Assembly (NCBI GenBank): GCA_907163375.1
Contig: CAJQUW010012904.1
Location: forward strand, 1 to 64,000
DNA from: Prostheceraeus crozeri
Taxonomy: Eukaryota; Platyhelminthes; Polycladida; Euryleptidae
Length of the DNA: 64,000 bases
Direction: 5' to 3'
Shown: positions 1 to 64,000 of the stretch, one piece after another
Layout: every line of letters begins with the position of its first letter
Numbering within the stretch: position 1 is the stretch's first letter
Program-made: the position numbers and the translations under genes
The notes under the pieces: generated by a model
Databases searched by the model: none
The model's input: the letters and a program-made list of their open reading frames with translations, nothing else
What the model was told of the DNA's origin: nothing

Positions 1-1895
1 ATTGTCGCACTTGTTCATAGAAATAGTTTTTCGTCAATTCAAAAAAACATTGTCAATCACTTTCATGATGAACCCATTACGAGAGACATTTTCAAAAGTA
101 GAAGTTTTTCCCGCGAAATTTAAGTGTATTCTAGGTAGGTATCGTGCCCGGTTGGCAGTGCTACCATTTGAATGGCGCTGATCTTCTCTTCCATCTTACC
201 ACTTTTTTGGGTTCAGAAAACTGCGAGTCGAATGTTCTCAAATTATATAAACCTTTAATCAAGTGCTTATTAGTAGCTTCTAAGCGCGGCGGTTAAAAAT
301 TCAATTGCGAATAGTGTAATGCTGCAGTACTACATTGCATCTTGTGCATTGTTATACGGGGTGATCGCAATCTTCTTGCGGATTTTTGTTAGTCATATTA
401 CGGTGAATACCACTGCGCATTGAACAAAGTTGTTGGATATAAATGAACTATATACAAGTAGGCCTGCGCTCGACGACAAGGTGCACTATCAATTAATACG
501 TTTGAGTTTTATTTCATTAGATACAAAATCAATCATGTGGAATGGAGCACATTGGCTGCTTTGCTGGACGTTAACCATGCTTTTCTAACTGTTTATAACT
601 TTTGCTATCTGGTCTCTTCCTAGAGGAGATTGGGATTGCTTCAGTTGCCACTTTTGTGATAAGAAGATCAGACGTAGTGAAAATCCCGACATCGACAGAC
701 AGCTAACCGCTTTAGCAAGAGTATCGATTCTTTGGAAAGGCTGATTATGGAAACTCCATCCAAGGCTCCGAGAAAATGTGTGGATGATCACAAGGCGCGG
801 AGACTTTCTGATGTCAAGAAGTAAATATTGTTGTAGCTTTAGAAGATGATTCCATCAAATTGCAAAGAGCGGTTGATTGAACAAGAAGTTGAATTTTCAA
901 TGTTTCCTGAATGCAATGTACTCAAGGAAAGTTATCAAACATTTAAAGCATACAGTTTTACAGTGAGATATTTGAAACCTTAAGTTATTCCATCAACGAC
1001 AATTTTATGCTTTGATGATTGAAAGTTTGGATCCTATATTTCATCTTCAATATTAATTTTCATTGATCACACAACATTTTCATTGGGACCTCAAAAATTT
1101 CAACCTCACGAACTCTCACTTGATTGACGCGAAACCGACGCAATCACCTTTGACAATTTGTTGTTCTGTGGTCTCATCTCACCTTTCGATTGGATAAGTT
1201 GCCAGGTAATGGAGGAAGCAGTCAATGTAGAACGGCACAAGGGCATTTTGTTGAACAAAGTACTTCCAGTCAAGACACAGCTACGAAATCGAACACGGAT
1301 GTGCTAATAGGATGGGACAGAGATAAGCACGTAGGGCTCTTGAACCCTAGCACGTTGACATGAAAATTGAATAATCGTTGGATTGGTCAGGATAAGCCAA
1401 CTCCAAAAAGCCTAGACGTTTATCCACTGTTGGACTTCTTGGTAGGGAGCCAGATGCGAAAAGGTGTTTAATATACACCGAACCCAAAATATTTGCATGA
1501 ATTGAGAGGAGGACTAACATTATTTATTGGACAACATAAACAGAGATTGAGTAAAGAAGAGGTTAATTAATTATCGTGCTTAAAAACACTTTTTCATGCG
1601 CGGTGAGCTTTGCATACTCTGTGATAGAAGTCCTCGGTCTGTTGTTTTGAAGTAAAGGTATTCAGTTGACTTCGACTTTTCGTTCTTTAAAGATTGTAAA
1701 AAACTACGTTATGTTGCGTCATAAGTGTGTAAAAATACGCAAGTGTATCACGAGCACCCTGTATGTTCCTTTATGTAAAGCCTTCATTACACACTTTTCT
1801 TAAAATATTTTCCCAAAGCGCAATCTCTCATGATACCCATCTGAAAATTGTTTGGTTTACAAAACGTGAACGTGTGGTATCTATTCTTCTTTCAG
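1..1895. other. Unresolved sequence 5' of the channel exons
   Basis: No exon, RNA gene or complete mobile element could be supported here. Upstream exons of the DEG/ENaC channel could lie in this stretch or outside the window; I looked for the cysteine-rich extracellular segment on the plus strand and did not find it. Short open frames are not recognisable. Confidence 0.4.
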
Positions 1896-1971
1896 AGACA
1901 ATTTCGTCAGGGTCGAAATTTATTTTGAAGATTTGAACTACCATACAATGACAATGTCACCTGGCTACGAG
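1896..1971 (+). CDS. DEG/ENaC-family sodium channel, penultimate exon
   Basis: This 76-base exon is bounded by a pyrimidine tract with TTTCAG and by GTAAGC. Read with one leading base it gives DNFVRVEIYFEDLNYHTMTM followed by SPGYE. That matches the segment just before the second transmembrane helix in DEG/ENaC/ASIC channels, where a strand of the type VxVYFxELNY is conserved. It ends in phase 0 and the next coding exon (from 5095) starts in phase 0 with IQDLLADMGG, so the two join without a frame break. The product would be a trimeric, amiloride-type cation channel of the plasma membrane. Upstream exons are not visible, so the subfamily (ASIC-, FaNaC- or ENaC-like) cannot be set. Confidence 0.8.
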
Positions 1972-2242
1972 GTAAGCTGGTGCATGCGCATTATGCTTTT
2001 GAGATTTTCCCCTATAATTATGTATATGTGCACTATTTCAGTGTTTGAAATCATTGCTCAAAGGTCAATGACATGGACCAGCAAGTCAGTAGGGGGATAG
2101 GATTAGGACCCCAGACCAAAACGTGGGCGAGAAAAAACAATTTTCAGTTGGAAAATTGATGTCATAGTTTGGATAATCCTTCCGATCAGTAAAGTTCCTA
2201 AATCACGCTAGCTCGTCTGCCAATCGCATCAGGGGCAATATT

Positions 2243-2820
2243 TTTAGATTTGCAAGTAGCAAGTTAGTGAAATTTCGACGAGCATTCGTTAAATATCACT
2301 TTTAACACACTGCTGGCAAATCGCCTAAGTTAGTCCGCTTACAATAATTAATATATTTGCTGACACAATGTAAATAGAACAATTAAATATTGAGTTGCAT
2401 CCTCAGTTGAAAAGTGGGAACAGACCTGAATAGCTGCCATTTCATCCAATATCAGGAATCATCAGCAGGCCTAGTTCACATCCTTTAACATCGATTTAAT
2501 TATTCTACTACATTGTGTTTTCAAAAAGCAGTATTTATTAATTATTACAGGCTTAACAATATAAGTGATTTGCCAGTAGTGTGTCTTAAGTGATATTTAA
2601 TGAATTCCCGAAATTTCACTAACTTACTAATTTCAAATCTCAAATTGATACGGGTATGGCTGCAACTTTAAATAGGGAGAAGTGTCGATGTTGAAAGATG
2701 TGAACTAGGCCTGCTGATGATTCCTGATATTGGATGAAATGGCAGCTAGTCAGGTCTGTTCCCATTTTTCAACTGAGGATGCAATTCAATAGTTAATTGT
2801 TCTATTTACAGCAATATTTT
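2243..2820. repeat. Interleaved inverted-repeat (foldback) element, order A-B-A'-B'
   Basis: Segment A (about 2246-2355) is repeated in reverse complement at about 2538-2646. Segment B (about 2357-2492) is repeated in reverse complement at about 2687-2820. The two pairs interleave, so this is not a simple hairpin. Each arm is about 110-135 bp with scattered mismatches. A third, single copy of A lies at about 7975-8100. No coding sequence is present. It sits in the intron of the DEG/ENaC gene and is probably a non-autonomous mobile element of unknown class. Confidence 0.75.
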
Positions 2821-2984
2821 CTATTTTTATAGTCAACATTGCATTCATTATATCAATTAAAGTCATGTACTTCACTTAGGTTCTAAGATCTTGTGTAAGC
2901 AAAGCATTGAAATAATCGATTTCTTCTGGAAAATTCCCTGAAATACATGTTGACTATAGCGGGGTAATAGGAATAATGTCAATT

Positions 2985-3988
2985 CTAATGCAAGTGAGAA
3001 ATGAGTTTGAATGATTTTGGAACTAAACTTTTGAATGAAATTGGATCAGTTAGAAGTGCTTCTCTAAATCTTAAAAGCGTTTTTCTGCCTGCATTGCTGT
3101 GAATCAGCTGTTCACTTGTGTATTCATTTTTAAAACAATTAATGCAGTTTTGTTCAACAATATGAAATTTTGCCATTGCGGTATAGTCCTCAATAATAAA
3201 AGTGTCGTCGGGAATATCTTCCGAGAGCCAATTTTCAGTCACAGCTATGTAGGATGGTTTCTTGACACCGACCAAAATACGCAACTCATCCATTTTGCTC
3301 CATATCGATCGAGCATCCAACAGTCATAATGGTGGATACTTGACATTACATAAAATAACTGGCGAAAATGTTTGAGGGAATCACGTGACCATACTTTACT
3401 CTGATAAATTACAACGTCTTCCCCCTCAGCTTTTCTCCTCTCATGCTCACGACGAAGTGGGAGCCACATTTGTCGTTGACGCTTTGTCGTTATGTATGAA
3501 GACCGTTTAGAATTGTGAATTGGTCATTTTTCCACGAAATATTTTATCCAAGCTGTGGTTATCTATTTAAGCATCCTTAAAGCCCAAAACTTCAAAGATT
3601 TGACCCACGCTTGAAATGACATTTTGTTGACGATTTGGTAGAGAGCCAACGTTCGATTCCTCCAGACCAAAAATAACACTGCTGTCTCTCCTGTCTCTTC
3701 AACTATGCTCAGTTTGAATTCATCTAACTGCAAGAATGACAGCTTCAGTGCATTTATTTCTGATTGATGATGTCGCTGAACCATTTGAATGTCATTTAAA
3801 GAATTCTCTATCGTAGCAATTCGCGAGTCAATAGATAGAATTCGGTTTTCCAGGCGTAGGAAGTCCTCCCTTATCGATTTCAGCAGATCTTCTTTAAGAC
3901 TCTTTATGATGATATTTATTTCACTCAAAGTAGGAAATTGATCATTGTAGCCAACAGCAGAATTAGATCTTGTTTTTGCGGAAGGCAT
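2985..3988 (-). pseudogene. LINE remnant: ORF1 coiled coil plus start of endonuclease
   Basis: On the minus strand a frame at 3988-3563 starts MPSAKTRSNSAVG and has a heptad-like helical stretch (about residues 28-90), as in ORF1 of CR1/L2-type non-LTR retrotransposons. A second frame (3469-3245) holds PLRREHERRKAEGEDVVIY, a typical ORF1-end or linker sequence. A third (3320-2985) starts DARSIWSKMDELRIL and continues with SYIAVTENWLSEDIPDDTF. This is the N-terminus of the apurinic endonuclease, with its N-A-R-S and ITETWL motifs in altered form. The frames are broken by shifts and the rest of ORF2 is absent, so it is a dead, truncated copy inside the channel gene's intron. Confidence 0.8.
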
Positions 3989-4029
3989 TATTGAACGGAC
4001 TCCTGTTCAGGAAAAATCACGAAAATGAA

Positions 4030-4100
4030 CCGCTCAGACTCGATCCTGGATCCCAGAGGTTCTTCAGACAATACTTTACGCGCTAGACCACTGCACACTT
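4030..4100 (-). promoter_or_regulatory. tRNA-like Pol III promoter head upstream of the LINE ORF1
   Basis: On the minus strand there is an A-box-like TGGTCTAGCGCG and, 44 bases after its start, a B-box-like GGATCGAGTC. This is normal tRNA spacing. It ends about 40 bases before the ATG of the LINE ORF1 remnant. It may be a tRNA-derived SINE head, a decayed tRNA gene, or a 5' end captured by the LINE. The anticodon arm and acceptor stem do not fold convincingly. Confidence 0.4.
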
Positions 4101-5094
4101 ATCGCCTCGATCGTGTGTCTCCAAGTGATTCAGAAAATACGTGTAACGCGTTGCGTCACGTCTCGATGACAAAAAATGTCACCACGCCAACCGATGTAAG
4201 TGGAATAAGGCTCACCAAACGTCCAAACCAATGAACTATATGAGAAGGGATGTAATCAACGATAATGGTCCACCAGAGACACAAATGATTGAGAGAATGA
4301 CACGAGGAGAGCTGGCTGAGCAGGATTGTGTAAATAATTCCAAAAAATGCCAAAAGACACAGGATTTGATCACAGAGATTAATATCGACAGATGAAAATC
4401 GGAGCGACGTCAGCGCACCACGCAGACACGTACATGTAGATGGACGTACTACTGCTCCACTTCGTAGCAAATATATCATCTCCCTTGACATTTGCCAGGC
4501 GAGCAGATCTTAAAGCAGTTCTCAGTTCTTTAATGCTGATGACCACCGTCTAAAACAAGGTCTTCTGAAAGAACTCGACATTTATGTGATCAACTCCACC
4601 CTTTCAAACAGTTCAATCATGTGTGCAAGGTCAATTAAAACCCTTTCAAATGTGGCGACAGGCCAGATTGACGACAGAATAGCTTTTGGACCCCAAACTG
4701 AGAGTGGCATCGTCGATAGCCTGTGAACGACATTTTGTTTCACGGAACCTGCGCGTTCATTATTTATCTACTAGCTTTATTGTCATAATTTTTTATACAG
4801 TTGTTTCCTTGACGCGTGATGAAGTTATTATTATTAAGTACATTAAACTATTTCGTAGCGAGGCTGACTTCTGAAAGCAATTAATTGATTGAAAATAAAA
4901 AACAATTTCAACGGTAGTGCTGCTGTTTGATCTCTTTGAGTCTGTCTAAATTGTGCAGCATGTAATCAACAAACATACTTCTTGATTGGCGGAAATTCCC
5001 GTCCCATTACGATAAAAAATAACCAAGATTTCCTTGGGATTCCTATTCATACCAACAAGTTTGTCAATATAGTAATGCTCATGTTCTTCTTCAG

Positions 5095-5331
5095 ATCCAG
5101 GATTTGTTGGCTGATATGGGAGGACAAGTAGGACTCTGGCTGGGTCTCTCCGTTTTAACAATCTTCGAGGTCGTCGAACTCTTCATTGATATTGCGCTCT
5201 TGATCGTCTACAAACAACAGACAAGGATTCTTAAGAAAAACATTGAAAAGACGATGGATAAAGAGATGACAGATGGTGCGAGACAAGCAAAGGAGATAGA
5301 ATTGCAAAGAATCAATCAAGCTTGGGGTTAA
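5095..5331 (+). CDS. DEG/ENaC-family sodium channel, last exon
   Basis: The acceptor CTTCTTCAG precedes IQDLLADMGGQVGLWLGLS, followed by VLTIFEVVELFIDIAL. This is the second transmembrane segment with the pore/selectivity region: the family signature is LLxDIGGQLGLWxGxSxLTxxE, and the G-x-S selectivity element is intact as G-L-S. A cytoplasmic tail of about 45 residues follows, rich in lysine and glutamate, ending at a TAA at 5329-5331. It joins in phase with the exon at 1896-1971. The intron between them is about 3.1 kb and full of repeat remnants. Membrane part and tail look intact, so this is probably a functional gene end. Confidence 0.9.
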   Translation: MQDLLADMGGQVGLWLGLSVLTIFEVVELFIDIALLIVYKQQTRILKKNIEKTMDKEMTDGARQAKEIELQRINQAWG

Positions 5332-6073
5332 GGGAGACGACTCCATGGAAATCATCTTTCGTCATTTCACTCTTTCCTTTTTGGATGCCACATTGTAAAT
5401 TTCTATACTTCAAATACTCAACTTTTATCAGTGTTTGATTTTACACGGTGAGATGCTAAGTCAAAAGCACAATGTACGTAAGTAAGAGCCCGCATCTGCC
5501 GCACAGTGCACTTAGACGTGCCATAAGAAACATTTGACGACTGCATCTTTTCTAATCTGCAATGTACACTTGCCTTCCTTTTCAAGTCTGAGAAACTATC
5601 GATTTGATGTAAAATATATATTTCTCTTTGTGTGACTTCTGTCTGTTACGAATATGCTTTGCTTTGTGGTATCAAACACCTTATGAACCATATTCACCCA
5701 AATCAAAGAGCCATTCAAAAGTAGGAGGATGGACACAAACCGGTGCAGGCACATCAGAGATATACAATAATTGATAGCATAGTGCTTCGGAAACTTTTTC
5801 TCAAATACTGTTTCGTTTGTGGCAACATTTGAACTCTTAATTGATTACTGGTCCATTTCATACACCACTTGATCACGTGATCGAAATGGGATTACGACAA
5901 GGAATGTCAAGTCGAAATGTCATCGAGATGACATTCATAAAACTGCTCCAGTGAAAGCCTCGAAATATAATTTATACAACAGGAACGATCTCAGGAACAT
6001 CTAATTAATATCAGGTGTTTTATCATCGATTCTTTAAGTCCACTCAACAATCACACCAATAATAAGCTTATGT
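5332..6073. other. 3' flank of the channel gene
   Basis: This AT-rich sequence has no recognisable gene. It probably includes the channel gene's 3' UTR, but no convincing AATAAA is placed close behind the stop. Confidence 0.35.
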
Positions 6074-6241
6074 GGAGAGCCGGTCAATATTGTATGAAGA
6101 TCACCCAGATATGCAAGGAAGCAATATAGACCGGTACATTACAGTTGTAAATATGAGTAGACAGCAAGAGGGTCACCTGAAATCAAATTGATAAAACAAA
6201 TTAAGTGAAATCGTATGACTGCAGTAATTGACCGGCTCTCC
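6074..6241. mobile_element. 168-bp MITE with GGAGAGCCGGTCAAT termini
   Basis: The left end reads GGAGAGCCGGTCAATATTG. The reverse complement of the right end reads GGAGAGCCGGTCAATTACTG. Both continue into a second shared block (GTATGA and GTCATACGA). No clear target-site duplication remains, so the superfamily is open. Confidence 0.6.
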
Positions 6242-6511
6242 GAAAGTTTTTTGTATCATCAAGCGTCACAGACAATCAAATGGGCCGACACTATCATTGC
6301 AATGTATTTTATTAGACTTCGTGAGCATTAATTACTTCATATCGATTTTGCACTACATTCGTTGCATTATCAAGTTAGATAGAGATAAGGCAAATGTTTC
6401 AACTATTGCTCTTATTCTTAAAACAATTGGCTTCATTTTGAAATTTTATCATACATTCAGTTCATAGATAGATATTGATGCATTCCATTTTAGCATAGAA
6501 ATCGAATTTTG

Positions 6512-6718
6512 TCAGATTTGATAGGAAAGGTGACATACCGTAGTTGTTTTCACGTCATAACATACTGGCCATTCAACAAAGAAATGAAACATGGTTTCTA
6601 CATAGCCAGTGTCACATTGTCTGCATGTTCGATCTTCCCATATTTCTTTATTTCGATAGCTTCCAGTTCTTACTTGAAGATCGTGATTTCCTGATCTAGC
6701 TCCAAAGTTTCCAAGCAT
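6512..6718 (-). pseudogene. LINE ORF2 C-terminal fragment
   Basis: The minus-strand frame contains ARSGNHDLQVRTGSYRN, then RTCRQCDTGYVETMFHFF and ending in a further WPVC. This is the Cys-His knuckle region found after the reverse transcriptase in many invertebrate non-LTR elements (RSGNHxLxVETGRYxxxxREERxCxxC...HFLxxCPxY). No reverse transcriptase is attached. It is a solitary 3' fragment. Confidence 0.65.
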
Positions 6719-8854
6719 CCCAGAGTTGGAAATACGAAATTTTTTGAACTAATCAGGAAATCAGGGTCTAGAGTCGATATGCCGGCATTTTAGAACCTGA
6801 AAAAATGTACACCTTAGATTGATTCATTTTTAAAATAATTGAGATCAATTAAAAATTCCTTTTAATTGTATACTTCAATCACTTAACTGAATACTGCGTG
6901 CATACTGACAAAATGCTGCATGTTTCAAACTGTGACTGCGTTCCTCTTGCGATTGCATGATACATGTACGTTCTTGCGGTATTGAGTCAGATTTGAAAAG
7001 TCAATTGATTAGTTCAGGAGCCGATTCCAGATCATCAGGGCGGAACTTGGCTGATTTCCGCTACACCGTTGTCCCCCATGTACATTGAGAACTAAAAGCC
7101 TGGGGCGAACCGCAAATTCCAGAAGCAATAATAAATTTTTGTTTCAATCTATCATCCTGCGGTGATGCTGAAACAATGTTTATAAAGAGAAGAACTCTAA
7201 GTACAGGCTACTGTCTGATGCTATTAAGTTTTGTAGACTTCTCAGTTGGATCACGTCTTCTTCGGTGAATGATCTTCTCCCTTCGATCTTCCGAAAACCG
7301 CATATTCTCCTTATCCTATTGTCCTCGGCCGTTTGAAATTTTGTCATCCTATTTGAATCGGCGACCTTGTGTAAAAAAGCCATCAATTAGAATATTCATC
7401 AGTCAGACGCTACTTTTAAACAGTCTAATAGTATGGACTTCAACAGGTTCTTCAATAACAATGAAAGAAATGTTTATTGTATAATCGTTGTGGCGCAATC
7501 GACTTGTCAGCAGTTTTCTGACAAACTGACGTCATTTCATGAGTTTCATGTCAACCTCTTGAGATGAGCACATTGCTGTATGGATGTATGTATTCAATGG
7601 AAATTTCGTAATCACACAGTATGAACTATAAGAGACAATCACTTCATTCTGATCCATAAAAGAAAAATCTCACGAGTACGCATTTATCTTTAGTGCATGG
7701 AAAATCACACAGTGTGACAAAAAAATTTAAACGCGAATCAAGTGATACTTTTTTCTTTGTTTGATGTCGCTGATACTAATTATAACTTTAGTTTTCACCC
7801 ATCATTTCAAGTTTTTCAGGTGTATGATTTTCTAATGACATGTTATAATAAATAACATTTAAAGGGTGCAATAAGATAGATTTTCAGCACTATTCAAGTG
7901 ATTAGAATAACCATGAAAGATTCTAATATCCTTAATACTTTAGATTTTTGATAAATTCCAATTTCCCCGTGATTTGAGATTTGCAATTAGCAAGTTAGTA
8001 AAATTTCGACGGGGATTTATTAAATATCACTTTAAACTGAATACTGACAAATCGCCTAAGTTAGCACGCCTGCAATAATTCATAAATTTCTGTTAATTTT
8101 TGCAGGCGCACTACCTTCGGCAAATTGGCCGGTAGGCATTTAAATCATTTTTATTGTTCTCTTGAAGAGACAGAGTTGCAGAATTAAACATGAAATTCTT
8201 GGTAAAGCAACTTTTGGATATTGCTACTCTATTGTGCAAGTGGGGGCCTGTTTTTTTGTTGTTATCAACCCGAAGAGTCCAACCTTAAGGGACAACAAAA
8301 GTGATTCCGTTACCTTTTGGTTTTTTAAATTTTGAATTTAAATTATGCTATATTAGATTAAATTTCTTGAATTCGCACTATGTTTAAATAATACTGGTAA
8401 TCTAAGTCACGAATTTCAATGCATACCGAATGACGATAAAAGTTTTCAATATTGGATGTACCCATTAACTTTGGTGAATTAATATTGAAGAATTTAGAAT
8501 AAACAGAGTTGGCGCGGGAATGGGAGGGAATTTCCATCATGTTGTGGTGTGGGAACAGAATTTTTACATTTTGGACTACTTTGGATAGTCTGTGAATCAT
8601 ATATCAAATGCATCAATAGTGCTTCAGCATGTCCACAGGAAACATTTAAATGTAATCTTTGGCTATACATCAGCACATCATCTATAAATCAAAAATAATT
8701 AATGATAAGTTTAAGTATGAAAACGTGATGTATCACTATGAAATATGTATCTATTGATGTGTTTTCAATAAATATCGGTGCATACCGTTGTTTGCGGAAA
8801 AGGTGCTTTACTTCTCAATTTTGATTCTTTGGTATTTCTCAGTCATATCTCATT
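6719..8854. other. Unresolved intergenic sequence with one solo repeat arm
   Basis: AT-rich sequence without a supportable gene. At about 7975-8100 there is a solo copy of the A arm of the interleaved foldback element at 2243-2820 (shared features: GCAAGTTAGTAAAATTTCGA and AAATCGCCTAAGTTAG). The short open frames show no known domains. Confidence 0.45.
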
Positions 8855-9174
8855 GGGACGCCGGATTTAATTCAATTGCCATATTCACAAAAATGTTGAT
8901 ATGTTATTAATTAAATGCCTAGAATATCTCCAAAGGTGCACAATTTCAATTTGTCACGAATTTGATGCAGAAAGTTGCACTGGGTGGGTTCCACTTATAA
9001 TGGTAATATAACACCTGGCACATTCATATCACTTGCCATTTGTGTTATAGATGTTTCATTGAGTCACCATGAATTCATACTGTGAAGAACTAATAATATA
9101 GATTGAAAAATTACATTACAAGCATGGGAATATTACGAAGAAGCAACTAAGCAACTCGTAAACTCAAAAGATTT

Positions 9175-9930
9175 TTGGGCGAACAAAAGCCCCGAGCGAG
9201 TCGACGATTGATTAAGAAGATTGGGGAGACCAGCTCTGTGTTGGATATTAAATCTGTATTGCGTCGTGGACCTGCGCGATCCCAGTGTGATTTCAATGTT
9301 GCAAGGGAGAGCGTGGAGGGAAATCCCACAACGTCTTTACGTCATCGGTCAAAGCAACTAGAGATTTCATCTCAGCTCGAGACCTTAAATGAACAAGACT
9401 TATGGTTACAACAAGATGGTGCAACTTGCCATACTGCACGCGAATCCGTTGCTCAGAGAGAAATTTTCTTACCCGCCGTTTCTCCAGAAATAGCATAGAA
9501 ATAGATTGTTTGTCTACAGTTGACTGGAATGGAAATTGATACAAGGTCGTGGCACACCGGGGTAACTAAGTTGGGGCATGAACCACCAATGAAAAGCTAG
9601 GAATTGCACATGTGACTTCTTCTAGCCCAATCGTTTAGCCGTTGACAAGTGTATCTAAGCGAACATGCGTGCGATTTTTGTGCCACTATTATGTATTGCA
9701 TGAAGCTTTACTTCCATTCTAGAAGTTTATTGTTATCAATTTCTATGAGCAATGGTGATTATTGATGGCCACCACGATCATGTGATTTCTTTCTTTGGGG
9801 CCATGTGAAATCACGGGTATATTTAAACAAATCCAACACGATTGCTCAATTGAAGCATGAGATTCGAGGGGGCATTGGAGGAATCACGTCAAGCTGTCAA
9901 CATTTCCTTCACAGAATAAGAGCATGCCAA
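9175..9930 (+). pseudogene. Mariner/IS630-type transposase, degenerate and interrupted
   Basis: The N-terminal part has the helix-turn-helix linker style of this family (IKKIGETSSVLDIKS, then SVEGNPTTSLRHRSKQLEIS). The catalytic domain shows LWLQQDGATCHTARESV, which carries the second aspartate. The frame is then split by a MITE at 9494-9747. After the insertion the typical WPPRSCDFFLWG block resumes, with VKSRVYLNKSNTIAQLKHEI behind it. In intact relatives the third catalytic residue lies in this block. Early parts, including the first catalytic aspartate region, are missing or unreadable. The insertion and in-frame stops show that the gene is dead. Confidence 0.8.
9494..9747 (+). mobile_element. 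CATAG MITE copy 1 (254 bp)
   Basis: It begins CATAGAAATAGATTGTTTGT and ends TATCAATTTCTATG. Flanking 8-mers AGAAATAG and AGCAATGG agree at 6 of 8 positions, a decayed target-site duplication. The body matches the copies at 30353-30608 and 52279-52534. It interrupts the mariner transposase and is therefore younger than it. Confidence 0.85.
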
Positions 9931-9967
9931 TAAATAAGCCACCCTTTTAATAAGAGGGGCTTATTTA
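9931..9967. repeat. Short inverted repeat behind the mariner transposase
   Basis: AAATAAGCC-x-CCCT pairs with AGAGGGGCTTATTT around a 7-base loop. It lies at the end of the transposase remnant and may be the element's 3' processing region or chance. Confidence 0.4.
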
Positions 9968-10149
9968 AAGCATGCTGTTTTTCAAAAGTGAATAACAAAC
10001 GTGGATGAAAATTTGTTTTGTGATCAATTTCCTTGTAAACCGACGCTGCAAAAAGAATTGGCTCGCCTTTAAAGATATTCTAGGTAATAAATCAATAACA
10101 GATCAACAGTATTGTGGATATGGCAATTGAATTAAAGCCGCCGTCCTAA

Positions 10150-10918
10150 TCTGGACATCCTATATCTGTAGGCAGCTATCGCTTCTTCTGTCGCTTCAAT
10201 AATAAGCAGAGTATCAATCATTTGAAGCTATTAAACTAGTAGCGTTTACAAAATATTGACGCATATCTTTGTAGTATAGCTTACATGTGACTGCAATTGT
10301 TAACGGATTACTAAAAATAATATTGTACATTGTACATATCAGATGTCAATCAGGCATTGATTGTCAACACATCTATATCGCTCTATACGGAGATATGATA
10401 TCACAAGAGCGTCGTTGCTTGACAACATGTGTGATTTGTACAAATCATGTGCTGTGAGAGCATGCTGAATATTGTATTAAAAGAAGTTTTCCAGTGGTGT
10501 CTATGAATTCTTATAGGATTCCCATTGAGATTTTTGTGGTGTGGGACAACTTTTTGAGTGTTAATCACGTCTCACGGCAACTCTGGAAATATACACATTC
10601 ATATTTCCACCTGCATGACATCGATCAACTACATGATATAAGAATAACGAGAATCGTCGCTCATTGCTTTGTTAGACATTTCATATGAAAAACCGCGTAC
10701 TTTAGCTTTAGGTAAATTTTTTAATCCGCCTGTTAGACACTTCACATCATAATCAAAAACGACCCATTTACGCTACAGTTCGAATATCACTTATTCAGGT
10801 CATATTACCTAACAGCGCATATCGCGCATAGCACTTGACACTGCGAGCAGCCTACTGCTCATTACGAAGTCACACTGTTAAAGCTAGCTGCTTGATATCA
10901 GAATTCGCAAGTCATCGA
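10150..10918. other. 5' flank of the SLC17 gene
   Basis: No gene recognised. The promoter of the downstream transporter is expected here, but no convincing TATA box or initiator could be picked. Confidence 0.35.
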
Positions 10919-11446
10919 ATGATGTCAGGCAGATTTGGTCAGAGGCATCTTCTGGCCTTGTTGGCGAGCTCTGGCATTGGGATTTGCTATGCCATGAGAA
11001 GCAGCATGAGTGTCCTTATCGTGGCGATGGTGAATTCAACTTCTGTTGCAAAAAATCAAAGCACACCGCCATCGTTTGTCTGTCTCATGAATACTGCCGA
11101 ACCTCAGAACAAATCCATGTCTCATTTTGATCTTCTGCCATGGCCTCGTGAGATCCAAGGCCTCATTTTGAGCGCATTCTTCTGGGGCTATATTCTCCCA
11201 CAGATTCCATCAGGAGGTCTAGCCCAACGGTTTGGAGGGAAATGGCCTATGGCGATATCAGTTCTGACGTCATCTGTTTTTACAATGTTGTGTCCGCTTG
11301 CTGCTCGAGCAGGTCAGTGGTATTTTATTGCCGTAAGGGTTTTGGAAGGAGTTGCTCAGAGTCCCCTTTTTCCTGTTATGGGAGCAATGATGGGAAGATG
11401 GAGTGCACATGGAGAAGAAGGATTCCTCTTGTCAGTGGTTTACCAG
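10919..11446 (+). CDS. SLC17 (sialin/VGLUT-like) anion transporter, exon 1
   Basis: This codes for the N-terminal half of a major-facilitator transporter of the SLC17 type, which move organic anions or phosphate across vesicle, lysosome or plasma membranes. I chose the ATG pair at 10919/10922 (MMSGRFGQRHLLALL), which places the first helix where the family has it; an in-frame ATG at 10835 would add 28 residues without a recognisable role. Visible landmarks: GICYAMRSSMSVLIVAMVN (helix 1, with the family arginine), N-glycosylation sites NST and NQS in the first loop, then WGYILPQIPSGGLAQRFGGK (the helix 4 / loop signature), then RVLEGVAQSPLFPV. The exon ends TACCAG before GTAATA in phase 0. The reading continues at 15948. 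Confidence 0.9.
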
Positions 11447-11734
11447 GTAATAAGAAGCATTAAATCATCACATCACTGCACGTTACAATTCATATTACAC
11501 GTTGAAGTACCAAGACCACGAAACAATAGACAAAACTGCAGCTTTGATTCTTAATTTTATTTTAATGTGTTCTCAAAAATTTATGAAAGAAAGCTGTTTG
11601 ATATCTATGAAAGTTTATGTCATGAAAATATATCTCGTGACGAACGGGACCATCAAGATAACTAAAAGCATATTCCGACAATAAATAATATCGCATTTTG
11701 ACAATATTCTAACAGAACTCAGATGAGAGACATA

Positions 11735-13978
11735 CAGTGTTGTTCGATAAAACTGAATCACCTCTAAATTTTCCGAAAAAATGATCAAAAACAACTATTG
11801 TTCGATTCAATTCTGTTGATTAGCATTTGACCATTAACAAAAACATAAGAGAAGGGAAAGATTGACAAAATACATGTCAAACAAGTATCTCAGATGATCA
11901 ATAGTGAATTGGACCACCTCTTACTCTCATGCATTCCCTGATTCTGGAAGGCATTGAGTCAATCAAGTTGGGACACATTTTCTTCAGATCGTCATCTCTT
12001 GCCCATTCTCGCAGCAATGCGTTGATCAGTTCTTGTTTTGTTGTCAACGTTTCTTTTCTAATTTTGCGCTTGAGGATGGCCCAGATGTTCTCAATCGGTG
12101 ATAGATCTGGAGAGTTCCCAGGCCATTTGAGAACTCTGACGCCGGATTCATTCAAGAGTTGCATCGTTTTTCGTGATGTGTGGCATGGCGCTAAATCTTG
12201 CTGAAACCAATTTTCAGACGACGAATACCACTCATTTATCTGTGGAAGAAATCTTCCAGAGATGACACGTGCATACTGATCAGAGTTCATTGAACCTTCA
12301 ACCAAGTGAATACGACCAGTTCCATGGAATGAGATGCAGGACCAAATCATTAACTTCACTGGGTGTCTGAAGGATGGCTTGAAGTACATTCTTGTCGGAG
12401 TTTCACCGGAATTTCTCCTCATGAACTGCGACGCTGCCGGCTGTATTTCTACCGAGGTCTCGTCGCTGAATATAACTTTGTGCCAATCATCCAGCGTCCA
12501 GTCCTTGTATTCACGATACCATGCAAGTCTTCTTTTTTCATGTCTTCGGTCAGAACCTGGCATTTCAATGGACGATATGCTGGTCTGTCGTTTTCTGTTA
12601 AGCGTTTTCTTAAAGTTGATGGGCTGATGTCAATGTGATAATCATCTTTCAGTTTATGAGAGAGGTCGCTCGATGTTGCACGGGGATTTTCTCTGGATAG
12701 CTTCAGCAGAACTCTATCGCCCCTTTTATCGGTTTTTCTTTCAGATCCGCAGAGAAATCGGTAATTTTCGTATGAATTTGTGCTTCGGTACCGACTAATG
12801 ATGCGACTTGTGGATGATTGGCTCACACCGACAGGGCCTGCAATCTCATGTGTTGAAAGACCAGCATGCTCATGTAGTGCAACGACCTGGGCTCTGGTTT
12901 CGTTGTCTATATCACCCATTGGCCCCCAATTACGATACCCCAGTTTCGTATCCAAACAAATGAATTGTCTTATCAATGCTGTGATCTGCTGCTTTATAAG
13001 ACACTCGCTACTTCACTACGCAATTCAGCGGCGCCAGTCATGAATAGAATTCAATAGATTGATTGCATGAAGGTCTTCTGATCGAGTGTGAGTCATCCCA
13101 ACAGCTGCGCTGTGGATGATTTGATTAGCGTTGACACAGAAGCAATAGACAGCGATGATTTTGCGCTGGACCGGGTATGGGCGATAGTCAAGGCCCAGTA
13201 GCCTAAGCAATCAAGTGATCACCAGTTGTTCAGTTTATGAACTTCCTAGAGTTACGGAATGATTTTATTGAAAGCTGACATATCACATAAAATTCTGTGA
13301 AAAATACAGACTGTAAAAAGTACTTGCGCGAATTTTTCAGCCACTTTACTTGGAAAAAGCAAATTCTCCTGTTAATAATTCGATGTTTTGTTTGATGAGA
13401 CACTTGGTATCGCCATCCAGTGGCTCCAGTCATGAATAGAATTCAGTAGTTTGATTCCAAAATGTTCTTCTGATCGAGTATGAGCCATAACAACAGTTGT
13501 AGCGTGGATAATTTGATTAGCGTTGTGACAAAGCCGATAAACATTGATGATAGTGTGCTGGACCTGGTATAGACGATAGGCCTAGTAAGCAATTGAGTGT
13601 TGACCCAGTGTCCTATTTATCGGAATTCTCTGGAGCTACTGAATTAATTTATTGAAAGCTGACATGTCACGCAAATTTCTGAGAAAAGTACAGACTGCAA
13701 GAAGTACTTGCGCGAATTTTTCAACCACTTTACTTTTACTCCAAATATCAGTAAAATCTGCCGAAGCTTAGTTGTCCTAGTAAGGTCTGTCTTGGACGGA
13801 AAACTTGTTGCAGGTTAACTTTTGTCATCATAAAGTTTCAGAACATAACCAATGTGAACTAACTAAATGATTGGTGAAGCCTAATTTAGCAATTAATATG
13901 CTATGTAGCAAAGAAAAGAAGTTATCAGGAATGTACCTCAATTTTAATGGAGTGATTCAGTTTCATCGAACAACACTG
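11735..13978 (-). mobile_element. Tc1-type DNA transposon, nearly complete (2,244 bp)
   Basis: It is flanked by TA at 11733-11734 and 13979-13980. The ends match: the left starts CAGTGTTGTTCGATAAAACT and the right, reversed, CAGTGTTGTTCGATGAAACT, continuing through GAATCACC and GAATCACT. The transposase is on the minus strand (12919-11898). The 5' third of the element contains two diverged copies of a segment of about 400 bp (13028-13355 and 13426-13738) in direct orientation. The whole element lies in the intron of the SLC17 gene, in antisense orientation to it. The well-kept ends suggest recent activity. Confidence 0.92.
11898..12919 (-). pseudogene. Tc1-type DD34E transposase with one frameshift
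   Basis: The N-terminal half starts MGDIDNETRAQVVALHEHAG and holds a helix-turn-helix (LSTHEIAGPVGVSQSSTSRI) and a second DNA-binding motif (SSDLSHKLKDDYHIDISPST). The C-terminal half holds the catalytic triad: D in VIFSDETS, D in WFQQDLAPCHTS and E in SPDLSPIENIW, with exactly 34 residues between the second D and the E. The reading frame shifts once near 12540, between the PLKCQVLTEDMKK region and RRLAWYREYKDWTLDDWHKV. The rest is open to the TGA after GGPIHY. It acts on the CAGTGTTG terminal repeats. With a single break it is only recently dead, or the break is a sequence error. Confidence 0.9.
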
Positions 13979-15947
13979 TACACTTTAATCTTTTTTTGTT
14001 CATCTTTTTGGTGGCAAATGCTGACTATCAAGTCAAAATAAGTCAAATCGATGTAGATTCGCGTTTCTCTGTGATTGCCACGAGGATGCGATTCAGACTT
14101 CTGATTCAGTTTTTCTTACCACAATTTATAGATGTTCCGTAAGCGCAGAATGGAAGGGTTTCGCGAATTCCATGACTTGACTTTACCCACGGTTTACCTG
14201 AATTGACCAATTGCATACGCCGCTCATCAGTGTTCCATGTCAATTGAAAAGCTAAACCTCAACCTAGGGAACATTGAGAATCAAAATCGCATTTTTTGCA
14301 TTGTGGGCTAAACTTCAAACAGTGCTTTCGTATTACATGTATATCTGCATTCCACTTGGCTAAATCTCCTTCAGTCGAAATCGTCGTGTAGAAAATAGTA
14401 AGAAGATGTGGTTTCATCAAGTACAAGTTAAATTTGGCATGGTTTATTCTCGCAAATTCTTCTGAAACCCTTCCTCATAATTATCACATACTTTGATAAA
14501 CAACATGTTTTGATTGGCCAAAGAGGATAGAGCAAATGTGCGTTACAATTGAATCCATACAAAATCTAGAAGTTTTACAAACATATTGAAAATGCGACGA
14601 AGCTTTGATTGGCCATTATCTTGATGACTGGGAAAAACCAAGAAGACTGTTCTTGCTGCTGTTATTCTTTTATTTAGCAATGTATTTCCACTTATACAGC
14701 AGAGATCGCGGAATAAATGGAAACATGGGCAGGATGAAGCTCAATCGTTCCTACTGGTCATCAAAATAATGAAGATGCAAGCTGACTTTTGTCATCTGAT
14801 TTACGAAGATAACATCTGATTATTTTACAAATAAGCTTGGCAAAGTCAGACTCCTGTAGGCCTAATATAGCGATCTTATGACCTATGTAGTAATTTGCGG
14901 ATACGAATATCTATTCGTTATATCATGTCCCAAACATAAATGCTGAAAAAAAATTCAATTTTTTACTGTGTGCGTCAAAATGCGCATGCGAATCCTTTAT
15001 GCAGTCTATCTAAAATTTCATTGTGCAGGTGATTAAAAAAAGCACTTTTATAATTCTTCTGGTACATTGCATGTGAGCAATCAATAGGGCAGGTGAATAC
15101 ATTTTCTAACATATCAGATCTTGCGGTTTTATATAATATATAACAATCATATCACTTTCACATCTTTCGGTTCTGAAATTCAACTTCTTGCCTTGCCATT
15201 TTAACGGAAATCTATACGATTGAGGAAAAATGCTAGATCTCCTCGATTTGAATCGTCATATGTATATTGTTCGATTTCTATTGTCTGAATTTCCACATAC
15301 CGGGTTTGAATGATGAAAAGTGGTTCGAAGAATCATTGAGAATATCGCACACGATTGAACAGCATGTATAGACTGTCATCTGGCGCGAGGAATGTAAGAG
15401 TTTTGTGGATATTAGTCAACGGTTTCGTACCCGTTTCGGTCGACACTCGAGAGCTCCACAAAGAGCATCCGTGCAATCAAGACTTTAGCACGTGTGAATC
15501 GTCCGAGCACTGTTTGTCACACTGAACAGCTGAAAAGTTGTCATTTAAATGACACATAATGATGGTCGTGTCCGATTCGCAGAATACAGACGACTTTTGG
15601 ACTAATTTCAGCTTATTTTTCTTGATATTTTTGGGAAAAATACTCAGGTTACTACTAACTATACTGCATACTACTTATAGTATGCTCATTTGAAAAGCTG
15701 ACTGTCATATTTAGTAACAATTCTTATGGTACATAGTGCTTCACCTAAAACACAATATGTAATCAGATATTTCACGTTTCAAAAAATACTTTATCACCCT
15801 CTATTTAAATCTTTGAAATGTTCCATTTTGACCCTTTTTAACTATTCTACCTTGCTTGCTTGACACCTTGTTATGTTGGCGTCACTTATTGTGTCGTTTA
15901 CATCACTATTGATAAAGTTGGACCAAATTTGAACCTTTTCTTTGCAG
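13979..15947. other. Remainder of the SLC17 intron
   Basis: This is intronic sequence between the Tc1 element and the next exon. I see no gene or complete mobile element. A normal acceptor (CTTTTCTTTGCAG) ends it at 15947. Confidence 0.5.
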
Positions 15948-16859
15948 GGTGCCAGTGTTGGCTCTATTATTGGACAAATGATCGTTGGACCCCTCTCTGA
16001 GTCAAGCTTGGGGTGGCCATCTGCATTTTACGTCATCGGTGGTGCTGGCATTTTGTGGTGCTTTATTTGGCTTCCTCTGGTGCATGATTCACCTGAATCA
16101 CATCCACGAATTTCCGAAGAGGAGCTTCAGTTCCTAGAAGAAAGTTTAGGTAGAAGCAGTCAGTTATCAGCAAATCTTCAAGGAATACCATGGTTTCAGA
16201 TCCTGACTGATCGTGCAGTATGGGCTCAAATAATAGGATCGTTCTGTGCATCAGCTATCTTCTTTGCAATGCTAACATGTGTTCCACAGTTTTTATCAGA
16301 CGTTCTTCATTTGGGGATCCTTTCAGATAGCCTGCTGGCATCACTACCTTCAGTGTGCAATATATTTATCAGCTTATTTACTGCCTATCTATCAGACGTT
16401 GCAGTACGTAGGCAGATCGCGCCTGTTGTTGTTATCAGAAAAGTGTTTACTTGTACAGGATTCATTGTTGCTGGAGCATCATTGATTGGCATCATATTTG
16501 TATCATGCAATGCAACTGCTGCAATTACGTTATTGGTACTAGCAGGAGCTGGACTTAGTTTATTTGCAGGTGGCATAATTCCAAACTGTTTAGAAATCGC
16601 CCCAGAGTATAGTGGAACTATGTCAGGTCTCACTAACTTTGTAAGTTCCGCGGCAGGTATTCTGACTCCTTTTGTAAGTGATGCATTGACTTCAAATGGA
16701 ACTCCTCAGCAATGGGATATTGTCTTTTATGCTGGGGCGGCCATTACAGGGTTTGGTGCGTTTTCCTTTGCAGTACTTGCTTCGGCTGAAAAGCGTCCCT
16801 GGAGTAATCAAACTACTGGAAAAGAAAACGATGAAGAAGGCCTCATTCAGGACTCGTGA
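15948..16859 (+). CDS. SLC17 (sialin/VGLUT-like) anion transporter, last exon
   Basis: It follows TTTGCAG and continues the frame of 10919-11446 (VVYQ then GASVGSIIGQMIVGP). It encodes the C-terminal half: SLGWPSAFYVIGGAGILWC (helix 6), the conserved loop DSPESHPRISEEELQFLEES, then IPWFQILTDRAVWAQIIGS (helix 7) and five further helices to EDGLIQDS-like tail ending in TGA at 16857-16859. Total protein is about 479 residues, normal for SLC17. A candidate AATAAA lies near 17170. There are no internal breaks. The subfamily (sialin-like A5, phosphate-like A1-4, VGLUT A6-8) cannot be set by eye. Confidence 0.92.
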   Translation, partial: GASVGSIIGQMIVGPLSESSLGWPSAFYVIGGAGILWCFIWLPLVHDSPESHPRISEEELQFLEESLGRSSQLSANLQGIPWFQILTDRAVWAQIIGSFCASAIFFAMLTCVPQFLSDVLHLGILSDSLLASLPSVCNIFISLFTAYLSDVAVRRQIAPVVVIRKVFTCTGFIVAGASLIGIIFVSCNATAAITLLVLAGAGLSLFAGGIIPNCLEIAPEYSGTMSGLTNFVSSAAGILTPFVSDALTSNGTPQQWDIVFYAGAAITGFGAFSFAVLASAEKRPWSNQTTGKENDEEGLIQDS

Positions 16860-17419
16860 ACTAAAGGACAAGAATTTTCATGAAAAGTCTAGATTTTTGT
16901 AAAAAACTACAAACTCAACAGTCAAACCATGTGACCTGTCTAATTTTGTTAAAACTCATGTGAATATAGTCATCATCCAAGTACATAGCAAAAATATTAA
17001 TGCTCGGCGTTTTTCAAATTCTTCAGAAAAACAGCGGTTTTGGCTTTTAAAAAATGTCATCAGATTGCTCGAAATGCTCATTAGATTGCTGAAAAAATAC
17101 AAGCGCATTTACACGCAGAAACACAAAAGAGATGAGCTTTAGGAAGACGACAAGGAAAGGGAATTTTAATAAATCACATGAGAAACTTCAGTCAGGCTTC
17201 TTTGAGACGCTCTGCAATCAATCATAGATCAGCTTTATGAAACATCTTCGAGAAGTGTTCAACTTTATGCAACAAATAGAGAGAGCATGACCACAGACAG
17301 GATAAAAATGATGCCGCTATTATGGCACGACAGACCACAAGATAATCTAGATGACACAATATTCTCCAAACATTGACAGATATGAAGTTGACCAGAAGAG
17401 GGAACTAAAATACTATATA

Positions 17420-17564
17420 CAGTCACAGCTCGGTAATTAAGGCTTTCAATGTCTTAATTATCGAAATTCTTAATTAAACAGCAACTTATATATGCCAAAT
17501 ATGCAAAAAATGCCAATTAACCGAAGTCTTAATTATCCGTATCCGAATTAACGAGCTTCGACTG
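17420..17564. mobile_element. Pogo/Tigger-like MITE (145 bp) flanked by TA
   Basis: The left end is CAGTCACAGCTCGGTAATTA and the right end, reversed, CAGTCGAAGCTCGTTAATTC. TA lies directly outside both (17418-17419 and 17565-17566). The CAGTCGAAGCTCG terminus is characteristic of pogo/Tigger elements of the Tc1/mariner superfamily. No coding sequence remains. Confidence 0.8.
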
Positions 17565-19469
17565 TATGAATAAATTACCAAGAATTCTCATAGAATAAAC
17601 AGCAGTGAAATCAATGTGACTGAGTTTCATTCCAGTTCCAGCAAAAGTTGGGCCGAATACTAGGTGGACTCAAATTTTAGACTTAAAGTGCACATTTCGC
17701 ATGAGATTTAGTTGAAAATTTAGGATCAAGTCCCAATATTAATTGTCACAAATAAGTTTGCTTTACTATGTTGTACTGTATACAAAGCAAAAATTAATCG
17801 TATAATGCATGCACTAAAGCTACAACGCATTAGATGTTATTACTAGTGCTTGATGATACTAGTGTTCCGATGATACACTGACTATCAAATACGCTGACGA
17901 CATTTTCTTACTCTCTCCTATTTTGGGTCATTTTACTTCTTCTCCTGTTACGAACATGTTTGCTTGCGTAAATTTATGGGCCGACTCTAATGACATGCTC
18001 ATCATGAGAGTATTGCATTCATTGCAGTTCCATTTGTAATGCTAGCTTGGAAACATAGAGAACCGGGCATTGCTGATTGTTGTTATTCATCAACATCACA
18101 AGCTACCGCATTAGTTATTGTCATTGATGGAGGCTGATATCAATTTCAAATAATATGGAAATAAAGCTGTGTTGTACAGTAATACTTTCATCAGTATTTC
18201 ATTTCGCATTGAAGCGATAATGTCTATTGATTGATGAAGTAGTGGTTTGGTTATGTATTCTTTTCGGCAATAATTCTTTGAAGCAGCATGGTGACGCAAT
18301 GGTCACTTGGATGCTTCCCAATTATCATCATTAATCTTAAAATAATGACAAAAGTCGACCTTATAGGTTCAATCCTATGTAATCTTTATTCGTCTCCGCG
18401 CATGTATTGTAGATATCCCGCAGCTTTATTTGACCTGTAAAGCAAATTATTGCCCGCGAGGGAGATATTACTCCAATGCACTGGAAGGAGCGTAATCTAT
18501 GTCTATTATGAGTGCTCTTGTCATGCTTTAGCCATAGAAGTAGATAATAGTACACTAGAATGGAAGTTTGATATCTTGCCTATATACAATGATGGCACAT
18601 GGAAAAATCTATGGCTTGTAGATCAGATTCGATCTAAAACATTGCATCATAGTCAAACTATTTGTCAAGTTGATTGTCGAAATTGTTGACAGCAAATCAC
18701 AGGATCTTCATGTAGAGAATTGCAAGTGAGATGGTGGCATTGTATCGTGTGAAATAGCCTACTATTCCATGGATTAACATACTGTGTCTATTTGTGCCTG
18801 TCATTGACAACTATTATACAAATTTTCAACACTGGATTACGAATTAAAATTTGGTTCACGGAGTCGTAATTGAAAGTGGTCGCTGTACTGGTTGGAAGAA
18901 TATCTCAAGAATTCACAGATAAAATTTCTAATTATTGGATAATTTCTCGGTCAAGCGGTTAAGAAACCTAGTGTTTTTCTAGAATAAGCACACTTAAAAT
19001 CTTCCTTACCTACAATCATTTCTCAGATAAATAAAATGTCGCTGGAAATCTTCAATTAATCAATGAATGACTTATGTGATATAGTTTGATGATATTTTGG
19101 CAGCTGATATTCGAATGCATGTAGAGATTTTGAAAATTGTTCAAATATAGTGAACAGGATCCCTTTAAAGTAAAATGAATACCCGAAGATCTTGGCCTTT
19201 GATTTCAAGCTGGAGTAATGCATTTTCTGTAAATCGACATCACAAGTTGCATATGTGTCTGATTATACTCTTGATAGATTATATGAGCGATATTTCAAAA
19301 TGATGAACGTACAGACCGTTTTAAAGGATTTCCTTCTTTCTCATTCTGTCGCCGCCGTATTTAATAAATTCATTATTGCTTTTGTGCACATGATCTTTGG
19401 ACAAGGGGCAACAATCCAGATCACAAATTGGTTTGATAAATATAAATGCCAATCAGAAAACTTGGAAAC

Positions 19470-19577
19470 CAGCTGGTACAGTTTGCATTTTGCCCCAACT
19501 AAGTTCTCCCGACGTGTGCCATAATTTTCATGCAATTTCCATTCTAGGACTTTCTATGGTATTGTTAATTTCTATGG
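19470..19577 (-). mobile_element. Partial CATAG MITE (reverse orientation)
   Basis: The plus strand reads GCCCCAACTAAGTTCTCCCG, then GTGTGCC, CAATTTCCATTCTAG and ends AATTTCTATG, matching the reverse complement of the first half of the copy at 9494-9747. The other half is missing. Confidence 0.6.
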
Positions 19578-21361
19578 CTTTAGCATAGACGCGATCTATG
19601 AATAGATATTTTACGATAGAGCAGGCTAAATTTCTATTCCAATACTCTTGATAATCATAGACATATGCATAAATAACTATTATTGTGCATATCCGTTACA
19701 TTCTTATTACACAGTGTCGGATATCCATGGCTGTAACTCCGAATTTCGTAGAAATCCTATTGTAATCCTTGAGCAATCTATGCTTAAAATGACATGTTGC
19801 CCAATATTCGATGGCAAAATGTTCATAAAGTTCACTGTGCAACTGAATTCTGTTGTGCACAAAAGAACTTTTACTTCATATCATTTTCCATTGCATAAGT
19901 TGTTCAATTATCATAAGAGTTTTAATTCGGTCCCAGAAAATGTCACACGTTGACATTTTCGACATGTTTAGCTAATGCACTTTCCTGAAATGCACATTCG
20001 TCGCTTTCTCTAACGAAAAGAAAGAGGTGAGATATGAGACTATTTCCTAATAGAGACAATAGAACATTTTTCATCAGTTGAATGAGCAGCATCATTTAGA
20101 TAAAGGAAGACTTTACAGTAAAAATCTCAACCTTGTTCTATGAGTGAACTTTTCTAATTTAGAGCTTTAATATGAAATATTTCTTATCTTTTAATCTGCA
20201 AATATCTCTCAATATCAGATCTTCTATAATGATTTAAGTGCATTTACTTAGACGATTCATTCTACATCAAGCACAGTCATAGTACCTACATCATAGCACA
20301 TTCATAGCTGTTTGATAACTATTGATGCATAGCACTCGAGCGTTTCGGGCGATCATTAACCGGTCTGGACATGGCATAGGATGGCCACTCAGCCAATACG
20401 CTATATCAAGTTGCCCTATGCTATGTCATAGCTATCTATCTTTTATAATCGGATGATGGTTGTCCGAAACTACCGGTATATGTTGCAGAATTCCACGTTT
20501 ATTTGATTGTCATGACCACTTGCTACGAATTAGCTCTCTGAAAGAAAGCAGTTAACATTCCGTCAAGCCATCGTTCTTTTTGGTTTTATATCAGCGTCCA
20601 ATTAAAATTTGAATTGGACGTTCTTATATTATAAATCTGCAAAAGTCAAATACACTGTGATTGGTACTTTTGCAATGAAATTCACTACCGCACTTATTTT
20701 TAATGCACTTTAAGAGCTTCTGAATTGTGTGGAATAACTTATTCTGCTGATATTTTCCATGTCGCTTAATCAGGGTTTGAGATTCTATCTGAAATTATGT
20801 CCTCAATCCATATAGACTTTACCCTTAAGAAGCTTCAAAAGCGATAACAAAAATTAAAAGGTCTTAACAAACAGTCGTGACACAACTATCAACAGCTTCG
20901 TATTTACTCTTTACATTTCCTGGAGAAGAGACACCCTTGTAATTGGCAATGGATTCCTCAGGCACCACAGTCATTGCTAGTGAGTCTGAGATAGGCGCGG
21001 TTAACCCTTTCACAGCGGCTAATGTATTGAAAAATTATTCTTTCACATGCGGATGGCTCGCTGTGCGAGTCATAAGAAGTTTTCCTCTCAGTGCGGCATG
21101 GCCTGCTCTACGAGCCATAAAATTCAGCGGGAAAACACGTGTTAAAGTGATAAGATAATGGACGAAATGTTGATAACTTTGGAGAACATTTTTTTACTTG
21201 GGGGCGTATCGGTATCTCTTATCGCAAAACATGTCATTGTCATCCAAACGTTGACGCGGAAACCCTTTTATCTCAAACAGTGCATTTGTTAATATTTGGT
21301 AATAAACCTGATTTCTTCAGAACTGATTTTTTTCCAACTGAGATTGTGAACACTAACTATT

Positions 21362-23196
21362 ATGTACCGCAAACGATATTCACTGGATCGTACTGTAGAA
21401 TTGATCTGCCTAAACAGTGACGACGAAATGGATAATGTTAGTGAAAGCGACTCTGATGATTCAGATCAGTTTTCTGATCTTGATGACTCCGTCCTACCGC
21501 AGTTGACTATGTTGCCGCCCGATCCATCACCTGTTAATTTTACGTCATTCGCCAAAGCTGATTCTCCACCTATTCTCAAGGATTCTTTCGTGTCCTCCGC
21601 TTCCGGCTCTGCTGCTGTTTCTCGCACGACTTCTGCTCAAATTGCTAGTCCGTGGAAATTTGTCGAAGAGGTGAACGATAGTCGCTCGGAGCTCCCACCC
21701 TTTCTCGGTGCCGCAGGTCTTCGAACAACATACGAAGAAACAATGCTGTCAAACACAAGTGATGTTGACATTTGCAGAAGTGCTCTCAGTTTTTTTATTA
21801 CGGATGAGTTAATCGAAACACTTGTGCAATTTACAAATATTCGTGCTTCGATCTATCTTCAAACAGAAACTCTAAAGCCCCATTCTCACTTTAGAAATTG
21901 GACTAATTGCTCTTTCGCCGAAAGGAAGAAATTATCGGTATCGTGCTGCTGACCGGGCGTCGTGAGGAAGCCTCAACTCACTGACTACTGGAGTACTGAT
22001 GATTTAGTTTGTACTCCCTTCCTTCACTCCGAATTTTCTCTTACACGAGATCGTTTTCTCTTGATTTTACATTTCATTCGATTCGCAAATTATGAAAATT
22101 TCGGTGGCGAACAGAATTGTCTTCGTAAGATTCAGCCATTTGTTAACTTGATTCGTTCGATTTGTAAGGATGTGTATAGGCCATCTCAGAATGTGACTGT
22201 GGACGAGTCTTTACTTTTATATAAAGGTCGGCTGTATTTTAAACAATACATACCGGCGAAGAGAAGGCGCTTCGGAATCAAAATTTATTTTTTATGCGAA
22301 AGTGACTCTGGTTTTACATTGAACTTTTCATTTCACACTGTAAAAGCAGATCATGATCAGTTTGCCTCCGCTTGTTCCAGTCTCAGTGTTTCGGAGCGAA
22401 TCGTTGTTCATCTTTGTGATGAACTATTGGATTTAGGATACACTGTTTGGTGTGATAATTGGTTCAACAGTGTCAGGTTGGCCAATTATTTATTATCAAG
22501 AAGAACGCTTTTAGTCGGCACTATTCGTCCGAACCGTGGTGTCCCGCCCATGCTTCAGGAGGCCGTGGTAAATGTAAGAGAGACAAAGTTTTTGCGTTCG
22601 GACGACTTGCTTCTATCTAAATTTTGTGATAGAAAGTCGTCTGGACAGAAAATTGTTTTTATGATTGATACAAAAACAAAGTTGCTCTTTCCGATTATCA
22701 GCGTGTTATAAAAGGTGGAAAGAGAATAATTTTTAGAAAGAGTACTACCATGTCGGAGTATAACAAATTTATAGGAGGAGTTGATCGTGCTGATCAAATT
22801 TTACATACTTATGACGCAACTCGAAAATCATACCGCTGGTTCCATAAAGTGTGCATACATCTTATTCAACGAATGTGCCTCAATGCCCACATTGTTTATT
22901 CCATTTACGGGGGCCAGGAAAATTTTCAAAATTTCTTAATGTCATGTGTTCGTCTCTTTCTGTGTGAAACAGGGATAGGGAGGCAACCTCTTATACCTCG
23001 AAATGCGTCGTGTGCTTCAAACTCGCATTTTCCATCTAAGTTTCAACCAAGAGGAAATAACATTCATCCGACTAAAAGATGCCGTGTGTGTTATTCACTT
23101 GGTAGGATTAAAAAAACTACCGTATTTTGTGATGCCTGTCCAGGAAAACCGGGACTTTGCATTACTCCATGTTTTGGTAATTACCACTCAAAATAA
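21362..23196 (+). pseudogene. piggyBac-type transposase, frameshifted
   Basis: It starts MYRKRYSLDRTVELICLNSD and has an acidic, serine-rich N-terminus. The catalytic region shows the three family aspartates: D in NVTVDESLLLYKGR, D in YTVWCDNWFNS and D in NKFIGGVDRADQ. The C-terminus is a cysteine-rich zinc ribbon (CRVCYSLGRIKKTTVFCDAC and following CxxxCF). The frame is lost around 21925-21960, where a readable LLLTG-type block lies in another frame before RKPQLTDYW resumes. A further shift lies between 22711 and 22750. So the gene carries at least two lesions, but most motifs are clean, which points to fairly recent decay. It would cut and paste at TTAA. Confidence 0.9.
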
Positions 23197-23895
23197 ATTT
23201 CTTTTCACTTCGCATTTTTACTTTTATGGGGTTTATTGGAATATTTAATCATGTGAATGACGACATGTCAACCATTCAGACGATACATAGAAGCTCAAGA
23301 ATAACGCGTGCTCCATCATGACTTGAATGTAGCCCTATTTGATTAAATTTAGAGTATTAGGCGAATGATTAAATTTAGAGTCTAAGCGTACTTGTAAAAT
23401 TTGTAATCAATGTGATATAACGTTCAATTCATTATACGATTTCGATGGTTTTGGAAATACGATAAACATGTACTAAGAGTACTGAGACATAATGAAATTT
23501 CTTTATTCATACAAATATAATAACCAAATAATAAACTTCTGAAGCTCAATCCAGATAACTATCTATGTTCAAAAATTATTTAATGAATTAAACCCAATGA
23601 CGAAAATGAAAAATTCAGAAATTTCTTGTATCTCTGTCCGCCTTGTTTTTTATGTTTAGTTTTAAAATTAAGTACGTATGTTGACTACTTGCATATTCGC
23701 AGTGGATTACATGCAATAATTTAATAAATGAAACATTATCATTCAATTATAATCATAATCAACTTTCGTAGTTCAGATATATTCAGCCACATCAAAATTA
23801 TTAGTCAACTATAGCTGACCGCCCACTCGGAAAATTCAAGAATATATATATATACATTCAAGACATGAATATAGATATATTGAGAAATAACTTGG

Positions 23896-24036
23896 AGAGG
23901 AAATAACATTCATCCGACTAAAAGATGCCGTGTGTGTTATTCACTTGGTAGGATTTAAAAAACTACCGTATTTTGTGATGCCTGTCCAGGAAAACCGGGA
24001 CTTTGCATTACTCCATGTTTTGGTAATTACCACTCC
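23896..24036 (+). repeat. Duplicate of the transposase zinc-ribbon coding end
   Basis: About 140 bp nearly identical to 23051-23190, the coding sequence of the zinc ribbon, beginning GAGGAAATAACATTCATCCG. It has one single-base difference in the run of A (TTTAAAAAACT against TTAAAAAAACT). It lies about 700 bp after the transposase stop and has no transposase body in front. It is either a segmental duplication or the end of a second, deleted piggyBac copy. Confidence 0.85.
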
Positions 24037-24561
24037 ATATTGCATCCATCCATTAGCTTTCTTCGTTATTGCATGATCAATCTTGAAGATAGTAAAAGTC
24101 AAATATGTGGATCATATATTAAAATTATGTATTTAAAGAAGCTTTCGGTTGCACGAATATTCTCATTTGGGGATTGGAGGGTAGACCTTCAATGTATGGT
24201 ATTTAAAAAGAAAAACTCCGATTTTCTATAACTGAGCAGGAAAGGTGCTGAAATGCATCGTTCGATCTTAAAATATCGGAGTTATTCTATCTAAATGACA
24301 AACAGTGAACTAGCGGAGGCCTACACTCCAATGCCCTGAATAAAAATATTGCAATTACAATTTGAATTTATCAGCGACGTAGGGTGCCGTTTTGAAAAAG
24401 GAATTCGAGGAAAATCTGAATATAGGGTGATCCACATACATTATTTCGATCTATTCATATGCAAGCGCTTACATGCAAGACAAGTAATTACTACTGTACA
24501 CGGATATGTGCAAAACTTCGCCTTAAATCAAACTATGCTCCGCATACATTTTGCATTGATG

Positions 24562-25435
24562 AAGGGGTCTTCAAAAATTAATTGAACCTCAATTAATTGA
24601 TGTCAATTAATTGATTGCGCTGAATTTCATTTATCAATTAATTTATTGTATTCAACTCAATATCAATTAATTGATTGTTTTCATTTCCAATTATCAATCA
24701 ATTGATTGCTGCATGTCCCAATATCAATTGATTGATTGATTCATAATCAATTAATTGGTTCAATTATTTTATCAAGTTTCACTCCATTGTAATATATAGC
24801 ATTACAATTCACCTAAGATTTTCGCTTCTTCCTGCGCATCCTCTGTACAAAATTCATTCTGCTGACTCAATCTGACACCTCTCAACTCTCTGATCTACTG
24901 CATATTCTTCAACATGATTGCCCTTACTTGTCAAGCTTCGAAAGTCATTATCCATGAACAACTAGATAATATAGGGGGAGGGTCAAAGCTGAGAGTTCAT
25001 GAAACGATGATAATTATTGAAATCTGAATTGATAAAATCAGTGAACATCAAAACTATGGGGATGCAAAATGATCATACAATATTAATACCGGCATTTTAA
25101 CTGATTGAATCGAGTTCCAATATGAATACAATTATTCTAGGCTAACTCTATTTTATGAAATATAGGCCTACATGTTTTTCCATTGACTAATTAATAATTA
25201 TCGATCAGTTAATTAACAAATTCTATTATCAATTAATTGATTGGGTACATTTCAATATCAATTAATTGATTGTCTGTAATTCCAATTACCAATTAATTGA
25301 TTGCCTAGGAGTCCAATGCCAATTAATTGATTAGTCAAACTTTCAATTAAAATTAATTGATTGGTAAAAATATCAATGACAATTAATTGATCGGACTGAG
25401 CAATTTAATTGCAATCAATTTTTTGATGACCCCTG
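24562..25435. mobile_element. Non-autonomous hAT-type element (874 bp) built of a 30-bp minisatellite
   Basis: Perfect 8-bp target duplication CATTGATG flanks it (24554-24561 and 25436-25443). Ends: AAGGGGTCTTCAAAAA and, reversed from the right, CAGGGGTCATCAAAAA. An 8-bp duplication with a CAGGGG-type end is the hAT signature. Inside both ends lies an array of units of 29-31 bp, consensus core ATTAATTGATTG: about 5 units at 24590-24770 and about 6 at 25225-25420, all in the same direction. The middle 430 bp is unique. It sits inside the piggyBac element and is therefore younger. Confidence 0.88.
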
Positions 25436-26850
25436 CATTGATGTAGGCCCGCTATATGCATGCACAGTTGCACATATCAAAAACACTACACATCAACAAA
25501 TTGAAAAAATTAAATGATAGCTTGCTTGTGAAGAATTCCATAATTATAATCCAAACATTGAACACATACAAACGTAGATCACGACAACGCTTCTTTACTC
25601 TACAAAATTCATCAAAATCATAGGAATATTGTTTTGATGAAAGTTCGAAAAACATATTTTTTCAATTACTTCCAAATAACATTTCATATCAATTTCTTGT
25701 TTGTTTTCAAGTACTCCAAACGATCTGAGATTTCACACCAAAAGTTGTCAAAGTGTATCTGAATCAATTGAAAGTTGCCCTATTTCAGCAACACTATTCA
25801 AATTCCTTGGTTGAACAGTGGATATGATAAAGCATCCTCAGCGGTTCTGCATTTGTCTCTGTATAACTGCGTATGATTCCATGATTACACGAATGATGGT
25901 AAAAACAGCTGCTGCCCAATTGCCCCGCATTCTCTATCCTGACAGTGTTATTCAGTCCGCCAGGTTGAATAGTAGCCTTATGCTTGTAGCATTGAAGCTG
26001 ATAATATAAGCGTCGACACGGTGCCGATAATGAAGGAGTCTTGCGATAAGACACCTAATATAAGTGTTATTGTTGCTAAATGCTAGAAGAGACGTCTAAG
26101 AAACAAGAAGTGGAATCAAAATTAACGCTGATTGATATCGTTGCTTATTACAATAACTACTTTGGAATCAAACCGAATCACTAAGCCGTAAAACAGTTTG
26201 CTAATCATCATTAAAAATCGATGGAATCAATTCACAACTCAACACAGAAAATAAATAGATATTCAGGGAATGCTGTGAATACTATACCCGCCACGCCACT
26301 GGAATTTATTCTTATTATAAAAATGTCTATGCAATGAATCCTCTTAGCGAATATTTTAATTTGAGCCTATACAGCCCTACGTATATTCTCACTTTACAGT
26401 ATGGTGACTTTTTTTGAGCACTCTGTACATTTTATTTCTGAGCATATTGGTATAATATATTTTCGGCCGTCCTCGCAGTTGACTTCTTCCTTGATTATAA
26501 AATAATCCTTGAAAGCGATAATGTTGTTGTCATCGACCACGTTTATCCTTCATTCATACATTCTAACGTTTTGATCACTCATTTGTTACTTTGATATTAC
26601 AATCGGCAAACATCAGAAAACAGGTAAATTCATTAGCGGGAACCTGGTGTACGACGTGGCTTATCGGTGTCTGAGCCGCCGATCAGGCGATATGTGATTA
26701 GGACCGAAGGAGATAAGGAGATAAGAACGCCTCTGTCGTCAGCCCCTCAATACTGCCGCATAGGACAGAATTTTAAGAAATATCATCGCCGCAACACAGA
26801 GAAAGTTTTCGTGGCTCGTTCTGCGAGCCATGCCGCAGTGAAGGGGTTAA

Positions 26851-28776
26851 ACAGTTATTTTTAATGCTAACCGGTTTTAATATTTTGGAATTTTTCATCA
26901 AAAACTCAAGTCTTGGATGACTAAATGCATAATAATAAACTAAATTAGTCCTGATGTTGTATCATCTTGGACGCCGATAAAACAGACAATTGCAAACTTT
27001 TGAAAACCAGAATTGTTATTTTGTTTTTAGGTCTTAGGCACCTTCATAAAATTATTGGCGTGATGTTTCATAATTTGATTAGTTCATGCACTATAGTCTT
27101 TCTTTACTTGGTAATAGTCCAAACATTTCGCATCAAATAATTAAGAGCAATTATATTCATGCACTTTTTTCAATGAGCAAGAAGTTTGATGGCTAGCTTG
27201 AATATAAGAGCAGATCTGCTCTTAAGATCATTATTTTCTAATACTGAGTGATGTGAAGTTACCAGCGATAATTATTCAGCTACATTACTAGCATGTATAT
27301 GTATAATGTGCGTACATGTTGTTTATGCGGTCAGTTTATTGCAAAACTTTGCAAATCATAAATATATAGACTATTTAGCTTGTTAGCTACAAAGAAACCA
27401 CTAACACTTGCGAAATCCACCCTCAATCGAATTAAACCAAAACCCCAATTACGTGCAATTTCATTGCTCATTAAAAGTCTCTCAAGTTCTCTCATTAAAT
27501 AGTTTTGAGCTGTTCCGAACAAGTTTCATTGCTCCGAGTCAGTTTAATCATGCACCCAAAACATATTTCTGAAAAATGAATAAGTAAAGGTGAAATTTTT
27601 AATGACTTTAATCTTTGTAATGAGAACACTCTTATCTATAGAATCAACGACAGTATTCTATAGATAGATCAACGACCGGTACGCCTCGATCCCGTATGCT
27701 TTATAGGAATCAAGAAATCGAATGACGTATGTCGGTCTAAGTTGACCGGCTGTCAACCTTAACTAGTATATTGCACAGACGCCGGTATAGCCCAACCCTG
27801 GTGAGTGCATCTTCCGCATTTTGAATTGAGTGAAAATCAGATTTTTTCATATTTTCATATTTTACCATTCATTTTCATATGAATGAAGATAATATTTTTT
27901 GAACAATTTCATATATTCAACTGTGCCATATCCTTAGTTGATCTACCAGAGGAAGTGCAATGAGAGAATGTTATCTTCATCGTCGAAGAAGAAATAGATT
28001 ATAGATAGCTTTTCGTTAGCTAGCATCGAATGCTAGAACTTGTTCATTTATCACATGATCTATATAACTAAATATTCACAGCGAATTACACCAACACGAA
28101 AAGCAAACAGGACATGAGTGAGCTGGCTCAATGCAACACGAGACACGATCATATTCGTTTCACGAGCTCAGACCTCTGCTTTGAACATTAAAGCGAGATG
28201 GATTGCTAGTTTATATGCTGCGATTTCAAAGGGGTAATTAATCAATTATTCGAAGTTGGGTTATTTGGAACTGCGCGATTATTCGAATAATCGCGCTCTA
28301 TCGTCAGACGATGAAGAGCTACGGCACTGCTAGGAGTTCAGCAATGATAGGCAGTTTTGAATGAGTGTACTTATTCTAAAGGGCTTAGGTTTGAACTGTA
28401 CAAGGCTTGAGCCCAGGTCTCTTGGAGGCCGACCAAAATGTCTACCATAAGACCACAGTGCCGGACAACTCGCTTATATTCATAGAAAGATGCATATGTT
28501 GGGAACTTTCAACCTGCGAGTTTCACAGGATGCGAGCTCCACATTGCTTCACAAGGGCTTCAAAATCTGCGAGCTTCATATTCTAAGTACTTAGTAATTT
28601 ATTTACTGGGATTATTGAGCAGCAAGAGATCTTAGGTTTAAGCGAATATTGCCGGCTTTTGGACTCAGTTTAATGTAATGTATATAGTTAATTGCAAAAG
28701 TTCGATTTATTATCCGACAACATATATAGACGAACATTCGCTTTATATAGCCTACATGCACTCTTTGATTTTTCAG
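26851..28776. other. Gene-poor stretch with SINE head and palindromes
   Basis: No protein gene recognised. It contains a tRNA-like SINE head (28395-28470, minus), a perfect 24-bp palindrome (28273-28296) and a small hairpin around 27636-27664 (TATAGAAT ... ATTCTATA). Confidence 0.45.
28395..28470 (-). mobile_element. tRNA-derived SINE head
   Basis: On the minus strand GGCACTGTGGTCTTATGGTA provides an A-box-like block and GGGCTCAAGCC a B-box-like block at tRNA spacing, with GGCCTCCAAGAGACCT between them. The body downstream is not recognisable, so this is a fragment. Confidence 0.5.
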
Positions 28777-29040
28777 ATGACTGTCAAACAGGAACTCGCT
28801 CTGCTATTCGTGTCAATAATATATATAACACTGCTCTGTGAAATGAAAATGATGCCAACTCATGGGATCGATTCTACAAACGAATCCAATTCGTCAGACA
28901 TTCAATCTCCAGACAATGCTTTCAATCAATCCGAGTCTACCATCATTCCGGACATGAAAAAATCAAAGCGGTGGTCCCGGTATACTTTTTATTATCGTGG
29001 GAGATTTTACATTCGCAAGAGAAATCATCGTCGCCAGTGA
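28777..29040 (+). CDS. Possible small secreted basic peptide precursor (87 aa)
   Basis: An ATG stands directly after a good acceptor-like TGATTTTTCAG, so this may be a first coding exon. The N-terminus MTVKQELALLFVSIIYITLL looks like a signal peptide. A Ser/Asn-rich spacer (about residues 30-63) follows. Then KKSKR precedes a C-terminal segment WSRYTFYYRGRFYIRKRNHR ending RQ, strongly basic and aromatic. This layout (signal, acidic/polar spacer, dibasic site, basic peptide) fits a peptide hormone or antimicrobial precursor. I recognise no family and there is no C-terminal Gly for amidation. It could also be a chance frame. Confidence 0.4.
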   Translation: MTVKQELALLFVSIIYITLLCEMKMMPTHGIDSTNESNSSDIQSPDNAFNQSESTIIPDMKKSKRWSRYTFYYRGRFYIRKRNHRRQ

Positions 29041-30352
29041 TTATGTCATGATGATTATATTTGCACAGCAATGATCTTTTCAATAATTGTATTGTATACT
29101 TACAAAACACTTTTGAATGTTGTAGGACTGTAATGTTCTTTATGATTCTATTAAAGAACATTATGATGATCGCCTGGATGAAGGAGACAAAAGTATTTTA
29201 CTTAACAGGAAGAAGCTGTTTTCCTCTATTGAGAATATCAAAATTGAAAGTTTTACACAAAACGGACAATTGGGTTCGACTATTGCGTTCGACCTTGATC
29301 AGCGAATTTTGACACATAACTAGTCATTCCATTGTAGGCCACTGTTTATGTTCATTGAAAAGTCAAATGCATGTAACTGTTTTCTTTTCATAAATTATGA
29401 AATGCAATTACAAATATATATGTAGATAAGATAAGGAGCCCAAACTTTTTGTGCAGGAAAAGACGACCATGTTGTCAATCGATTTCGAGTTTATTAAAAA
29501 CTCATCTTCAGGACAATACAATCAGAGGAAACAAAGGGTTATATACAAACTGCATGGTCACAACACAACTCACTTAAAACAGTTGGAAAAAAGCTAAAAT
29601 TAGAACATGTGCAGCGGAATTGATGAACAGTTCTCATTAATTAGGTGGGCACTGGTTGATTTGATGCACAGTGTTTCAGCTGTGTAGATGCTCGAAAGAA
29701 GCTTTCAAATAATTTTACGTTTCAAATACTAGCAGATATTACTCAATCCAGCATCCAGATAAGATACCGCAATTTAAAGTTTTGTCGAAGGGACTCTCCT
29801 TCTCATGGCAAAACATTTTGTTCTAGGACTTCATCAGTGACTTGTATAGATTATTTTATATTGATTATCTTGAGATTCAGAGTGTTATGTTCAGTCCAAA
29901 ACAAAACCGGTAGGCTAATTGAAAGGAGTTTAGACACATTCCAAATGAAAATACAAGATGATATGTCCTGAAGTGACTATGGTTGGCTCAGCAGTGCACT
30001 ATTAGCATAGATTTTTGAAGACAGTAATGTATGACATTTAAGGGATGCGCCTTCGCTTCTACTACCTTCCAAGGAAGCCCATCCCGCTACATTCAGTCAA
30101 AAGCCTTCTAGAAGCCAAAGAGGACTCAGCCCATCTTCTATTTCTCTCGTCACAGGTCCGACACCGCATGAGACAGCCATGCCACTTGATCACTACACTG
30201 TTCAAATGATTGGCTTGTAGAACCTGATGTACAGAGCCTCTAACACTGACAACATGATGATTGATCGTGCACGAGTGACAACACTAAAATTAGAACGCTG
30301 ATCCGGGTTACGTGACTGTGAACATCTGACAATATTCCTCGTTACTGCTGTC
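29041..30352. other. Unresolved sequence with a Penelope-like end motif
   Basis: Around 29480-29518, reversed, CCTGAAGATGAG is followed after a short hairpin by AAACTCGAAATCG. This is the kind of short structured motif found at ends of Penelope-like elements. The rest is not recognised. Confidence 0.35.
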
Positions 30353-30608
30353 CATAGAAATAGATTGTTTATCTGAAGTTGACTAGAATGGAAATTGACT
30401 CAAGGTCGCGGCACATCCGGGGGAACTAAGTTGTGGCATGAACCACCAATTAAAAGCTTCGATTTACACATGTGACTGATTCTAACCCAATGATACACCC
30501 GTTGGCAGGTGCATCTAAGTGAAAATGCGTGCGATTTATGTGCCGTTATTGTGCATTACATGAAGCTTAATTTCCATTCTAGAGGTTTTATTGTTGTCAA
30601 TTTCTATG
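30353..30608 (+). mobile_element. CATAG MITE copy 2 (256 bp), perfect 8-bp TSD
   Basis: The element runs from CATAGAAATAGATTGTTTAT to GTTGTCAATTTCTATG and is flanked by perfect CTGCTGTC on both sides (30345-30352, 30609-30616). The imperfect terminal repeats extend about 40 bp and share TAGAATGGAAATT. No coding capacity. Confidence 0.92.
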
Positions 30609-30629
30609 CTGCTGTCACACCTCTACAGT

Positions 30630-30680
30630 CATAGAAATAGATTGTTTATCTGAAGTTGTTTATTGTTGTCAATTTCTATG
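30630..30680 (+). mobile_element. CATAG micro-MITE (51 bp), perfect 8-bp TSD
   Basis: It consists only of the two ends of the CATAG family (CATAGAAATAGATTGTTTAT plus TTGTTGTCAATTTCTATG with a few bases between). It is flanked by perfect TCTACAGT duplications (30622-30629 and 30681-30688). The intact duplication shows that it inserted in this reduced form. Confidence 0.9.
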
Positions 30681-30688
30681 TCTACAGT

Positions 30689-33600
30689 ACAGTTCTTAGG
30701 CCTCAGCCACACTGAAAGCAAAGCAAACACCAGCGTACCGAGGAAAAAGTTTACATATTACGCTTAATAGAAAAATGTTGATCAACTTCATGCTACCATG
30801 AAATGCTGCAAGAATTAATAGTAGGGCATATACAGACACGTAACTGCTAGACAAAAATTTGGAGTTTGTGAAAAATGTACAAGAAATTATTCAAGCGACT
30901 CATCTCATAAGCAATTGTAGTCCTAGAGAATAGCCGTATGTGTCTCTCTTGCCATATAAACTCATTGAGCTGCTTAGGTGCAAATTCATTCGTATTTTCA
31001 ATATCAATTTTTTTCACATTCACACTTTTTTGTACATCAGGTTGTACCTCATACACACACATTGGGCCGAGAGAGGCCCCTCGGCGTACAAAATTGGCCG
31101 ATCAAATGGTTGCGCGAAAATTGTGACAAATTTTTATTGATGAATATTGGTAACAATAAGTACAAAAATTAATTCACAAAAAAAATCATTTGTATAAAAA
31201 TTTTCAGCATCAAACATCCAAGTGGAGCTGAATGAACAGTTATGCAAATCGGACTATAATAGAAGGGTCGAATTATTGTACGATAAAGCGATGTCTAAAT
31301 GGCCGAGCGAAAACATGGAAAGGGTTACTGATGAAATCTCTCAGAATTAATCTTTGTAGATTAGCGATTCATTTCTCCAATCCAGAATGAAATGCTTGAT
31401 TCATTTGAAAAATAAAGGTTTATAAGTCAGAATTTGAAGGCATAATTTGTAATATATAAAATATATAGGCATAATATATATATAATTTATATATGTATAT
31501 TTGTAAGCAGCCGGCAACTGATGTAACAAAATGGAAATCCATTTAATGTAAATGCGCATATTGTTGGCACAAAATAAACAAAAGATGTAGCGTTGCGATT
31601 TTTGTCACTTACCGGGGTTTGAAATATCCTATTTTTATATACGGGGTTCGAGCAGTTTCAATCAGTCAAGAGACAGGTGTGAGAGTCACATGGGTATTTA
31701 ATATGGTTTGTATTGAAAAATTGTAAATTTTTGTGTCAGATTTTAACTTACATTAAATATCTTTCAATTTAGCGAATTATGAAATAATAAAATAAGCTCA
31801 CCCATAACATCGAGGCAGATAGGAATGCCTGCACAGACAATAACTTAAAAGACAATGAGAACATATTTCTCAGAAATAGCTACATAATAGTCTATGTAAA
31901 CGTAGCTACTCAACCTGATCCTATTGCATATTAGAGATGTACGCGGCCGAGCCTTCTTAGCCGATTTGGTCTGTTGGCCAAGTACATATTGAAAACATTT
32001 CTGTACTGGAAAATCGCCCGATCACAGCGCTTGGATATTGACAGAGATGTCTCGCGGTATCACTCGGCAGGCTGCACACTTGCTTACAAAAGTGATACGC
32101 TATTCATCCCAAGTCCCATCCAGTGGCTGTAATTGTGATGCTCTGATTTATGCTCCTGCTTGAAACATGATATGAAACCATTGATTCTTTGTAACCGAGT
32201 CTCATTGGATGATCGATTTCCTTACTGAGATTATTGGATCTATCTTATAAACTGGCTAAAGACGTCGGTCTGTCCTGTCACGACTCTATAACTCCGAACC
32301 CAGACCAGACAGAACATAAGAAGGCGTGTCCGGACCCACAACTTCCCTCCCGAGACTTCAAACTTCTGTTTGCAATTAAATACATAAACATATTTTAAAA
32401 ACTAGGGTCAGCAAATTCAGTTGACTTTCCTCAAAAAGAGTACCTACATGCTACCTAACTGAGTCGGCGAAAACCGCTACTGGCTTTAGAAAAAATAATG
32501 GAGGCTGTCGGCGGCTACGTTCAGGCTAAATTTTCTGGGTCCGTGGCCTTCTCCAGTGCATGCTCGTGAATAACTTCTAATTTATCTTACAACTCGTTTA
32601 TTACGTTTAAAGTTATTTTCCTCTCAGAATTAGCATTGTGAAGGACAAGTTTGAAATCAATTGACATTTGACAGTGGATCGCAGAGCAATAGGTTTGTAA
32701 AAATAGAGTTATGAATTCTAGCGTAGGAGAGATAGCGCAGGCCTAACTCAATAGAAAATAAGTCTTTGTCTGCATGTGCCGTAATAGTGTTCAATCTGTT
32801 CCATATGCATGTACAAAATATATCATCAAAGTAGGAAAAAGTTTCAATGTTGCTCAAATACGGAACATTAAACGCTTTTACTAAAAGTTTTATTGGCTCA
32901 AAAGAAGCAAATGTTGAGATGAAAAGCGGACAGGGTCTTCTGCGTCTACAGCTTTCCATCGGTCGATGTAAAGTAGTGTTGTGTGAGAGTATTGTGGTAC
33001 CACCGTACATCCACCAATCATCACAATCGATGAGATCTATACACACGAAAATGTACGGAAAGGATTTTCAAATCGTAAATGTAATGTAAGAGCTCAACTA
33101 TAAAAAATCACATTTTGTCATTGGGCAAGTACAGACACGCCCATTATGGACGATACATTTCAGGACGCACTGATAACCAAAGGGCGGACATCAACGACGA
33201 AGTGGCCAAAACGTCTCAACAATATGAAGTTTACTTTTTTAACAAATTTGAAAAATATATTGAGATTTTTCGGAGAAGTCTTGAACATGTGTTATCGGTG
33301 AAATGTGAAGCTATTTCAAGTTTATTTTAAGACTTGTAATTCAGATAAAAAAGTCAGATATTAAAATCTCACAGTAGAATTCTCAAAATGTAACATAAAG
33401 CTAAGCAACACTTTGGACTTTGATAGCCTTATAATTCAGTTTGAATGCATGCATAATGTAATTTGAGTGATGTGATGAACAGAAAATTGACTTTTTGATA
33501 AAATGCTTGTTGCTATAAGAACTTGCAATTTAATTACAATTTAACAATTTCAATTTTATACAGAAAGGTAAGGATAGCAATTTATGATCAACTCAAAAGG

Positions 33601-35023
33601 CTTAATAGTGAGCATTTCTGTAAGGAGTCCTGAAATATAGATTGTCGAGAGAATGTTATCCGAAGTCGCAGTCTTGTCAGCTTTTATGATTCCGATTCCA
33701 CATCCATGAGATCGATCATTCCTGACTTCTTTGACCCCGCTCAGCACTCTTTGCTTGATTCTTCTCATAAATCACAGAACAGATGCTCTTTAATATTGTG
33801 CACATCTGTGATATCATGCTTCATCATCACATTGCCAAAAAGGCGAAAATATCCAAGAATTTTAAAATACTATTTAAAACCTGAAGATATATGATTATAA
33901 ATAAGCACACCATCATTGATTTTGCTTTGACCAAAATGTGTCAAATGCCTGTTTTGAAATGGTTCCTCCAACGGCTTGATCTAGGAAAATACCATCAAAA
34001 GTGGGCGAAGGTAAATGAACGACGAATATTTGCTTGTGATCTGATTGTCTGAAGTCAGCAGGATCATCAACTTATCTCTCAGCATTCAATAATCCCGTCC
34101 TCTTTACGTTTTGAAGCACAGAATTAGATTCATTTCCGCGCGCTTCGGTTTCCTAGAAAGGAAGAAGTGTATGCAACCTTAATATCGAAATGGCACATCA
34201 CAGAATTAGACAGCTTGCTCCTTCTCGAATGGATAGTTCGTGTATCGCTTGCTATTGGAAATGGCAAACAATAAGCTGTCAGCAGAGGACACCAGAGCCA
34301 GTGAGAGATGCGTGCGTGCTGTGATATCACTTCGCACACACCAAAACACACATCGATGCGTGGCTTCGATTCAATGTATGCACTATACAGTGAGCAATGC
34401 CGAGGAGAGGATGTGAAATCATCAAGTGAACTAATTTTCGCACGCCTACTACTTTTTTTAATAATGATCGGAAGGACCAACATTATGGAGAAAATTTGTG
34501 GGCAATGATCTGAATTCTTCGAATCTGAAGGAATTTTGGCAATCGAAGCACTGCACTGGAACTCACATTAATCCGCAAGTGACGCACGACTTTTTTTCCT
34601 ATCTCTGTAAGGTATTAGGAATTCCTTTTTTCCCACCTAATAGGTTCCGCGATGTGCCGTCAATTTCGTATTAATCACACTTCTAGCAAACCGAAGCAGA
34701 TAAACAAAATATTTAATTATGTGTTTTGAAGGGAAAATCGAGTAGAAACTCCTTTTGAGCAACACAGGCGTCAGAACAATGACAATATCGGATACATTAT
34801 TGACCTGCAGATTAGCAGGTCAATCAAGAAATGACGGCCTTCGTTTCGCAGTCTAGTCCACCACTCCTCCAAATCTATGGATATGTGGCGATATCGTTTT
34901 CCATAGTAGCACCAGTCATGCAAAATGACGTCATGTAAAATTTGGATATGTCAACTTTTCTCATGCTTGACGCAATAATTGGACATCATCTGTCTCATAC
35001 GAAGGAGCTGATCAACATGCGAG
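30689..35023. other. Gene-poor stretch before the giant inverted repeat
   Basis: AT-rich sequence, including an AT-only run near 31450-31500. An open frame of 129 codons (33046-32657, minus) and several shorter ones are present, but none shows a domain or codon pattern I trust. Confidence 0.45.
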
Positions 35024-35329
35024 TTAAGGTCCATTCTCAGCGTACGCGGCGCGAGTAGCAACCCCATTGCAGGCGCAAGTGCAAAATGTGAAACGATGAG
35101 TCATCATGCCGACTCAGCCCCCCCTCTGGCAGGAAGGTGAGGGAGAGAGCCAAGGATGTGTTGGGAGGAATGGGTCCGTGAGGAGGAAACGGGTCCCTAC
35201 CCCCCCTCTGGCGTGAAGGAAGGAGTGTTCGGGTAAGGGTTGGGCAGGAAGGTGATAGGAATGTGTGAGGGATAGAGTAAGAAAAGGCGGGTTTTTGTGG
35301 TTTTGGGATGAGAAAGTCCATGTTTCGGG

Positions 35330-35890
35330 CAGAAGGAGTGCTCGGATGGGAAAACGGTGGCCAGATTCGGAGCCTACGTGAAATGTTGGGTTAGGAAGGA
35401 TGTTTCCATCGACATCGGAGAGAAAAAGTTTTGAAGACCCCCCCCCCCCTCCTGCCAAACTTCCAACTTCGGTGTAAGAGATCGTAGAAAGTCGTGCAAT
35501 AGCTCATTTAAAAGCTGGGAGTGAGACAAATTCAGTGGAAAACATGGCTTGTTCGTATCTGCCTTCGTTTAGAGGTGAGACGTTATTGAAAATTTTGGAC
35601 CTTGGCGAAAAACGACAGAGTTAGAATGTTTATGAAAATCGCTCTAGCGGGTGAAGCAGAGACCAGATTTGGAATCAGCGTCAAATTCTGCTTCGGCATG
35701 GTAAATTTGGAAGCCATCGGAGAGAAAAAAATTTTCTTCATTTTTCCGAAAAACGACTGAGTTAGAATTTTTGCGATGGCTGTGGAGTGTAGAGCCAACA
35801 CGAAGCATCGGATGGGAAAATGGAGGGCAGATTCGGATTCAGCATCAAATTCTACATGGCAATGGTGAATTTCTAGCTCCATCGGAGCAC
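35330..35890. repeat. Diverged ~150-bp repeats upstream of the arm promoter
   Basis: Three related blocks (about 35330-35445, 35600-35735, 35745-35890). Each carries GGATGGGAAAA-like or equivalent sequence, a CAGATT(C/T)GGA block and CATCGGAGAGAAAAA or a close variant. The other arm (47.68-48.57 kb) has four, because the block with the poly-G run is duplicated there. They lie just upstream of the TATA box and could be enhancer-like. Confidence 0.65.
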
Positions 35891-35961
35891 TAGAACCGGA
35901 GATAGACGGGTTTTTAGTGTTTGGATGATGGGTATTACGTCATCAGTTGATCGTCACACAC

Positions 35962-36017
35962 TATATAAGCTGGGAACCGACAGAGATTTTTCATTTAGAG
36001 GAGAGCGATTGTCAAAG
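35962..36017 (+). promoter_or_regulatory. TATA box and likely non-coding first exon, left arm gene
   Basis: CTATATAAGC lies at 35961-35970. About 25-30 bases further a transcript could start, running to CAAAG followed by GTAGGT at 36018. The matching acceptor is CTATCTTTACAG, ending at 37445, eight bases before the ATG of the coiled-coil gene. The same elements are kept in the right arm (TATA 47593-47602, donor 47545, acceptor 47244). Intron length would be 1,428 nt on the left and 302 nt on the right. Confidence 0.55.
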
Positions 36018-37452
36018 GTAGGTCGTCTCTCTGAGCTCCGATGATAGCTTCGGACATTCCAAATTCCGGGTTTCTGTAAGAAACCGACTTAGAAAATTTC
36101 ATTCCTGAAGTCAGCTAAGGCGTCAGACTTAGAGGTTCGCCAGGAGATGGCCTTCGTCTCCAGGCCATAAAAGACTCCAAAACTTTAAAGGCTTGTAACT
36201 TTGCTTCTACAAGTCCGTTTGACTTGATTCAAAAAGTTTCGGTCGCTATTGACCTGCTCTAAGTAATAAACTACTTATAAAATTTCATAAGTAGTGCTAA
36301 AAAGTTGAAAAGTTTAAATTCACTAGTTTTGGAGGTTTTCTGGGGTTTTCGACCCTGCTGAAGTCAATGAAAGGATTTTTAATGATGTCTGAGCCAGTCT
36401 TCTCATGGTATAAGTAGCTTTTCACTGAAAGCGAGCAAGACACGGAGAGTTTTGCTGTAATATTCCACTGACAGGGTGTTCCTTCTGGACGGCGGACGAT
36501 GCCGTAGTGATAAGTGTGGCAAGGGAGTGTGTCATAGTTTAGACCGAAACCGCTGGGGCAACTCATGTCTCATGTTGGGCATTTGACACAGTTCTCAACG
36601 TAGCACTTTGAACGCCAATCGGTTGAGTCTTAGCTATCTTGTCATGGGTGGCCTCTAAACATCTCCATTGCAAAACGCTGGTGAATCAAGCTCTCTACGG
36701 CTTGCTATCAAGCTGATCGAAGCAACGACTTGGGTCGTTTCCTCTTGTAAATAACTCCACCGATTTTTATGTCAAAATCGGGGCCCGGATACCAACACAG
36801 TGACATGACGCACGCTCTGTCCGCTCGAGGTTGGATTTGTGGGTCGAGGCCTTGGAGATGGGATAAGATCCCCTCTGAGTAATGCCTGTAACGGATTCAA
36901 GAGCTTAACACCCAAACGGTTGCTGGCTTGCTATCAGGCCTTCTTCGTCTAGCCTCAGTAACTCAGGCTTGGCAACGTCTATCGTTTGTCATTGTAACTT
37001 GGTAAAAATGGGACGGTTACTGCAAGCATTGACGTCAAAACTTTTCGCGTCATAGGGAAATCCGTCTTTGTGTTGGGAGTTGGTAACAGAAAGCACGGTG
37101 ACTGCCGATTACCCATACATGGTAAAACTGCTGTTGTCAAGTTAAAAGCATGTCCAAATAAGGAAGGTCTGAATCATGGCTTTGTGCTCACTGGGTATAT
37201 AAACCGCGACTTTTTTCTAGTCTTCACTCCTGTTTCAAGTTGCAAGACGAACGGTGAGTGCTCTGACAAGGTTTGCTATCAAACTTTGGGATTTAGGATA
37301 AAGCTAGGAATCATACTCTTTAACTTTGGTTGACGATTTTATTCCAACGTTTGCTATCAAATGTTTGATGACTTTGTCTTTCAATGCATATCAGCAAGTA
37401 GTATCCTGTAAACACTTGCTATCAAATTTTACTCTATCTTTACAGAATTATC

Positions 37453-38555
37453 ATGACTAAAACTCCGCGCTTTATCATTACTCAATGCTCCTGCGGTAGA
37501 TTAGCAAGGGGCAGCGAATACCGTAAGCATATTAAAGAGGGGACGCTGGACCAACATGAGAGAGTGCATGCTTTTAAGGTCTGTGTTCATCATAGGGTGG
37601 TGTGCGATGAGGATGATGTTGAGGGTTTCCGGAAGGCGCATGAATCTTGCCCATCCGGAAACATTGGAGCGCAGTCGTTTCGTGAGTGGATGAGTGAATT
37701 AATTAAGGCGAAGGAGGAGTTGAATGCAGCAGTTAGAAGTATTGAGGGTGCTGTAGCGAAGGATCGGGAGGTAGTGTTGAGTGAAGAGGAAGTAGAGGTA
37801 GAAGGAGTGATTGAGCGGGCGAGTGATGAGACTAGGAAGTTGATGGTCTCATTGTTTGGGAGTGAGTTGTCTGATGAGACGGATGGTGAGGTGGCTGAGC
37901 CTGTAGCGACATCATCGCCTAGGAAAGAGGCGCATGATACGGAGGCGTTTGTGAGATTGAAGGATCGTATGATGGATATGGAGAGTGTGAATAGAAAAGT
38001 TTTGAAGGAGAATGATGAGTTGAAGGCTAAGGTTGAGGGTATAAAGGTGATGAGGGAGCAGTTGGAGGAGATGCGAGTGAAGGAGCAGGAGTGGTTGAAG
38101 GAAAGGAGTGGTATGATGAAGCGAGTGAAGGCGCTTGAGGGCTTAGAGTCGGAGTTGATGCGTGAAAAGAATGAGGTGGAGCGGATGCGAGGTGTGGTGA
38201 AGGAAGTGGAAGAGACGAAGGTGATCAACACGTGGTTGGGGAGTGAAGTGGAAAAGTTGCGAGAGGTTGAGAGAAGAGTGAAGAGGAAGAGAGTGTATGA
38301 GGTCCATCTTCCCCTCTTTGAAAACAACATCTGCGATGTGCCGACCCTCACAGACGACCCCAATTCGACACAGACATGTTATGAAGGCGAAGGTGTGCGA
38401 TGTCTCCACCTATCCATTAAAATGAATGGCGATTTGGAAGACTTTATCGACCGAAAAGTTGTAAAGAAAAAGCCGAGTAAGTTACTTCAACATGATCATT
38501 TCCTTGCCACCTCTAATCTCCTATTCTTTTTCTTTCAGAGTTTTTGCAGAAGTGA
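37453..38555 (+). CDS. Cys/His-rich coiled-coil protein, left arm copy (spliced, 346 aa)
   Basis: I do not recognise the family. Residues 12-66 hold many Cys and His (QCSCGR, H26, H35, H39, C44, HH 46-47, C51, H63, C66), a plausible zinc-binding head. Residues about 80-150 are acidic. Residues about 165-295 are highly charged with heptads (MREQLEEMRVKEQEWLKERS), a long coiled coil. The C-terminus is basic. A 62-nt intron (38477-38538, GTAAGT...TTTCTTTCAG) in phase 1 would make the protein end KKKPKFLQK with a TGA at 38553-38555. If unspliced, the frame continues to 38595 (380 aa) with a hydrophobic tail. The basic end looks like a nuclear localisation signal. Coding-strand purine bias is strong, unlike the surroundings. 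The right-arm copy differs at one residue (Ala40/Val). Confidence 0.75.
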
Positions 38556-38638
38556 GAGTGTCGGTGGACGGAGAACGACCCATGGGCCCTTTTAAGGGCC
38601 AACCTTCTAATGCAGCTAAAGCGGTCCCAAGCCCGCCA

Positions 38639-38654
38639 CATATCTTCGGATATG
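38639..38654 (+). promoter_or_regulatory. UUCG tetraloop hairpin in shared 3' segment (left arm)
   Basis: CATATC-TTCG-GATATG is a six-pair stem closed by C-G around a UUCG loop, one of the most stable RNA hairpins. It sits in a block of about 100 bp (38606-38702) that is almost identical at 41586-41690 behind the central acidic gene and at 46035-46050 in the right arm. With splicing it lies in the 3' UTR. It may act in mRNA stability or 3' end formation. Confidence 0.65.
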
Positions 38655-38788
38655 GAATGAAGAGGGGAAGAAAAATGATGAATGGAATGAAGGGAGGACA
38701 TTCATGCGCCACACGCAACACATCACAGACTTCTCTCTTTGCAAGTGAACAAGCTCTTGTCAGTGTCGTACAAAGCTTTTACTGCAGC

Positions 38789-39510
38789 ACAGGTTGATGT
38801 ATAGTTAGAGAGTTTGTTCATGACGTTTATTCATAAGTCTAGTCAGAAAGTGTATCATGGTTTGTACAAAAGTTTATACTGCACCACAGGTTGATGTATA
38901 GTTAGAAAATTTTATCATGACGTCTATTCATAAGTCTAGTCAGAAAGTGTATCATCGTTTGTACAAAAGTTTATACTGCCACGCAGGTTGATGTATAGTT
39001 AGAAAGTTTTATCATGATGTCTATTCATAAGTCTAGTCAGAAAGTGTATCATTGCTTGTACAAAAGTTTATACTGCAACACAGGTTGATGTATAGTTAGA
39101 AAGTTTGATCCTGACGTTTATTCATAAGTCTGGTCAGAAAGTGTATCATGGTTTGTACAAAAGTTTATACTGCAACACAGGTTGATGTATAGTTAAAAAA
39201 GTTTGATCATGACGTTTATTCATAAGTCTAGTCAGAAAGTGTATCATTGTTTGTACAAAAGTTTTACTGCAACACAGGTTGATGTATAGTTAGAAAAGTT
39301 TGATCATGACGTTTATTCATAAGTCTAGTCAGAAAGTTTATCATGGTTTGCAAAAGTTTATACTGCAGTACAGGTTGATGTATAGTTAGAAAGTTTGATC
39401 ATGACGTTTATTCATAAGTCTAGTCAGAAAATATATCATGTTGTACAAAAGTTTTACTGCCACACAGGTTGATGTAAAGTTAGAAAGTTTTATCATGACG
39501 TTGTATGACT
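38789..39510. repeat. 97-bp tandem array, left arm (~8 units)
   Basis: Units begin CAGGTTGATGTATAGTTAGA and carry ATGACGTTTATTCATAAGTC and a GTACAAAAGTTTATACTGC block. The period is 94-100 bp, with neighbouring units about 90% alike. The right arm holds about 5 units (45480-45930). The sequence after the array (39510-39800) seems to be older, decayed units sharing AGAAAGTTTTACTGC. Confidence 0.88.
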
Positions 39511-41070
39511 GACCGAACTCATCACAGCACTAGAAAGTTTTAGAAGGTTTTACTGCACAGTGTAGATTGTCTTGTAACTTACTTTCACAGTGTTAGAAAG
39601 TTTTATTGGAGACAGTTGCCAAATGTTTCCCTATTAGAAAATTTAAACTCCATGACTGTTAGATTAGCTTCATCAGGTTTACTAAAAGCAGTTTTCTACT
39701 GCAGTAAGACTGAGAGTTTAGAATGTTATATGAAAACAGTGTTCACCACAGCGCTAGAAAGTTTTACTGCGCTGTGTAGATTGTTTCACACAAGGTCTTA
39801 TAGTCAGCGTTGAATGTTTTATAAAACCAGATGTTGTCACAAACGTTGAGTGTGTGAGAGCTAGTTCCATGACATTGAATCGCATGGATTGTAAAGTTCA
39901 TAATCCAAGGCTAGGCTCCTCTACGGTTGGATTTAGGGTTTTATATTACATGCGTTAACTGTTCGTGTAGAATACGTGAAGAACATGTTTTCTTAAATGC
40001 TAATGTTGAAATAAGTTTGTAAGAAGTCTTTGACAGGTTGTTGTGAAACTTAGCGAACGTTGAAGAAATGTTTCTGCAGTCACACTCGTTAGCGTGCCAG
40101 CTTTACTAAATGTGTTGTTTGCCTTTATCAAATTGAATGCGTGTTTTGTAAATAAAGACAGACAGCGTGTTTGCACTCTGCATCGACAGCATACAAGTAT
40201 ACACATAACAACCTGTAGCGTTGTAAGTCGAATGCATATGAGTTAGGAAACACTCAAAACATGTGCTAGATAAAAATCAACCTGCTAGATGAAGTGAAAC
40301 ACAAAAGTGTCACAACTAGTTTACGGGAAATAAAGGAGAACTGTGACAACGTTTACACTCATCATAGACAGATGAACATATAGTCTAACTTTCTGACATT
40401 CAAATGAAAGTTGTAAACATGAACCGTGGTGTAAGAAACTTTATGTCAACAACTTCATGTTGGCAAAACTTTCATAGATTGCAGTCACATTGAAAGCTGA
40501 TATAAAGACCTGTAGAAACGCATAAGTCTTAGCTCAACGACTCGACCTTTGAACTCACACAATGAATACGTCTGTGTAGAAAACTCATTTGTAGGAAACA
40601 GCATTTTCTGTTCGAATTCAGACGATGTAAACATGACATTTAACATGGCTTGCAATAGTCAACACGCTGCCATTCAAAATGTTTATCATAAAACCTATCA
40701 GTGAAAAAACCCCTCCTGTGCCCACAAAGAATCATAAGTGCACTCTGACGCCTGTTTGTCTCGCTAGCCCCTCAGCAGATAGAGTACAACACAAAGATGA
40801 ATGACAGCGCAGCCGGTTGACGAGTGTCTGTCGCGCTAGCCCCTCAGCAGATAGAGTAGAGCACAAAGATGTACGCAATCTCTCTGGCGCCCGTCTGTCA
40901 CATGAAACAGAGAGCTATCACATCTGTCCCAGGATGCAGGAACGTATCGTTACCTCCCACCTAGCTGATTCCCACACAGTTTAGAGCAATATGATTGCAC
41001 GAACCAGACATTTGAATGGCTCTATCATTCTCACATAAAGCAGAGTCTTGTGCATTTTACTATCATAATC

Positions 41071-41480
41071 ATGTCCGAGAAGCCAACTGCTCAAGTTACC
41101 CCTTATAGGATTACTTATATGGGCGAAACTTTTCTCTCCAATGAGTGTGAGGATATAGTATTTGAATTTATGAAATACTATTCCTTGTTCGATGAATCGA
41201 ACGTTATACCTCCACCCGATTCCCCAATGATGGATCCGCAGGAATCTCCGAGTGAGACCGAGACGATGGCAAGTGACGCCGAGACGGTGGGGAGCGAGGC
41301 CGAGATGGCAACCAGCGATAGCGAGACGGTCGAAAGAGAGGAGATGATGTGGAGTGAGGACTCGGAAAGTGAGGACATGGAAAGTGAAGATATCATTGTG
41401 ATATCGGATGATGAAGTAAGAGTTTTACACATTCATACAAATGGCTGTCATCTCAACTCGTTCATGTTTTCTTTCAGTGA
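41071..41480 (+). CDS. Acidic protein with C-terminal SUMO-interaction-like motif (spliced, 115 aa)
   Basis: Family unknown. I start at ATG 41071 (MSEKPTAQVTPYRITYMGET); an in-frame ATG at 41050 adds seven hydrophobic residues. The N-terminal 45 residues look folded. The rest is acidic repeats of the SETETMASDAETVGSEAEM type. It ends EDIIVISDDE, a close match to the SUMO-interaction motif (hydrophobic I/V core followed by Ser/Asp/Glu). An intron with GTAAGA (41416) and TTTTCTTTCAG (41477) is 62 nt long. Splicing brings TGA in as the very next codon, so the protein would end exactly after the motif. Unspliced, it would run to 41562. The same-size intron and the shared 3' segment tie it to the arm gene. 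Confidence 0.6.
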
Positions 41481-41625
41481 TGGAGTGAGTGATGGGCGTT
41501 CTTTAGTTCATAGAATCATCATGCACACATACACCACACTGTTTCACCACATTTCCTCGTGAATGCATCATGAGTTCTTATAAGAACTTCCTTCTAATGC
41601 AGCTAAAGCGGTCCCAAGCCCGCCA

Positions 41626-41641
41626 CATATCTTCGGATATG
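41626..41641 (+). promoter_or_regulatory. UUCG tetraloop hairpin behind the acidic gene
   Basis: Identical CATATC-TTCG-GATATG in the shared block 41586-41690. The block lies about 110 nt after the splice acceptor of the acidic gene and also contains AAAGCGGTCCCAAGCCCGCC and a purine-rich tail. Confidence 0.65.
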
Positions 41642-41809
41642 GAATGCAGAGGGGAAGAAAAATGATGAATGGAATGAAATGGGAGGACACTCTTGCACCA
41701 CATGCAGCCACAAACACATTTCTATCTTCATTAAGATGACATTCAATCACTTGAATTCTAATGTGACCTAATCCTTATATCTCAGTACAGTCAACTCTCT
41801 AACGTACTT

Positions 41810-42150
41810 ATTAAACCGATTATAACTAACTTTACGAACACTGAAAGGATTCTAACATGATTTTATACGTCCCCTATCTTACACATACTGAAAGGATTCT
41901 AGCATGATTTCAAACTTTACAAACATCAACTTTATTTCTAACGTTACAAACAGTGAAATGCTTGTAACACTATTTTATACTTTACCTATCTTACAAACAC
42001 TGAAATGATTCTGACAAAATTCCTAACTTACAAAGAGTGACATGGCCGCGACTTTATTTTATACTACGCCTATCTTGCAAACACTGAAATGATTCTGATA
42101 TTATTCCCAACTTTACAAACAGTAAAATGGTTGCAACTTTATTACGAACT
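41810..42150. repeat. Diverged tandem repeats, centre of palindrome
   Basis: At least five loosely repeated units of about 65-80 bp with TTACAAACACTGAAATGATTCT-type cores (shorter quoted core: CACTGAAATGATTCTGA) and ATTTTATACT between them. They resemble the decayed units at 39.5-39.6 kb in the arms (CACAGTGTTAGAAAG reversed). Confidence 0.6.
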
Positions 42151-42559
42151 CAATCCACTCTGTTTGAAGCCCAACTTTATGTAAAAAGAAAACGACACAG
42201 TATGTACATGATATGTTATTGAAACCCACACAGCTTTTTGTTACACTAACAATTCAGTTCAATGTGAGCTAGTCTTGTATCACTCATTTCATACAACATA
42301 ACTTTTCATTTACTTATTCCTACAATGTTACTACTTAGTGTTCTAGACTTTATGAGTTCGCTTTCACTTCCATCTCACACTTTCTTCATCATCTAACCAC
42401 GTGAATGACATTGATGATACATTATCTGACTAAACGCATTGAGTCACATTCTACACAAACAGCTATTGCTAACATGGATCATATAAAACGCTAAGTCTTG
42501 TCATAGGCCTGACTATGATATGGACGTAGTGATTTATCTATGTAACTTACACTTTCAAA

Positions 42560-43200
42560 GCGCTAAATCCTTAAATCTCAACACAGGGAAACCTATCCTA
42601 TGGATTTAGGAGTTTTGCTGTATGATTTAGTAAACTTATGTCTCTGTCAGCATACGACTTTTAAAATACAACACTGACTGATGATTGAGGATCATATATT
42701 CCTAGCTAGGATAACAAGAAACTTTCCTGCGTTGACTATTACATATATTTTCCTCATCAACTCTTTACACACTTATGATTCCAATCACTAAGTTACATAC
42801 AACGCTTCTATTGAACATGCACCAATCACCTTTCAGCTGACCACATCAAATGTAAGGTGTATAACATAATGAGTATGTAACTATCTCTCATCAACGATAT
42901 GAAATCTGTCTTTTCACCATGAAAATTAAGTCTTGACTTCAAAGTCATTTTATAAAGCGAACATATGCATCACGTATTCTACACTAAAAGAGATCGTTCA
43001 TTTGTGTTATCCTAATCCCTAAGTCCCTAAATCCAACAGTAGGTAACCCTACCCCTCAGATAATGGACTTTATCAATTTAGCTATGTCATTCACCAATGG
43101 CTAAGTTAGTAAATGCATGTATACACTCTACAACAACAGTTATCATTGATGTATGTTCTATAAAACGCTAAATCTCTAAGTCCAACCGTGACTGCCATTG
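42560..43200. repeat. Recurring CTAAATCCAACNG modules
   Basis: Related blocks at about 42560, 43015 and 43155, and in the arms at about 45035 (reversed at 39910). Each has a TATAAAAC or AAAGC lead followed by CTAAATCC or close variant, a CAAC(A/C)GT block and a CCTANCC tail. Two also have ATTCTACAC some 40-70 bases before. This suggests that the centre and the arm sequence grew from one ancestral module. Confidence 0.5.
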
Positions 43201-43597
43201 CCTGCATTACTATAGAACATGTTGCTCTGATGATTCTTCCACCACCCCTACTCTTTCCATTTGAGGGGTAGTAAAGAAATAAATTCATGACTTCAGGTCA
43301 AAACCTCTCTCTACACACGTTTATATTTCACACCATGTAAAAGATCCTTGCTACTAATCATAGGGGCTTTAAAACTTTAAACATGATGATTTCATGGCAG
43401 TTAGAACTTTGAAGATGTGTGTTGGACAAGTTTAACAATTGTCATGAAGTTGAGTTCTCATCAGATGAATTTAATAAGAGCTTCTTCATTTTCTAAGAAA
43501 GATAGAGATCCTTGAATCTAGTGTTTGTGTGTGACTTTTCTTTGTTAATAGGGCGGCCTCCAACGAATTGGTGACCAGGCCCTCGGAAGGACCGATA

Positions 43598-43625
43598 GAA
43601 TACTTCGATTACTCGAAGTATTCCG
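43598..43625. promoter_or_regulatory. Perfect 11-bp-stem hairpin overlapping the stop of the 78-aa gene
   Basis: GAATACTTCGA and TCGAAGTATTC are separated by four bases (TTAC). The stop codon of the minus-strand gene lies within the hairpin. It could serve 3' end formation or be a protein-binding site. Confidence 0.65.
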
Positions 43626-43845
43626 GACGCTGAATTCTCAGCAACGCCAGATATTCTAGCGCCATGTCCCTAAATAAAGGGTTCTCCACAAGCTCATGTG
43701 GAATAAGGTTGACGGGGCAGCGAATTGCTTCGCCTTTCTCTGCCTGCAAAGCAGACAGAAGAAAGACTTTCCCCATCTTCACCCTGCATCCACAGCGGAG
43801 CTCAAGGGTTCGGCTCATGTCAAAGAAAGCGATATCGAACGACAT
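43609..43845 (-). CDS. Small CxC-motif protein (78 aa), centre of palindrome
   Basis: Unknown family. The N-terminus MSFDIAFFDMSRTLELRCGC is followed by VKMGKVFLLSALQAEKGEAI, a third Cys in RCPVNLIP, and a helical end (FRDMALEYLALLRIQRPEYF). The CxC near the N-terminus recalls the CSC of the arm protein. A TATA-like AAATATAAGGG lies about 45-55 bases before the ATG on the minus strand, so a short independent transcript is likely. The frame ends within a perfect hairpin. It faces the acidic gene tail to tail. Confidence 0.55.
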   Translation of the reverse strand: MSFDIAFFDMSRTLELRCGCRVKMGKVFLLSALQAEKGEAIRCPVNLIPHELVENPLFRDMALEYLALLRIQRPEYFE

Positions 43846-45479
43846 TGCTTCAAACGACTTGTATTTGATGAATGAGTGTGAACGTCTCCCTTATATTTCT
43901 CACACATTTTTGTAACTGGCTAGCCAGACATTGAAGAATTGAACAAATTGGCAGTGTCCATGCTTTAGCAGCAAATGGTGACTTGCGCGCGCGGAGTGTA
44001 CGGTAACGAACTGTCAACGTGAGAACCCTTTGAGTCGCCTACGATAATCTCTCCGACGCGATAGCAATGAGCTGTGTGGGAATCAGCTAGGTGGGAGGTA
44101 ACGATACGTTCCTACATCCTGGGACAGATGTGATAGCTCTCTGTTTCATGTGACAGACGGCCGCCAGAGAGAATGCGTACATCTTTCTGTTCTACTCTAT
44201 CTGCTGAGGGGATAGCGAGACAAACAGGCGTCAGAGTGCACTTATGATTCTTTGTGGGCACAGGAGGGGTTTTTTCACTGATAGGTTTTATGATAAACAT
44301 TTTGAATGGCAGCGTGTTGACTATTGCAAGCCATGTTAAATGTCATGTTTACATCGTCTGAATTCGAACAGAAAATGCTGTTTCCTACAAATGAGTTTTC
44401 TACACAGACGTATTCATTGTGTGAGTTCAAGGGTCGAGTCGTTGAGCTAAGACTTATGCGTTTCTACAGGTCTTTATATCAGCTTTCAATGTGACTGCAA
44501 TCTATGAAAGTTTTGCCAACATGAAGTTGTTGACATAAAGTTTCTTACACCACGGTTCATGTTTACAACTTTCATTTGAATGTCAGAAAGTTAGACTATA
44601 TGTTCATCTGTCTATGATGAGTGTAAACGTTGTCACAGTTCTCCTTTATTTCCCGTAAACTAGTTGTGACACTTTTGTGTTTCACTTCATCTAGCAGGTT
44701 GATTTTTATCTAGCACATGTTTTGAGTGTTTCCTAACTCATATGCATTCGACTTACAACGTTACAGGTTGTTATGTGTATACTTGTATGCTGTCGATGCA
44801 GAGTGCAAACACGCTGTCTGTCTTTATTTACAAAACACGCATTCAATTTGATAAAGGCAAACAACACATTTAGTAAAGCTGGTACGCTAACGAGTGTGAC
44901 TGCAGAAACATTTCTTCAACGTTCGCTAAGTTTCACAACAACCTGTCAAAGACTTCTTACAAACTTATTTCAACATTAGCATTTAAGAAAACATGTTCTT
45001 CACGTATTCTACACGAACGGTTAACGCATGTAATATAAAACCCTAAATCCAACCGTAGAGGAGCCTAGCCTTGGATTATGAACTTTACAATCCATGCGAT
45101 TCAATGTCATGGAACTAGCTCTCACACACTCAACGTTTGTGACAACATCTGGTTTTATAAAACATTCAACGCTGACTATAAGACCTTGTGTGAAACAATC
45201 TACACAGCGCAGTAAAACTTTCTAGCGCTGTGGTGAACACTGTTTTCATATAACATTCTAAACTCTCAGTCTTACTGCAGTAGAAAACTGCTTTTAGTAA
45301 ACCTGATGAAGCTAATCTAACAGTCATGGAGTTTAAATTTTCTAATAGGGAAACATTTGGCAACTGTCTCCAATAAAACTTTCTAACACTGTGAAAGTAA
45401 GTTACAAGACAATCTACACTGTGCAGTAAAACCTTCTAAAACTTTCTAGTGCTGTGATGAGTTCGGTCAGTCATACAAC

Positions 45480-45930
45480 GTCATGATAAAACTTTCTAAC
45501 TTTACATCAACCTGTGTGGCAGTAAAACTTTTGTACAACATGATATATTTTCTGACTAGACTTATGAATAAACGTCATGATCAAACTTTCTAACTATACA
45601 TCAACCTGTGTTGCAGTATAAACTTTTGTACAAACCATGATACACTTTCTGACTAGACTTATGAATAAACGTCATGATCAAACTTTTCTAACTATACATC
45701 AACCTGTGTTGCAGTATAAACTTTTGTACAAGCAATGATACACTTTCTGACTAGACTTATGAATAGACGTCATGATAAAACTTTCTAACTATACATCAAC
45801 CTGCGTGGCAGTAAAACCTTTACAAACCATGATATACTTTCTGACTAGACTTATGAATAAACGTCATGATAAAATTTTTCTAACTATACATCAACCTGTG
45901 TTGCAGTATAAACTTTTGTACGACACTGAC
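45480..45930. repeat. 97-bp tandem array, right arm (~5 units)
   Basis: Reverse complement of the left array. Units here have their own unit-specific differences, so the arrays have changed in number since the arms separated or were last made alike. Confidence 0.88.
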
Positions 45931-46133
45931 AAGAGCTTGTTCACTAGCAAAGAGAGAAGTCTGTGATGTGTTGCGTGTGGCGCATGAATGTCCTCCCTTC
46001 ATTCCATTCATCATTTTTCTTCCCCTCTTCATTCCATATCCGAAGATATGTGGCGGGCTTGGGACCGCTTTAGCTGCATTAGAAGGTTGGCCCTTAAAAG
46101 GGCCCATGGGTCGTTCTCCGTCCACCGACACTC

Positions 46134-47236
46134 TCACTTCTGCAAAAACTCTGAAAGAAAAAGAATAGGAGATTAGAGGTGGCAAGGAAATGATCATGTT
46201 GAAGTAACTTACTCGGCTTTTTCTTTACAACTTTTCGGTCGATAAAGTCTTCCAAATCGCCATTCATTTTAATGGATAGGTGGAGACATCGCACACCTTC
46301 GCCTTCATAACATGTCTGTGTCGAATTGGGGTCGTCTGTGAGGGTCGGCACATCGCAGATGTTGTTTTCAAAGAGGGGAAGATGGACCTCATACACTCTC
46401 TTCCTCTTCACTCTTCTCTCAACCTCTCGCAACTTTTCCACTTCACTCCCCAACCACGTGTTGATCACCTTCGTCTCTTCCACTTCCTTCACCACACCTC
46501 GCATCCGCTCCACCTCATTCTTTTCACGCATCAACTCCGACTCTAAGCCCTCAAGCGCCTTCACTCGCTTCATCATACCACTCCTTTCCTTCAACCACTC
46601 CTGCTCCTTCACTCGCATCTCCTCCAACTGCTCCCTCATCACCTTTATACCCTCAACCTTAGCCTTCAACTCATCATTCTCCTTCAAAACTTTTCTATTC
46701 ACACTCTCCATATCCATCATACGATCCTTCAATCTCACAAACGCCTCCGTATCATGCGCCTCTTTCCTAGGCGATGATGTCGCTACAGGCTCAGCCACCT
46801 CACCATCCGTCTCATCAGACAACTCACTCCCAAACAATGAGACCATCAACTTCCTAGTCTCATCACTCGCCCGCTCAATCACTCCTTCTACCTCTACTTC
46901 CTCTTCACTCAACACTACCTCCCGATCCTTCGCTACAGCACCCTCAATACTTCTAACTGCTGCATTCAACTCCTCCTTCGCCTTAATTAATTCACTCATC
47001 CACTCACGAAACGACTGCGCTCCAATGTTTCCGGATGGGCAAGATTCATGCGCCTTCCGGAAACCCTCAACATCATCCTCATCGCACACCACCCTATGAT
47101 GAACACAGACCTTAAAAACATGCACTCTCTCATGTTGGTCCAGCGTCCCCTCTTTAATATGCTTACGGTATTCGCTGCCCCTTGCTAATCTACCGCAGGA
47201 GCATTGAGTAATGATAAAGCGCGGAGTTTTAGTCAT
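46134..47236 (-). CDS. Cys/His-rich coiled-coil protein, right arm copy (spliced, 346 aa)
   Basis: Mirror copy of the gene at 37453-38555: ATG at 47236, intron 46212-46151 (62 nt), TGA at 46136-46134. The only visible protein difference over the full length is Val for Ala at residue 40. All Cys/His, the coiled coil and the basic end are kept. TATA box and 5' splice sites are also kept, with a 302-nt 5' intron. Both copies therefore appear intact, which means recent origin or ongoing gene conversion between the arms. Confidence 0.75.
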
Positions 47237-48927
47237 GATAATTCTGTAAAGATAGAGTAAAATTTGATAGCAAGTGTTTACAGGATACTACTTGCTGATA
47301 TGCATTGAAAGACAAAGTCATCAAACATTTGATAGCAAACGTTGGAATAAAATCGTCAACCAAAGTTAAAGAGTATGATTCCTAGCTTTATCCTAAATCC
47401 CAAAGTTTGATACCATCTCCTGGCGAACCTCTAAGTCTGACGCCTTAGCTGACTTCAGCAATGAAATTTTCTAAGTCGGTTTCTTACAGAAACCCGGAAT
47501 TTGGAATGTCCGAAGCTATCATCGGAGCTCAGAGAGACGACCTACCTTTGACAATCGCTCTCCTCTAAATGAAAAGTCTCTGTCGGTTCCCAGCTTATAT
47601 AGTGTGTGACGATCAACTGATGACGTAATACCCATCATCCAAACACTAAAAACCCGTCTATCTCCGGTTCTAGTGCTCCGATGGAGCTAGAAATTCACCA
47701 TTGCCATGTAGAATTTGATGCTGAATCCGAATCTGCCCTCCATTTTCCCATCCGATGCTTCGTGTTGGCTCTACACTCCACAGCCATCGCAAAAATTCTA
47801 ACTCAGTCGTTTTTCGGAAAAATGAAGAAAATTTTTTTCTCTCCGATGGCTTCCAAATTTACCATGCCGAAGCAGAATTTGACGCTGATTCCAAATCTGG
47901 TCTCTGCTTCACCCGCTAGAGCGATTTTCATAAACATTCTAACTCTGTCGTTTTTCGCCAAGGTCCAAAATTTTCAATAACGTCTCACCTCTAAACGAAG
48001 GCAGATACGAACAAGCCATGTTTTCCACTGAATTCGTCTCACTCCCAGCTTTTAAATGAGCTATTGCACGACTTTCTACGATCTCTTACACCGAAGTTGG
48101 AAGTTTGGCAGGAGGGGGGGGGGTCTTCAAAACTTTTTCTCTCCGATGTCGATGGAAACATCCTTCCTAACCCAAAATTTCACGTAGACTCCGAATCTGC
48201 ACTCCATTTTCCCATCCGAGCACTCCTTCTGCCCGAAACATGGACTTTCTCATCCCAAAACCTCCAACACCTGCCTTTTCCAACTCTGACGTTTTCTTGC
48301 CATTTTCCTCCCTAAACCCAGGAAAAGTGAACCAAACTGAGCTTTCCACTGCATTTTTCTCACTCTTAGCTTTCAAATGAGCTATTGCACGACTTTCTAC
48401 GATCTCTCACACCAAAGTTGGAAGTTTGGCAGAAGGGGGGGGGTCTTCAAAACTTTTTCTCTCCGATGTCGATGGAAACATCCTTCCTAACCCAACATTT
48501 CACGTAGACTCCGAATCTGGCCACCGTTTTCCCATCCGAGCACTCCTTCTGCCCGAAACATGGACTTTCTCATCCCAAAACCACAAAAACCCGCCTTTTC
48601 TCACTCTATCCCTCACACATTCCTATCACCTTCCTGCCCAACCCTTACCCGAACACTCCTTCCTTCACGCCAGAGGGGGGGTAGGGACCCGTTTCCTCCT
48701 CACGGACCCATTCCTCCCAACACATCCTTGGCTCTCTCCCTCACCTTCCTGCCAGATGAGTCAGCATGATGACTTATCGTTTCACATTTTGCACTTGCGC
48801 CTGCAATGGGGTTACTGCTGGCGCGGTCCCGCACGACTCTGTGTGAACAGTCACATAGGTTTATTAAGGTTCTGGACGAAGATTCTGACGCGTGAGGACG
48901 CGCCGCACCGCGTCCGGTGTGAATTAA

Positions 48928-50937
48928 CCTTTTAAGAGCTCAACCGAATCAAAATGTAAACCCACTTTTTCTTACTTGCACATTGACACATTTCAACAGA
49001 TATTGAATGTGGATTGTATACTGAATCAAAATTTATTGTTGCTGTCATGAGTGCTCCTTTCTTCGAAAAATGATTGGTAATGTTAACACATAAATTACGA
49101 TTTTTGGTGTGCAATTAGCACATAGTAGAAATTAAGCACACAATTTCATGAAGCGAAATTTCGAAAAAAGACTACAATTAAATTGGCAATCATAGTTCTT
49201 ATTTCAGTAAGTGCGTGAAATCCGTTTTGAAACATTTTAGAAGCAAAAGCGATCTTGCAAGACTGGTAGAATCGTCTGATAACAATATGTGTAAATATGT
49301 CTACTACAAATGTAAAAATGCTCCTTTTAATCCCCAATCGCTTCAGCTTATCTAATAATCTAATTGTCTACACACATTCGTGAACCGTATCTTCGTCATT
49401 ACGTCATTCTCTTCAGATATTCAAATTTCTCAAGTGTTTGGAATAGGTTTGACTTTACAGAATCACATATACAAAATACGAATTCCCTGCGGATGCGTTT
49501 CAAGAAATTCAAAAGATATCCGAAAGCATGTTTTATGAAAGATAAATATTAAGCATTTGGCATATTGATGTTTTATGATATTGTGTAATGGAAGTGACTA
49601 TGTTGTTGCTTAATGATGCACTGTAACAGTTGCCATGGACATGAGCTAAATTATTCATTCACTTGAAGTTTTTTAACAAACTAAGTCCTCTTACACCTCT
49701 GAGAATGAGCATCCTACTTCCTGTGAGATAAGAGAGGTGTTTTTGCATTATAATGCTTTTTATCTCTGGTACCAAACGGCCTGCTAACATTCTACTCGGA
49801 AATATCTTTGAACTTTCGCTGCAATGATTCTCACAATTATTCAAAGGCAAAGTATAGCAGTTTTTTACGTAAGCAGTCGCAATATCAATGTAATGTCGTC
49901 TCTCAGCATCTGTTCGTCTATGAGCGGTGTAGAACCAGCTGTGTGCAATTTCATTCTCATCTTTGCTCCATTGGGAGCTTATCATTTGCCGTCGACTCAT
50001 TAAGGAAATTACCGAAAAGGTATTCGAATGATATAGGCAGATGAGGACATTTTCAGTGAGCTGATTGAAGGAGCAGGTGAGTTGAACATGAACGCTATTA
50101 AATTCCGAAATTATGTAGCTATCTATGGTTAGAAAGTGTCTTCTAGCATTTAGTTGATTGCAGTCACAAGGATGAATATATCTCGTTAATGTATAGAAGT
50201 CATATAATTGATATTGACACATCAATCATCTCAAAACCTATAAGAGACCGCCACCCTGACGTGGTGTTTGAAAAATAGAACGCCAGCCTGTAATAGTCGT
50301 CAGTATAAGTAGTGAGTAGCAAACTATTCGCTTGTGTAGGGCTTGTCCGATGCATTATTTGCAATTACTTATTAGCTGCATACACATCCCGCGAACACTT
50401 CCATGCCTCCCAGTTATTCACTGTTAATAATTGACAAATAAATCACAAAGTGCCTGTAATTATAATTACAATAAGCCCTGATTGTCACATTGTTTTCATA
50501 ATGTAGTCTTGCTTGCATAACATACCAGCTAAATGCAGTATGCCACCTTAATAATAAAGCGTCTATATTTTCAGATGAAAATCAATACAACAGGTGAAGT
50601 TATTCAGAGAATAGAAGAGAGTTTTAAAAAATATGAGTTACAATAAGTCAATAAGTAATTAGTGTGTGGTGTTATCATTATACATAGAGCAGGCATACAA
50701 AAACAAAGAATTGCTGCGTCAGACAGTGCGGTTTTGAGGGAGCACAAACCTGCCAGGTCGCGAGAGAGAGGGCAATTTATCATACAACATGTGATCAGGT
50801 GACATGACCTTCTGCAGGAAGCACAAGCACAAGTCAATGCGGCGGTCACCTTGCTAAGTGCTGAACCCTTATTGCTATCATGCCAGTGAATTAGGCTGAA
50901 ATGCTTGCTATCAATATTACTTATAAATCAATATTTT

Positions 50938-50938
<1 letters not shown>
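48928..50938. other. Stretch right of the giant repeat
   Basis: AT-rich, no gene recognised. A minus-strand open frame of 188 codons (50225-49659) is the longest. A part of it (SQWSKDENEIAHSWFYTAHR) looks protein-like, but there is no domain match I can name and no clear splice context. Confidence 0.4.

Positions 50939-51020
<82 letters not shown>
50939..51020. repeat. (TA)n microsatellite
   Basis: About 40 uninterrupted TA units, directly next to the ribozyme-bearing module. Confidence 0.98.
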
Positions 51021-51024
<4 letters not shown>

Positions 51025-51060
51025 GACAAGTAACTTGGCAATTGATAAATTTATCAAATC

Positions 51061-51199
51061 TCAACAGATGTAACCACCACGAGACATGTTTCGGCCTGTT
51101 GGGCCTCATCAGTCGTGGGTAGGTTTGAACCAGCGACGTTGGAGCTAGAGGACGTGCAAGCATGCCATCTAACTACAAGGCCACCGGACCATCTGTTGA
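51061..51199 (-). mobile_element. SINE-like module: tRNA-like promoter plus hammerhead ribozyme, copy 1
   Basis: 139 bp bounded by a perfect 10-bp inverted repeat (TCAACAGATG at 51061-51070, CATCTGTTGA at 51190-51199). Minus strand, in order: A-box-like TGGCCTTGTAGTTAGATGG, then 52 bases after its start the B-box GGTTCAAACC (tRNA-like spacing), then a hammerhead ribozyme (51119-51077), then the closing repeat. The layout is a Pol III-transcribed unit able to cut itself near its 3' end. It lies just upstream of a Penelope-like GIY-YIG remnant. Confidence 0.8.
51077..51119 (-). ncRNA. Type I hammerhead ribozyme, complete core
   Basis: On the minus strand: CCACGA (stem I), CTGATGA (core box 1), GGCC-CAACA-GGCC (stem II, 4 bp, 5-base loop), GAAAC (core box 2), ATGTC, TCGTGG (stem I). 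Stem I pairs six bases perfectly and is open, so the topology is type I. Stem III is minimal: A-U and C-G pairs around a two-base loop. The expected cut is after the C of GTC, between 51083 and 51082. Minimal stem III type I hammerheads are known from Penelope-like elements and retrozymes. All invariant core bases are present. Confidence 0.85.
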
Positions 51200-51270
51200 G
51201 AGGGCGGTTGTCAATCTCGGATGCGGTATTATGTGATTGCGAAGTTTCAGTGCAAAATTGACCTGGTTAA

Positions 51271-51872
51271 GTGTCTATTTCACGGTGCAAAGGATATGCT
51301 CGACAAAGAAGTTCAATTCAGGACTTTTTTGAAAATGGTTATCCTAAAAAATTCATGGATAAACGTATGAAAGATAGCGAGGACACAAAAGGTCCAGATA
51401 AAAGGAAGGTATACATCATAATTCCTTATCTTGGAGAGCAATCAGCAAATCACAAGAAGAAAATCAAAATGGCTATCAATAATGCATTTAATGCTGCTGA
51501 CATTATGGTGATGTTCTCCACTAAGCCTACTCTGTCAAAGTTGTTCACGGATTCCGCTCCTGTATCTGCCAACTCAAACGTCATATACAGATTTTGTTGT
51601 AGTTACGGTGACTATTACATTGGCAGAACGAAACGGAGACCGGGCGACCGGATAAAAGAGCATGTGCCAAAATGGTGCTTAGAAAAAGAAAGCCAGGTAC
51701 CTCTTCCAGTACAAAACACCTCCTTGCTACGCAAATCCGCATGCAGATCTTCGTAGTGGTTTCAGAATCGTCAGACGTGTGAGATCTAGCAGAGAACTGA
51801 TGATCTTAAAGGCTCTTTCCATCAAGAGAGAAAGGTCTTCACTGTGTGTGCAAAAGGGACCCGCAATCTAAT
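51271..51872 (+). pseudogene. Penelope-like element: GIY-YIG endonuclease end
   Basis: The frame holds KVYIIIPYLGEQSANHKKKI, the linker that follows the reverse transcriptase, then NVIYRFCCSYGDYYIGRTKR. This is the GIY-YIG endonuclease core, with conserved R in IGRTKRR and E/H in RIKEHVPKW. It shifts frame near 51750 and continues as VRSSRELMILKALSIKRERS, the usual C-terminus. The reverse transcriptase is missing. The element is 5' truncated and dead. Confidence 0.88.
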
Positions 51873-52278
51873 TAAGTTTGGATTTTTAGTTTTATGCAGA
51901 TCTCTATGGTATGTCTTACTACTTGTTTCAGTCTTCAACAGTCATGTTCTTCTTGTTTCGAGATATTCCATGCCAGTCGTGCGCAATTCACTTGGTGATC
52001 CAAATGCTGGACATGTACCTTATGACCATTATAGGGTCAAAATTTCGCATGCTGTGCATTAATGAAATAAGTGAAGTAGTACATATTTGATGCTCATGTG
52101 ACACGACGCTCATGTGATGCATTGCTATGTCTACACTTATTGTACATCATGAATTAGTGACAGATGTGTACATGAATACATGTAGGTTGATCAGTGGTCA
52201 TACAAAAGGACATGATCCCTTCGCGTCTTCAATACCGTGGACAAGTACTCATCAATTGTTTCTAATGTTCATCGCTGT

Positions 52279-52534
52279 AATAGAATTGGACTGTTTACTT
52301 GAAGTTGATTAGAATGCAAATCGACTCAAGGTCGAGGGAAATCCGGGGGAACTAAGTTAGGACATGAAGAGCCAATGAATAGCTTAGAATTACACGTGTG
52401 ACTGCTTCTAACCCAATCATACAGTGGTTGACAAGTTTTTCTAATTGAAGATGCGTGTGAATTTTGTGCCGCTATTGTGTCTTGCATGAAGCTACATTTC
52501 CGTTCTGGAGATTGTATAGTTGTCTATTTCTGTG
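52279..52534 (+). mobile_element. CATAG MITE copy 3 (256 bp), perfect 8-bp TSD
   Basis: Flanked by perfect ATCGCTGT (52271-52278 and 52535-52542). The ends are more diverged (AATAGAATTGGACTG ... TCTATTTCTGTG), but the body shares GAACTAAGTT and the GCATGAAGCT blocks with the other copies. It is the oldest by sequence. Confidence 0.9.
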
Positions 52535-52719
52535 ATCGCTGTAGATTCAACTGAAATGCGAAGAGTGCAGCGTGACGTCATAATGTACAGTGGCCTGTAG
52601 CATTGACTGGTACCTATAATCAATTCTTTAACTAAATCACCGTGCAAAGTTCAGTCATTGCCATTCCTTGACAGGAATGACAGAAAATTTTCGGAAGAAA
52701 TTATTCGTTTTCAATTTTA

Positions 52720-53600
52720 AATCAATCAATCAATTCTTTATTGTTTCAGAAAAGCGGTGAACACATTACATAGCGAAGAAATGAAAAAGTTACATTAAAA
52801 TATAAAAAAGTTACATCATGAGAGTGACGGACAATACTGGACAAAAGAAGCACTGATTACAGTTTTAGATTTTGGATTTTCAGGCAGCATGTGTTTCTCG
52901 AAGAGACACGGTGGCGAGGGAGAAAGAACTGACGAAGTGGATGGGTCACATTTTCTGATACTCTGTCAAACATCTCACAGATTTTATCTCCGGCTGAGAA
53001 GGGGACATCTCATCTTTCCGAAACTCTCCGCCGATGTTCCAGTGTGCTCTGTTTTCAACTCATTGTAGTTTGCTTTTAACATATCTATATGCATTACAAA
53101 ACACTGGATATGTATACAGGAGAATGGGTCGAATCAGGGAACAATAGACCTTAAAAATATCTTCTTCAGGACATCGACTTCCCTTGAGTTGTATTATCAC
53201 GTATAGTCTTTTTGAAGCTTTCTTAACAAGGTGTTCAACATGAGCGTTCAATTTCATATCAGATGATATGTAAATATAAAAACAGATGATTCCCAATTTA
53301 GATTATTATTTCAAAGATGATGGAACACAGCCGTTTTTGTCATTGAGGTTAAATAAATGTGCAATTGTCGGAGCATAAGCAGAGGCAAAATCTGGAAAGA
53401 TGCAGGTTGGCAGAAGGTCTGGGCCGCATGATTTCTTCCTCAGGAAACGCAGTACATGTTCAATCTCATCAACACTGACAATATATGCAAATAAGCATAG
53501 AATTAGTTTTTCAAGTTGCGATAATCCGATTAACCGAACATTTGGAACTTCATTTCCGAATCGGAACATTGCTCGCAGACAAATTGGATAATCGAAACAT
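52720..53600 (-). pseudogene. LINE 3' part with internal deletion
   Basis: Minus strand: 53569-53306 has VSVDEIEHVLRFLRKKSCGP with PIAHLFNLN-like sequence behind it, the N-terminal reverse transcriptase region. It jumps directly to the thumb region at 53296-53060 (LVKKASKRLYVIIQLKGSRC, YCSLIRPILLYTYPVFCNA). The catalytic palm is lost. The 3' end is AATAAAG followed by (ATTG)n at 52720-52735, the tail style of CR1/Jockey-like elements. Confidence 0.85.
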
Positions 53601-53909
53601 GATTGTCGACAAGTTCTACAGCATCCTTGCCTAATCTGAATTTGTATTAGGAATGGTGGTTTAACATTCTGATGCAGCGAATTTAAGAAATGGTATAAAT
53701 TTCATAAGCGACTGCGGTAAGATTATAGACATAACACCGAAACAGTGCTTGCCACATATCTTTCCTTTGTAAAGATCGATGAGCATTTTAATAATTTGAA
53801 AGTTTGTCAAAAGGAAATATATATTTTATGTTATCGTCCATCAACATTTTCCGTTTCATTATTTCAGCAAGCTACACTTTTCGGAGTTTGTTAATCTGAT
53901 CAAAACCTG

Positions 53910-54060
53910 ATGATTAAGGCATGGACAGCTTAAGGTCATAGATTCCTGAGTTAACAAAGAGTCACCGGGTCGATGGTCCAAATCCTGCCTCCTTCCAGGT
54001 CCCGGGCAACGAAAGAGTTGCTCGGTGATTCCCCTGTCCTGAGTATAGTATGTTTTCTTT
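53910..54060 (+). mobile_element. Possible tRNA-derived SINE
   Basis: GGTCCAAATCC is B-box-like, preceded by AACAAAGAGTCACCGGG. The downstream GCAACGAAAGAGTTGC is a small hairpin. The A box is weak. Confidence 0.4.
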
Positions 54061-54424
54061 CAGATTATGACAGATGAAATTAGTGCTAGAATCACTGTAT
54101 AGCATGCAGCATTATGCAAGAGTTGTTGAGCTTCAGCAAACATGATTTCATAAATGTTTATTGAGCTGATAGAATTTGATTTGTTATGCAAAGTCAGCAA
54201 AGTTTATTTCCACTGATATAGATTTTACATCTTTACATCTGATTTCTGGCTTAATAGTTGTAAAATAATTATATTCAAATTAAACATAAAGAGCACATTT
54301 TTAGCCCTATTTGAGAAACATCTTATGTACATCTTATGTACATATTTTGTGCATTAAGACAGACAGTTAAATCACATAGTTAAATTACATTAATGCAATG
54401 TTTTCAATTTTACTTTTTATTGCA

Positions 54425-55440
54425 ACATTAAATAATAATAACTGTATATTTATAGAGCGCCATTACTTGGTGAGCTCATGGCGCAACAAAATTATACAAC
54501 ATTACATGTACACAAAATAACATAAACACATCAGCGATTGTAAGAAATAAAATATGTCTTCAAAGACTTTTTAAATGAGTGTAGGGATGCAATGTTCCTC
54601 ACGTCTCTTGGTAAGGAATTCCACAATACGGGTGCAGCATAGGAAAATGATCTTCTTCCGAAGCAAGTCCGATAATTGCGGGACTCCAGAATTCGGTCAT
54701 TATCAGATGAACGCAACGATCGCCTGGGAACATGTACGGATACGAGATCTGACAAATAGGACGGACAAGAGCCCTGAAGAATCTTGTACACAGTGACACA
54801 AATTTTAAAACATATCCGTTGTCTGATACGAAGCCAGTGTAAATCAGAAAGATGACACGATATGATCATATTTCGGAATACGCACAATTAACCTCGCCGC
54901 ATTGTTTTGAATACGCTATAGCTTATCCAGAAGATAAGTTGGACAGTTGTATACTCGTAGAATTGAATTACAGTAATCAATTCGAGAAAGAATAGTACTG
55001 CACACCACAGTTTTACACGCATCCGTTGATAAATAGCGTTGGATAGGGCGCAAACGGCGTAACTCACAATTTAAAACACGAATCAAGTTGATAACGTGAC
55101 ACGATAAATCGAAGTTTCGATCAAATGATATACCAAGATTCCTCACTTTCTGAGAAAAATCAAAATGCGGTAGTGGCTCAGTTGGAATTCTTATGCTTGG
55201 AGGACATAACACAGTCACTTTAGTCTTCCGTCTATTCAAAATCAGTTGATTACTTGCCAACCAATCCTCCACTTAATGAAGACAATTATTCGCAGACACC
55301 AAGAGCTCATGTACTCGCTCAGAAGTCGTGCTTTAATAGAATTGGCAGTCATCCGCATAAATATGGTATTTGAAAGAGTGGTAGCCGAACATTTTCGAGA
55401 TTGGTGAGAGATAAAGCGAGAAAATCAAATTAGGATAAGG
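54425..55440 (-). pseudogene. CR1/L2-like LINE, 3' part
   Basis: Minus strand 55272-54916: MEDWLASNQLILNRRKTKVT, then VRNLGISFDRNF, then LSTDACKTVVCSTILSRIDY, the end of the reverse transcriptase of L2/CR1 elements. After a frame break, 54887-54531: LHWLRIRQRICFKICVTVYK, then YLSDLVSVHVPRRSLRSSDN, then VLWNSLPRDVRNIASLHSFK. The 3' end reads GTAATGGCGCTCTATAAATA followed by TTATTATTATT, the classic L2/CR1 microsatellite tail. 5' truncated, with a frameshift. Confidence 0.9.
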
Positions 55441-55726
55441 TTAAGGATAACGTTAATATCTTTTGTCGACGCATTCTACTCGGTCCGTTCGGGGATGGTG
55501 GGGGTCTGTGGTGAAAGTTTTCATGTATTAGGCTGCATCACCAATCATTGAGAATGGTTGTAAATAAGACATATTTCCCAAGATCACCAATGAAAACTCA
55601 CGAATAATGAAAATGTATTCACTCAATTTAATTTGACATCAAATAGTTTTGAAAAATTATAATCGAATCGTGTGATCAAATAGTCACAAAGCGGAACTGG
55701 ATTTTTTTCACAAAAGTTAAAAGATT

Positions 55727-55813
55727 ATCTGACTCGAAGTAATTTCATTGGTCAAATTAGAAATTTTTTAATTTGACCAATAAAATTGCTTTGATTCAGA
55801 TACTCTCTTAACT
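55727..55813. repeat. Short foldback, ~43-bp arms
   Basis: AGATTATCTGACTCGAAGTA...TTGGTCAAATTA is repeated in reverse after a few bases (TTTAATTTGACCAATAAAAT ... CAGATACTCTCTTA). Mismatches are few. The origin is unknown. Confidence 0.65.
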
Positions 55814-55989
55814 TAGGTCTTGCGCAATATGCATCGTCTGACGCGCAAATTGGTCAACTACAGTGATGATTACAAAAAGTAGACCACCTAAATTTTGTCT
55901 CATTTAATAAAATTTTGTCAATTACAGATACATAGTTGGCAGATAAATGAAAATAAAGTTTTCTTTGTTGTTCAGTGGCTCTGTAGAGT

Positions 55990-56917
55990 CAGTTGGCTTT
56001 TAAAAGGGTTCATGGTACGTTCGCTGGTGGTCACTTGTGCTTTGTAACTTCAACAGAAAGTTCAATCACTTGTCGAATCCTGGAAGACATGCAATTGATC
56101 AGGCGGTTGATTGCTTCTGATTTAAACTCTCCCACTCTTGTCTTAGCAAAGCTTCAAGTCGAGCGACCATCTCCAGGAAGAATTGATCGCCTCACACCAC
56201 GCTTCAGTAGACTCCAAACATTTTCAATTGGATTGAGGTGTGGTGTGCAAGCGGGCCATTTCAAAGTTCATGGAATTCATGCTATCCCTTTGGTTATGGA
56301 GTTCAGTTCGACCAGTCATCCATATCGCAGCCCACATCAACAATCTTCAACCTCCTTGATTCACAGGCAATGCCAAATGATCACGAAATGTGTCACCTGA
56401 CTTTATCCATCTCAAACGGCCATCGCGACCTCTGAGACAGAAAGAAGCTTCCATCTCTTGAAACAAATCGATTCCATTGAGAATGCTAGTGGCAAATGTT
56501 GCATCTCCCACTTCAGCCTCAAGCTCTTGTGGTTGGCGGTCAATTCGATCCCTGATGGTCTCTTACGGCTTTTGAAGTGCTCACTTTTCAGGCGACGTCT
56601 CACTGTTATGGCAGAAACCGGCGACTGTCGAAGTGAACTCCTCAACTACGGCTGAAGACAGAGAAGGATCGTTTCTTACCAAGCAAATAATAATTTGATC
56701 TGTTCGAGAACTTGTCTTTCTTTTCCGTCCGGATCTAACTTTTTTGGAAAGGGAGAAAAAAAATAGTTTTCAACCTGTGGACGGTGGTCTTTGAGACGCC
56801 TACTTTTCGGGTAACTAGGCGTTCGGACGGTCGTTCTGACAAAAGGGCAGAGACTTTGTCCTTCAAAAACACTTTCTCAAGCTTCGAATCAGTCATCCTG
56901 ACACAAGATGAAATCAA
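55990..56917 (-). pseudogene. Tc1-like transposase, highly broken
   Basis: Minus strand: 56917-56735 has an N-terminal helix-turn-helix (VSALLSERPSERLVTRKVGV then SKTTVHRLK). 56645-56412 has SAITVRRRLKSEHFKSRKRP, the second DNA-binding part. The end of the catalytic domain is readable in reverse of 56400-55990 (a PHLNPIENVWSLLK-type block near 56230, with the catalytic Glu). Many shifts separate the parts. The ends could not be placed. Confidence 0.75.
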
Positions 56918-58770
56918 AAGTCAAAACCGAATGAAAATTTAGCTTACAGTTTATCTGGGTCAACACTTTGATCTGGCCATGCGGACGTCTAGACGCGACA
57001 GATATTGAAAGCCTGAAAATGACCGTTAGCGCCGGAAGATGTAAACAACTTTTCAACAATCAACAGAAGCAGAAAATTATGCAATGAATTTGAGACATAA
57101 TAATTTCTCTAAAAGTACACCGATTTCGACGAACAAAACATCAAAGTAATTCTCAGAGAAAGCTTTCACTGCTTATAGTCTAATGGAGCTAAAACTGAAT
57201 TATATAGGATTCCATTCTAAATTGCAATTTACTGCAAACGTAACAAAACTTCAAAACCAGACGTGGGATTGTTAATTAAAATGTGAATATCAGCCATCCG
57301 CGGAATATCACAGCAAATTAGTTTTTTTCGGATATCAAGGTAGAATTAAATGACATCTAGCAACATGGATGAAAAATACACAAGGAAATGTAGAATTTGG
57401 TGCATTCATTGTGTATTATTCTGCTGTCTCTTGAAGATGAGGACTTTTTCGTTGCTGCATTTAATCCAATGAAGATCAGATAGCAAATGTATACGTGCAC
57501 GGATCATACATGATAATACTTTTCATTTATTTCATAGCGATAAATTCAATGTATAGAACTTAACTCGTAGAATTTTACTGACTTTTTATAGCTCCCAAAT
57601 AGAGGCTAATCGGTTTTCCTCAATGTACGGAGACCCTTATAGTTTATAGCTCCTATTACTCGTACATGGATATTGCAGCGTAATAAAATTGTAGACACTA
57701 GATATGACATTTTGAATTTACTGTGCAAGCATTAAAAACAAAAATTACTACAGTTGCTCATTTGTTCTTCAGTGATTTGGTTTGTGATAATCAGTGATTT
57801 GATGTTGGGTTATTATTTCATTTCCATTAAGCAGCGAAATGTCAGATATACATTTTTGAGCTAAATGATAGTCTCGTATGGCTAAGTAGTGATTTCTCCA
57901 TTAAAATTTCATCAAATTATAGTTTAAATGCACGTATAGTGAAGAGTCTTGCTCATATTCCTTCTCATAAATTCAATACCATCAAATTACTCGTGCAATG
58001 AATGTTTTAAGACCAAAATATGTTCAGTTATTGATCATCAATCATTTCGAACATGGTCGAATTTCTATGGATCTGGAGGTTGCGTTGGCATTTGCGCAAC
58101 GTGTTTTGTTTTTGCGGACCGTTCCTGTATAGAGCCTTATACACGAAATACATTTTAAAATGTGAACTACAATGCGAATAAATAGATTCAATACTATTAT
58201 CGTACAATGATTTCGAGCTCGAATAAAGTTTATTTATTTATTTACTTCTGTTTATCCTATGCTATCTTTGGGACTTCAAATGAGCGACGATCTGTTCGGT
58301 GCTGCATGCGCATTATTACAGCGATGTGTTGCGGAGGGGAGTTGAACTTTTTCGATCAACACGCAGTTGTGTGCAGGTCTTCAGGTCACTATTTTCAACC
58401 TGATTTGGTGAACAGCCTGATATCATGTCATAGTATCCACAGGTGTGTCAAATTCCATCACTGAGCCAATGGGCACATTACGTAAAGTCTGGCGGAACTA
58501 GAGGCCCTTGACATGGGGAAGAAGCTGGACCGGACCCTTGTGTGGAACTTTACTTGCAGTCACACGATTGCTTCAACTGTATCAAGGCACCCAAGTGTTT
58601 TCTGGTAACATCGCAGAAACTTGCAAATTAAATGAATACGACGAAATTGACGACCGCTATATTTTTGCTCCATTTTACATGAGAGAGAGAATGGTGTTTA
58701 TTGAATATCAGAATAGAAATCGGAATGACAGATCAATAAAATTCAAATTTACATGAAAAATTTACAGAGA
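56918..58770. other. Gene-poor stretch
   Basis: AT-rich with small open frames only. Nothing recognised. Confidence 0.45.
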
Positions 58771-59535
58771 AATAATAATAATAATAATGATAAACGTATA
58801 TATTTTGTAAATGCCTCAATAATAGAAATCGTGAGGCTACAGAATGGCATACATAATGAGAATATTAAACACATACAGAGATAACAAAGAACAAAATATA
58901 ACAAAAAAACAAGAAAAAACTTATGAATTTGAAACAGATGTGTCAGAGGAAAAGCTAATGTGGGAAACCACTGTTGGATAATCGAATCACAGTAACCATA
59001 AAAGAGGTGGACTGAATGACACTGTTGCAAGCTGGCATACAAAACATCCCAGAATGTTGCAAAACGCGAGGCCGCAAAAATGTACCATATTTGTCTTTAT
59101 CTGTAAAATCCCGAATCAATGTGGAATCATATAAAATCAGTCAAAAAATGTAGAAGATTTAAGAATGCTTACAGCAGGAAAGAAAGAATTACGTCGCAAT
59201 GATGTTCTACAGAAGGGAACCGACATACGTCCACTTGGCAAGTACATTGGGAGCAAAAGTCTGATTGTTGTTTCGGCATTTCGAACCTGCTGAAAAAGTT
59301 TCAAGGCTGCTGTTTTTCTCCTTGTTTCTACATCAATCACTTCTGGACAGTTCTTGATTTTCAGACAGCGGTTTTGTAATGCTTGAAGCCTCATGGAATC
59401 TCCCTTAGACAGGCCAACGAAAGCCGGAGATGCGTATTCCATCAAAGATCGAAATAAAACGTTATAAATAAGACGTGATGGAGGACATGAGCCTTGGTGA
59501 AGGGCTTCAAATCCTATAAAAATTATGAATAGCAC
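58771..59535 (-). pseudogene. LINE 3' fragment
   Basis: Minus-strand frame 59535-59137: RLIYNVLFRSLMEYASPAFV, then DSMRLQALQNRCLKIKNCPE, the thumb and post-RT part of a Jockey/CR1-like element. A 3' UTR of about 360 bp ends in (ATT)n at 58771-58790. Confidence 0.8.
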
Positions 59536-60097
59536 TTTGTTAAACAGATGTCATGATGTTGAAATTCTGCTATCGGTTGCACATCGATCTTGAGTCGAAT
59601 TGATTGAATATTGAGAATGTTCAAATACCTTTTACACTCGGTAAGTAGTCTTTCCACATATAGCATGCTTCTTAGCTTATAGACTAATGTTTCATTCTCC
59701 GGGAAAAAAGTGTATTAAGCTAATCATTGATCTAAAAATCTAAAAACAAGGCAATTTTCCTGATATTTGCCAGAACATTTTTGTGAAACATGCCATACAA
59801 GTAAATGACATTCGTTTTTGTCAATGACCACAGCAACCGTGTGCTTATACTGCTAATCATCGAAATCTGCTGCAGAGATTAATTGAAACACAAACCATGC
59901 GAGAAAAAGCTAGCGAAAAGTTACTTTGTATTTGTAACAGAACTCAAATAAAGTCGTGAGACCTGTTTTGAATTTTTGTGCATGAATTATGACATTGAAC
60001 TTCGTCATTTTGTTTATATGAAACATGGGGCATGGTAGATAAACATAGACTTAGGTTGAGCTTCAACACAGTCTGATAATGATAGTCCATGTTTTCA

Positions 60098-60429
60098 CTA
60101 ACTGATGGTTCGCTGCAATGAGATAAATTCAATTCTGGTAGCGTGACATTAGACGGGCAAACTCAATCAATACGGTATGTGAAAAGCAATGAAACAAATT
60201 AAGTTAACAAAGGACATTAATTGAATATCTTTAATAAGTAGGAAACACCTACTTATTAAAAAAAACAGTAGGAAGTCGGTGTTTCCTACTTATTAAAGAT
60301 ATTCAATTAAAGTCCTTTGTTAACTTAATTTGTTTCATTGCTTTTCACATACTGTATTGATTGATTTTGCCCGTCTAATGTCACGCTACCAGAATTGAAT
60401 TTATCTCATTGCAGCGAACCATCAGTTAG
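60098..60429. mobile_element. Foldback element, ~150-bp arms
   Basis: The outer arm ends CTAACTGATGG and CCATCAGTTAG. The inner ends are AAACACC and GGTGTTT around a loop of about 25 bases. Arms are nearly identical over about 150 bp (e.g. TTAACTTAATTTGTTTCATT). It lies beside the 3' end of the LINE at 60422-61690; the neighbouring TCCATGTTTTCACT occurs on both sides (about 60087 and 60460) and may be a target or LINE-end duplication. Confidence 0.85.
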
Positions 60430-61690
60430 CGCCAATGCTGTGCAAAAGTGTCATACAATCCATGTTTTCACTCACCGACTCATGACTATAGCCTCTGTAG
60501 AGGCCCTTGGTGCACCCATTGAAGCACAGAATATCTCCATTTCTCCCTGTCGTCGACTCCTTCCACTTGCCCGTGCATAATGCCTTTCTAGTGGCATGAC
60601 CAAACCATTTTAGTTTTCCGATTTTTACCGTGTTAAGCAAGCTCTCCAGTGCGCCATACCTGCGTCGGATTTTACTTCTCACATAATCATTAGTCTTGTG
60701 CTCTTTCCAAGATATGTCTAGCAGTCTTCTTTGACACTTAAGGTCAAAAGCCTCAATGTGCTTTGCTGCTTTCTCATGTCCAGGTTTCATAACCGTATAA
60801 GGCGATGGCTTTCACAATGGCACAGAGTAGGTCGACTTTGGTTTTCAAAGAGAGCTTCTTTTCTTTCCATAACGTAGACATTCTTGCTAATGCACTTGTA
60901 GTCATTCCAATTCTAGCGATGATATCTTTTGTTGAAGTTCCATCTTCAGAAATCAACGAGCCGAGATATTTGAAATTCTTAACTTGTTCTGGTGCTTCTC
61001 CATTGATCACTATTTGAGATTGGATATTAACAGGCTGAGGTTCAGTCGTGACGATTTTACTTTTTGATCCGCTGATTTCCATGCCGCATCGGTTTGCATT
61101 GTCGTTTATCCAACAAATCAGTGTCTTTAGTTCAGCCTCAAGCTTGCCATAATAGCGATGTCATCCACAAGCCGCAAGTTATTAATTCACAATCCTCCAC
61201 ATTTGATATCACTCAGCTGTTCGTCCAAAATTAGACAACGATGGGGAGAGTATACATCCTTGCCTAACTCCTACATTAGAAGAGAACCAGCTGCTGCAAT
61301 CGTGATTGACAAGAACAGCGCCTTTTGAGGTCTCAATAGAAATCTGATCAGTGCGATGAGGTCTTTTCGTATTTTGTGTTTTCCCATAATATGCTGCCAG
61401 AACCCTTCGTGCCAGATGCGGTCAAACGCTTTTTTAAAATCGATAAAATTCATGAGTACATATTGACCATGATTACGATATTTTTCTCAGATTCCTAATC
61501 TTCTCAATTGTGCTTCTTTCTTTTCTAAACTCAGCCGTGGATTCATGTAGGACAGCTTCAATTCGAGGAGAAATGCGCTTATGAATTATCTTGAGTAGAA
61601 CTTTGCTTGCATGGCTGATTAAACTTATCGTTCTGTAGTTTTCACAAGCTTTTGCGTTGCCTTTCTTATGTAATGGGATTACGATTTACT
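60422..61690 (-). pseudogene. RTE-like LINE reverse transcriptase region, broken
   Basis: Minus strand, in order: readable RT blocks near 61680-61500 (IPLHKKGNAKACENYRTISL, then ISHASKVLLKIIHKRI). Then MNFIDFKKAFDRIWHEGFWQ (61453), a VDDIAIM block near 61150 where the catalytic aspartates lie. Then VKNFKYLGSLISEDGTSTKD (61082-60774) and the end KHIEAFDLKCQRRLLDISWK with KIGKLKWFGHATR (60790-60422). Several frame shifts and stops make it inactive. Confidence 0.88.
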
Positions 61691-62072
61691 CAATCCACTG
61701 ATTGATCCATGATAGACCTAAGTCTTAAATTGTGCAAAAATCGCTATTTGCTCCTTGATGTGAATTCTGTGAACGATTTTAATCTTTTGCACATTATTTA
61801 TGCATTGATGAGGCCTATGAAATATGCTACAAAATATTTCGAGCAAGTTTTTCTTGGAATTTTTATGTCTGCATGTATATCTTCAGGTATTTTTTGTACA
61901 AACAACGTGCATTATTGTAATACGAGCATGTGCATCTGAACATATAATTAATTTGACCAGTATTTCGTCTGCATTCAATTGTGCTAACACTGTCATCTAG
62001 TTTGTGCAAATTAGCACAATTTATTTTTAGCGATTTCAACTGAATGGGATAAAGGAAGTTTTGATATCATTA

Positions 62073-62210
62073 TCAACAGACGGAACCACTATGAGACATG
62101 TTTCGGCCTGTTGGAGCTCATCAGTCGTGGGTAGGTTTGAACCAGCTACGTTGGAGCTAGAGGACGTGCAAGCATGCCCTCTAACCACAAGGCCACCGGA
62201 CCATCTGTTG
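62073..62210 (-). mobile_element. SINE-like tRNA/hammerhead module, copy 2 (ribozyme decayed)
   Basis: 138 bp with the same order as 51061-51199: boundary CAACAGACG / CATCTGTTG, A-box-like TGGCCTTGTGGTTAGAGGG, B-box GGTTCAAACC. The hammerhead (62131-62086) keeps CTGATGA and GAAAC, but stem II is GCTC against GGCC and stem I CCACGA faces TCATAG, so folding is lost. Flanking sequence to the right contains, in inverted order, pieces found next to copy 1 (a GCATCCGAGATTGA block and GGCAATTGATAAATTTATC, here as its reverse complement at 62356-62385). Confidence 0.8.
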
Positions 62211-63394
62211 CGAAAGTGAATTAGCCAGGAATGCACTGCTTTTATGCAGGCACGTGGAGGGCGGATTGCTGATTCTACAATCACTTACTGCCGCATCCGA
62301 GATTGAAGCGCTTCACGCAGGCGCTACTCATTACATGTTAAGTTAATTACATGTTGATTTGATAAATTTATCAATTGCCAGGTTATTTGTCTCAACATTA
62401 TCATGCTCTTATAAAAACTCAAAATTTAATGAAATAATATGAATTGGTCTTTCGACGCACGAAAATCAATAGCATGCCTATATAAATGAGCACAATAGGC
62501 ATGTTATTGATAAAATTGATGTTTGCAGTCAAAAGTCAATGTTCCTTGACTTTAAACCCTCGGCCAAAACTGTATACTGGTCATATGTGAGAGTATGAAG
62601 AATATTTGTTCTCGAAATCGTTCAATACTCAATATTCTATTTGATCTACATGTATATGTGCATGCAGGTCTTATACGTTTGATCGTTAAAACCATTGTCT
62701 TCTCCAACACAGACCGAAAAATCTGGCAGAAGTGCAAACTTATTGAAATTATACCAAATATTGTCGAAAGTCGAAAAATATATCATCTGAAAGCTTATCA
62801 ATTATTGCAATTCAATGGTGATAATCTTAATTTTCCATATTGCGAAACTTCGTCTGTAGGTATCGGTGAATATTTTAGCCAAAAATTCATAGCCTACATC
62901 TGAGTCTGCAGAACAACACCTGAGCAGAGTTCACCCAAATGCTTTGCCAAAGTAAAGTACTTAACAAAACCTTTCACATGGTAGAAAGTCTTGAAATTGA
63001 GCATCTTCATCAATGAAAAAATCTTGTCAGATTTTTTCAGCAACAATGTTTCGGTAAAACATATTAGTATTGTATCTTTTTGTTCATTCAGTCAATCCTA
63101 AAAACCGTGTATCATGATGAAGCTGACTGATAGTCATACTGTCTGTCAACTTTCATAAAAATGTTCTGTCGTCCTCATGTTGAAATCCTACATCAAAGAA
63201 AACGTCCAATTTTTTTCATGAGTTCTATTGACCACAGCTGACCACCTATGAAAGTGAGATATATGCCAAAATAATCTATGGGGCATAAGGTTTCATATGG
63301 TATATCGTTTATAAAAATTGAACCTGGATTTCAACACGAAAATTGCATTTGAAAATTGTCTAAAAGTTAATTTGTTTGTTCTTTCAGAAGTAGT
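62211..63394. other. 5' flank of the opsin gene
   Basis: Holds element-derived sequence up to about 62400 and then unrecognised AT-rich DNA. A possible acceptor TTCTTTCAG at 63379-63387 lies eight bases before the opsin ATG, so an upstream non-coding exon may exist. Confidence 0.45.
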
Positions 63395-64000
63395 ATGTTT
63401 TCCATAAATGACACTGGACCTCGAATTATTGGCCCTTATTCGTATGGATTTTCTCTGGTTCTTGGCATCATTCTTCTGCTCATCTGGATATGTGGATTGA
63501 CGGTGAATGGACTTATTCTTCTCACATTCGCCAAAAACCGAAAGATGCGGTCACCGACAAACATGTTTATCATAACTCTTTGTGTCAATGATTTAACCCT
63601 GGCGTTTTTCGGTCATCCAATGGACTTCGTCTCGGCTTTCTCAGGTCGTTGGCGTTTCGGGAATGCTGGTTGCATATTTTACGGGTTTGCAATGTTCTTT
63701 ACTGGCTTGAATTGCATCAGTTTGTTGACCGCAATATCCTTCGATCGCTATATTATTATTGCGAAACCATTATATGCATCAAAAATTACAAAGAGAGTAG
63801 CTGGAATCGCTTTGATAGCGTGCACCTGCTACTCTCTCATCTGGACTGTGCCTCCATTATTCGGCTGGAATCGATACGTAATGGAAGGTAGCCGAATGTC
63901 CTGTTCAGTGGATTTCGAAAGTAAGGCGATGCTTGATAGATCTTATCAAATAGCGATATTTTTGGCGTGCTATTTCATTCCAATTGCCATCATTTTGTTC
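63395..64000 (+). CDS. Opsin (light-sensing GPCR), first coding part, runs off the window
   Basis: 202 residues, helices 1 to 5, no stop. N-glycosylation site N5. Asn38 in helix 1 and Asp66 in helix 2 fit class A receptors. Cys93 and Cys170 form the expected disulfide. Tyr96 stands at the position of Glu113 in bovine rhodopsin, as in many invertebrate opsins. Glu164 in GWNRYVMEGSRMSCSVDF stands at position 181, the ancestral counterion of the retinal Schiff base. DRY is at 117-119. The Lys of helix 7 would lie beyond the window. The coding part has no intron so far. The opsin class (rhabdomeric, Go, xenopsin or peropsin-like) cannot be decided from this half. Confidence 0.88.
   Translation, partial: MFSINDTGPRIIGPYSYGFSLVLGIILLLIWICGLTVNGLILLTFAKNRKMRSPTNMFIITLCVNDLTLAFFGHPMDFVSAFSGRWRFGNAGCIFYGFAMFFTGLNCISLLTAISFDRYIIIAKPLYASKITKRVAGIALIACTCYSLIWTVPPLFGWNRYVMEGSRMSCSVDFESKAMLDRSYQIAIFLACYFIPIAIILF

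What the first reader, a model, noticed from the sequence alone, without database searches (positions are those of the whole stretch)
35024..48927. A 14-kb palindromic gene island of unknown kind
Two near-identical arms (35049-40979, 44072-48824) carry the same unknown gene and surround a 3.1-kb centre with two more unknown genes. Composition and gene style (TATA boxes, tiny introns, purine-loaded coding strand) differ from the neighbourhood. Paired repeats around a short unique centre resemble the short segment of large DNA viruses such as herpes-like viruses, but no viral core gene, polymerase or transposase is seen. It could be a new giant TTAA element, an inserted viral segment, or a host palindrome kept alike by gene conversion.
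Basis: partly seen in the sequence, partly recalled or inferred. Interest (0 to 1): 0.9.

Follow-up and report, generated by a model that had tools for sequence, protein, structure and literature searches.

The report
Palindromic Maverick with ribozyme-ended genes
The palindrome is one member of a large family of virus-like jumping elements (Polintons/Mavericks) whose usual genes seem to be divided among separate elements, and whose genes end in a copy of the histone-mRNA stem-loop followed by a predicted self-cutting RNA, a combination I did not find described.

Summary
The palindrome is real and is a mobile element. It has AGTAGC.../...ACTGCT ends and a perfect 6-bp target-site duplication, GGCGCG (35048-35053, 48820-48825): the signature of Polinton/Maverick elements, not of a TTAA insertion. 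Five other elements with both ends found show the same ends, each with its own 6-bp duplication. The island has no core genes. Ten other loci, chosen because they carry gene 1, hold three separate gene sets as far as read. Type A has integrase, adenovirus-type core protein and protease. Type B has DNA polymerase B and a TATA-binding protein. Type C (the island) has two small unknown genes. In cut-off genome lists, 0 of 82 polymerase places lie within 30 kb of a listed integrase place, whereas 49 of 82 lie within 6 kb of a listed TBP. This suggests a segmented Polinton. Genes 1 and 2 end in a histone-type stem-loop followed 7-8 nt later by the predicted cut of a twister ribozyme. A second twister lineage, some copies near integrase genes, has a similar arrangement in 8 of 11 sites read. 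I infer that element mRNAs get histone-like, tail-less 3' ends by self-cleavage. No RNA data were available.

The parts
35054..48819 (.). whole element: palindromic non-autonomous Polinton/Maverick (type C)
   Evidence: termini AGTAGC.../...ACTGCT; homologous ends in 5 other elements with both ends found
35048..35053 (+). target-site duplication, left copy, GGCGCG
48820..48825 (+). target-site duplication, right copy, GGCGCG
35054..40990 (+). left arm
44061..48819 (-). right arm (inverted), lacking 1.1 kb present in the left arm
35962..35968 (+). TATA box TATATAA, arm promoter (predicted)
   Evidence: right-arm copy at 47601 minus
37196..37202 (+). TATA box TATATAA, second predicted promoter, left arm only
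37453..38595 (+). gene 1, 380 aa unspliced (Cys/His-rich N-terminus, coiled coil); possible 62-nt intron 38477-38538, read by eye
   Evidence: 106 other places in the genome list; relative P0002, 53% identity, in a contig of unnamed source
38585..38600 (+). histone-type 3' stem-loop GGCCCTTTTAAGGGCC, overlapping the unspliced stop codon
   Evidence: RF00032 21.3 bits, E 0.014; consensus scan
38604..38670 (+). twister-P1 ribozyme, predicted cut 38608|38609; one P2 mismatch
   Evidence: RF03160 34.0 bits, E 8e-5
38768..39502 (+). 97-bp tandem repeats
41071..41562 (+). gene 2, 163 aa unspliced, acidic; possible 62-nt intron 41416-41477, read by eye
   Evidence: 150 places scored in the genome, 79-100%; relative P0003 in an unnamed ENA contig
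41573..41588 (+). histone-type stem-loop AGTTCTTATAAGAACT
   Evidence: consensus scan; not listed by RF00032 at E <= 5
41591..41657 (+). twister-P1 ribozyme, predicted cut 41595|41596
   Evidence: RF03160 41.3 bits, E 6.6e-7
43609..43845 (-). gene 3, 78 aa, unknown
   Evidence: P0004 97% identity in two unnamed JGI/ENA contigs
46094..47236 (-). gene 1, right-arm copy
46089..46104 (-). histone-type stem-loop, right-arm copy
46019..46085 (-). twister-P1 ribozyme, right-arm copy
   Evidence: RF03160 34.0 bits, E 1.3e-4
45477..45921 (-). 97-bp tandem repeats, right-arm copy

Best explanation
The island is a 13.8-kb palindromic, non-autonomous member (type C) of a Polinton/Maverick family that is numerous in this 2.05-Gb eukaryote genome. 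SHOWN from sequence: Polinton termini with 6-bp target-site duplications; the same ends and the same gene 1 on elements with three different gene sets (A: integrase, protease, adenovirus-type core protein; B: polymerase B and TATA-binding protein; C: genes 2 and 3); histone-type stem-loop plus twister ribozyme motif at the 3' end of genes 1 and 2. INFERRED: the three kinds are segments, or at least mutually dependent parts, of one virus-like element. B replicates the others, A integrates and perhaps packages them, and C rides along. Palindromes such as this one arise when a replicating linear end snaps back and copies itself. Transcription starts at TATA boxes, possibly through the element's own TBP. 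The transcript folds the histone stem-loop, and the twister cuts 6-8 nt downstream, about where a histone pre-mRNA would be cut. This gives a tail-less mRNA that host stem-loop binding protein could use without U7-type processing or polyadenylation.
For: Termini plus matching 6-bp target-site duplications in 6 of 6 elements with both ends found (duplications compared by eye). Such ends, (AGT)2 and 6 bp, are reported for vertebrate Mavericks (PMC8097293, passages). Core genes on same-ended copies: rve 1.8e-7 (just under Pfam's cut-off) and Chromo 8.6e-8, Adeno_PX 3.3e-6, DNA_pol_B_2 2.7e-12, TBP 1.9e-19 and 7.4e-22. In the 10 other gene-1 loci read, the sets do not mix as far as read: A 2, B 5 plus one palindromic remnant of B, C 2. 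0 of 82 PolB and 0 of 150 INT places lie within 30 kb of each other, against 49 of 82 PolB with a TBP within 6 kb from equally cut lists. Twister models match. 16 of 17 twister sites (0-1 mismatch in the core) in 29 genome loci have a fully paired consensus stem-loop just upstream. That consensus is expected 0.05 times per window and was found at 3 places, all before a twister. A second twister lineage has a stem-loop variant and ACCCA (one ATCCA) just before the cut in 8 of 11 sites read. Gene-1-like genes without a twister keep the canonical stem-loop. Host SLBP present. Snap-back palindromes: C11920 99.4% self-inverted over 4.6 kb; C3622 made of two inverted copies of one end of type B.
Against: No RNA, cleavage or mobility data. 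The ten loci were chosen for carrying gene 1, so the shared gene 1 is partly selection; in the lists only 3 of 82 PolB and 8 of 150 INT places have a listed gene 1 within 30 kb, and the ends of the other places were not read. All genome lists are cut to the best candidates, so an unlisted element with both PolB and INT could exist. Only one complete type A and one complete type B were read; PolB was sought in type A only with type B's protein at E <= 1e-6, and not every ORF was searched. The window's own gene-1 twister has a P2 mismatch, as do some other copies in P1 or P2, and all twister hits lie below Rfam's gathering score. Rfam did not list the gene 2 loop nor the 5-bp variant loop of the second lineage. 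Only 11 of 150 INT places have a listed twister within 12 kb. One type A arm (C1282, right) has loop and twister but no gene 1 frame. Many gene-1 copies carry stops. The major capsid protein was not identified by sequence.
Confidence: 0.72

Rival explanations
1. Types A, B and C are deletion derivatives of one ordinary complete Polinton; there is no segmented genome, only non-autonomous elements mobilised by intact ones not seen here.
For: Non-autonomous derivatives are common in DNA transposons (recalled). Lists are cut to best candidates. The palindromes C3622 and C11920 look like defective derivatives.
Against: PolB and INT co-occur within 30 kb in 0 of 82 PolB places while PolB and TBP co-occur within 6 kb in 49 of 82. 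A and B each have genes the other was not found to have, and each recurs with the same layout. Both have near-identical copies with open frames.
Confidence: 0.25
2. The stem-loop and twister are real but do another job, for example releasing small or circular RNAs, or lowering expression by cutting the mRNA.
For: Self-cleaving ribozymes are known in mobile elements that make circular RNAs (PMC7761336, search listing only). No RNA data here.
Against: The cut falls 6-8 nt after a histone-type stem-loop in two different twister lineages. Gene-1-like relatives without a twister keep the stem-loop in the same place, followed by a purine-rich stretch.
Confidence: 0.2
3. Short segment (IRS-US-TRS) of a malacoherpesvirus inserted in the genome.
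For: OsHV-1 has a US of about 3.4 kb between 9.7-kb inverted repeats (PMC11878034, passages); an integrated malacoherpesvirus is reported in a lancelet (PMC12373286, passages).
Against: Polinton termini, 6-bp duplications and Polinton genes on same-ended copies.
Confidence: 0.01
4. Assembly artefact or host palindrome kept alike by gene conversion.
For: Arms 99.5% alike inside, diverged at the inner edge.
Against: Separate palindromes with target-site duplications at C4480 and C12815 and the same layout.
Confidence: 0.02

Closest known systems
Polinton/Maverick elements (adintovirus-like)
   Same: (AGT)2-type termini, 6-bp target-site duplication, size range, rve-chromo integrase, type B DNA polymerase, adenovirus-type core protein, Ulp1-like protease
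   Different: core genes found on different element types; arms of about 4.8-5.9 kb here against TIRs of 46-1447 bp in intact vertebrate Mavericks (PMC8097293, passages); encoded TBP; stem-loop plus twister at gene ends
Animal histone pre-mRNA 3' ends (stem-loop, SLBP, U7 snRNP; recalled)
   Same: 16-nt stem-loop of the GGYYYU-UHUH-ARRRCC type close after a stop codon, predicted cut a few nt downstream
   Different: in the twister lineages a ribozyme motif lies where the U7 binding element would be
Twister ribozymes (RF03160)
   Same: conserved core, predicted U|A cut
   Different: sits directly after a histone-type stem-loop at the end of element genes
Bidnaviruses (recalled)
   Same: a two-part genome with a Polinton-related polymerase
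   Different: single-stranded DNA viruses; not compared here

Membership tests
Polinton/Maverick | AG-type termini with inverted repeats | tested here: met
   motif from PMC8097293 (passages)
Polinton/Maverick | 6-bp target-site duplication | tested here: met
   6 of 6 elements with both ends found
Polinton/Maverick | core genes inside this island | tested here: not met
   no Pfam match for genes 1-3: a non-autonomous derivative, filed by its ends
Polinton/Maverick | INT, PolB, protease and core protein on elements with the same ends | tested here: met
   but over two element types
Polinton/Maverick | double jelly-roll major capsid protein | tested here: inconclusive
   no Pfam match for three candidate frames of type A; no convincing PDB match for the 547-aa one; no fold attempted
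Twister ribozyme | conserved core and P1/P2/P4 in the covariance model | tested here: met
   41.3 and 34.0 bits in the window, up to 57.1 bits elsewhere in the genome; all below the 67.2-bit gathering score; P2 mismatch in the window's gene-1 copies
Twister ribozyme | self-cleavage | not testable with these tools
   needs an in vitro assay
Histone 3' stem-loop | consensus sequence and pairing | tested here: met
   (consensus recalled); RF00032 lists gene 1's loop below its gathering score and does not list gene 2's
Histone 3' stem-loop | SLBP binding, no poly(A) | not testable with these tools
   host SLBP domain pieces exist
Malacoherpesvirus S segment | herpesvirus genes or ends | tested here: not met
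piggyBac/TTAA element | TTAA duplication at the ends | tested here: not met
   ends are GGCGCG-flanked AG/CT

The most novel reading that the evidence does not exclude
A segmented Polinton: polymerase and its own TATA-binding protein on one DNA segment, integrase and virion proteins on another, palindromic satellites such as this island as further segments, held together by shared ends. Its gene-1 family replaced U7-dependent histone-type 3' processing with a twister ribozyme, in two separate ribozyme lineages, so that its mRNAs pass as histone mRNAs.
Probability: 0.5. Interest if true: 0.95.

Novelty: new variant of a known kind. Interest (0 to 1): 0.85.

Why it matters
Natural roles of twister ribozymes in eukaryotes are, to my knowledge, largely unknown (recalled). 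Here one sits at the place where a defined RNA-processing step (histone-type 3'-end formation) is expected, next to the stem-loop that gives the product its meaning, in genes that can be tested directly. A division of the Polinton gene set among separate elements would show how a one-piece virus-like transposon becomes segmented, and an element-encoded TBP would be an unusual case of a small DNA element bringing a general transcription factor. None of these combinations appeared in the rows listed by the paper searches made.

Tried and rejected
Herpesvirus S segment: first idea from the layout; dropped after the termini, 6-bp duplications and Polinton genes. TTAA boundary: the words are near but outside the ends. 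Relatives of genes 1 and 2 in IMG/VR: none. A variable-gap pattern for twister plus stem-loop: 0 in viral contigs and 0 in prokaryote contigs. Gene 1 in phage records: none. Structure prediction of gene 1 from two sequences: mean pLDDT 53, not used. Fold energies of the twister stretches, with or without the loop, are not unusual (z -0.2 to -1.5), so the case rests on the covariance models and the consensus. The fifteen IMG/VR contigs with a twister 16-mer were not read further. Host species not identified. The search for an empty site did not complete. Paper searches show only top rows, so absence claims cover those rows: 20 of 42 listed; 20 of 31; 15 of 19; 12 of 150; 12 of 59; 12 of 723; 10 of 153.
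Full report
WHAT IS THERE. The window holds a palindrome with arms at about 35054-40990 and 44061-48819 and a 3.1-kb centre. Where the arms align in their interior they differ at 21 of about 4,080 bases, one of them in gene 1; larger differences are indels, and the inner 173 nt are only 91% alike. The flanks hold ordinary features: exons of an MFS transporter and a Tc1/mariner-type transposase.

ENDS. The outermost bases are AGTAGCAACCCC on the left and the inverse of AGCAGTAACCCC on the right, and both sides are flanked by GGCGCG, a perfect 6-bp target-site duplication. The same kind of end, mostly AGTAGTAACCCC, was found in stretches around other gene-1 copies. In all six elements for which both ends were found the 6-bp duplications match: window GGCGCG, C4480 GAAATC, C12815 GTGGCT, C3622 CGCATC, C1282 AGCAAA, C6858 GATGAA (compared by eye). 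For C13086, C10515, C7365, C4349 and C4884 only one end was found in what was read. These are the marks reported for Mavericks: (AGT)2 ends and 6-bp duplications (PMC8097293, passages). The island is therefore a Polinton/Maverick insertion, and its limits are 35054-48819.

A FAMILY, NOT A SINGLETON. The genome (2.05 Gb, 14,165 contigs) list for gene 1 has 109 rows at 108 places, two of them in the window, from 65 to 100% identity, many with stops. Gene 2 has 150 scored places (79-100%), mostly open, often as inverted pairs a few kb apart. Integrase has 150 scored places at 93-100%. PolB has 82 at 94-100%, many with open frames over 1,300 aa. TBP has 150 at 97-100%, with a stop inside in 2 of 150. 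These lists are cut to the best candidates and are lower bounds.

THREE GENE SETS, ONE KIND OF END. I read ten other loci of 20 to 36 kb, chosen because they carry gene 1 (L024-L051). Two (C1282, C4884) carry an rve-chromo integrase and a Ulp1-like protease; an adenovirus core protein X match and a RING protein were found in C1282 and similar frames seen by eye in C4884; a frame with a Walker-type GPSHSGKT motif was seen in C4884 only (no significant Pfam match). No PolB was found there: type A. Five (C6858, C13086, C7365, C10515, C4349) carry, whole or in part, a C2H2 zinc-finger protein, PolB and, in the opposite orientation, a TBP, and no integrase as far as read: type B. One (C3622) is a palindrome of one end of type B; a divergent integrase fragment lies 3 kb outside its ends. 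Two (C4480, C12815) are like the window, with genes 2 and 3: type C. Absence rests on tblastn at E <= 1e-6 with the other type's proteins. Pfam was run on a part of the ORFs only: 10 of 16 listed in L034, 6 of 15 in L036, 5 of 15 in L038, 18 of 26 in L040, L045 and L047, 2 of 10 in the end of L033, 1 of 14 in L050. One complete type A (C1282, 18.6 kb) and one complete type B (C6858, 21.0 kb) are each bounded by target-site duplications, so these are whole elements, not halves of one. In the genome lists no PolB place (0 of 82) lies within 30 kb of an INT place; one lies within 60 kb. TBP serves as a positive control: 49 of 82 PolB places have a listed TBP within 6 kb although that list is cut too, while 0 of 150 TBP places have an INT within 20 kb and 2 of 150 within 30 kb. 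Against this, only 3 of 82 PolB and 8 of 150 INT places have a listed gene 1 within 30 kb, so most PolB and INT copies may belong to relatives whose ends I did not read. The simplest reading is a Polinton whose genes are distributed over separate elements that share ends; the rival is a set of deletion derivatives of an unseen complete form.

PALINDROMES. C11920 82300-86950 is 99.4% self-inverted with no unique centre (its ends were not read), and C3622 consists of two inverted copies of one end of type B with a matching target-site duplication. Such snap-back forms are expected from a linear genome copied from its ends (recalled). The window's element would be a palindrome of this sort with a short unique centre, which has become a recurrent type.

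GENE ENDS. Rfam's twister-P1 model matches at 41591-41657 (41.3 bits, E 6.6e-7), 38604-38670 (34.0 bits, E 8e-5) and, in the right arm, 46019-46085 minus strand (34.0 bits); all are below the 67.2-bit gathering score. Just upstream lie GGCCCTTTTAAGGGCC (RF00032, 21.3 bits, E 0.014, gathering score 34) and, before gene 2's twister, AGTTCTTATAAGAACT, which RF00032 did not list. Both fit the histone stem-loop consensus (recalled: GGYYYU-UHUH-ARRRCC), the second with A-U for G-C at the first pair. A scan for that consensus with full pairing found exactly these three places in the window (two gene 1, one gene 2), against 0.01 (strict) or 0.05 (relaxed) expected from 100 shuffles; the gene 2 loop also matches on the other strand because it is self-complementary. 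The predicted cut (U|A; recalled for twisters) is 8 nt after the loop in gene 1 and 7 nt in gene 2. In 29 genome loci scanned, 17 sites have the twister core with 0-1 mismatch: 16 follow gene 1 or gene 2, and one lies in the right arm of C1282, where no gene 1 frame was found. 16 of 17 have a fully paired consensus stem-loop upstream; C4349 is the exception. Five further hits with 2 mismatches lie elsewhere and were set aside. These are copies, not independent events. In C3622 the first pair is A-T instead of G-C on both sides. Twister stems are imperfect in some copies: the window's gene 1 and C13086 in P2, C12815 gene 1 in P1.

A SECOND TWISTER LINEAGE AND A LINEAGE WITHOUT ONE. The genome-wide twister search returned 38 places, none of them the window's own (list cut), and rang in 0 of 14 control genomes. 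11 of 38 lie within 12 kb of a listed integrase place; 10 of these are 3.1-4.1 kb upstream on the same strand, where gene 1 ends in type A. I read 11 of the 38. In 8 of 11 a hairpin AGCCTTTAYGAGGCT (one AGCCTTTACTAGGCT; 5-bp stem) is followed by ACCCA (one ATCCA) and then the twister cut, 6 nt after the loop; three (L059, L061, L062) lack it. In the three of these aligned to the Rfam model, P1 and P2 differ in sequence from the first lineage and pair fully; two P3 pairs are broken in L054. Three of the eight have one P2 mismatch (L055, L057, L063) (that script's P1 column for this lineage is one base off and is not used). Rfam's histone model did not list the variant loop. The genome-wide histone-loop search returned 52 places and rang in 1 of 14 control genomes, below cut-off. 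I read 5 of the 52: four are gene-1-like 3' ends, judged by eye, with a canonical GGCTCTTTTAAGAGCC, no twister core and a purine-rich GGAGCAAGAG or GAAGCAAGAG stretch that resembles the U7-binding element (resemblance recalled); the fifth is something else. A divergent gene-1 homologue (25-29% identity) beside the C12815 element also has the loop and no twister. The stem-loop is thus the more constant feature, and the ribozyme seems to take the place of the downstream element. The host has SLBP: two pieces of the domain on C10478, E 8e-11 and 1e-4, the weaker with a stop inside the match.

CODING. In both genes a stretch with strong splice signals (62 nt by my reading) lies near the 3' end, but the unspliced frame is open and conserved: in P0003 the C-terminal 48 residues differ at three positions, and P0002 keeps the same tail ending HGLF-stop, which is what a GGCTCTTTTAAGAGCC-type loop would encode (inference, its DNA was not seen). 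Two C-termini by alternative splicing are likely. Genes 1-3 have no Pfam match within cut-off and no convincing PDB match for genes 1 and 3.

MECHANISM AND CONFIDENCE. That the island is a Polinton derivative I hold at about 0.97. That gene 1 and 2 mRNAs end by twister cleavage behind a histone-type loop: about 0.75 (the window's gene 1 ribozyme is probably weakened by its P2 mismatch). That the element family is truly segmented: about 0.6. That element TBP serves element TATA promoters: about 0.5, inference only.

LITERATURE. Polintons are described with PolB, integrase, ATPase and protease together (PMC4028283, passages; PMC8097293, passages). No listed row joined twister with histone stem-loop, Polinton with ribozyme in this sense, or Polinton with TBP; the listings show only the top rows and the library lacks most subscription papers.

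Noticed in passing
window 43597-43624 (minus strand): Gene 3 ends in a 12-bp hairpin with its stop codon in the loop, followed by a strongly folded stretch (88 nt, z -4.2); no Rfam match there. Might be another kind of 3'-end signal.
   Followed up: partly
L036:8276-8836 and L038:8530-9072 (minus), C6858 and C13086: Type B elements encode a divergent TATA-binding protein; 150 scored copies at 97-100% in the genome.
   Followed up: partly
L040, C6858:176443-176458 (minus) and copies at C10515, C7365, C4349: Stem-loop GGTYCTCTTAAGGGCC plus ACC lies just before an ATG in type B, without a twister.
   Followed up: no
C3151:29247 and 49224; C8775:869423 and 881080: Same-strand pairs of PolB (20.0 kb apart) and of INT (11.7 kb apart, each with a twister) look like tandem copies.
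   Followed up: no
L036:502-1677 (minus): A transposase (PF13843, 1.2e-70; piggyBac type, recalled) is nested inside the type B element at C6858.
   Followed up: no
window 36702-37423 and right arm: Motif TTGCTATC occurs five times on the plus strand of the left arm around the gene 1 leader, against five in 50 kb of flank, both strands; function unknown.
   Followed up: no
L062, C10774:124395-124446: A twister match (38 bits) of another sequence type with no stem-loop; no link to the elements seen.
   Followed up: no
window 11898-12919 (minus): Tc1/mariner-type transposase in two overlapping frames, in the flank.
   Followed up: no
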